NCBI GenBank assembly: GCA_017960525.1
Contig: JAGCZA010000102.1
Location: 1 to 42,880, forward strand
Direction of reading: 5' to 3'
Length of the DNA stretch: 42,880 nucleotides
Source of the DNA: Prevotella sp.
Lineage (GTDB): Bacteria > Bacteroidota > Bacteroidia > Bacteroidales > Bacteroidaceae
Below the pieces are notes generated by a model. The model had not been told where the DNA came from. It worked only from the letters and a program-made list of their open reading frames with translations, and did not search any database. A program made the position numbers and the translations under genes. Below are positions 1 through 42,880 of this stretch, in pieces; within the stretch, counting starts at the first letter, position 1, and every line of letters begins with the position of its first letter.

Positions 1-1
1 A

Positions 2-382
2 ATGGCAATAAGAATTGTTGGAGTAGATTTGCCCCAGAATAAGCGTGGCGAAATCGCATTGACTTATATCTATGGTATAGGTCGAAGTAGTTCAGCAAAG
101 ATATTGGACAAGGCCGGCGTGAGCCGCGACCTGAAAGTCAACGAATGGAGTGACGACCAGGCAGCCAAAATCCGTGAAATCATCGGCGCTGAATTTAAAG
201 TGGAAGGTGATCTCCGTACGGAGAGTCAACTCAACATCAAGCGACTGATGGATATTGGTTGCTATCGTGGAGTGCGTCATCGTAATGGTCTCCCCGTTCG
301 TGGACAGAGCACAAAAAACAATGCTCGTACGCGTAAAGGTAAGAAAAAGACTGTTGCAAACAAGAAGAAGGCCACTAAGTAA
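2..382 (+). CDS. rpsM: 30S ribosomal protein S13
   Basis: Small-subunit head protein that contacts the P-site tRNA and the 50S subunit. The 126-residue product starts [11 protein letters not shown], has the helix-two-turn-helix core (about 15-60) and the basic C-terminal tail with the [14 protein letters not shown] block (about 89-102) followed by Lys-rich residues, as expected for S13. The ATG lies at the second base of the window, so the gene is complete but its upstream region is not visible. It is the first gene seen of the S13-S11-S4-rpoA-L17 operon and is followed 36 nt later by rpsK. The intervening spacer is AT-rich with no Shine-Dalgarno motif, as is usual in Bacteroidetes. Identification is by direct family recognition. 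Confidence 0.98.
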
Positions 383-418
383 ATTTAAAAATTGAGAAAT
401 TAAAGAATTGAAAAGATT

Positions 419-808
419 ATGGCAAAGAAAACAGTCGTATCGAAAAAAAGGAATGTGAAGGTGACCGCTTTGGGCCAACTCCACGTTCATAGCTCTTTCA
501 ATAATGTCATCGTGTCGCTTGCTAACGACGAGGGCCAGGTTATTTCTTGGTCATCGGCTGGCAAGATGGGTTTCCGCGGCTCGAAGAAGAACACACCGTA
601 TGCTGCTCAGATGGCAGCAGAGGATTGTGCAAAGGTTGCTTATGACCTGGGTCTTCGCAAGGTGAAGGCTTATGTGAAAGGTCCCGGCAACGGACGTGAA
701 TCCGCCATTCGTGCCATTCACGGTGCAGGTATCGAGGTGGTCGAAATCGTTGATGTCACCCCGCTGCCCCACAATGGCTGCCGTCCTCCAAAGCGCCGCA
801 GAGTGTAA
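419..808 (+). CDS. rpsK: 30S ribosomal protein S11
   Basis: Platform protein of the small subunit, binding 16S rRNA near the E site with S6, S18 and S21. The 129-residue product shows the S11 signatures: the conserved stretch [15 protein letters not shown] near residue 25, the [13 protein letters not shown] helix, [15 protein letters not shown] and the terminal [17 protein letters not shown]. Length is normal for the family. It starts 36 nt after rpsM and is followed by a 66-nt gap to rpsD. No internal promoter was recognised, so co-transcription is expected. Confidence 0.98.
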
Positions 809-874
809 TTGTTCATAAGGCCTGTGTGGCCTGTGATTCCCAAGTATTATTCAGAAAATATTTTTTTATTAGTT

Positions 875-1483
875 ATGGCAAAATATATTGGACCGAAATC
901 TAAAATTGCCCGCCGTTTTGGTGAAGCCATCTACGGCCCGGACAAAGTTTTGTCCCGTAGGAACTTCCCTCCGGGACAGCATGGCCAGAACCGTCGCCGC
1001 AAGCAGTCGGAATATGCAGTCATGCTGGCAGAGAAGCAGAAAGCCAAGTACACTTATGGAGTTCTTGAGCGCCAGTTCCGCATTATGTTTGAGAAAGCCG
1101 CAAAGGCTGACGGCATCACTGGTGAAGTGCTGCTGCAACTCTTGGAGAGCCGTCTCGACAATGTGGTTTACCGCCTGGGTCTCGCTCCCACACGTTCAGC
1201 TGCCCGCCAGATGGTGGGTCACCGCCACATCGTGGTCGACGGAAAGGTTGTCAACATCCCGTCTTATTCCGTGAAGCCTGGACAGATTATTGGCGTGAGA
1301 GAGAAGTCGAAGTCGCTGGAGGTCATCGCCGATGCTCTTGCTGGCTTCAACCACAGCAAGTATCCTTGGATTGAGTGGGACGAGCAGCAGAAGGCTGGCA
1401 AATTCCTCCATCGCCCTGAGCGTGAGGACATCCCTGAGAACATCAAGGAGCAGTTAATCGTTGAGTTGTACTCTAAGAACTAA
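875..1483 (+). CDS. rpsD: 30S ribosomal protein S4
   Basis: Primary 16S rRNA-binding protein of the 30S body. The reading frame is open back to 809, but the product with the conserved S4 N-terminus ([19 protein letters not shown]) begins at the ATG at 875, giving 202 residues, the normal size. The S4 RNA-binding domain is visible (about 92-155, with [20 protein letters not shown] and [10 protein letters not shown]). The N-terminus lacks the Cys zinc-binding knuckle seen in some S4 proteins, so this is the zinc-free type. It is encoded 14 nt upstream of rpoA. In many bacteria S4 also represses its own operon; no S4-binding pseudoknot was identified here. Confidence 0.98.
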
Positions 1484-1497
1484 AAATCATTGAATTA

Positions 1498-2490
1498 ATG
1501 GCGATATTAGCATTTCAAAAACCCGATAAAGTTGTAATGTTGGAAGCCAACGACAGGTTCGGCAAGTTCGAATTCCGTCCGTTGGAGCCGGGCTTTGGTG
1601 TAACCATCGGAAACGCCCTGCGCCGCATTCTCCTTTCATCGCTTGAGGGCTATGCCATCAACACCATCCGTATCAGTGGTGTCGAGCATGAGTTCTCATC
1701 CGTTCCTGGTGTCAAGGAGGACGTCACCAACATTATCTTGAACCTGAAGCAAGTTAGGTTCAAGCAAGTAGTTGAAGAATTCGAGAACGAGAAAGTCAGC
1801 ATCACCGTTGAGAATTCTACCGAGTTCAAAGCCGGTGACATCGGCAAGTATCTGACCGGATTTGAAGTGTTAAATCCCGATTTGGTGATTTGCCATCTTG
1901 ACTCAAAGGCTTCAATGCAGATAGACCTGACGATTAACAAGGGGCGCGGCTATGTGCCTGCCGACGAGAACCGCGAGTTCTGCACCGACGTTAATGTCAT
2001 CGCTATCGATTCTATCTACACACCCATCCGTAACGTGCGCTATTCAGTAGAGCCTTATCGCGTAGAGCAGAAGACTGACTACGACAAACTCGTACTTGAA
2101 GTGACTACGGACGGTTCCATCCACCCGAAGGATGCCCTGAAGGAGGCCGCAAAAATACTCATCTACCATTTTATGCTCTTCTCTGACGAAAAGATTACGT
2201 TGGAGACACATGAGACGGAGACCAATCAGGAATTTGACGAGGAGATACTCCATATGCGCCAGTTGCTGAAGACGAAACTCGTAGACATGAACCTTTCGGT
2301 TCGTGCCCTGAACTGTCTGAAGGCAGCCGACGTGGAAACTCTCGGTGACCTGGTGCAGTATAACAAGACCGACCTCCTGAAGTTCCGCAACTTCGGCAAG
2401 AAATCGCTCACGGAGCTTGATGATTTGCTCGAGAGTCTGAATCTGTCGTTTGGAACCGACATTGCAAAGTATAAACTTGACAAGGAATAA
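1498..2490 (+). CDS. rpoA: DNA-directed RNA polymerase alpha subunit
   Basis: Alpha subunit of RNA polymerase, which dimerises to nucleate enzyme assembly and contacts activators and UP elements through its C-terminal domain. The 330-residue product has the N-terminal dimerisation domain (signature [23 protein letters not shown] near residues 26-48, cut here to key residues [18 protein letters not shown]) and the helix-hairpin-helix C-terminal domain (about 255-315, with [16 protein letters not shown] and [12 protein letters not shown]-like residues). Length is typical. It sits 14 nt after rpsD and 6 nt before rplQ, matching the conserved order. Confidence 0.98.
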
Positions 2491-2496
2491 AAAGAA

Positions 2497-3006
2497 ATGA
2501 GACATAACAAGAAATTCAATCATCTGGGCCGTACTGCAGATCATCGTCGTGCTATGCTTGCCAACATGGCCATCTCGCTGATTATGCACAAAAGAATCAC
2601 TACGACCCTCGCAAAGGCAAAGGAACTGAAGAAATACGTAGAGCCGCTCATCACTAAGGCAAAGGAAGACTCTACCAATTCCCGCCGCGTCGTGTTCAGC
2701 TATCTTCAGAAGAAGGAAGCCATTAAGGAACTCTTCGGCCCAGTGGCCGAGAAGGTGGGCGACCGTCCTGGTGGCTATACCCGTATCATCAAACTTGGTA
2801 CACGTTTGGGCGACGCTGCTCAGGTGTGCTTCATTGAGTTGGTGGACTTCGATCCCGAAATGGCCAAGACCGATACCAAGAAGAAGGCCACACGTCGCAG
2901 CCGTCGTTCTGGCTCGAAGCAGACAGCCGCTGAGGCTCCTGCTGCAGAGGAGAAGGCTCCTGAAGCCGAAACTCCTGCCGCTGAAGAAGCACCTGCTGCC
3001 GAATAA
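2497..3006 (+). CDS. rplQ: 50S ribosomal protein L17
   Basis: Large-subunit protein near the peptide exit tunnel. The first ~120 residues are canonical L17 ([20 protein letters not shown], then the [11 protein letters not shown] and [14 protein letters not shown] motifs). Residues about 125-169 form a Lys/Arg then Ala/Glu/Pro-rich low-complexity tail, which is a known habit of Bacteroidetes L17 and makes it 169 residues instead of about 120. It starts 6 nt after rpoA and closes the operon; a strong hairpin follows 20 nt after the stop codon. Confidence 0.97.
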
Positions 3007-3026
3007 TATTCGTCAGGAAAGTTATA

Positions 3027-3067
3027 GAGTGTGGGGTAAGCATCGTGAAGGTGTTTATCCCACACTC
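3027..3067 (+). terminator. Terminator of the ribosomal protein operon
   Basis: Arms GAGTGTGGGGTAA (3027-3039) and TTATCCCACACTC (3055-3067) pair over 13 positions with one G-U, and the sequence GTTTTC follows. It lies between rplQ and the convergent gene ending at 3072, so it may act in both directions. Confidence 0.8.
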
Positions 3068-3071
3068 GTTT

Positions 3072-3524
3072 TCAGAGGGCTATGGAAGGGTAGGATGGAA
3101 TGTCGCTCAAGAACTCGTAGGAGCGATTCTCATAGTCCATTTTGCAGCAATAGTGGTGCAGGCCGTTGGAAACGACCAGGAAATCCACGTGGAGCAGCAG
3201 ATTGTAGGCCGTAATCTGGTCGAACACACGCTGCGTGAGTGCAATGTTGGGAGCCTTGTACTCCACAATCATCTGTGGCTGTAGCGTCCTGTCGTACAAA
3301 ACGGTGTCACAGCGCAGTTTCTTGTCGCCAATGTGCAGTTCCACTTCGTTAGCCAGCAGCCCCTTTGGATAGCCCTTGTGGTCTATGAGAAAGTGCACGA
3401 AATGCTGCCTCACCCATTCTTCTGGCGTCAATGCCACATATTTGCGGCGCAGAATGTCGAAAATCTGCCGATTTCCGCCCGTCTCTCGCAATTTTATTTC
3501 GTAGGAAGGCAGGTTTATTTCCAT
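3072..3524 (-). CDS. Type I restriction enzyme R-subunit N-terminal-like (HSDR_N_2) protein
   Basis: A 150-residue protein resembling the stand-alone nuclease-fold family related to the N-terminus of type I restriction R subunits. The visible core is EVELHIGDKKLRCDTVLYD followed by QMIVEYKAP, which matches the D...ExK arrangement of PD-(D/E)XK nucleases, and YNLLLHVDFLVVSNGLHHY. These short single-domain proteins are common next to housekeeping genes in Bacteroidetes, and their role is not established. The start at 3524 (MEINLPSYEI) is preferred over the frame opening at 3578, because a promoter-like TACCTTTG lies at 3548-3555 between them. It is convergent with rplQ and divergent from holA. 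Confidence 0.8.
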   Translation of the reverse strand: MEINLPSYEIKLRETGGNRQIFDILRRKYVALTPEEWVRQHFVHFLIDHKGYPKGLLANEVELHIGDKKLRCDTVLYDRTLQPQMIVEYKAPNIALTQRVFDQITAYNLLLHVDFLVVSNGLHHYCCKMDYENRSYEFLSDIPSYPSIAL

Positions 3525-3533
3525 TTTTATTTG

Positions 3534-3579
3534 TATCTTTGCAGGCGCAAAGGTACAAAATATCTTTGAGACGACCAAT
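3534..3579. promoter_or_regulatory. Back-to-back promoters between the nuclease-like gene and holA
   Basis: On the plus strand TATCTTTG (3534-3541) is a good Bacteroidetes -7 box for holA. On the minus strand TACCTTTG (3555-3548), preceded by TTGG (3579-3576) at a 20-nt spacing, fits the gene ending at 3072. The two elements overlap, so the two transcripts probably compete. Confidence 0.6.
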
Positions 3580-4606
3580 GGCAGAGAGTAAAAATGTGAG
3601 TTTCGACAGTATTATGGCCGACTTGAAGGCCCGCCGTTACAAGCCCGTCTATTATTTGATGGGTGACGAGGCCTATTATATCGACCAGATTTGCGACTTT
3701 ATTGCCGAGAATGTGTTGCAGCCCGAAGAGCGCGATTTCAACCAGACAGTGCTCTTTGGAAGCGACGTGACGGCCTCTCAGGTGGTCGATGCTGCGCGTC
3801 GATACCCTATGATGGCCCAATACCAGGTCATTATCGTTAAAGAGGCTCAGAATTTGAAAAACACCGATGCTCTGGAGAAGTATATGAAACAGCCGTCGGC
3901 GACCACAATTTTGGTGATTTGCCACAAAAATGGCAAAATTGACGGTCGAAAACGCGAATATGTGAAGGCCATACAGCAGGCAGGCGTGCTTTTTGAGAGC
4001 ATGAAACTGAAAGATTACCTTCTGCCCACTTTTATCGAGAAATATTTGCGCGAAAAACAGGTGAGCATCGACCAGAAGTCCACCCAACTCATCGCAGATG
4101 CTATCGGGTCGGATTTGAGCCGCTTGACGAGCGAACTCGACAAGGTGCTGATTTCGCTGCCCCAGGACGACCGGCGGGTGACGCCACAGGTGGTGGAAGA
4201 CCAGATAGGGGTGAGCAAGGATTTCAACAGTTATGAACTTCGCGACGCTATAGTGAACCGCAACGTTTTCAAGGCGAATCAGATTATCAATTATTTTGAC
4301 AAAAATCCGAAGGCCGGAAGCCTTTACTCATTTCTCCCAATGCTCTTCAACTACTTCCAAAACTTGATGCTGGCGCATTATTGTCCGCAAAAACAGAATC
4401 CAGACGCGCTGGCACAATGGCTGGAATTGAAATCTCAGTGGGCTGCGAAGGACTATATGACAGGCCTCAGAAATTTCACTCCAAGGAAAGTGATGGGCAT
4501 AATTGGCAAACTACGCGAAACTGATGCCAAAAGTAAGGGTCTTGACAACCCGAACACCCCTCCAGGTGAACTGATGAAGGAACTTATTTTTTACATATTG
4601 CATTAA
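3578..4606 (+). CDS. holA: DNA polymerase III delta subunit
   Basis: Clamp-loader subunit that opens the beta sliding clamp during chromosome replication. The 342-residue product has the delta-subunit pattern: KPVYYLMGDEAYYIDQICD near the N-terminus (clamp-binding domain I), the VIVKEAQNLKN segment, AIGSDLSRLTSELDKVLISL in the middle domain, and a helical C-terminal collar domain ending KELIFYIL. The frame is open from 3431, but the start at 3578 (MAESKNVSF) sits just after the promoter at 3534-3541 and gives the expected length. It is single, followed by a terminator hairpin and an AT-rich gap. Confidence 0.93.
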   Translation: MAESKNVSFDSIMADLKARRYKPVYYLMGDEAYYIDQICDFIAENVLQPEERDFNQTVLFGSDVTASQVVDAARRYPMMAQYQVIIVKEAQNLKNTDALEKYMKQPSATTILVICHKNGKIDGRKREYVKAIQQAGVLFESMKLKDYLLPTFIEKYLREKQVSIDQKSTQLIADAIGSDLSRLTSELDKVLISLPQDDRRVTPQVVEDQIGVSKDFNSYELRDAIVNRNVFKANQIINYFDKNPKAGSLYSFLPMLFNYFQNLMLAHYCPQKQNPDALAQWLELKSQWAAKDYMTGLRNFTPRKVMGIIGKLRETDAKSKGLDNPNTPPGELMKELIFYILH

Positions 4607-4643
4607 AATAAGCTCCTTTTCCTTGTTTTTCTTTCTAGAATAG

Positions 4644-4668
4644 GTACTCCTCATGAGGTACTTTTTTT
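4644..4668 (+). terminator. Terminator after holA
   Basis: GTACTCCTC (4644-4652) and GAGGTAC (4655-4661) form a short bulged stem followed immediately by seven T residues, a typical intrinsic terminator. Confidence 0.65.
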
Positions 4669-4669
4669 G

Positions 4670-5296
4670 TCCTAATTGCCTGTAATATCAGACTTTGGCT
4701 ATAGTTTACCCCTCTCAAAACTCGCATATTTCTGAATGCTTGGAGCGTGGCCCAGAATTTTCGAGTTATGACGTTTTTGGGTTTTTTCCTACTTTTAGAA
4801 TTTGTGCTTCACATTTCTTTGCATTTAAAAATCTAAATATTGCATCTTTAAATACCAATATTGATTTGTGTTTTTACAGAATTATGTAACATTTAGAATC
4901 TTAAATCAACAAGTTCGGCAACATTATAATTTAAAAGTATTTATGCAAATACTGGGGTTTACAATTGTAAACTAATAAATATCCACCCTATGGTTTTTGA
5001 TTATAAATATTTAATAGCCAGCCCATTATATTTTTATATTAATGTTGTCATTACCATATATTAGAATTTTTGGGGTGAAAAGTGAATAATGAAGCCTATT
5101 TGGAGTGTTTTATATGTAAATAGGTGTTTGATAACCAATTATTTGATTTAAAGTCTTAAATTTACGGTTGATATTGCGAAATTGCCCCATTGTTTAGGTT
5201 TATAAAACCAAATCAACTTTCCAAGCTACGCCTTTAAAGAATTTAAATTTATAACTTTTAATATTTAAACTTTAATAACTTATAATTCTTTTTAAA
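4670..5296. other. AT-rich intergenic region without a recognisable gene
   Basis: About 630 bases of markedly AT-rich sequence, with runs of TTTAAA/AATATT words. A 64-codon open frame at 4695-4889 has no promoter, no recognisable motif and unlikely composition, so I treat it as non-coding. No tRNA, repeat array or strong hairpin was recognised. It could be a decayed insertion or an upstream regulatory region for the regulator at 5382. Confidence 0.5.
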
Positions 5297-5300
5297 TTTG

Positions 5301-5331
5301 TTGCTGTTTCCATTTTATTGTTTTACCTTTG
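5301..5331 (+). promoter_or_regulatory. Promoter of the XRE-type regulator
   Basis: TTGC at 5301-5304, a 19-nt spacer and TACCTTTG at 5324-5331 match the Bacteroidetes housekeeping consensus. The start codon follows 50 nt downstream. Confidence 0.7.
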
Positions 5332-5381
5332 TAAAGTCAAACGAAAATGGCCAAAATGGGCCTTTACCCTACTATACGACA

Positions 5382-5897
5382 ATGAAAGACAGAATCAGAC
5401 AGATAATGGAGTCGAAGCATATGACCCAACAAGTGTTCGCCGACTTCCTTGGCATCAATGCCGCCACCCTGAGTGGCATCTTCAACGACCGTACCAAGCC
5501 TACCCTCAACATCGTTGAGGCAGTGAGAAAGAAATTTCCTGACATTAGTCTTGACTGGCTGATGTTCGGTCAAGGTGAAATGAATCTCCAACAGATTGTT
5601 TCTGCGCAATCTGCTGTTAATGATCAGCCAGCTCCTGCTCCGTCAGTTTCATCTGTCCAGCAGCCGATGCTCGACTTTTCTATTCCCCCTACTACTTCGA
5701 GCTATGGACATACTTCATCGCCTACCCCACAACAGGGTCTGCAGCAGGTGTCACCAGCTAATAGTGTAAGAAATACACGGCAAGAATTGCTTCAAAATGA
5801 GGTAAGAATTATTGACAAACCTAAACGTCACATCACAGAGATTAGGGTCTATTATGACGACCAGACATGGGAGAGTTTTGTGCCCTCGAAAAAGTAA
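5382..5897 (+). CDS. XRE-family helix-turn-helix transcriptional regulator
   Basis: A 171-residue DNA-binding protein. Residues about 1-65 form a Cro/C1-type HTH: RQIMESKHMTQQVFADFLG, then INAATLSGIFNDRTKPTLN, with the family ending SLDWLMFGQGEM. The middle (about 70-140) is a Pro/Ser/Gln-rich linker. The last 30 residues (KRHITEIRVYYDDQTWESFV) form a small conserved-looking beta motif. The ATG at 5382 is preferred over the frame opening at 5298, because the upstream part overlaps the promoter. The target genes are unknown. It is followed by a remarkable triple-repeat hairpin. Confidence 0.85.
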   Translation: MKDRIRQIMESKHMTQQVFADFLGINAATLSGIFNDRTKPTLNIVEAVRKKFPDISLDWLMFGQGEMNLQQIVSAQSAVNDQPAPAPSVSSVQQPMLDFSIPPTTSSYGHTSSPTPQQGLQQVSPANSVRNTRQELLQNEVRIIDKPKRHITEIRVYYDDQTWESFVPSKK

Positions 5898-5962
5898 ATC
5901 CGTAAGTATTTTATATCATTTCCTTAACCACGGTTAGCGTTTAGCCCATTCTTCCCTGGAGC

Positions 5963-6047
5963 GGCTGAAAAGTTTGGATGGTTCAAACTATGAGTTTGGA
6001 CGGTTCAAACTCCTACTTTGAACCGTCCAAACTTTTCAGCCCTTTTT
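5963..6047 (+). terminator. Large triple-copy hairpin, probable terminator
   Basis: Left arm 5963-5987 and right arm 6017-6041 are 25-nt inverted copies (GGCTGAAAAGTTTGG... versus its complement) with one G-U, followed by six T residues. The loop (5993-6011) contains a further direct copy of AGTTTGGACGGTTCAAACT, which can also pair with the right arm. It separates the convergent genes ending at 5897 and 6052. Confidence 0.75.
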
Positions 6048-6051
6048 TCTG

Positions 6052-6339
6052 TCACTTTTTGCGTTTGGGATTCTTGGGGAACCATCCACGTTCTACACGC
6101 TTTTTCTGTTCAAATAGTTCCCCTATTCCCCATAGAGCAGAGAAAGCAAAGATACCAAGGAAGACCGACAGGTATGTGTTTTGAACCAGCAACGAGCCGC
6201 CAATGCACGCCAGACCGATAAGCAGATAAACCCACCACACTCTCGTTCCAAGATAATACTCGGTTTTAATCACAATCGGATGCCAGAGTCCGATACACAA
6301 AAAGGCCCCGAGGCCAAGTATAAGCCCTTCAAAATTCAT
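6052..6339 (-). CDS. DUF4491 family small membrane protein
   Basis: A 95-residue membrane protein of the DUF4491 family, recognised by MNFEGLILGLGAFLCIGLWHP at the start (first 20: MNFEGLILGLGAFLCIGLWH) and the following PIVIKTEYYLGTRVWW. Three hydrophobic segments are visible (about 3-20, 33-50, 57-75), followed by a basic cytoplasmic tail rich in Lys and Arg. Its function is unknown. It begins 15 nt after the stop of the upstream gene on the same strand (6355-7944), so the two are probably co-transcribed. Confidence 0.88.
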   Translation of the reverse strand: MNFEGLILGLGAFLCIGLWHPIVIKTEYYLGTRVWWVYLLIGLACIGGSLLVQNTYLSVFLGIFAFSALWGIGELFEQKKRVERGWFPKNPKRKK

Positions 6340-6354
6340 ATTACTTGTTGTGTT

Positions 6355-7944
6355 TCACCGCACGGTCATAAAGTTTTCTTTCAGTGTGAAGGTCTTCTCA
6401 TATCCCTTTGTCTTCACGGTGTAGGTACTGCCAATCTTAAAGGCAGGGCAGGTGACAATGCTGGCACTACGGCGCATTGAGAAGGGAATGGTGACGGTCT
6501 CAAGGAGTTTGCCGCTGCTGTCGGAAATAGTTACGGGTTCGTCCTTCACGATGTTCAGGCCGATGAGCAGGACTGTGGGCTGCTTGGCGGTCTCGTTTGT
6601 AGGCACGGATGGCATCTCGCCCATACCGCCGCCGACTGAGAAGATGGTGCCGCCCTCAATGACCAAGGGGGAGAAGTCGCAGTCCAGGCCCTCCTCGGGT
6701 GAGCCTACCTGGCTCCATGCGTAGACGGTTCCGTCCCGGACGACGATGGCTGGGATAGCATCCTGATTGTTGTTGCTACCGCCGAAGGGCATGAAAAAGC
6801 CTCCCGGGGGATTGGAGTCGATGGCATCGTTGCCTGTGCTTCGGGCGATGACGTGTGTACCATTGAACTCGATGGTGGCGCCGGCGTTGATGGCATCATC
6901 GGGAGACAGCACATCAACGTTGCCGCCATTGAAGGCGATGCCCTGCTTGCCCTCGATACCCTCGGCTCCGGCGGTGGTGGTGCGCACGTTCACATTGCCG
7001 CTATTGATGGTAATCTTGCCCTTCGACGCAATGCCCTTGGTAGAGGCCACATACTTGTGCTTGCCACCAAATCCCCCACCGAAACCGCCCTGAATACTGT
7101 CGTCGGGCATAGGGAAGTCTGCTCGGATAGTGCTGTCGCCATGCATTGGGAATCCACCAGGGAATCCTGGGAAACCACCAAACTTGGTACTGTCATTAGG
7201 CATAGGGAATCCTGGGAAACCACCAAACTTGGTACTGTCATTTGGCATTGGGAATCCGCCAGGGAATCCTGGGAAGCCACCTAACTTGGTACTGTCATTA
7301 GACATTGGGAAGCCGCCTGGGAATCCTGGGAACCCGCCAAACATCGTGCTGTCGTTGGGCATGGGGAAGCCGCCGAAGCCAAAAGGTTTTTCTCCCAGAT
7401 TGTCGCCCGTAGTCGTCACGTTGAGGGTCAGTTCCTCGATGGTGATGTCCTTTTTTGTCTTGATGCCTCGGCAGCCGTCGCCAGTAGCGACGATGTTTAG
7501 GGTTCCTTTGCCTGAGAACAGCACTTTGTCTTTCGACCAGATGACAGCCGCCTTGTGGTTGGCGGTGTCTTTGCAGGCAGTGGTGGTGAGCGTGTTCTTG
7601 GTGCCCTTGGCAGCCACTATCTCCACCTTCTTCTTGTTCTTCAGGTCGAGTGTAGCCCCTTCCTGACTGGTCAGGTTCAGGCCGTCGAGCCTTATTTTCG
7701 CCTTTCCGGCGGTTTTCAGCCTGAGTTGCCCGTCATCGCTCTTGCCCTTCAGCAGAATGGTGAGCTTGTGGCTGGTGTATTGGCTTTCTATACTCACTCT
7801 GGCACCGTCTACGGTCACCTTAACGCTGTCGTTAGTGGTTTGTGACACCTTTGCTGAAGAACCGTTGAAGCGGATTGTGATGTCTTCAGCATAACACACG
7901 CTGCACATCAGTAAGGATAATGTCCATAAAAGAATCTTTTTCAT
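6355..7944 (-). CDS. Secreted carbohydrate-binding domain protein (Cthe_2159/DUF4353-like)
   Basis: A 529-residue exported protein. A signal peptide (MKKILLWTLSLLMCSVCYA) is followed by beta-rich sequence. The pattern GATLDLKNKKKVEIVAAKGTKN, with a later VLFSGKGTLNIVATGDGCRGI and GIEGKQGIAFNGGNVDVLS, matches the beta-helix family typified by Cthe_2159, a polygalacturonate/cellulose-binding fold. Between about residues 190 and 290 sits a low-complexity insert of Gly/Phe/Pro units with the core FPMPNDSTKFGG. The C-terminus ends in a short beta domain (FKIGSTYTVKTKGYEKTFTL). A weak minus-strand promoter lies near 7990 and the gene is divergent from the TonB receptor. Its ligand is not known. Confidence 0.82.
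   Translation of the reverse strand: MKKILLWTLSLLMCSVCYAEDITIRFNGSSAKVSQTTNDSVKVTVDGARVSIESQYTSHKLTILLKGKSDDGQLRLKTAGKAKIRLDGLNLTSQEGATLDLKNKKKVEIVAAKGTKNTLTTTACKDTANHKAAVIWSKDKVLFSGKGTLNIVATGDGCRGIKTKKDITIEELTLNVTTTGDNLGEKPFGFGGFPMPNDSTMFGGFPGFPGGFPMSNDSTKLGGFPGFPGGFPMPNDSTKFGGFPGFPMPNDSTKFGGFPGFPGGFPMHGDSTIRADFPMPDDSIQGGFGGGFGGKHKYVASTKGIASKGKITINSGNVNVRTTTAGAEGIEGKQGIAFNGGNVDVLSPDDAINAGATIEFNGTHVIARSTGNDAIDSNPPGGFFMPFGGSNNNQDAIPAIVVRDGTVYAWSQVGSPEEGLDCDFSPLVIEGGTIFSVGGGMGEMPSVPTNETAKQPTVLLIGLNIVKDEPVTISDSSGKLLETVTIPFSMRRSASIVTCPAFKIGSTYTVKTKGYEKTFTLKENFMTVR
7130..7385. repeat. In-frame tandem repeats encoding Gly/Phe/Pro units
   Basis: Within the gene at 6355-7944 the segment CTGGGAAACCACCAAACTTG and its variants recur about every 45-63 bp. 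It encodes units of 15-21 residues (core GGFPMPNDSTKF) with five to six copies. Unit lengths are all multiples of three, so copy-number change would keep the frame. Confidence 0.85.
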
Positions 7945-8091
7945 AAATTACCTTAGAATAGGGGGCTGTTTTATGATTTGGACTGCGAAAATACGAAAAA
8001 ACTCAGAAACAGCAGTTCCTTTGCCCCCGATTTTATAATTGTTTATGAATTATTGGGTGTATATGTGGTATTCAATATGAAGAATTATTCG

Positions 8092-8099
8092 TAACTTTG
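8092..8099 (+). promoter_or_regulatory. -7 box upstream of the TonB-dependent receptor
   Basis: TAACTTTG at 8092-8099 matches the -7 consensus, 8 nt before the start codon, so the transcript would have almost no leader. The -33 element is poor. Confidence 0.45.
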
Positions 8100-8107
8100 C
8101 ACCGGAA

Positions 8108-10111
8108 ATGAAAAGGTTTCGACTCATCGGCATTTTGCCTTGCTTCTCTTTGTCTGCTTTCGGACAGGGCCAGGATGGTGTGGACACGCTCAAGTCGCAG
8201 CAGATTGGCGAGGTGACCGTTACTGCCCATCAGTCGGGGAGGGCGAAGGCCGGAACTGTTGGCAACATAGAGCTGATTGGCGCAAAGGAACTGTTGCGGG
8301 CTGCCTGCTGTAACCTGGGAGAGAGTTTCACAACCAACCCCTCTGTCGATGTGAACTATGCCGATGCTGCTACGGGTGCCCAACAAATCAAGTTGCTGGG
8401 GCTTTCAGGCATCTACGTGCAGATGCTGACAGAGAATATTCCCAACTACCGGGGACTGGCTGCGCCGTTCTCGTTGAGCTATATTCCAGGCCCTTGGATG
8501 CAGAGCATACAGGTGTCGAAGGGTGCCTCGTCCGTGAAAAATGGCTATGAGAGCATTACTGGCCAGATTAACGTGGAGTTCAAGAAGCCTCAGGCTACTC
8601 CCTTTGCCGACGCGAACCTCTATTATAACACTAAGGGAAAGCTGGAGGCCAACCTTGGGGCCAACCTCAAATTGACTGAAAGGTGGAGCACAGCTATGTT
8701 AGGGCACTACGAAATCCTTGACAAGGCGCACGACGAGAATGGCGACGGCTTTGTGGACATGCCGAAGGTGCGGCAGGGAACGCTTCAAAGCCGATGGGCT
8801 TGGATGGGCGACCGCTACATCTTCCAGGCATCAGTTAAAGGGCTGAAGGAGCATCGAGAGGGCGGGCAGATGGGACATCATACTGCTGCTGGTGCCCCTC
8901 CCTATCTGATAGACATCACAAATGAGCGTTATGAGGCATTTGCCAAGAATGCCTTTTTCCTGAACGAGGAGCACGCCACGAACATAGCGCTGATACTCTC
9001 CGGTTCGCTGCACCACGAGAACGCCACGTATGGAGCCAAGCTCTATAAGGCCGACCAGCGCAACGGTTATGCCTCATTATTGTTTGAAACCGATTTAGGC
9101 GAGCATCATAGTCTTTCGACGGGCATCAGCTTGAATCACGACTATTTGGAACAAGAATTGTTCAATGCTCAATGTTTAATGTGCAATGAAAAAGAGACCA
9201 CACCTGGCATTTATGCCCAATATACCTATAAACTTGGCGAACAACTGACGGCGATGGGCGGTTTGCGTTGCGACCGCAGCAGCATCCACGGCGTTTTCGT
9301 CACCCCGAGAATGCATCTGAAATATTCGCCAAACGACATTGTCACCCTGCGAGGTTCCGTCGGAAAGGGCTATCGCAACAGTCAGGTGCTGGCGGAGAAC
9401 AACTATCTGCTGGCCAGCGGGCGTAACATCATCATCGACGACAATTTGAATCAGGAAGAGGCGTGGAACTATGGTGTGAGTGTCGCCTTGAACATTCCTG
9501 TCGGAGAAAAGAGTCTGGAGTTGGAGGCCGAATACTATTTCACGAACTTTCTGCATCAGACGGTGACCGACCTTGACAGCGACCCCTACGCCATTCACTT
9601 CACCAACCTCGACGGTGACAGCTACTCGCACACCTGTCAGATAGAAGTCACATATCCATTTTTCGAAGGCTTTACGCTGACGGCCGCCTATCGCCGTACC
9701 AATGTGAAATGTACCTATAATGGTATCCTTCGCGAAAAACCCTTGACCTGCAAATACAAAAGTCTGCTGACTGCCTCGTATGCTCCGGGGCTTGGCAAGT
9801 GGCAGTTTGATGTGACCCTGCAACTGAACGGAGGCGGAAGCTTGCCTACGCCTCATCAGACAGTCGGCGGTCTGCCCTCTTGGAGTGAGCGCTTCAAAGG
9901 CTATGAGCAGTTGAGTGCGCAAGTGACACGTTTCTTCCGCCATTGGAGCATCTATGCCGGTGGTGAGAACATCACGAACTTCAAGCAGAAGAATCCTGTC
10001 ATCGGTGTCGATGACCCTTGGGGCAAGAATTTCGATTCAACAATGATATGGGGACCTATACACGGTGCCATATATTATATAGGAGTTCGTTTGAACTGGA
10101 ACAAGATTTAG
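8108..10111 (+). CDS. TonB-dependent outer-membrane receptor (likely metal/metallophore)
   Basis: Outer-membrane gated channel of 667 residues. A signal peptide (MKRFRLIGILPCFSLSAFGQ) is followed directly by the TonB-box-like QQIGEVTVTA and the plug domain (about 35-150), with motifs IKLLGLSGIYVQMLTENIP and QSIQVSKGASSVKNGYESI. The 22-strand barrel follows and ends in a C-terminal aromatic strand (IYYIGVRLNWNKI). It lacks the N-terminal carboxypeptidase-regulatory-like domain of SusC proteins, so it is not a glycan SusC. An HMA-domain protein is encoded 24 nt downstream, which suggests uptake or handling of a metal ion such as copper. That substrate is an inference. Confidence 0.88.
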   Translation: MKRFRLIGILPCFSLSAFGQGQDGVDTLKSQQIGEVTVTAHQSGRAKAGTVGNIELIGAKELLRAACCNLGESFTTNPSVDVNYADAATGAQQIKLLGLSGIYVQMLTENIPNYRGLAAPFSLSYIPGPWMQSIQVSKGASSVKNGYESITGQINVEFKKPQATPFADANLYYNTKGKLEANLGANLKLTERWSTAMLGHYEILDKAHDENGDGFVDMPKVRQGTLQSRWAWMGDRYIFQASVKGLKEHREGGQMGHHTAAGAPPYLIDITNERYEAFAKNAFFLNEEHATNIALILSGSLHHENATYGAKLYKADQRNGYASLLFETDLGEHHSLSTGISLNHDYLEQELFNAQCLMCNEKETTPGIYAQYTYKLGEQLTAMGGLRCDRSSIHGVFVTPRMHLKYSPNDIVTLRGSVGKGYRNSQVLAENNYLLASGRNIIIDDNLNQEEAWNYGVSVALNIPVGEKSLELEAEYYFTNFLHQTVTDLDSDPYAIHFTNLDGDSYSHTCQIEVTYPFFEGFTLTAAYRRTNVKCTYNGILREKPLTCKYKSLLTASYAPGLGKWQFDVTLQLNGGGSLPTPHQTVGGLPSWSERFKGYEQLSAQVTRFFRHWSIYAGGENITNFKQKNPVIGVDDPWGKNFDSTMIWGPIHGAIYYIGVRLNWNKI

Positions 10112-10135
10112 TTTAGAGATTAGAGTTTAGAGATT

Positions 10136-10435
10136 ATGAGACGTTTATCATTTGTCATTTTTACTTTGTCATTTGGCGTAGCTTTATTTGCCAAGGACAT
10201 CAAAACCGTTGTGCTGAAAACGCAGCCTGAGATGCATTGTGCCAACTGCGAGAAGAAAATCAAGGACAATATCCGCTTCGAGAAGGGGGTCAAATCTATC
10301 AAGACCGACCTTGGTAAGAAGACTGTTACCGTCGAATATGATGCCGACAAGACCAATGTCCAGAACATCATCAAGGGCTTCAAGAAGATAAAATACGAAG
10401 CAACAGAAGTCAAGAAAGCACCGAAAAATGAATAG
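10136..10435 (+). CDS. Exported heavy-metal-associated (HMA) domain protein
   Basis: A 99-residue exported protein with a signal-like N-terminus (MRRLSFVIFTLSFGVALFA) and one HMA domain. The metal-binding loop is MHCANCEKKI (Cys-Ala-Asn-Cys, about residues 37-40), followed by GVKSIKTDLGKKTVTVEYD. The fold usually binds Cu(I) or Zn(II). Its position directly after the receptor suggests a periplasmic metal carrier working with it. The start at 10136 is the only ATG giving the signal peptide. The spacer before it contains a short TTTAGAGATT repeat. Confidence 0.88.
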   Translation: MRRLSFVIFTLSFGVALFAKDIKTVVLKTQPEMHCANCEKKIKDNIRFEKGVKSIKTDLGKKTVTVEYDADKTNVQNIIKGFKKIKYEATEVKKAPKNE

Positions 10436-10445
10436 CTGAATCAAA

Positions 10446-11222
10446 ATGGAAATACTTGATTTATTAGTGAAGTCGGTGGAGCCGGTAGGCCGTCGTTGCG
10501 TGCTGTTGAAACTGACTGACGACCGCAAGCCGCTGGACGAGTATATCTTCCCCGGCCAGTTTGTGCAAGTGCGTGTCGACGGGTCGCCCTCGACGTTTCT
10601 GCGCCGCCCCATCTCCATCTGTTTTGTAGACTATCCTGCCAACGAACTGTGGCTTCTGGTGGCAGTCGTGGGCGATGGCACACGCCGTCTGTCGCGCCTC
10701 ACGCCTGGAGAGCGCCTGAACTGCGTGCTGCCGCTGGGTAATCAGTTCTACTGGGATTTCCTGTCCGACACGAAGGTGCTGCTCGTCGGCGGCGGTGTGG
10801 GCGTGGCACCGTTGCTCTTTATGGGCAGCGAGATAACTATTCCTGATGTTGAGAAAGTCTTCCTGCTTGGCGCCCGTACGAAAGACGACCTGCTGCTGCT
10901 CGACGAGTTCCGCAAATACGGGCGTGTGGAAGTGACTACTGAGGACGGTTCGATGGGCGTGAAGGGTTTCGTCACCGACCATCCGCTGCTACAACAGGAA
11001 CATTTTGACCGCATCCTGACTTGTGGCCCTACGCCGATGATGAAAGCGGTGGCACGCTATGCCCGCGAGCGCGATATCGACTGCCAGGTTTCGCTGGAGA
11101 ATATGATGGCCTGCGGATTGGGCGCCTGCCTATGCTGCGTTGAGAAAACCGTCAGGGGCAACCTCTGTGTCTGCAAAGACGGCCCTGTGTTTAATGTAAA
11201 GGAACTGTTATGGCAAAGTTAG
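10446..11222 (+). CDS. pyrK: Dihydroorotate dehydrogenase electron transfer subunit
   Basis: FAD/2Fe-2S subunit that passes electrons from the PyrD flavin to NAD+ in pyrimidine synthesis. The 258-residue product has the FAD-binding domain ([26 protein letters not shown]), the NAD-binding domain ([16 protein letters not shown]), and a C-terminal cysteine cluster ([17 protein letters not shown] followed by [10 protein letters not shown]) that ligates the 2Fe-2S centre. It overlaps pyrD by 13 nt, typical of translational coupling, and lies 10 nt after the HMA gene, so a promoter of its own was not identified. Confidence 0.96.
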
Positions 11223-12118
11223 ACGTGAACATCGGTGCGCTGCACCTGAAGAACCCTGTGATGACGGCTTCGGGCACCTTCGGCTACGGCCTGGAGTTCG
11301 AGGACTTTGTGCCTCTGAATGAACTGGGCGGCATCATCGTGAAGGGCACCACATTGCATCCCCGCGAGGGCAACGACTACCCGCGTATGGCCGAGACAGC
11401 CAGCGGTATGCTGAACTGCGTAGGGCTGCAAAACAAGGGCGTGGACTATTTCTGCGAGCACATTTATCCGCAACTGCTGCCCACGGGTGGCACTTATATC
11501 GTCAATGTGAGCGGCTCGTCGCCCGACGACTATGCCGAGTGCGCCGCCCGTATCGATGCCCTCGACGGCATACCTGCCATTGAGTTGAACATCTCTTGCC
11601 CCAATGTGAAGGACGGCGGTATGGCCTTCGGCGTCACCTGTCAGGGGGCCGAGAGCGTGGTGCGGGCCGTGCGCGAGCGTTACCACAAGACGCTCATCGT
11701 GAAGCTGTCGCCCAACGTGACCGACATCAGCGAGATTGCCCGTGCCGTGGAGGCCAGCGGAGCCGATGCCGTAAGCCTGATTAACACGCTGATGGGTATG
11801 GCTGTCGATATTGAGAAGCGCCGTCGCGTGCTCTCTATCGGTACTGGTGGCCTCAGCGGCCCTGCGGTGAAGCCCGTGGCCCTGCGTATGGTGTGGCAGG
11901 TGGCGCGTGCGGTGCAGATTCCCGTCATCGGGCTTGGCGGCATTATGACCGCCGAGGATGCTCTGGAGTTTATGATGTGCGGCGCGTCGGCCATCGAGAT
12001 TGGCACTGCCAACTTCATCGACCCCGCCGTCACCATTCGTGTGCGCGACGGCATCAACGAGTGGCTCGACCGTCACGGCGTTGCTGCGGTACAGGACATC
12101 GTGGGCGTCATTTCTTAA
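11210..12118 (+). CDS. pyrD: Dihydroorotate dehydrogenase (NAD+), catalytic subunit
   Basis: Class 1B dihydroorotate dehydrogenase, oxidising dihydroorotate to orotate in the cytosol with PyrK. The 302-residue TIM barrel shows [16 protein letters not shown], the catalytic-loop motif [13 protein letters not shown] (the active-site base of class 1B is a Cys in this loop), KLSPNVTDI, the FMN-binding [19 protein letters not shown] and AIEIGTANF. The ATG at 11210 lies inside the last codons of pyrK. Size and partner agree with PyrDB. Confidence 0.96.
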
Positions 12119-12125
12119 GCCTCGG

Positions 12126-12599
12126 TTAGGGTAGGGAAGAGGTCATCCACTGTGCGCCGTAGACCAGCAGCCAGTAGCGCAGGAACTTGCCTATGGCGAT
12201 GCTCAACAGCGAGATGACCACGTTTGCCCGCATGAACCCCAGCGTCACGGTGATGGCGCTGCCCAGCACGGGCAGGAAGGCAAAGAAGCCCATCCAGGCG
12301 CCGCGTCCGGCCATAAAGCGCTCCGCCCGCTCCATCTTCTCACGCTTTATCTTGAGATATTTCTCAATCCATTCAATCTTGCCCATCCGGCCAACGCCGT
12401 AGTTGAACATCGAGCCGAGCACGTTGCCGATAGTGCCGTAGACCACCAGTTGCCACGCGTCAAGCCCCGAAGCCAGCAGAGCCAGCATGACGGCCTCGCT
12501 GGAGAAAGGGAACACGCTGCCCGCAAGGAAGGCGGCCAGAAGCATACCCCAGTAGCCATAGCCAGTAAGAAATTGCAGCAATATATCGGTCAAGCCCAT
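12126..12599 (-). CDS. YqaA/DedA-like membrane protein (VTT domain)
   Basis: A 157-residue integral membrane protein related to YqaA and the SNARE-associated Golgi (VTT) superfamily. Visible features are an N-terminal re-entrant-like motif (FLAGSVFPFSSEAVMLALL, the F/Y-x-P region typical of DedA proteins), GNVLGSMFNYGVGRMG, and GFFAFLPVLGSAITVTLG followed by a C-terminal hydrophobic helix. Relatives act in lipid scrambling or membrane homeostasis, but this member's role is unknown. It is convergent with pyrD, with only 7 nt between stops and no obvious terminator. Confidence 0.87.
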   Translation of the reverse strand: MGLTDILLQFLTGYGYWGMLLAAFLAGSVFPFSSEAVMLALLASGLDAWQLVVYGTIGNVLGSMFNYGVGRMGKIEWIEKYLKIKREKMERAERFMAGRGAWMGFFAFLPVLGSAITVTLGFMRANVVISLLSIAIGKFLRYWLLVYGAQWMTSSLP

Positions 12600-12702
12600 C
12601 GTTTCGTCTGGTTTTGGGTTGCAAAGTTACAAAAAAGGGCAGAAATTCGTCACTCCAAGCATATTTTTCTGCATTTTTGTTATCGGTTATCAGTTTTTTT
12701 CG

Positions 12703-12710
12703 TATCTTTG
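12703..12710 (+). promoter_or_regulatory. -7 box of the outer-membrane beta-barrel gene
   Basis: TATCTTTG at 12703-12710 fits the -7 consensus. TTTG at 12676-12679 may serve as the -33 element with a long 23-nt spacer. The start codon is 44 nt downstream. Confidence 0.6.
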
Positions 12711-12754
12711 CACCAACATTTATTAATCATTAACCAAACAAAAGTCAAACAATT

Positions 12755-13384
12755 ATGAAAAAGATTCTAACAACTATTCTGGCTGTGCTCCTCGCAGGAC
12801 CTTCGTTTGCCCAACTCAACAGCGGCGGTTTCAGCGTCGATGGTAACAGCATTTACTATGGTGTCCGTCTCGGTGCCAACTTTGCCAGCATCGGCGGCGA
12901 CGACTTCAGAGTTGATGGTATGAAAGTGGGTCTCAACCTTGCCGGTGTCATTGGTTTGCGTTTGAGCGACACCACCCCTCTTTTCCTTGAGAGCGGTCTT
13001 TACTATACTGAGCGTGGTGCCAAGGACGGCAAAGACAAGGTGGGTCTGACCTACTTGGAGATTCCCCTCCTCATCAAGTACGGCGTCCAGGCTACCGACG
13101 ATATCGCACTCCTGCCCTTTATCGGCCCCTATTTCTCCTACGGTATTGCTGGTAAGACCAAGTACAAGTATGTTGAAGAAGGGATAGAGGTAAACTATAA
13201 CGAGCGTTCCTACAAGGACTTCTTCAACCACTCCGATATGGGTATCAAACTTGGCTGCGGTGCCGAGTACAACAAACTCTATCTGGAACTGGGCTACCAG
13301 TTCGGCCTGGCCAACATTGCCGACTTCGACGATGCCTCTTGTCACGGCAACGCCCTCTTCCTGAACTTCGGTGTGAACTTCTAA
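12755..13384 (+). CDS. Outer-membrane beta-barrel (porin-family) protein
   Basis: A 209-residue exported protein with signal peptide MKKILTTILAVLLAGPSFAQ. The body alternates hydrophobic and polar residues, with IYYGVRLGANFASIGGDD, FLESGLYYTERGAK, LTYLEIPLLIKYGVQ, LLPFIGPYFSYGIAGK and MGIKLGCGAEYNKLYLELGY, then the terminal LFLNFGVNF ending in Phe. This is the signature of the small 8-stranded Bacteroidetes OmpA/OMP_b-brl_2 barrels. Such proteins usually have structural or adhesion roles; the specific function is unknown. It has its own promoter and a clear terminator. Confidence 0.88.
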   Translation: MKKILTTILAVLLAGPSFAQLNSGGFSVDGNSIYYGVRLGANFASIGGDDFRVDGMKVGLNLAGVIGLRLSDTTPLFLESGLYYTERGAKDGKDKVGLTYLEIPLLIKYGVQATDDIALLPFIGPYFSYGIAGKTKYKYVEEGIEVNYNERSYKDFFNHSDMGIKLGCGAEYNKLYLELGYQFGLANIADFDDASCHGNALFLNFGVNF

Positions 13385-13403
13385 TCTTTGCAATAGCAAC
13401 AGA

Positions 13404-13436
13404 AAAAGGGGTGCAGCGTTTGTTGCACCCCTTTTC
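13404..13436. terminator. Bidirectional terminator
   Basis: AAAAGGGGTGCA (13404-13415) and TGCACCCCTTTT (13424-13435) form a 12-bp stem with an 8-nt loop, between the convergent genes ending at 13384 and 13444. Confidence 0.85.
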
Positions 13437-13443
13437 CATAGTA

Positions 13444-13914
13444 CTAATACTGTCTCCGCCCAGGTTTCTGCCATTGGTTCTTATTCGAGTCACCATATCG
13501 CTCCTTACGTATCTGCGACTTCACCCACTGCTGGTCACTCTTTATTGAGGCATTGAAGGCAGTGGCAATCTTGCTGCGGTCGAAACCCTTGTTTGCCCTG
13601 TACCGCTCTCGCATTTCCTTCCGTATCAGAGCCACGTTGCCACTCTTCTTGTCTTTGAACTCCTCTATCAGCGCATCGGTCTCCAGTTTCCTGATCCGCT
13701 CTTCGCGACCGACTATCTTGTCGGCAAACAGCACCTTGAAGGCCGTCTGCTTCAGCGGATGCCGCTCGCCCAGCAGTCTGCTCCTGTAGACACTCACCAG
13801 TTCCTGCCTCGTCAGGTTTGGCAATATCTCCTGACATTCCCTCAAATCCTTCTCATCCCACCCCGTGAAATGATACTTCCGGCATTGCGCCATAATGTAC
13901 TTGTAGTCTGTCAT
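13444..13914 (-). CDS. Hypothetical basic helical protein
   Basis: A 156-residue protein I do not recognise. It is highly charged, predicted largely helical, with no signal peptide or membrane segment. Visible blocks are YIMAQCRKYHFTGWDEKDL, LTRQELVSVYRSRLLGERHP (likely helices) and a Lys/Arg-rich C-terminal third (MRERYRANKGFDRSKIATAF; terminal QKPGRRQY). The N-terminal half resembles small helical bundles; the basic tail could bind nucleic acid, but that is conjecture. It begins 15 nt after the gene at 13930-14502 and is probably its operon partner. Confidence 0.75.
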   Translation of the reverse strand: MTDYKYIMAQCRKYHFTGWDEKDLRECQEILPNLTRQELVSVYRSRLLGERHPLKQTAFKVLFADKIVGREERIRKLETDALIEEFKDKKSGNVALIRKEMRERYRANKGFDRSKIATAFNASIKSDQQWVKSQIRKERYGDSNKNQWQKPGRRQY

Positions 13915-13929
13915 CGTCGGTTTGTTTTA

Positions 13930-14502
13930 TTACAATTGTTCTCTAACTTCGGCCTTTTCCATCTCTTTCAGCATTTCACGCTGGGTCATGAAGAAGTCTT
14001 CCAATACACTTTTAAGATACAGTTCAAGATTGGGTATTTGTTCGATAAACAGGATGTTTCTCCTCAAATGCACGCCAATAAGCCTATCCTCCTTATTCAT
14101 AGTGTACAAGACGGTACAGTTGGCCCAGCCGTTAATCAGGTTGACAGCTTTCTGCATCCTTGCAAACTCTTCAATGTCAGCATCCATCGACAGCCGGTAC
14201 CACCATAGGTCATACACGTCGATGAACAGACAATCATTGCTGCTCACAATAAGAATCCTCTCCCCCTGATAGTCGAAGCAAATAGTTGTGCTATCCTCTT
14301 CCGCAACAGGTTCGCATCCCATTCGCCTCAGTGTTTGCATCACCAGCACCCTTGTCGGGCATCCAGCCGGCTTTTCCTCATTTACACTCAGTTCTTCCGA
14401 TACCTCTTCGGCAGTTTCCCCTTTTCCATAGTTTCTCCCTTTGTAGTAGCAGAAGAGCACATAAAGCCCAAAGGCCATAAGAATCAATAATGTCGTTTTC
14501 AT
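13930..14502 (-). CDS. Membrane-anchored hypothetical protein with chaperone-like (YbjN/T3SC-like) domain
   Basis: A 190-residue protein. The N-terminal segment MKTTLLILMAFGLYVLFCYY is a single membrane anchor, followed by a short acidic linker and a domain of about 130 residues (VLVMQTLRRMGCEPVAEED, ICFDYQGERILIVSSNDC, FIDVYDLWWYRLS, AVNLINGWANCTVLYTMNK). The helix-beta-beta pattern suggests the fold shared by YbjN and type III secretion chaperones; this is an analogy, not an assignment. I chose the ATG at 14502, because a -7-like TAATTTTG lies at 14531-14524, exactly where the frame could otherwise open with TTG at 14526. Confidence 0.7.
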   Translation of the reverse strand: MKTTLLILMAFGLYVLFCYYKGRNYGKGETAEEVSEELSVNEEKPAGCPTRVLVMQTLRRMGCEPVAEEDSTTICFDYQGERILIVSSNDCLFIDVYDLWWYRLSMDADIEEFARMQKAVNLINGWANCTVLYTMNKEDRLIGVHLRRNILFIEQIPNLELYLKSVLEDFFMTQREMLKEMEKAEVREQL

Positions 14503-14523
14503 ATCGCTAAAGAAATATGTTTG

Positions 14524-14531
14524 CAAAATTA
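14524..14531 (-). promoter_or_regulatory. -7-like box for the two-gene unit 13444-14502
   Basis: TAATTTTG on the minus strand (14531-14524), 22 nt before the chosen start. No clear -33 element was seen, so this is weak. Confidence 0.4.
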
Positions 14532-14565
14532 GCCATCTAATCTCTATCTGCCAAGCTTTTTCCGT

Positions 14566-15138
14566 TCACAAGCCTTGCGGACTTGGCAATTTGCACTCCC
14601 ACACCACGTTGGCACGCACCAAGTCAATCTTCTTCGCCTCTCCCCGCTTGCCTGATATGGAGTAGTACCTTGCAACACTCTTGGGCAGAATCTCCGAGAA
14701 CAGCCTGCGGATTCTGGCGCACTTCTCGTTGATGGAGTTCAGCGTCGGGTTCGTCACATCCTCGATGCTCTGCATCACCCTGTCCGTCATTCCGTATGGC
14801 CTCAGCAGCAGATACAGTTGCGTCAGCTCTTTCCTGTAGTCAGGTAAGCACTTCAGCACAATCCCTTCCGGATGCGACAGGAACAGCAGATACACAGCTT
14901 TCACCAGCGGTTCCATCTTTACCTTAGTGTCTGCACCATCAGCCAGAACAATCTTGTAATCCTCAGTCACCACCAACTGCGGAAACAATTCCTCCTCGTT
15001 CATTGCCGCCACAATCTCAGCATCCTCCACCCCATACGCCTTCAACTTGCGCACCTTCTCCTTCACCTCGTCCAAAAGAATGGAGCAATGGAACTGCTCC
15101 AATTCTTTTGAGAACGCTTTTTGCAATGACTTGTCCAT
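14566..15138 (-). CDS. Conserved hypothetical protein, last gene of the DUF4407 unit
   Basis: A 190-residue soluble helical protein. I recognise its middle stretch AVYLLFLSHPEGIVLKCLPDY followed by RKELTQLYLLL (quoted part: YLLFLSHPEGIVLKCLPDY) as typical of a widespread but unnamed Bacteroidetes family, with the C-terminal ARYYSISGKRGEAKKIDL. No catalytic motif is apparent. The ATG at 15138 (MDKSLQKAF) is preferred; an alternative ATG at 15168 would overlap the previous gene by 17 nt, which would be consistent with coupling. It ends the left-going unit that starts at 17014. Confidence 0.75.
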   Translation of the reverse strand: MDKSLQKAFSKELEQFHCSILLDEVKEKVRKLKAYGVEDAEIVAAMNEEELFPQLVVTEDYKIVLADGADTKVKMEPLVKAVYLLFLSHPEGIVLKCLPDYRKELTQLYLLLRPYGMTDRVMQSIEDVTNPTLNSINEKCARIRRLFSEILPKSVARYYSISGKRGEAKKIDLVRANVVWECKLPSPQGL

Positions 15139-15151
15139 AATTCTACTATCT

Positions 15152-15346
15152 TTAGAATCCCATAGCATCCATCATTGCATCATACTCCATAGGGTTCCTT
15201 GGCATATCGCCATACATCCCGTCAGTCAGGGCATCCCAGGAATCTTCTTCAGTCCACTCGTAGCCTTCGTCATCGTAGCTATCGCACTCACAATCATCAT
15301 ACTCTTCGTACTCCTCGAATGAGTCATAATCATAATTTCTTTCCAT
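15152..15346 (-). CDS. Very acidic small protein
   Basis: A 64-residue protein that starts MERNYDYDSFEEYEEYDD and has about a third Asp/Glu plus many Tyr, with two Cys in CECDSYDDE. The C-terminus (NPMEYDAMMDAMGF) is hydrophobic. It has no signal peptide. Such an acidic product could mimic DNA, act as an antitoxin-like binder or bind Ca2+; none of these is shown. It lies 30 nt after the DUF4407 gene and overlaps or abuts the next gene, so it is likely a real operon member. Confidence 0.65.
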   Translation of the reverse strand: MERNYDYDSFEEYEEYDDCECDSYDDEGYEWTEEDSWDALTDGMYGDMPRNPMEYDAMMDAMGF

Positions 15347-15376
15347 AATGTTGCTGTTTTTAATTGGTTAATACTA

Positions 15377-16360
15377 CTATTTCCTTACTAAAACACTCTG
15401 TGCTGTTTGTTCCATCAGATTTTTCTTCAATTTAAGCTGGTTCTCGACAATTAGTTCGTAGTCACATTTGTTTTCTCCCATCTTGATTGTCAAGACGAAC
15501 AACTCAAGGAAAGTCAGGAAACAGAACAGAATGATGTAGAACGCTAATGAGACCTTGCTCTGTGAGACAACCTTTAATGTCGCTTCAAGCTCTTCAATGA
15601 AACCTGGTGCACGTTGGGCCACCTCCTCCCTTACGGTTTCAGCAACCTCCTTTTTATCCTGTCTGAGTTGTTCTAACTGTGCAGAGTATATCTGAATCTG
15701 GTCGTTGTTGGCTTTCAATTGTTCAGCCAGTGGGTTAGCCAAAGTCACAGTATTTACAGTCTGCGTCTTCACTTTCCTTGGTTTTCCCTCCTCATCAACA
15801 CCAACGACCTGCTCTTGTGTAGAGACATTGGTTCCTTTGATGACCGGCCTTTTCTGTAATTCCTCATTCAAGGCAATAGTGGCTTTACTCAATGAGACCA
15901 TCTCCTGTGTTATCCGATGGATGTCACCGTCATAAATGGATAGCCGTTTCGTCACTGTCGCACCTATTACATCTTCCCGATGTTCCTGAATGGCTTGCTG
16001 AATATCATTGCGGAAGATAATCTGGTCGAAAATGCAAGATCCCAATACTGCCATACATAGAGCTAGTAACACTCTCATGAAACTCATAAGATAGGCTTTT
16101 CCAACGGTCAAAATGATGACTCGTTCCACGCATAGGACGATGAGCATAAATATCAATGTAATACATATCTTCAAAGCGCACGACTCTATGTTGATGTACC
16201 TGTCAGCAAAGCAGTAACCAATTGTTCCCCACAGTATCATCATGATACAGATGGCCGACAGCAGTTTTCTGTACTGGCGATAACTGGCTTCACCACACTC
16301 CTTCAAGATGTTCTTATCCCAACCGATAAGTAAGCACCCAATACTCCTTAAAGTCTTCAT
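15377..16360 (-). CDS. DUF4407 family membrane protein
   Basis: A 327-residue integral membrane protein of the DUF4407 family. The N-terminus SIGCLLIGWDKNILKECGEA is followed by three hydrophobic segments (about 33-52, 60-85, 88-110). A long soluble stretch (about 120-280) contains coiled-coil heptads (EQLKANNDQIQIYSAQLEQL and neighbours), and a fourth membrane segment lies near 275-298. The family's function is unknown. The start has an unusual strong Shine-Dalgarno, AAGGAGG, about 7 nt upstream inside a 27-codon ORF whose stop overlaps this ATG (ATGA), so translation appears coupled. It belongs to the unit divergent from the caspase operon. Confidence 0.85.
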   Translation of the reverse strand: MKTLRSIGCLLIGWDKNILKECGEASYRQYRKLLSAICIMMILWGTIGYCFADRYINIESCALKICITLIFMLIVLCVERVIILTVGKAYLMSFMRVLLALCMAVLGSCIFDQIIFRNDIQQAIQEHREDVIGATVTKRLSIYDGDIHRITQEMVSLSKATIALNEELQKRPVIKGTNVSTQEQVVGVDEEGKPRKVKTQTVNTVTLANPLAEQLKANNDQIQIYSAQLEQLRQDKKEVAETVREEVAQRAPGFIEELEATLKVVSQSKVSLAFYIILFCFLTFLELFVLTIKMGENKCDYELIVENQLKLKKNLMEQTAQSVLVRK

Positions 16361-16440
16361 TTTTTGTCCTCCTTGTATTTGTCAATTAAACTTGTTATAC
16401 CCCAGGAAATCTGTAATCCAATTAAAATAATCCACTGCAT
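16357..16440 (-). CDS. 27-residue membrane peptide overlapping the DUF4407 start
   Basis: ATG at 16440 opens a 27-codon frame whose TGA (16359-16357) overlaps the DUF4407 ATG in the form ATGA. The peptide starts MQWIILIGLQISWGI, one short hydrophobic helix, and ends with charged DKYKEDKK. Ten nucleotides separate it from the upstream gene's stop. Tight spacing, terminal overlap and a downstream Shine-Dalgarno inside it suggest a genuine small membrane peptide or a coupling leader. It could be missed by annotation because of its size. Confidence 0.55.
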   Translation of the reverse strand: MQWIILIGLQISWGITSLIDKYKEDKK

Positions 16441-16450
16441 ATCTCTCTAA

Positions 16451-17014
16451 TTATTTGTTGTTAATGAAATTAACTGCGCTTGCCGCAATTCCTTTGAGGA
16501 AGCCTCTACGATACGACTCTATCATCGTTGTCATCTTTGGCTCGTTGGCCTCTAATTGCGATTGCATTTCTTGTATCTCTGTCAAATGCTCTTCGTATGT
16601 TGCGCGTAGTGCTTCCATATCTGCAGCTGCGGAAAGAGCCAAGGCCTTGTGCGCATTCTCTATTTTCACATTGACAACTCTAATATCACTCTTATACTTA
16701 AGAATGATTCTTTTGAACAGCATCTCCAAATCGTTACGGATGATTTTCTCCTTTGCGTCACGATAAGTGATGTCGCAGTTCACCAGTGCATCCTGGAATC
16801 CTTCTTCCTCGAAGTTCTTGTGGATGAAGTTAAAGATGACATCAATAGGCATCCCTGTTCCCCATGTGATTGTAATCACCCGCTTTTCATCTTTCTTTTC
16901 TTCTTCAGGAGATGTTGTTTTTTTGTTACTCTCTCCCTGAGTGTTCTCTGCTAGGACAGGAGTTATCTCTGTCTCTTCTTTTGGCTTTGCGCCGAATAAT
17001 CCAAAAAGTGCCAT
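16451..17014 (-). CDS. Hypothetical protein, first gene of the DUF4407 unit
   Basis: A 187-residue protein of unknown family. It begins MALFGLFGAKPKEETEI with a short hydrophobic N-terminal patch, then a Glu/Lys-rich linker (20-45), a mixed alpha/beta core (KRVITITWGTGMPIDVIFNF, VNCDITYRDAKEKI), a long amphipathic helix with coiled-coil character (ADMEALRATYEEHLTEIQEM) and a C-terminal KGIAASAVNF helix that could associate with membrane. The start at 17014 is chosen over 17038 because a promoter (TATAAAA at 17064-17058) with a normal leader lies upstream. It shares the regulatory region with the caspase gene. Confidence 0.72.
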   Translation of the reverse strand: MALFGLFGAKPKEETEITPVLAENTQGESNKKTTSPEEEKKDEKRVITITWGTGMPIDVIFNFIHKNFEEEGFQDALVNCDITYRDAKEKIIRNDLEMLFKRIILKYKSDIRVVNVKIENAHKALALSAAADMEALRATYEEHLTEIQEMQSQLEANEPKMTTMIESYRRGFLKGIAASAVNFINNK

Positions 17015-17056
17015 AATTTTTGATTTTAAATGTTTCACAATCTTGTTTTCTTTGCC

Positions 17057-17120
17057 TTTTTATACCCAAAAAACTTGAAAGGTAACCGCTATATCCAAAA
17101 AAAGTTGTATTTTTGCAGAA
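17057..17120. promoter_or_regulatory. Bidirectional promoter module A (caspase operon / DUF4407 unit)
   Basis: The core AAAGGTAACCG spans 17078-17088. To the right, after 19 nt, comes TATTTTTG (17108-17115), then CAGAAAA and the caspase ATG at 17134. To the left, on the minus strand, CGGTTACCTTT is followed after 13 nt by TATAAAAAGG (17064-17055). The same arrangement, with the same left spacing, recurs at 25790-25863. GGTAACC resembles -35 elements of ECF sigma factors, so the ECF factor encoded here may read it. Confidence 0.7.
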
Positions 17121-17133
17121 AATTTATTTCAGT

Positions 17134-18003
17134 ATGAGATTCAGACTATGCCTGATAATGGTAGCCATGCTACTCTCTTCTGCTGTTAATGCCCAGCGGA
17201 AACGGGCTTTCTTGGTTGGAATCTCACATTACGATACGGCACTAACGAGCTACCAATGGAACAACATCAGCGGAGTGGAGGATGTTAATTTACTTTGCCC
17301 CATATTAAACAAGCAAGGATTCTCGACGACAACGCTGTTAGATGAGCAAGCCACCTTCGACGGTATTGTCAGCCACCTGGCGACATTTACAGACAAAACA
17401 AAGAAAGGCGACATCGTCTATTTGCATTTCTCCACACATGGTCAGCCAGTAGAAGACCTTAACGGTGATGAGGAAGATGGCTGGGACGAGTCCATCGTGC
17501 CTATTGATGCTTACAAGTTATACAAGAAAGGAGTATATGAAGGTAAGAAGCATTTGACAGACGACTTACTCAACAAATACATAAAGAAACTTCGTGATAA
17601 GATTGGTTCAACAGGATTCCTTTATGTTGTTATTGACGCCTGTCATGCCGGTACTTCTTCACGTGCCAACGACGAAACAGTCCGAGGAACTCATATCGGC
17701 TTTTCATATAATAATAAGGTGTTCAAGCCTTCTACGAGCAAAAAAACTCATTTCAGAATTGAAGCATCTGCCAAGCAGTCCAACGTCATGTTCATAGAAG
17801 CTTGTCGACCCGACCAGGTGAATACAGAAATAAAGGTTGACGGCAAACGCTATGGGCCTCTTTCATACAATATCGCACAGACTTTATCGGATTTCACGCT
17901 CACAACCAATTCCTGCGATTTCATAGAGAAGGTAAAACGTTCTCTGATTGAAACTGGCCGATGGCCAAACAACCAGAATCTTGTCACAGAAACGAGCTAT
18001 TGA
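17134..18003 (+). CDS. Secreted caspase-family (C14/metacaspase-like) protease
   Basis: A 289-residue clan CD cysteine protease. A signal peptide (MRFRLCLIMVAMLLSSAVNA) precedes the caspase p20-like fold: RAFLVGISHYDT (first strand), then VYLHFSTHGQP carrying catalytic His102, the acidic metacaspase-like loop DLNGDEEDGWDE (109-119), and YVVIDACHAGTS with catalytic Cys170. The small-subunit-like part contains FIEACRPDQ and GPLSYNIAQTL. Metacaspases cleave after Arg or Lys. Location is probably periplasmic. The ATG at 17134 is 18 nt after the promoter. The sigma factor gene starts 1 nt after this stop, so protease, sigma and anti-sigma form one transcript; cleavage of the anti-sigma-like protein by this protease is an attractive inference. 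Confidence 0.88.
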   Translation: MRFRLCLIMVAMLLSSAVNAQRKRAFLVGISHYDTALTSYQWNNISGVEDVNLLCPILNKQGFSTTTLLDEQATFDGIVSHLATFTDKTKKGDIVYLHFSTHGQPVEDLNGDEEDGWDESIVPIDAYKLYKKGVYEGKKHLTDDLLNKYIKKLRDKIGSTGFLYVVIDACHAGTSSRANDETVRGTHIGFSYNNKVFKPSTSKKTHFRIEASAKQSNVMFIEACRPDQVNTEIKVDGKRYGPLSYNIAQTLSDFTLTTNSCDFIEKVKRSLIETGRWPNNQNLVTETSY

Positions 18004-18004
18004 T

Positions 18005-18589
18005 ATGGCAAAAGAGATTAAGCTACAGAATATAGAACTAAACCGCTTTATTGCTGACGAGAGGAATAAGGTGCTGGCCTATCTGAGAAAGACGTTTTCT
18101 GTCTCAGACGATGACTTGGATGACATTTACCAAGAATCGTCCGTCGCCTTGTTTGTGAACATACGCGACGGGAAACTGTCTAATCTCACAAGTACGCTAT
18201 CCACCTACTTCCTTCGTGTCTGTATCAACCAGACATTGAAATTCATGGGAAAGCAAAAGAAAGTTGTCCCTTTGTTTGATGACAGTAGGCTTACGAACAA
18301 GGACGCTTTCCGACCGGACAAGATAGACGAGTTGTATCAGCTCTGCACTGAAGATGAAGAAGCAGAACAAGTGTCCCGCTCCGAGAAGATTGTTCAGAGC
18401 ATCATTGAGGCAATGCCCGACACCTGTAAGAATGTTTTTCAAGGCTATTATTGGGACAATCTCACGACAACCGTTATAGCGGACATGTTCGGCTTTGCAA
18501 ATGCCAACTCAGTCAAGACGCAGAAGTATAAGTGCCTGCAAAAGTTTCGCAACAAGTATAATGAACTAATGAACAAAAACTATGGATAA
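18005..18589 (+). CDS. ECF-type RNA polymerase sigma factor
   Basis: A 194-residue sigma-70 family factor. Region 2 is at about residues 15-80 (LAYLRKTFSVSDDDLDDIYQ, ESSVALFVNIRDG, TYFLRVCINQTLKFM, equivalent to the 2.2-2.4 segment), followed by a charged linker and region 4 (about 135-190, with IIEAMPDTCKNVFQGYYWDN and VIADMFGFANANSVKTQKY). It fits group 4 (ECF) architecture with no regions 1 or 3. The frame is open from 17948, but the ATG at 18005 directly after the caspase stop gives the natural start. It overlaps the following gene by 8 nt. Its probable target promoters are the paired modules at 17057 and 25790. Confidence 0.9.
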   Translation: MAKEIKLQNIELNRFIADERNKVLAYLRKTFSVSDDDLDDIYQESSVALFVNIRDGKLSNLTSTLSTYFLRVCINQTLKFMGKQKKVVPLFDDSRLTNKDAFRPDKIDELYQLCTEDEEAEQVSRSEKIVQSIIEAMPDTCKNVFQGYYWDNLTTTVIADMFGFANANSVKTQKYKCLQKFRNKYNELMNKNYG

Positions 18590-19250
18590 AAACAACGATA
18601 TACTGACGGATGGCATCGACGAGCGGATAGAGTCATTCCTTCGTGGCGAGATGAGTGCAGAGGAAGAAGCTGCCTTCAAACAGGAAATCAAAGCAAATCC
18701 TGAACTGCGCGACCGTGCTAAGACCATGACCTCGCTCATTCGTGGCTTGCAAGCCGAGAACACTGCCAAAGAAAAGGCCATCATCAAAGAGGCTGCCACA
18801 AAGTCAAAAGTACGTCCTATTCTTTGGTGGGTCTGCTCCGCAGCAGCAGTGTTTGCCATCGTATTCGGTATTTACAAAGACCGCCGATACAGCATGTTGG
18901 ACGCAACCATTTCTCCATACTATTCAGAATATGACATGGGCGACATTTCACGTGGTGACGTAGACTCCGTTAGCATTGCCCATCTTTACATGCTATTCTC
19001 CCAAATACAGGAAAGTCGGAACGTGTCAAACATCGTTAAGGAATTAGAACCTATCTACCGCTCTCTTGACGATGACTTCACCTATTACCCCTGGGCAAAC
19101 GATATAGCATGGAATCTCGCATTGGCATACGTTAAGGACGACCAAATAGACAAGGCCATCTCTGTATTGGAGAAGCTCAAACAGGACAATCCCGATACAC
19201 CTCTATATAATAAAGCTAATGAGCTAATTAAGAAATTGAGGGAATTGTAA
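18582..19250 (+). CDS. Membrane anti-sigma-like protein with TPR-like C-terminus
   Basis: A 222-residue single-pass protein. The N-terminal cytoplasmic region (about 1-75) contains ERIESFLRGEMSAEEEAAFK, the pattern typical of Bacteroidetes anti-sigma-factor N-termini. One membrane segment follows (about 84-101, WWVCSAAAVFAIVFGIY), then a periplasmic domain ending in a TPR-like helical pair (ANDIAWNLALAYVKDDQIDK, AISVLEKLKQDNPDTPLYNK). It lacks a zinc-binding HxxxCxxC motif. It overlaps the sigma gene by 8 nt, as sigma/anti-sigma pairs often do. A truncated homologue lies at 20395. Confidence 0.78.
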   Translation: MDKNNDILTDGIDERIESFLRGEMSAEEEAAFKQEIKANPELRDRAKTMTSLIRGLQAENTAKEKAIIKEAATKSKVRPILWWVCSAAAVFAIVFGIYKDRRYSMLDATISPYYSEYDMGDISRGDVDSVSIAHLYMLFSQIQESRNVSNIVKELEPIYRSLDDDFTYYPWANDIAWNLALAYVKDDQIDKAISVLEKLKQDNPDTPLYNKANELIKKLREL

Positions 19251-19255
19251 ACAAA

Positions 19256-19307
19256 GAAAGGCAGACAGCATTTTGAAAGTTATCTTTTCAAACGCTGTCT
19301 GTCTTTC
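19256..19307. terminator. Terminator after the caspase-sigma operon
   Basis: GAAAGGCAGACAGC (19256-19269) and GCTGTCTGTCTTTC (19294-19307) form a 14-bp stem with one G-U. It covers the end of the convergent gene at 19280. Confidence 0.75.
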
Positions 19308-19732
19308 TCTGTCAACCAGAACTTGTGGGTCTTGTCCAAGAAAACCACATAGAAAGTATCGTTGACGATGTGTCCTATTATTACGGCAGGACCATTGACA
19401 TGAATCCTTGCCCAATGCGCATCCTCTGGCACATTCTTGGGATACTCATACATCGTCCTGCCTTCAGGAGGGAATGAGTCGTAAATGGCAAACTTGTCAC
19501 CGTCTATCTGTTGCCTCATTGGCAAGCAACAAAAGCCGCGAAGAGTTTCCATCGCCAAACTTAGCAGCCCAGCCCTTTGCCAATCAAGAAATGCCGAGCC
19601 GAACTTCTGTGTGGTATCTAAATCTTGAAAGGACAACTTGAAATTAGCCGTCCTTTCAATATCGTTTACACTTCTCGGTTTCTCTATCTTTTTAAGAATC
19701 GAGCTGCCTTTCTTCTTGACAATCTTCACCAT
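19280..19732 (-). CDS. Candidate toxin partner of the Panacea antitoxin
   Basis: A 150-residue protein whose ATG overlaps the stop of the upstream Panacea-domain gene by one base (TGATG), the usual antitoxin-toxin arrangement. The N-terminus is basic (MVKIVKKKGSSILKKIEK). The C-terminal half has a compact beta pattern: WARIHVNGPAVIIGHIVND then TFYVVFLDKTHKFWLTEKDR, ending in a family-like FLDKxHxFW motif. I do not recognise a catalytic set; the beta-barrel-like C-terminus could be a new toxin fold. Function as a toxin is inferred only from the gene pair. Confidence 0.65.
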   Translation of the reverse strand: MVKIVKKKGSSILKKIEKPRSVNDIERTANFKLSFQDLDTTQKFGSAFLDWQRAGLLSLAMETLRGFCCLPMRQQIDGDKFAIYDSFPPEGRTMYEYPKNVPEDAHWARIHVNGPAVIIGHIVNDTFYVVFLDKTHKFWLTEKDRQRLKR

Positions 19733-20220
19733 CAGGCAATGTCCCTCTTATAGAATCGCGCAGTTTCTTCCTTTGAGATAATTTCATGGCATGGCTGGGC
19801 AGCATCATAACCAATACGGGCTAACTGCCAGGGCCTTTCATTGTGCGTTGCTCGTTCAAGTTCAAGTCCTGTCCATGAGGCAAGCTGCCCAAGCACGTCT
19901 TTTGTCAAAGCTTGTTGGTCGCTGGTCAGCGTCTCAAATTCTGCATCAACATCCATCCCAGGTGTCTCCGAATAGGCCACATCAGTATATAGTACAGCCT
20001 GCCCTTTCAGCTCATTGAATACTTTTCGGCTTACTGGCCCGTGTACCCATGCTTCAAACTGGTCTGTAATCAATTCCTGACCAAAGTATGCCAAACAATA
20101 GGCATCACAATAGAACAGCAGCTTCTGCAGCTTCAAGTGTGACATCGGTCCATAGTGCTTCAATATATAGTTCGAAAGCACAATGGAGTCTATCGTCTTG
20201 TATTCTTTTGTCTTTACCAT
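19732..20220 (-). CDS. Panacea (DUF4065) domain antitoxin
   Basis: A 162-residue protein of the SocA-like/DUF4065 family, now called Panacea, whose members neutralise varied toxins encoded next to them. Family hallmarks are SNYILKHYGPMSHLKLQKLL, FYCDAYCLAYFGQELITDQF and EAWVHGPVSRKVFNELKG, then the THNERPWQLAR motif near the C-terminus. The ATG at 20220 is preferred over the frame opening at 20250, because the -7 box (TAACTTTG, 20255-20248) lies upstream. It is co-transcribed with the toxin candidate at 19280. Confidence 0.9.
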   Translation of the reverse strand: MVKTKEYKTIDSIVLSNYILKHYGPMSHLKLQKLLFYCDAYCLAYFGQELITDQFEAWVHGPVSRKVFNELKGQAVLYTDVAYSETPGMDVDAEFETLTSDQQALTKDVLGQLASWTGLELERATHNERPWQLARIGYDAAQPCHEIISKEETARFYKRDIA

Positions 20221-20247
20221 AATACCGTCCTTTCTTATTTTCAGCCG

Positions 20248-20277
20248 CAAAGTTAGTAATTATTTCTGTAACGACAA
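20248..20277 (-). promoter_or_regulatory. Promoter of the Panacea pair
   Basis: On the minus strand TTG at 20277-20275, a 19-nt spacer and TAACTTTG at 20255-20248 give a good Bacteroidetes promoter; the start codon is 28 nt downstream. Confidence 0.7.
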
Positions 20278-20394
20278 TAGTTTTTCTTCTTTTTCTGTCA
20301 AAACAGGCTCTTTTTTGTTTGTTCGCAAGGTAATATCGTTCCTTTGGGGGTTACATTGCCTCCCTTAGTTGTATCAACAGGAAAAGTCAGAAAC

Positions 20395-20547
20395 ATGGAA
20401 GAATATGTCGACCAAATCGAAAAGTTCCTCAGAGGTAAGATGACTCGGCAGGAAGAAACAAACTTTAAAGCGTCATTGTCATCAAATTGTCGCCTCCGTT
20501 CATTTGCATTCGTTGTAGCAACCGTGTTAATGTATCAAAAAACTTAG
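20395..20547 (+). pseudogene. Truncated anti-sigma-like N-terminus
   Basis: A 50-codon remnant starting MEEYVDQIEKFLRGKMTRQE. It aligns with residues 13-57 of the anti-sigma-like protein at 18582 (pattern IExFLRGxMxxxEExxFK), then ends in ATVLMYQKT and a stop before any membrane segment. A normal copy would need a membrane domain and an adjacent sigma gene, and neither is present. I interpret it as the broken remains of a second sigma/anti-sigma cassette, perhaps the one originally linked to the CHAT protease. Confidence 0.6.
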
Positions 20548-20553
20548 CAGAAA

Positions 20554-20698
20554 TTTGGCGTTTTCGATTATTGTTTGTACCTTTGCATTCGGAAATAGCT
20601 CCGGTTTCTGCTCCATACTCGAGTCTTGAACCAATGTTAGTAGCTTGATAACGCGGTGCACGGAGAGCCGCATAGTATTAACTCAAATTTTGGTTCAA
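20554..20698 (+). promoter_or_regulatory. Promoter and structured leader of the zinc-ribbon gene
   Basis: TTTG (20554-20557), a 20-nt spacer and TACCTTTG (20578-20585) form a near-perfect promoter. The roughly 110-nt leader contains an outer stem TTGAACCAA (20626-20634) with TTGGTTCAA (20690-20698), and inside it GCGG (20653-20656) with CCGC (20668-20671). The outer stem ends exactly at the ATG at 20699, so it could control translation. Confidence 0.55.
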
Positions 20699-20851
20699 AT
20701 GCAAGAAACTTGTTTTTTCTGTAAAAGCCAGATGGTCGAGACTGATAGACGATACAAAATCGTTGAAGGTAGACCTGAGTTGCAGGTAGAATTGACATGC
20801 ACAAATCCTGAGTGTGGCAATGTTTGGATACGCAGACTCCCAACAGAGTAG
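20699..20851 (+). CDS. 50-residue zinc-ribbon protein
   Basis: A 50-residue protein starting MQETCFFCKSQMVETDRRYK with two CxxC/CxxxxC-type pairs (CFFC near residues 5-8 and CTNPEC near 36-41), ending GNVWIRRLPTE. It resembles small phage Ogr/Delta or Com-type zinc fingers in spacing and in the CTNPECGN motif. It is monocistronic with its own strong promoter and a terminator. Its role is unknown; nucleic-acid binding is the likely guess. Confidence 0.65.
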   Translation: MQETCFFCKSQMVETDRRYKIVEGRPELQVELTCTNPECGNVWIRRLPTE

Positions 20852-20884
20852 TCGCAGGTCCTGTAGGTAATCCTGCCAGTTAAA

Positions 20885-20917
20885 GACAGCCAGCACTTTC
20901 CCAAGGTGCTGGCTGTC
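20885..20917. terminator. Bidirectional terminator
   Basis: GACAGCCAGCAC (20885-20896) and GTGCTGGCTGTC (20906-20917) are perfect 12-bp arms with a 9-nt loop, between the zinc-ribbon gene and the convergent CHAT gene. Confidence 0.85.
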
Positions 20918-20919
20918 TA

Positions 20920-23900
20920 TTAGTCTAACAAGATGAAACCAGCCCAGTAATATGGTGAATTACCCCTAGTCATTAGCTGATTTTGGGCAGTCTTAAGCGA
21001 TTGGTGTGGAGTCTTTCCAGATAATAGTTCTTTATAGAATAATCTCATAAGTTCTTTCGTTTCTTTGTCAGGCACCTTCCACAAGGACATCAGTATTGTT
21101 TTTACACCAGCCCTCTTCAGGCCTCGTTGAAGTCCAAAAACACCATCTACAATATCAATGTCACCTAATCCTGTATTACATGCGGATAAGACGATTAGTT
21201 TGTTCGCACTCAAATCAAGTCGAGAAATTTCGTCAGCAGTTAATATTCCGTCTTCTACACCTTCTTCGATTTCTTTCCCTGTCCATGCATTGTTGCCGCC
21301 TGCAAACAAAAGCCCACTAAAAAGCATAGAATAGTCCTTTTGAGTGTAACTATGAAGACCATTAAAGAAACTTGATGTCACATCCACTTCTGGTGGAAAG
21401 TAAAAACCATGCGTTGCAATGTGTATTAGTGCTGGTGCATGAGCATCGAATGCTTTAAACGATTCCTCATTTGCATCATTCTGAGTGAGCATATATACGT
21501 TTAAGCCTTTACCTCTTAGCATTTCTGCTATAGTCCCTACTTCTTCTTTTGTCCCAGGTAGCAAATCCCATGTTCCTCTGTTTAACGAACGTGTTGCCAA
21601 TATTTCTCCTGAAGTATACGATGAATATGCTCTTGCTTTCTCTGCCATTAAATCAACATCTTCATAATAGTTGACGTCTCCATATAATGCCGCATTATGA
21701 TAATCTATTCCGATGCCTTGTTTTACTTCATCAATCAATGCCGTTGTTGAAACCTCATAAAAATTATAAACCTCTTCCAAGCGGTTATTGCCGTTTGAAA
21801 TAGCAGAAAGATTTATCTTGCCGATATAACCTGTTGGGGAATAATACACAGTGGAGCCTACAGGTATATAAGGTTCTATTTTTTCCCAGATCATTTGATA
21901 GAGCGTCTTGTTTGAAAAGGCGTACAGAGAGTCTATTTCATTTTGCCCCATGGGTGTATATGCATCCATCAGATCTTTCAAATCATATTCAGAACAAAGC
22001 GGTATAAGCTTAGGAACGATGTCCCCTTTTGCTAAAAGCATAGCGCCATACAACAACTCAGACTCATCAAAGGGCGTCTTTATTTGAGGAAGGAAAATGA
22101 ATTCAATAGCAATATCGTTGTCTGAAAGCATTTTCTGCACATCGCCGCACGTTTTAAATTGAGCCATCAACCTACTGCCAAAATTAGGTATTGCGGCAAC
22201 TAAAGTTTTCTCCTTTTCGCTTATTACCTCACGATAAATATCCACAGAATCATTTGGGCAGTTTTTCCCGGAAAGCCTTCTCTTCATATTAATCATTGAA
22301 GAGTATGTATCTTTTATATATTGGTTATCATAACCTTTGACTATGATATCCAATAGTTTACTAGAATTGATAAGCATGCTTTTTGTGAAAAGTGCATTTT
22401 CATATGCCATTACAATTGCTTGTGGTGTGCCACTTTTTATTGCCGCCAGATTGTTTAATAATACTAACGACCGAGAATAATATGTCCAATAACCCTCACG
22501 TTCTGCTGCTGAGAAGTTATCAAACACATCAATTATTATTGTTTGTTGTAAAGCATCGTATTTGTTTACAAGGGAATCAATATTGCCATTGGTTTGCAGA
22601 CAAGAGAGTAGAGAAGAAAAGAATTCGAAAAAAACTCTCTCTCGCGTTCTCAATTCGTTGACTTTGATTTCGCTTAATGTCATGTTTGCGTTGCCGTAAT
22701 CACCTTCCAGAAAAAGCAATTGTGCCATACCTAATTGCGCTAGAGATTTCATTTCTTTATCGTGCGTTTTTGAAGACACATCAATTACTCGATTATACAA
22801 CGTCTTTGCTTTATCATACTCTTTTGAACAAGAATATATTAATGCTAAATTATTGAGCAGCAAAAGTGTTCCACTAGCTTTTTCAAAGTTTGCTCCATAA
22901 GAGTCTGCGTACAAAGTGCAAGCCTCGTCTGCATAAGACTTAGCTAAAGAGAAGTCATCTTTCTCGAAATAGCACATAGATAGATTAGAAAGCAATTTCG
23001 CATACTCAATATCTTTAAAACAAACATTATCATAATATTTCTTTGCTTTCATTAACCACTGAAGAGCCATATCATAATTATTTAACGAAAGGTATAGTAA
23101 ACCTTTTGAATGATACAAACTTACTATTTCATTAGACATAACCTCCTTCTCATTGAATAAATCTAATGAACCATTTAATATGGAATCGGCAGTGTGGTAA
23201 AAACCTTTTGAAATATATAAATTTGATAAACTACTTGCCACAAATGCAAAAAAATCCCTGTCTACATCTACATTTTTGTTGAAACAACTTAACAAGTACT
23301 CAAATAATATTATACTCTTCTTATCATTAGCAGAATTAGTCGCTTTTTCAGTAATATAGATTTGCTTTTCCTTTAGCTCCATATTTAACCTGTTATCAAG
23401 AATGAGCAAAAATTCTTCAATATGTTTTTCACTTTCTTGTTTTCTATCTAATCTAATTTCACAGTTGTTAAGAATGTCTAATGCATTAAGATATTCTTTT
23501 GAATCCTCCCCAAATGTGGAGATGTTTGCTTCACATGACAAAACAGCAAATTTATAAGCCAAATCGTCATTTCTCTCCAAAAAATACGCATATGCTATAT
23601 CGCTGAGCAATTCGCAATAAGCCCTAAACTTGATTCTTTCATCATAGTTTATAAAACGATTATAAGAATCCGTAAACCACGTCAAAGCTTCTTTTGTATT
23701 CTTTTTTCGCAAAAAAGCTGCTCCGATGAAAGCTGATGATATGGGTATTCGCATAGTAGAATCACCTGCTTCTATCGCAATCTTATTGTAGTTCTCCATT
23801 ACATCTATTGCGGCTTGCCATTCTCTTCTCGAGAAATGATGCTGATACGTGTTTTGAACAACGGTATAGTAGGAATACAAGTTCTTTTGTCCGTAATCGC

Positions 23901-24327
23901 TATAATATTTACTCGAAAACTTTTCGATTTCATCTATAATGCTGTCATTCATACTATTAAAGAGTTCTGCACACATCGTCAATATAGGCCATAAATCTGA
24001 TTGGGATGCATTCCCCTCATTTATATTGTTCTTGATATATGTAAATGCTCTTTTCCCCGATTCAGCATAAGGAATAATAGCTGAAACATCTTGGATGGTT
24101 TGAATTTTGACATATCCATTGAAACATCTTGTCAAATCAATTGCGAATGATGCATCCTCCCCTTGTGGATATTTCTGGTAATATTCAAGGATAGAGTCCA
24201 CTTTATTATGTTCCTTGTTTATGATTAATGCTTGCACCTCTTTCATTGCTGATTCATCAAACACTTCTTGGGCAAACATATTGGTTTGACACAACAAAGC
24301 TATAATAAATAAAACTGTAGTCCGCAT
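20920..24327 (-). CDS. Secreted TPR-CHAT protease
   Basis: A 1135-residue protein with signal peptide MRTTVLFIIALLCQTNMFAQ, a long helical TPR-type region (about 30-780, e.g. YDMALQWLMKAKKYYDN, DFSLAKSYADEACTLYAD, KEYDKAKTLYNRVIDVS) and a C-terminal CHAT domain (about 830-1135). The CHAT catalytic pair is visible: His973 in LIHIATHGFYF and Cys1050 in LIVLSACNTGLGD, followed by GLQRGLKRAGVKTILMSLW and the family ending YYWAGFILLD. CHAT proteins are separase/caspase-like cysteine proteases. The gene is notably AT-rich compared with nearby housekeeping genes. It lies 35 nt after the SIR2-domain gene and shares its transcript. Confidence 0.92.
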   Translation of the reverse strand: MRTTVLFIIALLCQTNMFAQEVFDESAMKEVQALIINKEHNKVDSILEYYQKYPQGEDASFAIDLTRCFNGYVKIQTIQDVSAIIPYAESGKRAFTYIKNNINEGNASQSDLWPILTMCAELFNSMNDSIIDEIEKFSSKYYSDYGQKNLYSYYTVVQNTYQHHFSRREWQAAIDVMENYNKIAIEAGDSTMRIPISSAFIGAAFLRKKNTKEALTWFTDSYNRFINYDERIKFRAYCELLSDIAYAYFLERNDDLAYKFAVLSCEANISTFGEDSKEYLNALDILNNCEIRLDRKQESEKHIEEFLLILDNRLNMELKEKQIYITEKATNSANDKKSIILFEYLLSCFNKNVDVDRDFFAFVASSLSNLYISKGFYHTADSILNGSLDLFNEKEVMSNEIVSLYHSKGLLYLSLNNYDMALQWLMKAKKYYDNVCFKDIEYAKLLSNLSMCYFEKDDFSLAKSYADEACTLYADSYGANFEKASGTLLLLNNLALIYSCSKEYDKAKTLYNRVIDVSSKTHDKEMKSLAQLGMAQLLFLEGDYGNANMTLSEIKVNELRTRERVFFEFFSSLLSCLQTNGNIDSLVNKYDALQQTIIIDVFDNFSAAEREGYWTYYSRSLVLLNNLAAIKSGTPQAIVMAYENALFTKSMLINSSKLLDIIVKGYDNQYIKDTYSSMINMKRRLSGKNCPNDSVDIYREVISEKEKTLVAAIPNFGSRLMAQFKTCGDVQKMLSDNDIAIEFIFLPQIKTPFDESELLYGAMLLAKGDIVPKLIPLCSEYDLKDLMDAYTPMGQNEIDSLYAFSNKTLYQMIWEKIEPYIPVGSTVYYSPTGYIGKINLSAISNGNNRLEEVYNFYEVSTTALIDEVKQGIGIDYHNAALYGDVNYYEDVDLMAEKARAYSSYTSGEILATRSLNRGTWDLLPGTKEEVGTIAEMLRGKGLNVYMLTQNDANEESFKAFDAHAPALIHIATHGFYFPPEVDVTSSFFNGLHSYTQKDYSMLFSGLLFAGGNNAWTGKEIEEGVEDGILTADEISRLDLSANKLIVLSACNTGLGDIDIVDGVFGLQRGLKRAGVKTILMSLWKVPDKETKELMRLFYKELLSGKTPHQSLKTAQNQLMTRGNSPYYWAGFILLD

Positions 24328-24362
24328 ATAATCTGATATTAAATGTGATTTGTATCAATCAA

Positions 24363-25763
24363 TTACTCATTTACAGTTAGGAATCGTTTAAGAAGTATTG
24401 GCAACTCCTTATGGTTGTCATCACCTTTGTACCATATAACATTAAGCCCCAAATCGGCGAACATATCCTCTCTTGTTTGAAAATCCTTTTCTACTTTCTC
24501 TAATCCATCATATTCACTCTTCCTTTCTAGAAAAACATAATGCCTTACAGATTTACTGCTACCTCTTTGAGCTATCTCTAACAATCTTCTCAAATTCGGA
24601 TCATTTAACGATAACCCTATAAAGAAGCAGGTACAACGTGTTAGTGCGTGTAATTGCTCTACATTGGACCAATCAAACACTTCTGAATACACTCGGTGAT
24701 AGTCATCTTCTGTTAGCACAATATCTTCAGATAGCCCGCTCTCATTTTCACGAAACACTATTCCATGTACATGATATACAGGGAAAGAGTTACTTTCATC
24801 ACGGCTATTCTTGTATACAGAGAAGCAAGGTTTGCCTTTTGCTTTTAGACAGTCTTCTATCAGTGTGTCATAATTATAGGTAATTACACATCTAAGATTC
24901 TTCTGCTTTATTATAAGTTCACAGATAGTCGTAATTAGATAAGACTCCAGAGTAACATCACTCGGATATAATAGTTGCCTAATTTTATCTACGATGGTTT
25001 TCTTGTCAGCATTAAGAGATTTCTCTATATACCTAGCCGCCAATAAATTGGAACTATCCATAGATTTGAAAACACTATCGAAATCATCTGAAGTTATTAT
25101 AGTGCCTCCTGCTAGCAAGTTCTTCAATAAGGTTTGCCAATCTGGGATTTTTGCAGATGCGCTGACACCAGCCCCTGCAAATATTACACTATCATAACGA
25201 CTAAAATCATTAATTGCTATCTTTAGTCGTTCATCGCGAATACATTCCCAAGAAATATTTTGCTTTTGTTTCTCGCCTCTAAGTGCAGCATTAACTCCAC
25301 CTCTACCTTCGTTTATTGCTTCTTTCGCTTGGATTATAAAAGACGAAGCATCAATTAATCTTATGCGACCTAAGATGTTATTGTTTTGTAAACTATGTTG
25401 AGTTGAGTTTATGTAGACAATTAACAAATTCTTAATAACTCCATCGTCTACTAAAAGCCTGTAGATTTCCGATTGTCGTATTTCAGTATCAAAAAGGAGA
25501 TTATTTCTTATTTCAATTATCGTAGAACCTTGGAAATCGAGAGCATCACAGCCTTTAGGCAAATAAATAGTTGGAATAAAAGAGTAACCTAATTGTTTAA
25601 TTGGAATCTCTTTTGCTAAATCATACGATTCTCCAAGAGATAGAAGTAGAGTTAGAGCATCTACAATCCATCTCCCCAGGCTAATCTCATTTTGTGTTAT
25701 TTGTTCATTATCGACATCAACGATACTGAGATCAAACAATACATTTTTTCTATTGTACCCCAT
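24363..25763 (-). CDS. SIR2-like (SIR2_2) domain protein, probable NADase
   Basis: A 466-residue cytosolic protein. Residues about 1-185 form an unrecognised N-terminal domain. The SIR2-like Rossmann fold then begins at SVIFAGAGVSASAKIPDW (GAG at 197-199), continues with CVITYNYDTLIEDCL, has the His-containing VYHVHGIVF near residue 330, and ends with FFIGLSLNDPNLRRLLEIA. In bacterial immunity, SIR2 domains usually degrade NAD+ (Thoeris, DSR and others). The start at 25763 is chosen because the promoter TAAATTTG lies at 25802-25795, between it and an upstream frame extension. It is followed 35 nt later by the CHAT gene, and the coding region is AT-rich. Confidence 0.88.
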   Translation of the reverse strand: MGYNRKNVLFDLSIVDVDNEQITQNEISLGRWIVDALTLLLSLGESYDLAKEIPIKQLGYSFIPTIYLPKGCDALDFQGSTIIEIRNNLLFDTEIRQSEIYRLLVDDGVIKNLLIVYINSTQHSLQNNNILGRIRLIDASSFIIQAKEAINEGRGGVNAALRGEKQKQNISWECIRDERLKIAINDFSRYDSVIFAGAGVSASAKIPDWQTLLKNLLAGGTIITSDDFDSVFKSMDSSNLLAARYIEKSLNADKKTIVDKIRQLLYPSDVTLESYLITTICELIIKQKNLRCVITYNYDTLIEDCLKAKGKPCFSVYKNSRDESNSFPVYHVHGIVFRENESGLSEDIVLTEDDYHRVYSEVFDWSNVEQLHALTRCTCFFIGLSLNDPNLRRLLEIAQRGSSKSVRHYVFLERKSEYDGLEKVEKDFQTREDMFADLGLNVIWYKGDDNHKELPILLKRFLTVNE

Positions 25764-25789
25764 GCTTGTTTTTATAATACACACTATTT

Positions 25790-25863
25790 TTCTGCAAATT
25801 TACAAATTTTCTTCAAAAGACGGTTACCTTTTCTTACTTTTTTGTATAAAAGGATGAAGAAAG
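25790..25863. promoter_or_regulatory. Bidirectional promoter module B (SIR2-CHAT operon)
   Basis: On the minus strand AAAGGTAACCG (25831-25821), 18 nt, then TAAATTTG (25802-25795) followed by CAGAAAA. On the plus strand CGGTTACCTTT (25821-25831), 13 nt, then TATAAAAGG (25845-25853). Both sides match module A at 17057-17120, including the 13-nt left-hand spacing and the GCAGAAAA downstream word. Confidence 0.7.
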
Positions 25864-25931
25864 CTCCAAAAGAAACCAATCACAAGGTTGCGGAAGCAGC
25901 TTTGCTTGGACAAATAGGAAAGAAAAAGTAA
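25854..25931 (+). CDS. Possible 25-residue basic peptide
   Basis: ATG at 25854 opens a 25-codon frame, product MKKAPKETNHKVAEAALLGQ then Ile-Gly and three Lys. It is next to module B but only 3 nt after the TATAAAAGG element, so transcripts starting there would miss the ATG. It may be expressed from elsewhere or be chance. Its composition (Lys-rich ends, central helix) is not decisive. Confidence 0.25.
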   Translation: MKKAPKETNHKVAEAALLGQIGKKK

Positions 25932-25936
25932 TTTTG
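25906..25936 (+). promoter_or_regulatory. Promoter of the repeat-protein gene
   Basis: TTGG (25906-25909), a 19-nt spacer and TAATTTTG (25929-25936) fit the consensus; the transcript would have a leader of about 110 nt. Confidence 0.6.
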
Positions 25937-26053
25937 CAAACAAATAGAACATTTTCATGCAGCCGAGAGCAGAAGTTGAGCTCGCTCTGATTATGCCGAG
26001 GCAAGGAAAAGGTCGAATGAAATTCAAGTTTAACCCAACAAAACAAAACGATT

Positions 26054-26590
26054 ATGAAAAAGTTAATGATGACACTGATGGCTGCCGTATTCGCCATCGC
26101 AGCTAACGCTCAGTATTACAACGTCGGCACATCAACGACAAGCACCGATTACTTCGGCAATCAGACGACGACGCATCGCAACCAATATGGGCAGACAACT
26201 GGCACATCCACCTCGTCAACCGACTACTTCGGTAATACGACGACCACTCACCGTGACAGCTACGGCAACACTATCGGCACTTCTACAACATCGACAGACT
26301 ATTTCGGCAACACAACCACGACTCATCGTGACCGCTATGGGAACACAACGGGAACGGCAAGGTCGAACACAGACTACTTCGGCAACACCAATACCACTTA
26401 TTCGGACTATTACGGCCGCTCAACTGGATCGTCAACCACCTCTACCGATTACTTCGGCAATACCACAACCACGTACCGCAACCAGTCCGGTCACACACAA
26501 GGCACCTCCATTTCCTCCTATGACTATTTCGGTAACCGTAACACCCAGCAGCGCAGCAACGACTTAAACACAAGCATTTGGACTTGGTGA
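26054..26590 (+). CDS. Secreted Thr/Tyr-rich tandem-repeat protein
   Basis: A 178-residue exported protein: signal peptide MKKLMMTLMAAVFAIAANA, then about six tandem units of 25 residues with the core TSTDYFGNTTTTHRDxYGNT. Each unit carries invariant DYFGN, and the spacing matches a 75-bp DNA period. The last unit degenerates and the protein ends SIWTW. The repetitive beta-prone Thr/Tyr/Asn composition suggests an extended surface or periplasmic structure. No family was recognised. A hairpin terminator follows. Confidence 0.8.
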   Translation: MKKLMMTLMAAVFAIAANAQYYNVGTSTTSTDYFGNQTTTHRNQYGQTTGTSTSSTDYFGNTTTTHRDSYGNTIGTSTTSTDYFGNTTTTHRDRYGNTTGTARSNTDYFGNTNTTYSDYYGRSTGSSTTSTDYFGNTTTTYRNQSGHTQGTSISSYDYFGNRNTQQRSNDLNTSIWTW

Positions 26591-26607
26591 TAAGGATGGC
26601 TCATAAG

Positions 26608-26649
26608 AATCTCCCGAAATGCTTTTTTGCAAAGGCGTTTCGGGAGATT
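26608..26649. terminator. Bidirectional terminator
   Basis: AATCTCCCGAAATGC (26608-26622) pairs with GCGTTTCGGGAGATT (26635-26649), 15 bp with one G-U, between the convergent genes ending at 26590 and 26700. Confidence 0.85.
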
Positions 26650-26699
26650 TAGTGAGGTGTTGGCGGAAGTGTTGATGTTGGGGCTGGCGAGGCGTGCTT

Positions 26700-27098
26700 T
26701 TATTGCTGTGGCTGTTCGCCTTCCATATCTCCTTCTATGTAGAGGCGGGTCATTTCCACCACGCCGTTTGTTCTGACGGTGATGGTTTTCTTGAAGTGTC
26801 CGGGGAACTTGCCTGTGCCGTTGTAGGTCACTTTTATTTCGCCTTTGCTTCCTGGCTGGATGGGCTCTTTGGTGTATTCGGGTACGGTGCATCCGCAGGA
26901 AGCGATGGCCTGGTTGATGACGAGCGGCTGCTCGCCAATGTTTGTGAACGTGAATGAGCAAGTGACCACAGGCGCTTTCTCTGAGAACTTACCAAAGTTG
27001 TGCGTGAGCGTGTCGAACTTGATTTCGGCAGGTTTCTGTGCCGAAGCAAATGTGATGCCGCACAGCAACATCAGCGTCATCAAAATCAGTTTCTTCAT
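26700..27098 (-). CDS. DUF1573 domain exported protein
   Basis: A 132-residue exported protein: signal peptide MKKLILMTLMLLCGITFASA, then a single immunoglobulin-like DUF1573 domain recognised by HNFGKFSEKAPVVTCSFTFT, NIGEQPLVINQAIASCGCTV (conserved CGCT) and the PIQPGSKGEIKVTYN segment. The family is common in Bacteroidetes; the function is unknown but structural or adhesive roles are proposed. A -7-like TACTTTTG occurs on the minus strand near 27140. Confidence 0.93.
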   Translation of the reverse strand: MKKLILMTLMLLCGITFASAQKPAEIKFDTLTHNFGKFSEKAPVVTCSFTFTNIGEQPLVINQAIASCGCTVPEYTKEPIQPGSKGEIKVTYNGTGKFPGHFKKTITVRTNGVVEMTRLYIEGDMEGEQPQQ

Positions 27099-27241
27099 AA
27101 CTAAATGATATTAATTGGTTGTTTCTTTGACGCAAAAGTACAGATAAAATTTAAAATACCGCATAAACATCCGTGTGCTTATGCCGTATTTTATGTTTTT
27201 TTAATACTATTGCGGATAATCGTTTCCTTTTTGTAGAAAGC

Positions 27242-28231
27242 TCATTCTGAAACATTCCGTTTGACTACAATTGTGGCCTCTCGCTGTTTCGGCCTACAAT
27301 ATGAAGAGTACAATTCTTCATTTTCAGACCTGAAGGAACGGCTGTCGAACTGCAATACAGTTTTGGCAGGGGTATAGGTGACTGATAATTGTTGAGAATT
27401 GACTTTTTCCACGCCGTACTTCTCCATGCGTTCTCGCAATTCCATCCTTAATTCAGCAATTTGTTCTTCTATCGCACTCTTTTCGCTAAGGAGTCTCGAC
27501 AACTCTCGCTCGTATTCGTCGAACCATCCTTCGGGGGCAGTCTCCTTGGCTATGACAACTTGCTGGTCTGTCGTTTCAAAGACCGTAGCAGCCAATTTGA
27601 AATGTGCGCCTTCATATTCCAGGCCCAATGAACAGGTGATGAACATTGTGCCTTTCTGGCCTGTGGCTCGTTTTCCCAGCCTAAGTTCTGTCTGATAATA
27701 AGGGTCTGTTATAGGAAAGTCATATTGGTGTCCATGATACAGGAATCTGATACGAAAACGAATCTGCCCTGAATAGCCTTCGTCTGAATAAACTTCAGCG
27801 TGTTCCACTCGTATGAGCAATATAGAATGGCTGCCTTTCCTGTAATCGTAAGGAAGTACTGCTTTTCCGTAGTTGAAAAATATATGGCGATGGTTTTCGT
27901 CTATAAAGCGCTGGAGTATCTTCGAGGAGATCTCATAATGCTTGCCAGTGAAGGTCATCTTCTTGAAGAAAACATTCTCTTGTTGGGCATCTGCCGGGCA
28001 TCCCTCGACACCCTCAAGCTTAACGACATCAAGCACATTGATTAGGACTGCTATATGATTGGGTATCTCACCTGTCAATGTTTCTTTGCTGATAGGGCGA
28101 ATCCATTTGGCAGCACCACAATCGTCTCTTATAACTTTGCTCTTCTCGCCGTCCCACAACACTTCAACACCTGCTATGCACCTGCCGCCGTGCTTAAAGG
28201 AGTTTGCCAAACAGATAAAATATTTATCCAT
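27242..28231 (-). CDS. Dual OB-like domain protein
   Basis: A 329-residue cytosolic protein. The N-terminal ~200 residues look like the dual-OB module found in bacterial conflict-related genes: YFICLANSFKHGGRCIAGVE, KWIRPISKETLTGEIPNHIA, NVLDVVKLEGVEGCPADAQQ, then YDFPITDPYYQ. The C-terminal third is a coiled coil (about 235-280, LSRLLSEKSAIEEQIAELRM) followed by a short beta tail. It lies 8 nt after a DUF488 gene and closes a three-gene set. The dual-OB call is from memory of family patterns and is only moderately certain. Confidence 0.65.
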   Translation of the reverse strand: MDKYFICLANSFKHGGRCIAGVEVLWDGEKSKVIRDDCGAAKWIRPISKETLTGEIPNHIAVLINVLDVVKLEGVEGCPADAQQENVFFKKMTFTGKHYEISSKILQRFIDENHRHIFFNYGKAVLPYDYRKGSHSILLIRVEHAEVYSDEGYSGQIRFRIRFLYHGHQYDFPITDPYYQTELRLGKRATGQKGTMFITCSLGLEYEGAHFKLAATVFETTDQQVVIAKETAPEGWFDEYERELSRLLSEKSAIEEQIAELRMELRERMEKYGVEKVNSQQLSVTYTPAKTVLQFDSRSFRSENEELYSSYCRPKQREATIVVKRNVSE

Positions 28232-28239
28232 GACTTTGA

Positions 28240-28683
28240 CTATAATAGGTGGACAATCTTCACTTCCTCTGCCGAATGTTTCTTCATATATTCAGCCAAT
28301 AGCCTGCGGTGACAGTTCTCTACGGTCTCTTCGCTACAGAGGAAACAAGAACAATCGAACTGCTTAATGCCGTGCTTTCGCAAGATGTCTCTTTCTTTAA
28401 GCAATGAATCATAGATGGTTTCATATTCTTCCCAAGAAACCTCCTGTTTATGCCATTTGTCAAGCAGTTCTTTTGTTGGAGCAAAGTCTGTGATGTGTTT
28501 ATATGGAATATGGCAAATCTCTTTTACGAAAAACTCCAAATCCTTCCCTTTTGCAAATCCAGACAGCTGACTGCCGTTGCTGATTCTAACATCTACCAAT
28601 TGCTTAACATGGTTGTTTCGCAGCAGGCTGAAAAACTGTTCGGCGCTTTTCTTCGTGAATCCGATAGTATAGAGTGTAATCAT
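28240..28683 (-). CDS. DUF488 family protein (copy 2)
   Basis: A 147-residue DUF488 protein. The typical N-terminus LYTIGFTKKSAEQFFSLLRN is followed by LVDVRISNGSQLSGFAKGKD and the C-terminal motif FLCSEETVENCHRRLLAEYM, where the Cys and His-Arg-Arg positions resemble the family's conserved CxE...CHR site. The catalytic activity of the family is unknown. It begins 3 nt after the stop of the first DUF488 gene, so the two are translated together. Confidence 0.9.
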   Translation of the reverse strand: MITLYTIGFTKKSAEQFFSLLRNNHVKQLVDVRISNGSQLSGFAKGKDLEFFVKEICHIPYKHITDFAPTKELLDKWHKQEVSWEEYETIYDSLLKERDILRKHGIKQFDCSCFLCSEETVENCHRRLLAEYMKKHSAEEVKIVHLL

Positions 28684-28686
28684 AGA

Positions 28687-29319
28687 TCAATAGTTTTCTT
28701 CTAATTCGTATTGAGGCTTATAACCGATCTCTTTGTTCTTCAGTCTGTAGGCGTCACGTCGCTGGTCCTCTTTGGTGTAACTGCCAAAGAGCAAGTCAAT
28801 TTCGGCAAGCCGATGCTTTTTGGAGTGAAGGTATTCTTCTATCATTTCCTTTTCCAGTGTTGCATGCGAGGCCAACTCCCCCTCCTTCAGAATGTGCTGT
28901 ACATCGAGGCCTTTGTCATAAAAATAGCGTGAAACAAGTGAGAAACGATGGCACTCCAAAGGATTGGCCTCTGAGCACATTAGTGAAATGCGGAACCCTT
29001 TTTGCAGTCCATTCATCAGCCTTTCTGCTCCTCGTTTGAAGCTGGGAGTCTCAGCAGCCTTTTCAAAGCTTACTTGCCCATCATCATCAAGACTGTCGGT
29101 TCTTCTTGCGCCAAACTCTTCTCCGAAGTGTAAGTATTGTATGTCATTGGCTTTCAAGAACCATTTTAAGGGTTCCAAATTGAACTGAGGCGTATATTTA
29201 CTGGCAGGCACACTCCTAACATCCACGATACAATTTATATTGTGCAGTTTCAGCAGTTCAAGAAACTCTTCCTGTGACTGATTGGAATGACCAACACTAT
29301 AAAGTCTATAGTTGCCCAT
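28687..29319 (-). CDS. DUF488 family protein (copy 1)
   Basis: A 210-residue DUF488 protein beginning MGNYRLYSVGHSNQSQEEFL with the canonical motif CIVDVRSVPASKYTPQFN and the C-terminal site LMCSEANPLECHRFSLVSRY. An additional 60-residue C-terminal region (DLLFGSYTKEDQRRDAYRLK) distinguishes it from copy 2. The frame continues far upstream to 30057 through the GH105 gene, but only the part from 29319 resembles the family, so that ATG is taken as the start. It is the first gene of the DUF488-DUF488-dual-OB set. Confidence 0.88.
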   Translation of the reverse strand: MGNYRLYSVGHSNQSQEEFLELLKLHNINCIVDVRSVPASKYTPQFNLEPLKWFLKANDIQYLHFGEEFGARRTDSLDDDGQVSFEKAAETPSFKRGAERLMNGLQKGFRISLMCSEANPLECHRFSLVSRYFYDKGLDVQHILKEGELASHATLEKEMIEEYLHSKKHRLAEIDLLFGSYTKEDQRRDAYRLKNKEIGYKPQYELEENY

Positions 29320-29369
29320 ATTGGAATGTATTCTTATCTTCTTTTCTTGTGGCTGGGGGAGTGCGGAGG

Positions 29370-30512
29370 CTATTTCTTCAACAGTTTGAAGTACTCCGTG
29401 GCGCCAAGGAGGAAGCAGCCGGTGCCGTAGTCCTCGAAGTCGGGGATGCGGGTGTAACTCAGAGGCTGCCCGGCTGAAGGGTCTTTGCCCGTGCCCTGCA
29501 TCCAGCCCAGGAATCCGTCGGGATGCAGCGCGTCGCGTTCCATTGCCTGCCAGGCGCGGTCGGCCAGTGGCTTGTAGACATCGGGCTTCAGCCATCCCTG
29601 CTCCATTCCCCAGCAGAAGCCGTAGAGGAAGAGGGCTGTGCCGCTGGTTTCGGGCATGGCATAGTTGGAGGAGACGAGGCTGGGGTACCAGAAGCCGTCC
29701 TCGCGCTGGCATTTGCGCAGGCCCTCGCTCATCAGCAGGAAGTCCTTCTTCAGTTCCTTGAACTCCTTGCTCTTGGGCGGCAGCAGTTCCAGGCAGCGCA
29801 CCAGGGCGGCATAGACCCAGCCGTTGCCGCGGCTCCAGTAGCATTGCTGGCCGTCGGGTTCCTTGTAGGGCGGCACGTAGTCGGCATCGCGCCACCAGAG
29901 GCCCTCCTTCACGTTGAACAGGCCGCCGCCGCACTCGTTGCGACTCCAACGGTACATTTTCATAGCGTGGTCGAGGTATTTTTTCTCGCCCGTCTGCTGG
30001 TACATCTGCACGTAGAGGGGCATTGCCATCTGTATGGCGTCTATCCACGTCCACCACCCGTAGAGACTGCCGTTCTTGGGATTAGGAGTCTGCATCTGGT
30101 GGTCCAGGTTCTCGCGTATATATTTCAGACGTTCCGCCTTGTCACCGTCGGTGTAAGGCAGGAGTTCCACGTAGGTCTGTCCGCAGCACTGGTCGTCGGC
30201 GTCGCAGGTTTGTGTGCCGTTGCGCGGCGTCCACTTGTGGAAGTTGGCCCAAGTCAGGGCGTAGTCGATGTATCGCTTCTGCGGGTCTATGCGCTGCAGG
30301 GCCATCAGCCCCTCGTAGTAGACGGCGCGTGTCCACAGGCTCGACGGCCTGACGCGCTTCCAGTTGGTGGGCACGGTGGGGTCTTCATATTTCTGCATGA
30401 AATAGTTGTTGGCTTTGCGTGCGGCAGCCAACACGTCGTCGGCGTTGGCCTGTGCCGTTGCTGTCATTGCCATAGCGGCAGCGACGAACAGAGATAGCAG
30501 TCTTTTTGTCAT
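29370..30512 (-). CDS. Glycoside hydrolase family 105 (unsaturated rhamnogalacturonyl hydrolase)
   Basis: A 380-residue exported enzyme that removes unsaturated uronic acid from pectin fragments (RGI disaccharides or related), releasing sugars for growth. Signal peptide MTKRLLSLFVAAAMAMTATA, then the (alpha/alpha)6 barrel with LWTRAVYYEGLMALQRIDP, the catalytic-Asp motif LYGWWTWIDAIQMAMPLYVQ and CYWSRGNGWVYAALVRCLEL, and finally FEDYGTGCFLLGATEYFKLL. Motifs fit the GH88/GH105 clan and the RGNGW block fits GH105. Length is standard. A promoter -7 box lies at 30554-30547. No neighbouring SusCD pair is present. Confidence 0.9.
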   Translation of the reverse strand: MTKRLLSLFVAAAMAMTATAQANADDVLAAARKANNYFMQKYEDPTVPTNWKRVRPSSLWTRAVYYEGLMALQRIDPQKRYIDYALTWANFHKWTPRNGTQTCDADDQCCGQTYVELLPYTDGDKAERLKYIRENLDHQMQTPNPKNGSLYGWWTWIDAIQMAMPLYVQMYQQTGEKKYLDHAMKMYRWSRNECGGGLFNVKEGLWWRDADYVPPYKEPDGQQCYWSRGNGWVYAALVRCLELLPPKSKEFKELKKDFLLMSEGLRKCQREDGFWYPSLVSSNYAMPETSGTALFLYGFCWGMEQGWLKPDVYKPLADRAWQAMERDALHPDGFLGWMQGTGKDPSAGQPLSYTRIPDFEDYGTGCFLLGATEYFKLLKK

Positions 30513-30546
30513 AGGTTCTGAATAGTAGTTGTTAAGAATATGGTTG

Positions 30547-30554
30547 CAAAGATA
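30547..30554 (-). promoter_or_regulatory. -7 box of the GH105 gene
   Basis: TATCTTTG on the minus strand (30554-30547), 35 nt before the start codon. The -33 region is not clear. Confidence 0.55.
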
Positions 30555-30696
30555 CGCAAAAAGGTTGTAATAAGCGAGGATTTTTGGAAGATTAACGTAA
30601 TTCGACCACTTTGTAACTACTCAATACCCTCTGGCATAAGATAGTAGAAACAAATTCCCCATTTGGGTAACAAGATTTGTAATAAAAGAGATTAAA

Positions 30697-32043
30697 TTAC
30701 AGGAACTGGGTCATTAGAACTGGAAGCAACGTTGTATCACCATCTTTTTTGTAGTCTTTAGTATATACAAGATAGCGGTTGCTGATGCGTTCAGAGTATT
30801 TCTTGCAGAACTTATCGATTGACTTGTGAGTTTTGTAGCCAGATGACTTGACTTCTAAGGGCCATAGTTTGTCACCACGCGAAAGCAGAAAATCTATCTC
30901 GTAATTGTGGTTTGAGGTTTCCGATGGCCAAGTGTGGTAGAACAACTTGTTGCCAGTTGCTGTAAGCATTTGTGCAACAATGTTTTCATAAACATAGCCA
31001 AGATTAGCAGAGAGTTTGTCGGAAAGCAACTTTTGATAGATGACATTCTCCGTAATATCCTTATCCCAGAAGGCAAGAGTTATGAAAAGTCCTGTGTCAC
31101 TGACATACATCTTATATTGATTATAATCTGTAAGCATGGGCATACCCACATGAGGGTCGTTGGCATGATGGGCGAAATTGATAGTGAGACTATCCTCCAA
31201 ATCTCTTAATAGTTCATCCATCGTATTCTTGTCCTCACTTCTTCCAAGTACACTTGTGACTTGATAGCGTGATGCATTTTTAGACAACTCTGAAGGTATT
31301 CCGCTAAACAAGCGTGACGCTTTGCCTGATGGGTCTATTTTCAAGAAATCATCAAAGTAAAGTTCTATAATCTCTTTCTTTACCGAATCAACGAGACTAA
31401 GGTTGTTGGAGTTCAGGTACTCATTGACAGCCTGGGGCATCCCACCGATAAGCATATAGAGACGGAAGTCACGCATGGCCTTACGGAACCCCTGCTGAAG
31501 AGGAAGTCTTTTCTCATAGAATTCATGCAGCAAAGGGACGGTCGCAGTATCACCCATTGCCCAACGGAACTCCTCATAGTCCATAGGGTACATGGTGAGT
31601 CGTGTTTCTTCACTGGGAATGACAATGCCTTTGGTGTTTTTCTTAATGGAAAGCAACGAACCAGTTTCGATGTAATCATATCGATGGTCTTTCACCAAAT
31701 ATTTGATGGCTTGCCGTGCTGTTGGACATTTCTGTATTTCGTCGAAGATGATGACAGAGTGGCGTTCTATCAACCTTACATTATAGATGAACTGGAGTTG
31801 TGTGAAGAAGTAGTTACGATCTGAAATATGTTCCACAGCAGCCCAAAGTTCATCAGGTGCATCGGCGAAATCTACAATTATATAACTTTCATATTCGTTG
31901 CGGGCAAACTCCTCGGCTATAGTAGATTTACCCACACGCCTTGCTCCTTTGATGAGTAGGGCAGTCTTGCCATCACGCTCTTGTTTCCATTTGAGCATTG
32001 CGTCGTAGATTTTTCGTTTGAAAATTCTTGTCTCGGGTTCCAT
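30697..32043 (-). CDS. AAA (AAA_14) ATPase with DUF4143 domain
   Basis: A 448-residue cytosolic protein. The AAA domain carries Walker A LIKGARRVGKSTIAEEFA and Walker B VIIFDEIQKCPTARQAI. The DUF4143 part follows (about 200-448) and ends in a nuclease-like motif (YEIDFLLSRGDKLWPLEVKS; Asp and Glu-x-Lys). The family is widespread in Bacteroidetes, and its role is unclear though often linked to mobile or defence contexts. Two starts are possible, 32043 (MEPETRIF) and 32052 (MIKMEPE); both are just downstream of the promoter at 32080-32073. Three 33-bp-spaced repeats lie immediately upstream. Confidence 0.9.
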   Translation of the reverse strand: MEPETRIFKRKIYDAMLKWKQERDGKTALLIKGARRVGKSTIAEEFARNEYESYIIVDFADAPDELWAAVEHISDRNYFFTQLQFIYNVRLIERHSVIIFDEIQKCPTARQAIKYLVKDHRYDYIETGSLLSIKKNTKGIVIPSEETRLTMYPMDYEEFRWAMGDTATVPLLHEFYEKRLPLQQGFRKAMRDFRLYMLIGGMPQAVNEYLNSNNLSLVDSVKKEIIELYFDDFLKIDPSGKASRLFSGIPSELSKNASRYQVTSVLGRSEDKNTMDELLRDLEDSLTINFAHHANDPHVGMPMLTDYNQYKMYVSDTGLFITLAFWDKDITENVIYQKLLSDKLSANLGYVYENIVAQMLTATGNKLFYHTWPSETSNHNYEIDFLLSRGDKLWPLEVKSSGYKTHKSIDKFCKKYSERISNRYLVYTKDYKKDGDTTLLPVLMTQFL

Positions 32044-32072
32044 TTTTATCATATTATACTGTAATGTGGATG

Positions 32073-32080
32073 CAAAGATA
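32073..32080 (-). promoter_or_regulatory. -7 box of the AAA/DUF4143 gene
   Basis: TATCTTTG on the minus strand (32080-32073), about 30 nt before the start. Confidence 0.55.
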
Positions 32081-32092
32081 AGCGTTTTTGGT

Positions 32093-32175
32093 GGAATCCC
32101 CAAATTTATTTGATAGGAATTGTACGGAATCCCCGAATCTTATATAACAAAACTGTCTGAAATCCCCGAATGTTT
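32093..32175. repeat. Three direct repeats at exactly 33-bp period
   Basis: GGAATCCCCAAAT (32093), GGAATCCCCGAAT (32126) and GAAATCCCCGAAT (32159) begin exactly 33 bp apart. Only the first 13-15 bases of each unit are conserved; the rest differs. 33 bp is about three helical turns, so the sites would face the same side of the DNA, just upstream of the ATPase promoter. Confidence 0.8.
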
Positions 32176-32326
32176 GCCAAAAACACGTTTGACATTCTAA
32201 ATAAGCAGGCCGAAAAAGTTTGGAAAAGAAGATTCTCGTCTATTTCTCCTATACAAAAAGGCCATAGTTATTCGACGAGCGATGCGACTATGGTTGAGCG
32301 GATGGCAAAATTTGGAAAATGAAAAA

Positions 32327-32363
32327 ACTACCGCCAACAGGGGTGTTCCCTTTTGGCGGTAGT
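32327..32363 (-). terminator. Terminator of fructose-bisphosphate aldolase
   Basis: ACTACCGCCAA (32327-32337) and TTGGCGGTAGT (32353-32363) form an 11-bp stem; on the minus strand it is followed by a T run (complement of 32321-32327). Confidence 0.85.
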
Positions 32364-32396
32364 ATTCTGTTAATAGCCGTTTGGCGGCGTTGGTGT

Positions 32397-33407
32397 TTAG
32401 TCCATCTGGGCCAGTTTGTTGTCGGAGCCGAGCACGTCGATGATCTTGTGCTTGTACATCTTCTCCATCTCGTCGCGAGCGGGGCCGCAGAACTTGCGCG
32501 GGTCGAACTCACCGGGCTTAGAGTAGAGCACGCGGCGCACGGCGGCTGTGAAGGCCAGACGTGAGTCGGAGTCGATGTTGATCTTGCAGACGGCGCTCTT
32601 GGAGGCCTTGCGCAACTGCTCTTCGGGAATGCCGATAGCATCGGGCAGTTTGCCGCCCAGCGAGTTGATCTCGTCGACATACTCCTGGGGAACGCTTGAC
32701 GAACCGTGAAGCACGATGGGGAATCCGGGCAGTTTCTCCATCACGGCGTCGAGCACGTCGAAAGCGAGTGGGGGAGGCACGAGTTTGCCGGTCTTCGGGT
32801 CGCGTGTGCACTGCTCTGGGGTGAACTTGTAGGCGCCATGAGAAGTACCGATGGAGATAGCCAGCGAGTCGCAGCCAGAACGCTGTGAGAACTCGATAAC
32901 CTCTTCGGGCTTGGTGTAGTGGCTCTCGGCAGACGACACCTCGTCCTCAACGCCGGCGAGCACGCCAAGTTCGGCCTCAACGGTTACATCGAACTGGTGG
33001 GCGTAGTCAACGACCTTCTTTGTCAGGGCGATGTTCTCGTCGAAAGGCAGGTGGCTGGCGTCGATCATCACGCTTGAGAAGCCTGAGTCGATGCAACTCT
33101 TGCAGGTCTCGAAACTGTCGCCGTGGTCCAGGTGCAGCACAATTTCAGGATGTGCGCAACCCAGTTCCTTTGCATACTCTACGGCACCCTGTGCCATATA
33201 GCGCAGCATAGTGGCGTTGGCATAGTTGCGGGCGCCTTTCGACACCTGCAGGATGACGGGGCTTTTCAGGTCGCTCGAAGCCTTGATAATGGCCTGCAAC
33301 TGCTCCATGTTGTTAAAGTTGAAAGCGGGGATGGCGTAGCCGCCATTGATGGCTCGTTTGAACATCTCACGGGTGTTCACGAGGCCCAGTGTTTTGTAAT
33401 CTACCAT
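32397..33407 (-). CDS. fbaA: Class II fructose-1,6-bisphosphate aldolase
   Basis: Zinc-dependent glycolytic enzyme splitting fructose-1,6-bisphosphate into DHAP and glyceraldehyde-3-phosphate. The 336-residue product shows AIPAFNFNNMEQLQAIIKAS, the metal-binding VLHLDHGDSFETCKSCID, the EAELGVLAGVEDEVSS loop and the second metal-ligand region SIGTSHGAYKF, then FPIVLHGSSSVPQEYVDE and the phosphate-binding KINIDSDSRLAFTAAVRR. It has its own promoter (33456-33449) and terminator. It is a housekeeping gene, GC-richer than the island genes. Confidence 0.96.
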   Translation of the reverse strand: MVDYKTLGLVNTREMFKRAINGGYAIPAFNFNNMEQLQAIIKASSDLKSPVILQVSKGARNYANATMLRYMAQGAVEYAKELGCAHPEIVLHLDHGDSFETCKSCIDSGFSSVMIDASHLPFDENIALTKKVVDYAHQFDVTVEAELGVLAGVEDEVSSAESHYTKPEEVIEFSQRSGCDSLAISIGTSHGAYKFTPEQCTRDPKTGKLVPPPLAFDVLDAVMEKLPGFPIVLHGSSSVPQEYVDEINSLGGKLPDAIGIPEEQLRKASKSAVCKINIDSDSRLAFTAAVRRVLYSKPGEFDPRKFCGPARDEMEKMYKHKIIDVLGSDNKLAQMD

Positions 33408-33448
33408 AATAACAGTTGTTTATTAATAACTAATACGTTTCGAGGCTG

Positions 33449-33456
33449 CAAAGTTA
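33449..33456 (-). promoter_or_regulatory. -7 box of fbaA
   Basis: TAACTTTG on the minus strand (33456-33449), 42 nt before the start codon; the -33 element is weak. Confidence 0.55.
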
Positions 33457-33603
33457 GCAAAATAAATCCTAATACGCGCAACATTCTTCCAATTTTTTTT
33501 CGGTTCTGCAAAAAAGGATGAACCAAGGCAGAGTTTGGACGACCAAATTTTGGGCAGGTAAAATGACAAATTTTGGGGTGTCGGCCAAAAAAGTGACAAA
33601 ATG

Positions 33604-33635
33604 TTTGGCGGTTTCGCCAGAAAGTTGTAATTTTG
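33604..33635 (+). promoter_or_regulatory. Promoter of the aromatic amino acid operon
   Basis: TTTG (33604-33607), a 20-nt spacer and TAATTTTG (33628-33635) match the Bacteroidetes consensus. The transcript would start near 33641, some 20 nt before the leader peptide. Confidence 0.75.
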
Positions 33636-33662
33636 CAGCCGAAATAACGAAATAGTAACAAA

Positions 33663-33722
33663 ATGACAACAATTGGTTTCTGCTTTTACGGTTTTTATTA
33701 TTACTTTGCAGCAAGGTTGTGA
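33663..33722 (+). CDS. Phe/Tyr-rich leader peptide (attenuator)
   Basis: A 19-codon frame reading MTTIGFCFYGFYYYFAARL, with four Phe and four Tyr codons, concentrated at codons 6-15 (F-C-F-Y-G-F-Y-Y-Y-F). Stalling of the ribosome on these codons when charged tRNA-Phe or tRNA-Tyr is low would leave the downstream region free. The TGA stop (33720-33722) lies inside the antiterminator strand, as in classical attenuators. It is far too short for standard gene finding. Confidence 0.85.
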   Translation: MTTIGFCFYGFYYYFAARL

Positions 33723-33817
33723 AGCGATTGGCCGTAAGTAGATTAAAGATTAATAATTGAAGATTGAAAAATGAAAGATACAGCCCCGCTTCACAACCCC
33801 AGTGAGAGCGGGGCTGT
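33715..33817 (+). promoter_or_regulatory. Transcription attenuator: antiterminator and terminator hairpins
   Basis: Strand 1, GGTTGTGAAGCG (33715-33726), overlaps the leader's last codons and pairs perfectly (12 bp) with CGCTTCACAACC (33787-33798). The latter overlaps the left arm, ACAGCCCCGCT (33780-33790), of the terminator stem whose right arm is AGCGGGGCTGT (33807-33817). The two structures exclude each other. The T-tract after the terminator is poor (CTTAGTG), so termination strength is uncertain. Confidence 0.85.
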
Positions 33818-33820
33818 CTT

Positions 33821-33876
33821 AGTGAAAAGTGAAAAGTGAACAGTGATAAGTGATAAGTGAAAAGTGATAAGTGAAA
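33821..33876 (+). repeat. Heptamer tandem repeat (AGTGAAA/AGTGATA)
   Basis: Eight consecutive 7-mers (AGTGAAA, AGTGAAA, AGTGAAC, AGTGATA, AGTGATA, AGTGAAA, AGTGATA, AGTGAAA) directly after the attenuator and 47 bp before the aminotransferase start. Slippage would change leader length. Confidence 0.9.
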
Positions 33877-33923
33877 AGTTGAGGGTAAATTGAAAATGCG
33901 TAAATCGTAAATCGAAAATAAAT

Positions 33924-35096
33924 ATGGTACAACCAGCAGAGAGACTCAGTTTAGTGAGTGAGTATTACTTCAGCCGCAAGCTGAAAGAGGTGGCCCAGCT
34001 GAACGCCGAGGGCCAGGACATTATCAGCCTGGCCATCGGCAGCCCGGATATGCCGCCGTCGGAACAGACCATCGAGAAGCTGTGCGAGGTGGCCCGCCAG
34101 CCGTCGGCCCACGGCTATCAGCCCACACAGGGTACGCCGGAGCTGCGCGAGGCAATGGCTGGGTTCTACCGCCGTTGGTACGGCGTGGAAATTGACGCGA
34201 AGAGCGAACTGCTGCCGCTGATAGGCTCGAAGGAGGGCATCCTCCACATCACGCTGGCTTTCGTGAATCCAGGCGATGCCGTGCTCGTGCCCAATCCCGG
34301 CTATCCCACGTACACGTCGCTCAGCAAGATTCTGGGCGCAAAGGTGGTGAACTACAACCTGTGCGAGGAAGACGACTGGCAGCCCGACTTCGTCGAACTG
34401 GAGAAGATGGACCTGAGCGGCGTCAAACTGATGTGGACTAACTATCCGAATATGCCGACAGGTGCGCCAGCCCAACGTGAGACCTACGAGCGGCTAGTGG
34501 ACTTCGCCCGACGTCACAATATTGTGGTGGTGAACGACAATCCCTATTCGTTCATCCTCAACCGTGAGCGGCCTCTCAGCATCCTGCAGGTGCCTGGCGC
34601 AAAGGAGTGCTGCATAGAACTGAACTCGATGTCGAAGAGTCACAATATGCCTGGCTGGCGTGTGGGTATGTGCGCCACCAATGCGCAGTTCATCCAGTGG
34701 ATTCTGAAGGTGCAGTCGAACATCGAGAGCGGCACGTTCAGGGGCATACAGTTGGCCGCAGTCGAGGCATACAACAACGATGACGCCTGGCACCGCGAGT
34801 ACAACGTGGAGGTCTATGCCCGCCGCCGCCGCCTGGCCGAGCAGATTATGGCCGAGCTGGGTTGCACCTGCGACCCTCATCAGGTAGGTATGTTCCTCTG
34901 GGGCCGTATCCCCTCTGTCTATAACAATGTGGAGGAGCTGACCGAGCGTGTGCTCCACGAGGCCCGTGTGTTCATCACCCCCGGCTTCATCTTCGGCCCG
35001 GCTGGCGAGCGTTACATCCGCATCTCGCTCTGCGCCAAGGAAGAGAAAATCCAGGAGGCATTAGAGAGAATCAGAAAGGCCGAAATGTCGTTATAA
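33924..35096 (+). CDS. Class I/II PLP-dependent aminotransferase (aromatic pathway)
   Basis: A 390-residue fold-type I aminotransferase. Visible are ISLAIGSPDMPPSEQTIE (N-terminal), GYQPTQGTPELREAM, LLPLIGSKEGILHI, PNPGYPTYTSL, YPNMPTGAPA (N-x-P-T/N-P-like motif), VVVNDNPYSFILNR (PLP-binding Asp/Tyr) and the PLP lysine in ELNSMSKSHNMPGWRVGM. In Bacteroidales such a gene precedes the fused DAHP synthase/chorismate mutase and makes Phe/Tyr from prephenate- or keto acid-derived precursors. The attenuator upstream is rich in both Phe and Tyr codons. No pheA or tyrA lies next to it here. Confidence 0.9.
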   Translation: MVQPAERLSLVSEYYFSRKLKEVAQLNAEGQDIISLAIGSPDMPPSEQTIEKLCEVARQPSAHGYQPTQGTPELREAMAGFYRRWYGVEIDAKSELLPLIGSKEGILHITLAFVNPGDAVLVPNPGYPTYTSLSKILGAKVVNYNLCEEDDWQPDFVELEKMDLSGVKLMWTNYPNMPTGAPAQRETYERLVDFARRHNIVVVNDNPYSFILNRERPLSILQVPGAKECCIELNSMSKSHNMPGWRVGMCATNAQFIQWILKVQSNIESGTFRGIQLAAVEAYNNDDAWHREYNVEVYARRRRLAEQIMAELGCTCDPHQVGMFLWGRIPSVYNNVEELTERVLHEARVFITPGFIFGPAGERYIRISLCAKEEKIQEALERIRKAEMSL

Positions 35097-35116
35097 CGAA
35101 AAGTCGTAATAACGTT

Positions 35117-35148
35117 ATAACGAAATAACGAAATAACGAAATAACGAA
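35117..35148 (+). repeat. Octamer tandem repeat (ATAACGAA)
   Basis: Four perfect tandem copies of ATAACGAA, preceded by degenerate ones (from 35093), in the 78-bp spacer between the two aromatic genes. Confidence 0.9.
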
Positions 35149-35174
35149 AAAAAAACAAGAAATCGAAAATAACA

Positions 35175-36239
35175 ATGGAACTGGAATTAGAAAAACTGAA
35201 CCTTCCGAGCGACAATGAACGTCCCTTCGTGATTGCAGGCCCTTGCAGCGCCGAGACCGAGGAACAAGTGATGACTACTGCCACCCAGTTGGCTATGAAA
35301 GGGTGCCACAACTTCCGCGCCGGCGTATGGAAACCGCGCACGAAGCCCGGCGGCTTCGAGGGCAACGGCGAGAAAGCCCTGCCCTGGATGCAACAGGTAA
35401 AAAAAGAGACGGGCATGAACGTGGCCACCGAAGTGGCTACGCCTGAACACGTGGAACTGGCCCTGAAGTATGGCATAGACATCCTCTGGATAGGCGCCCG
35501 CACCACCGCCAACCCCTTCGCCATGCAGGCCCTGGCCGACGCGCTGAAGGGTGTCGATGTTCCCGTCTTTGTGAAGAATCCCGTGAACCCCGACTTGGAA
35601 TTGTGGATTGGGGCGATGGAGCGCCTCAACCAGGCTGGTGTGAAGCGTCTTGGTGCCATCCATAGGGGCTTCTCCAGTTATGAGCAGAAAATCTACCGCA
35701 ACAACCCGCTGTGGCAGGTGCCTATTGAATTGCGGCGCCGCATTCCTGAACTGCCTATCATCAGCGACCCCAGCCACATCGGCGGCCGGCGCGAACTGAT
35801 TGCCCCCTTGTGCCAGCAGGCGATGGACTTGGGCTTCGACGGACTCATCGTGGAGAGCCACTGCGACCCGGACAAGGCGTGGAGCGACGCCAAGCAGCAG
35901 GTCACGCCCGACGTGCTCGACTATATTCTCTCGCTGCTCGTCATCCGCGACGAGCATACCACTACTGAGGGTATCGTGCAGTTGCGTAAGCAGATAGACG
36001 AACTGGACAACCAGATTGTGGACATACTGGCAAAGCGTATGAAGGTGTGCCGCGAGATTGGCAACTACAAGAAGGAGCACAACATGACCGTGCTGCAAGC
36101 TTCGCGCTACAACGAAATACTGAACAAGCGAGGCGTGCAAGGCTCGCTCTGCGGAATGGCCCCTGAGTTCGTCGCCAAAGTCTTCGAGAGCATCCATGAG
36201 GAGAGCGTCCGCCAGCAGATAGAAATTATCAACAAATAA
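35175..36239 (+). CDS. Bifunctional DAHP synthase / chorismate mutase
   Basis: First enzyme of aromatic synthesis (erythrose-4-phosphate + PEP to DAHP) fused to chorismate mutase (chorismate to prephenate). The DAHP synthase barrel (about 1-260) shows VIAGPCSAETEEQV, FRAGVWKPRTKPGGFEGNG, ATEVATPEHVELALKYGIDI, IGARTTANPFAMQ and IISDPSHIGGRRELI. The AroQ-type mutase domain (about 268-354) begins VQLRKQIDELDNQIVDILAK with RMKVCREIGNYKK. The fusion allows feedback control by prephenate or aromatic acids. It is 78 nt after the aminotransferase and 18 nt before the flavodoxin gene. Confidence 0.95.
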   Translation: MELELEKLNLPSDNERPFVIAGPCSAETEEQVMTTATQLAMKGCHNFRAGVWKPRTKPGGFEGNGEKALPWMQQVKKETGMNVATEVATPEHVELALKYGIDILWIGARTTANPFAMQALADALKGVDVPVFVKNPVNPDLELWIGAMERLNQAGVKRLGAIHRGFSSYEQKIYRNNPLWQVPIELRRRIPELPIISDPSHIGGRRELIAPLCQQAMDLGFDGLIVESHCDPDKAWSDAKQQVTPDVLDYILSLLVIRDEHTTTEGIVQLRKQIDELDNQIVDILAKRMKVCREIGNYKKEHNMTVLQASRYNEILNKRGVQGSLCGMAPEFVAKVFESIHEESVRQQIEIINK

Positions 36240-36257
36240 ATGTCAAACTTAAATAAT

Positions 36258-37106
36258 ATGAAACACTTGAAATTGATGATGACTCTTGCAGTCGCAATGA
36301 TTGCCGCCATTTCCTGCGGCACGAAAAAAGAATCACAGGAAAAAGAAGCACCCAAGAAGGTGCTCGTAGTGTATTACTCTCAGACATCGAACACCAAGGC
36401 GGTGGCACAGGAGATTGCCAACCGACTGGGAGCCGACATCGAGGAAATTGTCTGCGAAACGCCATACGACGGCGACTTCCAGGCCACGATAAGCCGCTGT
36501 ATGCAGGAGCGGGAACAAGGCACCACGCCCGCCATTCAGCCTCTGAAGGCCGACATCGCCGCCTACGACATCATATTCCTCGGCTATCCTGTGTGGTTTG
36601 GCACCTTCGCACCTCCTGTGGCAACATTCCTCAGTCAGGCAGACCTTAGTGGCAAGCAGGTCGTGCCCTTCTGCACCTTCGGCAGTGGCGGACTGGAGTC
36701 TAGTGCGAAAGACTTGGCCGAGAAACAGCCCGCAGCCGAGATTCTTCCAGGCTATGGCGTCCGCGCCGCACGCATGGCAGCAGTTCCTGGCGAGGTGGAC
36801 CAGTTCCTGAAAGCCGGAGGCTTTATCGAGGGAGACTACTTCAAACCCGAGGCTTTCTCAGAGCAGCAGGAGGTGAGCGAGGCCGATACGGCCATCTTCA
36901 ATGCCGCTGTGGGCGACTATCCCATGATTCATGCCCAGGCCAAGACCGTAGGCTCACGTGCTATCCCAGGCGGCACGGAGTATCAGTTCACAGCCGTCGA
37001 CCTCCCACGTGAGGGTGGCCCCCAAATGCCTTCAGCCGGCGAGATAACGATTTTCGTGACCGTTGTCGAAGGGGAAGCCCCAGTATTCACGCGGGTAGTC
37101 AGGTAA
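36258..37106 (+). CDS. Flavodoxin-like lipoprotein
   Basis: A 282-residue exported protein. The N-terminus has a lipobox (LAVAMIAAISCG, Cys at 20), and the flavodoxin domain starts at VLVVYYSQTSNTKAVAQEIA (FMN phosphate loop), continues with IIFLGYPVWFGTFAPPVATF and VPFCTFGSGG, then a C-terminal extension of about 90 residues (IHAQAKTVGSRAIPGGTEY) not found in ordinary flavodoxins. It probably binds FMN outside the cytoplasmic membrane. The ATG at 36258 gives the lipoprotein signal; an ATG at 36240, adjacent to the previous stop, is possible. Its functional link to the aromatic genes is unclear. Confidence 0.85.
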   Translation: MKHLKLMMTLAVAMIAAISCGTKKESQEKEAPKKVLVVYYSQTSNTKAVAQEIANRLGADIEEIVCETPYDGDFQATISRCMQEREQGTTPAIQPLKADIAAYDIIFLGYPVWFGTFAPPVATFLSQADLSGKQVVPFCTFGSGGLESSAKDLAEKQPAAEILPGYGVRAARMAAVPGEVDQFLKAGGFIEGDYFKPEAFSEQQEVSEADTAIFNAAVGDYPMIHAQAKTVGSRAIPGGTEYQFTAVDLPREGGPQMPSAGEITIFVTVVEGEAPVFTRVVR

Positions 37107-37127
37107 ACGTTTCGTTTCTTCTATTTT

Positions 37128-37183
37128 TTCCCACCATAAACAAAAACAGACCGAGGGCGCTGAAGCTCTCGGTCTGTTCAGTT
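37128..37183. repeat. 56-bp direct repeat, copy 1 (contains terminator 37146-37177)
   Basis: TTCCCACCATAAAC..., running to TTCAGTT, is the same as 38435-38490 except one A/G. It contains the stem ACAGACCGAG (37146-37155) and CTCGGTCTGT (37168-37177), a terminator for the flavodoxin gene. The two copies start 1307 bp apart and bracket the ATPase gene. Confidence 0.9.
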
Positions 37184-37227
37184 AAGGAGGGGCGGTGGAG
37201 GGGTCTAACACTAAAAAAGCATAAATT

Positions 37228-37256
37228 TCACAAGTCTGTGATTCACAAGTTTGTGA
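37228..37256. promoter_or_regulatory. Tandem palindromic operator upstream of the ATPase
   Basis: TCACAAGTCTGTGA (37228-37241) and TCACAAGTTTGTGA (37243-37256), two near-identical palindromic 14-mers 15 bp apart. Outer bases extend them into AAATTTCACAA ... TTGTGAAATTT, an inverted pair. They overlap the -33 region of the promoter, which suggests autoregulation. Confidence 0.75.
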
Positions 37257-37273
37257 AATTTGTGCTTTTTGAT

Positions 37274-37281
37274 TACCTTTG
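37274..37281 (+). promoter_or_regulatory. -7 box of the ATPase at 37301
   Basis: TACCTTTG at 37274-37281, with TTG at 37251-37253 as a possible -33 element 20 nt upstream; the start is 20 nt downstream. Confidence 0.65.
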
Positions 37282-37300
37282 CACTCAAAATCAATTTGTT

Positions 37301-38431
37301 ATGGAAAAAAGTTTTGTATATGGAGTAGCCGTCAGCGACTACAATTTCACGGGTCGTGAAGCAGAAACAAAGCGGTTGCGGCAGAATTTTGAGGGTGGCA
37401 TCAACTCCATCCTCATTTCACCTCGGCGATGGGGCAAGACTTCGCTCGTCAATCGCGTGCGCGAACAGTTGAGAGACAGCGACATACTTATCGTCTCGCT
37501 TGACATTTTCGGTTGCAAGAACGAATACGAGTTCTACAATATGCTGGCCGCTGCTGTATTGAAGCAGACTGCTACACGGATACAGCTATGGATGGACGAA
37601 GCCCGTGATTTCCTGGTTCGGCTGACACCCAAGATTGCCATTTCACCTGAACCAAATTCAGAGTTCAGCGTGTCATTAGGCATCACCCCTGAGACTCACA
37701 ATCCCGAAGAAATCCTGAACTTGGTGGAAAACATCGCCAAACGGAAAAACAAACGCATCGTAGTATGCATCGACGAGTTCCAGCAAGTGGGCGAATTTGC
37801 CGACAGCCGCAGCATACAGGCACGCCTACGGTCAGCGTGGCAGCACCATCACTATACGTCCTATTGCCTCTATGGCAGCAAGCTGCACATGATGAGCAAG
37901 ATTTTCCAAAACCGCAGCATGCCATTCTACCAGTTTGGCGACCTGATATCGCTGAAGAAGATTCCCACGGCTGACTGGCTGCCATACATCACCAGCCATT
38001 TTGAAGACGCCGGCAGGCACATCGCGGAAGAACAGGCCCGCTGGATATGCCAAACCGTAGATGAATATCCTGCTTATGTGCAACATCTGTGTTCCATTCT
38101 CCTTAACATGACACCTGAGGGACAAACCGTCGGCGACGAACAAAGAGAACCGGCTGTTATGGAACTAATCGGCACCAACGAGACGCTCTATATGCAGTTG
38201 GTAGAGCCTCTGTCATCGTATCAGATGAACCTACTACGCGCCATTGCTGGCGGAATTCGGTCGGGCTACAACGAAAAGCGGGTACGCTCTGCATACGACA
38301 TGGGGAGTCCGTCGAACATTGTGCGCCTTCGTGATGCACTGGTTGAGCGCGACATTATCTACTCTGAAATGAAACAACTTTACATGACCGATCCTGTCTT
38401 CGCCTTGTGGTTCAAACGCAGGTTCTGCTAA
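37301..38431 (+). CDS. AAA ATPase (archaeal-type ATPase family)
   Basis: A 376-residue ATP-binding protein of the ATPase_2 (PF01637-like) group. Walker A is SILISPRRWGKTSLVNRVRE (near residue 35-50), Walker B is RIVVCIDEFQQVGEF, and the sensor-like WQHHHYTSYCLYGSKLHMMS follows. The C-terminal winged-helix segment contains SGYNEKRVRSAYDMGSPSNI. Unlike the gene at 30697, it has no DUF4143 motif. The ATG at 37301 is preferred over the frame opening at 37238, which lies inside the operators. It is bracketed by a 56-bp direct repeat. Confidence 0.88.
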   Translation: MEKSFVYGVAVSDYNFTGREAETKRLRQNFEGGINSILISPRRWGKTSLVNRVREQLRDSDILIVSLDIFGCKNEYEFYNMLAAAVLKQTATRIQLWMDEARDFLVRLTPKIAISPEPNSEFSVSLGITPETHNPEEILNLVENIAKRKNKRIVVCIDEFQQVGEFADSRSIQARLRSAWQHHHYTSYCLYGSKLHMMSKIFQNRSMPFYQFGDLISLKKIPTADWLPYITSHFEDAGRHIAEEQARWICQTVDEYPAYVQHLCSILLNMTPEGQTVGDEQREPAVMELIGTNETLYMQLVEPLSSYQMNLLRAIAGGIRSGYNEKRVRSAYDMGSPSNIVRLRDALVERDIIYSEMKQLYMTDPVFALWFKRRFC

Positions 38432-38434
38432 CTA

Positions 38435-38490
38435 TTCCCACCATAAACAAAAACAGACCGAGGGCGCTGAGGCTCTCGGTCTGTTCAGTT
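38435..38490. repeat. 56-bp direct repeat, copy 2 (contains terminator)
   Basis: Same as 37128-37183 with one mismatch. The stem ACAGACCGAG/CTCGGTCTGT lies between the ATPase and the convergent surface-protein gene; on the minus strand a T-rich tract follows, so it probably terminates both transcripts. Confidence 0.9.
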
Positions 38491-38511
38491 GAGGGGGGAG
38501 GGCAGGGGGGC

Positions 38512-41500
38512 TTAGTTGCCCTTCCTGACGTTCTTCACGATGTAGTTGACGACGGGGAACTCCTGGCCGCCTACCTTGACGCTGTAGCGGCACATGTTCC
38601 AGTCGAAGATGGGCACGTCGCCATAATGCTGGGGTAGAGGTACAGTACCAGTCACCTTGGTGCCGCTGCCGGTATTGTAGATGGTGCTCCAGCTGTGGGA
38701 GTATCCTGCTCCGAAGCCAGCCTTGACGGTATGGCCGAAAGCACCGGCAAAGCCCACGAGCTTCATGTCGAATCCGAAGGTGTTGGTGGTAGTGTTGGCG
38801 GTCTCGTCGCTCACCTCGATGGAGTAGTACTTGGTGCCGTCGGAGCCGGTGGTGGCGTACTGGTTCTGGTCATCGTTGCTCCAGAGGATGCCTCCTGTTG
38901 ACTTCACCTGGGCGGGGTTGTTCATATAGCTCAGCGGGTTGCCTGGCTCGTTCTGGAACACTTCTGTCAGGTCAGGTATGTCCTTGCGGTCGCCGCGCAG
39001 CAGCATATAGTCGGTCTCTGAGAGTTCCAGGTCGCGCGGATATGTTGGTACGCCGAACACGAGGGTGGTGCCCACTTCGTCGGGGTCGCTGCTGTCCACG
39101 CAGCGGTAGGTGTAGAGCCATACGGGCGTCATCGTCAGGCCCACCTTGTTGTCGCGGCCGGCTGTGCAGCCCGACTCGTAGGTCCAGGTGTCGGTCTTGG
39201 CCACGCTGTTCTGCCAATCCCAGTTGAGGTTGGTCTCGAAGTCGAAGCCATACTTGCCAATCTCCATACCGAAGACAGAGACCTTGGCCTCATACTCGTA
39301 GCCGAATATCACAGACACCGAGGTGCTGTTGGAGTTTTCCTTGCCAGTGGTGGTGGAGGACCACTTTGCCCACTGGGTGGAGGGGGTGGCATCGCCATAG
39401 TCGTAGTCCTGTCCGGCATTGGCATAGCCCTGTGGCACCTTGGCCCAGTAGGGAGCGGCAGCGAGTGCGAACTTGATGCGCGGTTCGCTTATCGTGGCTT
39501 GGCACGACTCAAACTTGTAGCGGCGAACATCCAAGTCGCTGTAAGACGGAGCGCAGAAAGCAGGGAAATAAGCGCAAAATCTTGGCTTAGTAAAAATCGG
39601 CATAAAGGAAGCGTAAACACCCATAATAATAGAAGCTTTCGCAGTCCCGGCTTTACGTTTCATTGTTCCATTAGACGGCACAGGTGTCAACACATTAGAA
39701 CATACCGAAGCAGCTGCACCTTGGAGCCATCCACTGCCAAAGGCGGCAGACAGAGTCTTTTCTACGCTATTATAATAATGTCCAAGATAGGCCAATTGCT
39801 CATAGCCGTCAGGAAGGTCAGCGGAGAAGCGCCCTACAGCCACGCAGTCGCTTGGAATGACGGCGTCAATAATCTGGTTGTTCTTCACACCTTCTATCTT
39901 GACGGGTGCAAACTGGTTATCGTCACCCAGGCGATAGAGTCCGCTATGCAGCAGCACGTCGGGACGCTCGCCCAATCCCCGGGTGTGAACCACAGCAAGC
40001 GTGCTGTTGGGATAGTTGTAGGTATGTTTGTACACCTTACCCTCATCTAAATCACGAGATACTGATCTTACCTTAGAACTTTGCTCATCCAGTTTATAGG
40101 TCTGGTTGAGCATAGTGCCTGCTCCCCTGTCCAGGACATAGAAAGTGGATTTCAGCGTCTCTGCAAAAGGTACGGCCAGGCATAGCACGCTGTTGCCTGT
40201 GTTGGCAATGTCGCCAAACTTGATGTCGAGGAACGAGGAGATGCCGTCCTTGGCCACGGGCAGGGTGGCAGCGTAGTTGGCAGCGGCATTGATGTCGGGG
40301 TTCTGGGTGTCGTCCATCTTGCTGACGTCGTCCATCAGCACGCGCACATGAATCTGGTTGTTGTGCTGGTAGATGAATCCAAGGTCGGTATAGCCGTTCT
40401 CGTCGAGGTCGCCCACGCAGGCACGCACGCAGTCGGTGGGGAAGGTGCGCTCGGCCAGAACGGTGGAGTAGTCGGTGCCGTCGAGCACCATCCATTGGTT
40501 GCAGAAGCCCACCACGATGTCGTCCGTGCCATCCTGGTTGAAGTCGGCAGCCAGAAGGTTCAGGCGCTTCATATAGAATTCATTAAGGGAGATTTCGTCT
40601 CCGTATGGATTGTTACCATAATCACCGGACGCGTAAACCATATTTCCACTATTATCTGTAAAAGACCTTTCGGAACCGTACACCTCCACCATCGTATATG
40701 TGCCGGGCAGGGTGACGGTGCGCTGCAAGGCAAACTCCTGCTCCTGATTGCCGTATTCCTGCAAGATGAGCGAACCTGGGCGGTTCTCTATATCGCGGGC
40801 CAGCCACTGAATGCTTTTGCCATTCCAAGCGTTGTCAACCTCCGGGGCGCGCACGCTCTGGTCGAAAGTAACCCTCAGGGTGTGATAGGTGCCGTCGGCC
40901 ATCTTCTGCGCACACATCTTCTTCAGGCGGGTGATGTTCAAGAACTTCCCGTTGTCATCCTTCTCCCAGCTGTCGGCTGGCGCCATCTGCGTGAACTGTG
41001 TGTCATCATAATGGTAGATGCCGTGGTTTTCATTCGCAAAGTTCTGGTTGTAGACGAAATGTTGGCCCTTAATGTCGGCGAATATCCATTTCATGGAGTT
41101 ATCTACGGTGTAGTAGGCGCCGTAGGGTGTGCCCGTGTAGGGATTGACATCGCCGGTGAAGGGATTCACCTCGCTGTCGGCCTTTCGGGGAAGATTCATC
41201 TCCGAACCATGCGAGTTAGAGTAGAGCTTGGCAATCATGTCGGCGTAGGCACTGGGGGCGGGCCGCACACCGCGCACATGCACGGCGGCATAATTGGACA
41301 GGCCATCGGGAGTGATGGTGCCGGCCTCGCTGCCATTGACAATCTTCATATACAGAGCCTTGCGGTTCTCGCGAGTCTCGGTCAGAATAAAACCGCTGTT
41401 GGTGTCGGTCAGTTTGCCGTCCTCGCCTATGTAGCCCTTGGGATTGATTCGCAGCTGGAGTGAATCGGGCAGGGTTGTGCGCTTCTCGCGGAACGACTGA

Positions 41501-42423
41501 CGGTCGCCCGCCCGCTTCATCTTGTCGCCCACCACGGCATAGCCGCCCAGGTTGCGGACGACCTCGTCCAACTCGGTCAATGTGGGCAGTCTCCAGCCTT
41601 CCGGCAAAGCCTTGCGTGCAGCAGTGTAGGTGTAATAAATGTCGTCGTAGCCTTCGCCTACCACCATAGCCATAGATGTTGACTCCTTGTTGGCTGCGGC
41701 ACTGGCTCAGTCTGCGGTCTCGTCGTCGTAGTAGAAGCTTACACCATCCAGTTTCTGCATGGCGTGCAGGTCTTCTGCCATCCACATCAGACCGCCGGCC
41801 TCTATGATGGGATAGTTGTTGCCCGACACATCTACACAGGGATAGAAGTAGAAAGGTAAACTGTGACTGCGCTCCGGGACATTCACAACTATGGTTCGCA
41901 TTTCGCCGCTTGTGCCTTCGAAGCGGAGGATGTCGCCGGGGTGGTAGTCCATTGTCACCACGTTGGCACCGGCGGCAGGCTTGGGCGCAGCTTTCCTGCC
42001 AAGGGCAAATCGTGCCGACGACGGCTTGTTGCCGGCCATAATGCTCAGGATGGAAGCGATGTCGGCCACGTCCACTTTTTGGTCACTGTTCACGTCGGAA
42101 GCTTTTTCCTTGTCCAGGCTGTTGCCCGACATGACGCTGAGCACGGTGGCGATGTCGGCCACGTCGACCTTGCTGTCGGCGTTCACGTCGCCCACCACCA
42201 GCTCGTCGGGGTCTATGAGCTGTAGTACGGCTGTGCCGCTTAGTGTCACCTCCTTGATGTCGGTGTGTGTCAGGTTGGTTACTGTCACGGTCTCCACGTT
42301 TGAGGCTTCGCCCCGTGCGGAGAAGGTGATGTCGATGGGGTTGGCGTTGCTTCCCGTCGTGACGAGGAAAGCGGCGGACAGCGTGAGGGCTGTCCTTAGG
42401 AGGGTAAATCTTTTTCTTTTCAT
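38512..42423 (-). pseudogene. Large dockerin/FISUMP surface protein gene interrupted by an in-frame TGA
   Basis: One reading frame of 1304 codons runs from the ATG at 42423 to the stop at 38512, broken only by TGA at 41709-41707. The upstream part (238 residues) has a signal peptide, two dockerin-like repeats (GDVNADSKVDVADIATVLS and SDVNSDQKVDVADIASILS) and the beginning of a FISUMP domain (GNNYPIIEAGGLMWMAEDLH). The downstream part resumes at once with the rest of the FISUMP pattern (YTYTAARKALPEGWRLPTL), then FG-GAP/VCBS-like repeats (LLAADFNQDGTDDIVVGFCN; VGDLDENGYTDLGFIYQ) and a C-terminal domain. The domain that spans the stop shows that both parts belong together. It may be a pseudogene, a recent nonsense mutation, a sequencing error or readthrough. 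Alternative annotation: two genes, 41707-42423 and 38512-41673. Confidence 0.85.
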
Positions 42424-42494
42424 CTTGTTTGATTTATTTAATGGTTAAATGGTAATGTCAGCAGACTTTGCCTTGCCTTTTGGCTTACAAAGTG

Positions 42495-42502
42495 CAAAGG
42501 TA
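42495..42502 (-). promoter_or_regulatory. -7 box of the surface-protein gene
   Basis: TACCTTTG on the minus strand (42502-42495), 72 nt before the start codon; the -33 element is not clear. Confidence 0.5.
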
Positions 42503-42568
42503 CGGATAATTTGGTTAAAAGTTGTGCTTTGCCCGCAAAACTTTGTTAAATCCTGATTTTTTATTCAT

Positions 42569-42636
42569 GGAGTTACTGGAGTTCAGGAGTTTCAGGAGTT
42601 CAGGAGTTACTGGAGTTCAGGAGTTTCAGGAGTTCA
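42569..42636. repeat. Two perfect 34-bp tandem repeats
   Basis: The unit starts GGAGTTACTGGAGTTCAGGA and ends in AGTTCA, 34 bp, present at 42569-42602 and 42603-42636. Inside each unit the 9-10-base word GGAGTTCAG recurs. No coding frame is obvious. Confidence 0.9.
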
Positions 42637-42704
42637 GGAGTTCAGACAATAGTTCTGGATCATGCTCTCTTCTGACCACAAAACTATCGTCTGAACTCCT
42701 GAAC
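42632..42704. repeat. 23-bp inverted repeat (large hairpin)
   Basis: GTTCAGGAGTTCAGACAATAG (first 20: GTTCAGGAGTTCAGACAATA), 42632-42654, is complementary to 42682-42704 over 23 bases with one mismatch, with a 27-nt loop. Its left arm overlaps the 34-bp tandem repeats. Confidence 0.85.
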
Positions 42705-42794
42705 ACCCTATTTCGGACTTACAGTTTGCTCCGTCCTTTCGCTCAAATTCTCTAGCCTGAATTATTCATAGATATAAAAAAGAGAACGCATTCC

Positions 42795-42825
42795 TTGCAT
42801 AATTGCAGGAAAATTTGTAACTTTG
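42795..42825 (+). promoter_or_regulatory. Promoter reading out of the window
   Basis: TTGC (42795-42798), a 19-nt spacer and TAACTTTG (42818-42825). GAGAACG at 42782 and CGTTCTC at 42855 make an inverted pair around it. The next gene lies beyond the window. Confidence 0.5.
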
Positions 42826-42880
42826 AATCGTCTTAAAATCAAATTGTTACATACGTTCTCATGTGCAAAGGTAATACAAA

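Follow-up and report, generated by a model that had tools for sequence, protein, structure and literature searches.

A close described counterpart of the locus reported here is the type III-E Craspase, which, in the accessible part of its published account, combines a TPR-CHAT protease (Csx29), a sigma inhibitor (Csx30) and an ECF sigma factor (CASP-sigma), with sigma motifs in the promoters of its own locus (PMC10028731). A further parallel is the sigma-E/RseA/DegS/RseP pathway, in which a membrane anti-sigma factor with a cytoplasmic N-terminus is cut on its periplasmic side (general background and, in part, PMC10028731). In addition, Kaur et al. (2021) predicted neighborhoods of EACC2-caspase, ECF sigma and TPR (DUF1822) genes, for which the available portion of their text proposes an immune or death role (PMC8195603). 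In a search of open PMC papers, with preprints outside its scope, no account of the gene combination described below was found beyond the Craspase papers and PMC8195603, as far as the accessible portions of these texts go.

The window, i.e., the whole stretch of 42,880 nucleotides of Prevotella sp. that was analyzed, carries between positions 17134 and 25784 a caspase, an ECF sigma factor and a one-pass TPR anti-sigma protein, together with a convergent SIR2/TPR-CHAT operon:

17134..18003, + strand: caspase-family (Peptidase_C14) protease with a probable signal peptide and H102/C170 (Pfam, alignment)
17683..17688, + strand: caspase Arg184-Gly185, candidate self-processing site in the linker past the catalytic Cys (aligned RG in 44/44)
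18005..18589, + strand: ECF-type sigma factor (profile matches to SigW and sigma-E; alignment)
18582..19250, + strand: one-pass membrane anti-sigma-like protein (alignment, AF2 layout)
18951..18956, + strand: anti-sigma Arg124-Gly125, predicted cleavage site (invariant in 21/21; 40/44 in the wider set)
20395..20547, + strand: 50-aa mini anti-sigma with the N-terminal motif only, IEKFLRGxM (homologue comparison)
20920..24327, - strand: TPR-CHAT protease with a probable signal peptide and H973/C1050 (Pfam, motifs, hydrophobicity rule)
24363..25784, - strand: SIR2-like (ThsA/KomC-related) probable NADase, first gene of the CHAT operon (Pfam, PDB, motifs)

All genes sit where a preliminary description of this DNA had placed them, and the catalytic residues that it assigned to the caspase (H102/C170) and to CHAT (H973/C1050) are borne out, as is the position of the sigma gene, one base after the caspase stop and overlapping the anti-sigma gene by 8 bases. 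The same description had extended the regulon to 14566-17038. These upstream genes (DUF4407 etc.) were rejected as members: they lie on the opposite strand, show no regulon sign, adjoin the cassette with kept synteny in near relatives, where the neighbors of the locus are conserved, and were not found beside most distant cassettes.

The caspase matches PF00656 (E=1.2e-17) and, above the Pfam cut-off, nothing else; PDB searches return metacaspases, and H102 and C170 are invariant in 21/21 aligned homologues, so that a p20 fold with a His-Cys dyad places it among the orthocaspase/metacaspase-like Peptidase_C14 proteins. Non-metazoan C14 proteases characterized so far have, in the accessible part of the source, a strict Arg/Lys P1 preference (PMC5756287), and by analogy cleavage after Arg/Lys is expected here. 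The second protease combines TPR repeats with a CHAT domain (PF12770, E=2e-47) that has the His/Cys pair. Under a lenient hydrophobicity rule of our own making (cut 1.8), 44/44 caspases and 41/43 CHATs score as having a signal peptide. Sequence divergence in the CHAT arm greatly exceeds that of the other parts of the locus: over nine relatives median identity is 87% for sigma and 24% for the TPR part of CHAT, with one exception (L044: TPR part 37%, CHAT domain 77%). This fast divergence beside a conserved sigma factor is a new observation.

The sigma factor as a single sequence scores under the Pfam cut-offs, and its family profile matches SigW in the PDB (E=9.6e-8 over residues 36-187) as well as sigma-E; small size, the presence of regions 2 and 4, and an adjacent inhibitor-like gene place it among the ECF sigma factors. 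For the latter, the predicted layout comprises N-terminal helices, a helix (78-113) with the membrane span, a loop (114-128) and a TPR domain (129-220), and the AF2 model is consistent with an RseA-type arrangement of N-terminal domain, single membrane helix and outer domain, in a predicted orientation. The only invariant pair in the linker is Arg-Gly (21/21), which the model puts in the loop joining the membrane helix to the confidently modeled TPR domain. Because non-metazoan C14 proteases cut after Arg/Lys in the available text (PMC5756287), R124/G125 is the predicted cut, and the pair appears compatible with an Arg-specific clan CD protease. Four of 44 anti-sigma proteins have another pair (HG in L191, DG in L194, RA in L203, VE in L204). 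A second new observation is that this Arg-Gly (40/44 homologues) is matched by one in the caspase linker (44/44), near a stretch (172-179) with pLDDT < 50. The caspase Arg-Gly is shared by relatives for which no nearby anti-sigma gene was found, and therefore marks the caspase subfamily, not the pathway. Across the wider Bacteroidia, loci that have CHAT and lack a caspase retain the anti-sigma Arg, so either protease could do the cutting. Among 40 class-level anti-sigma loci, a CHAT or caspase gene lies within 5 kb in 8/17 with a linker Arg-Gly/Ser versus 1/23 without (Fisher p=0.002, indicative only because the linkers of about half the loci had been seen before the loci were fetched). Downstream of the anti-sigma gene, 11 of the 12 near loci (L038-L049) encode a homologue of the mini anti-sigma, in whose 50 aa no membrane anchor was seen; the contrary case, L048, ends soon after.

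Both operons begin with TTTATAC-N15-GGTAACC-N19/20-TAnnTTTG:

17059..17115, + strand: promoter P1, TTTATAC-N15-GGTAACC-N20-TATTTTTG, preceding caspase-sigma-anti-sigma
25795..25850, - strand: promoter P2, TTTATAC-N15-GGTAACC-N19-TAAATTTG, preceding SIR2-CHAT

The shared module had been noticed earlier, and it is indeed present as an inverted repeat (17047-17088 / 25821-25862, 71% complementary). In the strain's own genome, GGTAACCN{17,22}TANNTTTG has three matches, namely P1, P2 and a G+C-rich one on contig C137. The pattern TTTATACN{13,16}GGTAAC has two, P1 and P2; since a reversed control pattern likewise gives two, the number is unremarkable per se, and what is remarkable is their placement, both at the heads of these operons. 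The motif is locus-specific in the near clade: TTTATACN{14,16}GGTAAC has 17 matches in 14 cassette genomes, 17/17 before caspase or CHAT operons, whereas 18 genomes whose sigma matches are absent or weak (E 1.1e-5 or worse) have 3. ATAC-N-GTAAC-N-TAnnTTTG precedes the caspase gene in 13/13 loci L038-L050, and a scan of 25 sources with a two-block matrix gives no more than two sites for any locus, against none in 248,048 shuffled bases. Ahead of the CHAT arm, a promoter is seen in 6 of the 10 loci in L038-L049 with a complete arm; motif and matrix searches found none there in L040, L041, L046 and L049. In L060, L248 and L249 (genomes G130, G1094 and G1007) the CHAT promoter keeps TATAC-N-GGTAACC, but a correctly spaced -7 box is not evident, and the matrix scan of L061, L068, L169, L175 and L176 found no site. 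By its motif, then, the promoter is a near-clade feature. Mobile-element ends were considered for the inverted repeat and rejected; promoters are a better fit because the motif precedes both operons in many genomes.

The SIR2 protein (SIR2_2, PF13289, E=6.6e-23) matches ThsA (E=3.5e-7) and KomC (E=5.3e-6) in the PDB and, like these NADases, has GAGV, N-Y-D and H-x-H-G motifs (here GAGVS, TYNYD and HVHG), which together suggest a defence-type, ThsA-like fold with catalytic Asn/His. Unlike them, it has an N-terminal region of ~185 aa without Pfam match ahead of the SIR2 part, and it sits with CHAT behind a promoter common to the sigma operon. Its best ThsA model matches span only the first part of the model, and no TIR gene was matched among the 10 window genes scanned; Thoeris pairs a ThsA that ends in a SLOG domain with the TIR gene ThsB. 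Since it scores 1.97 from either start under the hydrophobicity rule (cut 1.8; the L060 homologue scores 1.17), a cytoplasmic location is an assumption. A search of viral contigs with SIR2 returned none.

The preliminary description made its proposal depend on co-occurrence in other strains. The caspase, sigma, anti-sigma and CHAT genes do co-occur elsewhere, both within Prevotella and outside its family in the same order. SIR2 is no fixed member: besides the window, only L060 (G130) among the tabulated cassettes has one, and the others hold AbiH, Lit, other genes or nothing. L071-L074 are repeats of L042, L040, L050 and L044. Among 39 caspase-bait loci, all four genes occur together in 20, sigma and anti-sigma without CHAT in 2, CHAT without sigma or anti-sigma in 7 and none of the three in 5, some of the incomplete ones near contig ends. 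The caspase itself was rejected as phage- or plasmid-borne, as a phage search gave a single weak, partial match and a plasmid search 85 records, all <60% identity, with no Bacteroidetes among the organisms listed.

That several defence families share the accessory slot is a third new observation. Ten of 26 slot ORFs match PADLOC defence families at E<=1e-8 (SIR2/ThsA, AbiH and Lit twice each; PDC-S51, PDC-S31, pAgo/SLFN-like and PDC-M13 (DUF3990) once each), the 26 being hand-picked ORFs of at least 150 aa between the outermost core genes of loci that have caspase, sigma and anti-sigma genes, to which three window genes were added, a set that excludes shorter ORFs and L193 and L205-L207. The ten represent fewer independent events because the AbiH genes of L067 and L174 look like close copies; the PDC-M13/M10/M42 matches are carried by L175 only. 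Slot ORFs of at least 150 aa in the 12 near loci (L038-L049) gave no defence-family match, and the effector is therefore optional. A count of any PADLOC match was dropped as an enrichment measure, as 100 flanking control proteins (drawn from 288) match 61 families (families, not proteins), PDC-M13 among those listed. With nine of these slot defence proteins as phmmer queries, a single-sequence search that may miss distant members, the 594 flanking control ORFs yielded one match, a DUF3990 protein. In each of G178 and G1061 a single Peptidase_U49 was found, namely Lit, which lies inside the cassette in both; this comes from a first-look search, and such searches may miss copies because the PF00656 search of the strain's own genome missed the window's caspase.

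Set against the described systems, the analogy with type III-E drawn in the preliminary description is one of function only. Type III-E loci carry gRAMP/Cas7-11 and crRNA, whereas a scan of 10 window genes gave no match to a cas family; here, moreover, both proteases seem to be exported, and the anti-sigma spans the membrane once and has a TPR domain. A caspase and varying accessory genes are further departures from Craspase. No Csx30 was named among the 23 PDB sequences, mostly TPR proteins, that match the anti-sigma profile at E up to 1; for Csx29, a PDB sequence search with CHAT returned no chain, and neither absence is proof. The predicted topology of the anti-sigma resembles that of RseA, whereas its outer TPR domain and a candidate site-1 protease of clan CD (caspase/CHAT), locus-encoded behind the same promoter module, set it apart. 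As in the accessible descriptions by Kaur et al. (PMC8195603), caspase, ECF sigma and TPR genes stand together; unlike those EACC2 neighborhoods, the caspase and the TPR-CHAT, both apparently secreted, are separate proteins, the anti-sigma has an Arg-Gly linker, Abi-type genes vary and a promoter is shared by sequence.

From the observed co-occurrence, domains, predicted topology, sequence-defined two-promoter regulon, Arg-Gly conservation and CHAT/accessory variation, we regard it as somewhat probable that the locus is a transcription switch gated by proteases and acting across the inner membrane. At rest, the cytoplasmic N-terminus of the anti-sigma would bind the ECF sigma and hold it at the membrane, its TPR domain lying in the periplasm, where caspase and TPR-CHAT would also be found. 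The trigger that activates these proteases would be some disturbance of the envelope, for which the rapidly diverging TPR part of CHAT is the most likely sensor; the caspase may cut itself at the matching Arg184-Gly185, and caspase or CHAT would cut the anti-sigma past Arg124, within the loop that links its membrane helix to the TPR domain. After removal of the leftover anchor, presumably by a site-2 protease, the freed sigma would bind and fire both locus promoters, yielding more proteases and the SIR2 NADase, whose depletion of NAD may lead to cell arrest or death. We infer a sigma switch that senses the envelope, is gated by proteases and can exchange its effectors; its association with Abi-type families would fit an anti-phage role.

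The locus might instead serve a general envelope-stress (protein quality) response, its proteases clearing or processing envelope proteins and its accessory genes being incidental passengers. The core without a defence-family accessory gene is the rule in the 12 near loci, where the neighbors are conserved, and the caspase's one weak partial phage match and plasmid organisms listed without Bacteroidetes would suit such a role; we nevertheless think it rather unlikely, given that slots elsewhere hold varied defence families (10/26, versus one phmmer match in 594 flanking ORFs) and that a sensor changing as fast as the CHAT arm suits conflict better than housekeeping.

It is also conceivable that ordinary DegS/RseP-type proteases release sigma from the anti-sigma, and that caspase and CHAT are outputs (effectors) of the switch and not its trigger. 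The 17/17 motif matches do put the proteases downstream, and housekeeping proteases cut RseA-type anti-sigma factors in the accessible text of PMC10028731, but the conserved linker Arg-Gly suits an Arg-specific protease and a CHAT or caspase gene tends to lie near it (8/17 versus 1/23, with the indicative p=0.002), which makes this alternative unlikely. As for the regulon, its shared heads could be a recent inverted duplication read by the main sigma factor, as P1 and P2 are inverted repeats and their -7 part, TAnnTTTG, corresponds to the box usual in Bacteroidetes. This is very improbable: many species retain TTTATAC and the GGTAAC block at a fixed distance while the spacer differs, and in the genomes searched the pattern hardly occurs outside this locus.

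To our knowledge, the natural substrates of secreted bacterial caspases are mostly unknown; with the protease-gated switch, they gain a concrete predicted substrate and cut site, the anti-sigma at R124/G125. The release of sigma under CHAT control that type III-E CRISPR exemplifies may be wider in Bacteroidia, in an envelope-facing form without CRISPR, and TTTATAC-N15-GGTAACC-N19/20-TAnnTTTG can be used to seek further genes of the switch. It is possible, and held here only tentatively, that the locus represents an undescribed class of inducible immunity, in which a hypervariable secreted TPR-CHAT senses envelope attack, cuts the anti-sigma at its near-universal Arg-Gly and drives a plug-in suicide effector; with the same reserve, such effectors would include SIR2, AbiH, Lit, DUF2971, DUF3800 and DUF3990 types, and others. 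More generally, the cassette is predicted to be a conserved alarm circuit of gut Prevotella, which in this strain would also switch on a probable self-poisoning enzyme of an antiviral kind.

Domain searches back all five genes put forward in the preliminary description (caspase, ECF sigma factor, anti-sigma, SIR2 and TPR-CHAT), and the catalytic residues that it named for the caspase and the CHAT protease are correct. The source genome is Prevotella-like: the near relatives identified through the sigma factor are assemblies that bear the titles Prevotella, Prevotellaceae, Bacteroidaceae or Bacteroidales, and many derive from the ruminant gut.

Genes of the locus
17134-18003, + strand: caspase
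18005-18589, + strand: sigma factor
18582-19250, + strand: anti-sigma
19280-20250, - strand: Panacea-domain gene (SocA-like antitoxin, PF13274, E=3.6e-19) and small partner, between the two operons
20395-20547, + strand: mini anti-sigma of 50 codons (motif IEKFLRGQM, hydrophobic tail), between the two operons
24327-20920, - strand: TPR-CHAT protease, 35 bases after SIR2
25784-24363, - strand: SIR2

The caspase profile matched 45 of 398 genomes of the genus (E<=1e-40) and 36 of 393 of the order (E<=1e-25). Of the 39 caspase-bait loci examined, 20 carry sigma, anti-sigma and CHAT genes together at no more than 8 kb from the caspase; by the same measure the others have sigma and anti-sigma (2), sigma and CHAT (2), anti-sigma and CHAT (1), sigma only (2), CHAT only (7) or none (5), and for some of the incomplete loci the contig is short. 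Other families of the order (L192, L194) also show the arrangement caspase-sigma-anti-sigma-CHAT on a single strand. This settles the refuting condition of the preliminary description, an absence of co-occurrence in other strains: the combination recurs past this strain for these four genes. SIR2 is the exception, and was found in the window (before CHAT) and in G130 (after CHAT).

Other cassettes carry different accessory genes.

Accessory families in relatives' loci
AbiH: L067, L174
Lit/Peptidase_U49 with HETAH: L068, L176
DUF2971/PDC-S31: L066
DUF3800/PDC-S51: L170
DUF3990/PDC-M13, an ADP-ribosyltransferase-like family: L175
SLFN_AlbA with a pAgo-model match: L184

PADLOC matches (E<=1e-8) were obtained for 10 of 26 ORFs in the accessory position. 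The single Peptidase_U49 found in each of G178 and G1061 lies inside the cassette, as does one of two AbiH genes in both G032 and G1109, and the window SIR2 is the sole SIR2_2 found in its genome. When nine accessory proteins were used as queries against 594 flanking ORFs, one match, to DUF3990, was obtained. With moderate confidence, this position is regarded as a slot for exchangeable effectors, although PADLOC matches also occur among flanking controls, the families were chosen post hoc, two AbiH loci look like close copies and, among accessory ORFs of at least 150 aa, the near relatives L038-L049 have no defence-family gene.

As first described, both operons lie behind one common module; it reads TTTATAC-N15-GGTAACC-N19/20-TAnnTTTGC. 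Two of the three own-genome matches to GGTAACCN{17,22}TANNTTTG are at this locus, as are all those to TTTATACN{13,16}GGTAAC, for which the reversed control pattern gave 2. The N14-16 pattern has 17 matches in 14 cassette genomes, all upstream of the caspase or CHAT operon (one on another G1094 contig, before a CHAT gene), and 3 in 18 comparison genomes with an absent or weak sigma match. A gene intervenes between motif and CHAT in G977, G1065 and the window, where it is SIR2. A two-block matrix had 21 of the sites as its training set, and their recovery is circular. Three results are free of this circularity: there are never more than two sites per locus, sites lie at the expected places in the untrained loci L168, L170, L172 and L173, and none was found in 248,048 bases of shuffled sequence. 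The pattern has its limits: upstream of the CHAT arm a site is present in 6 of the 10 L038-L049 loci with a complete arm, and no matrix site was found in the more distant L061, L068, L175 and L176, or in L169. A -35 element with GTAAC and a promoter before the own operon are typical of ECF factors, and we infer that the cassette sigma reads the shared module. The TTTATAC element (17047-17088, 25821-25862), about 16 bases 5' of GGTAAC, is retained without the -7 box in L060, L248 and L249, and may bind a second factor.

Identity to the window, measured in nine relatives (eight with the same flanking genes), has medians of 88% for DUF4407, 87% for sigma, 78% for caspase and 71% for anti-sigma; within the CHAT protein it is 24% in the TPR part and 35% in the CHAT domain, with L044 as an exception (77% in the CHAT domain). 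With so low an identity beside these neighbours, CHAT was either replaced or diverged much faster than the surrounding genes. The number of CHAT genes per arm examined ranges from one to three, the latter in L249. In L170 a trypsin-like peptidase with TPR repeats (16520-18649), behind the same promoter motif, heads the CHAT operon and is a third protease in some cassettes.

The 150-aa partner of the Panacea-domain gene has no Pfam match. Flanked by the anti-sigma gene on one side and the mini anti-sigma gene on the other, the two are a possible toxin-antitoxin pair; in the relatives' loci used for comparison, tblastn detected neither. Of the 12 L038-L049 loci, 11 encode a mini anti-sigma homologue downstream of anti-sigma. 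Carrying just a sigma-binding-like motif, this protein may, as a guess, be a soluble brake or feedback inhibitor that ends the response.

Several neighbours were also observed. At 26054-26590 (+), a probably secreted protein of 25-residue YFGN-type repeats is encoded, with five 75-base direct repeats, and a homologue adjoins the CHAT arm in L038, L039, L044, L047, L060 and L062. Three genes on the - strand at 14566-17038 (14566, a DUF4407 membrane protein and 16451) adjoin the cassette in near relatives, many of which have, between these and the caspase, an extra gene, absent from the window, for a protein of roughly 180-200 aa whose N-terminus is hydrophobic. The cassettes of L186 (CHASE2 and TPR proteins) and L187 (LytTR and FHA proteins, second caspase) are further regulatory variants.

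Modelled with AlphaFold2 from a 21-sequence alignment (mean pLDDT 80.6), the anti-sigma begins with N-terminal helices; helix 78-113 then includes the membrane span, residues 114-128 form a loop and residues 129-220 a TPR domain. For residues ~125-222 the VIA-align rows list helical-repeat proteins, PlcR, LapB and BamD among them, and repeats of this kind readily give middling Z. The sole invariant pair in the loop is R124-G125 (21/21); with distant homologues added, RG is kept in 40 of 44 (exceptions HG, DG, RA and VE). An aligned RG also follows the caspase catalytic Cys in 44/44, near a stretch with pLDDT <50, and in most other aligned relatives (exceptions L129 RN, L133 RT and L134 RS). 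Several relatives with it have no anti-sigma gene found nearby, a pattern that fits self-processing at this RG as a property of the subfamily. Among characterised C14 members, all except the animal caspases show a strict P1 preference for Arg/Lys (PMC5756287).

In a class-level set of 40 anti-sigma loci, R[GS] was sought in the 45 residues past the membrane span and found in 17. CHAT or caspase lies within 5 kb in 8 of these 17 versus 1 of the 23 others (p=0.002, indicative only, about half of the linkers having been seen before the stretches were chosen). The partner is CHAT in all nine, never caspase, and CHAT may therefore be the older site-1 protease.

A caspase-ECF sigma-TPR neighbourhood, with an EACC2 domain, was predicted earlier (PMC8195603); no description of this cassette was found in the open PMC papers searched. 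In its proposed mode of working the cassette resembles RseA proteolysis and Craspase, where a protease frees an ECF sigma serving its own locus (PMC10028731), but it is not filed as a member of either. Gene content, common promoters, membrane helix and TPR positions and conserved residues are read from the sequence. In the mechanism proposed from them, the anti-sigma would sequester sigma until an envelope event activates CHAT or caspase; the anti-sigma would then be cut at R124|G125 and trimmed further, and the released sigma would drive positive feedback and, with SIR2 assumed to act in the cytoplasm, NAD depletion.
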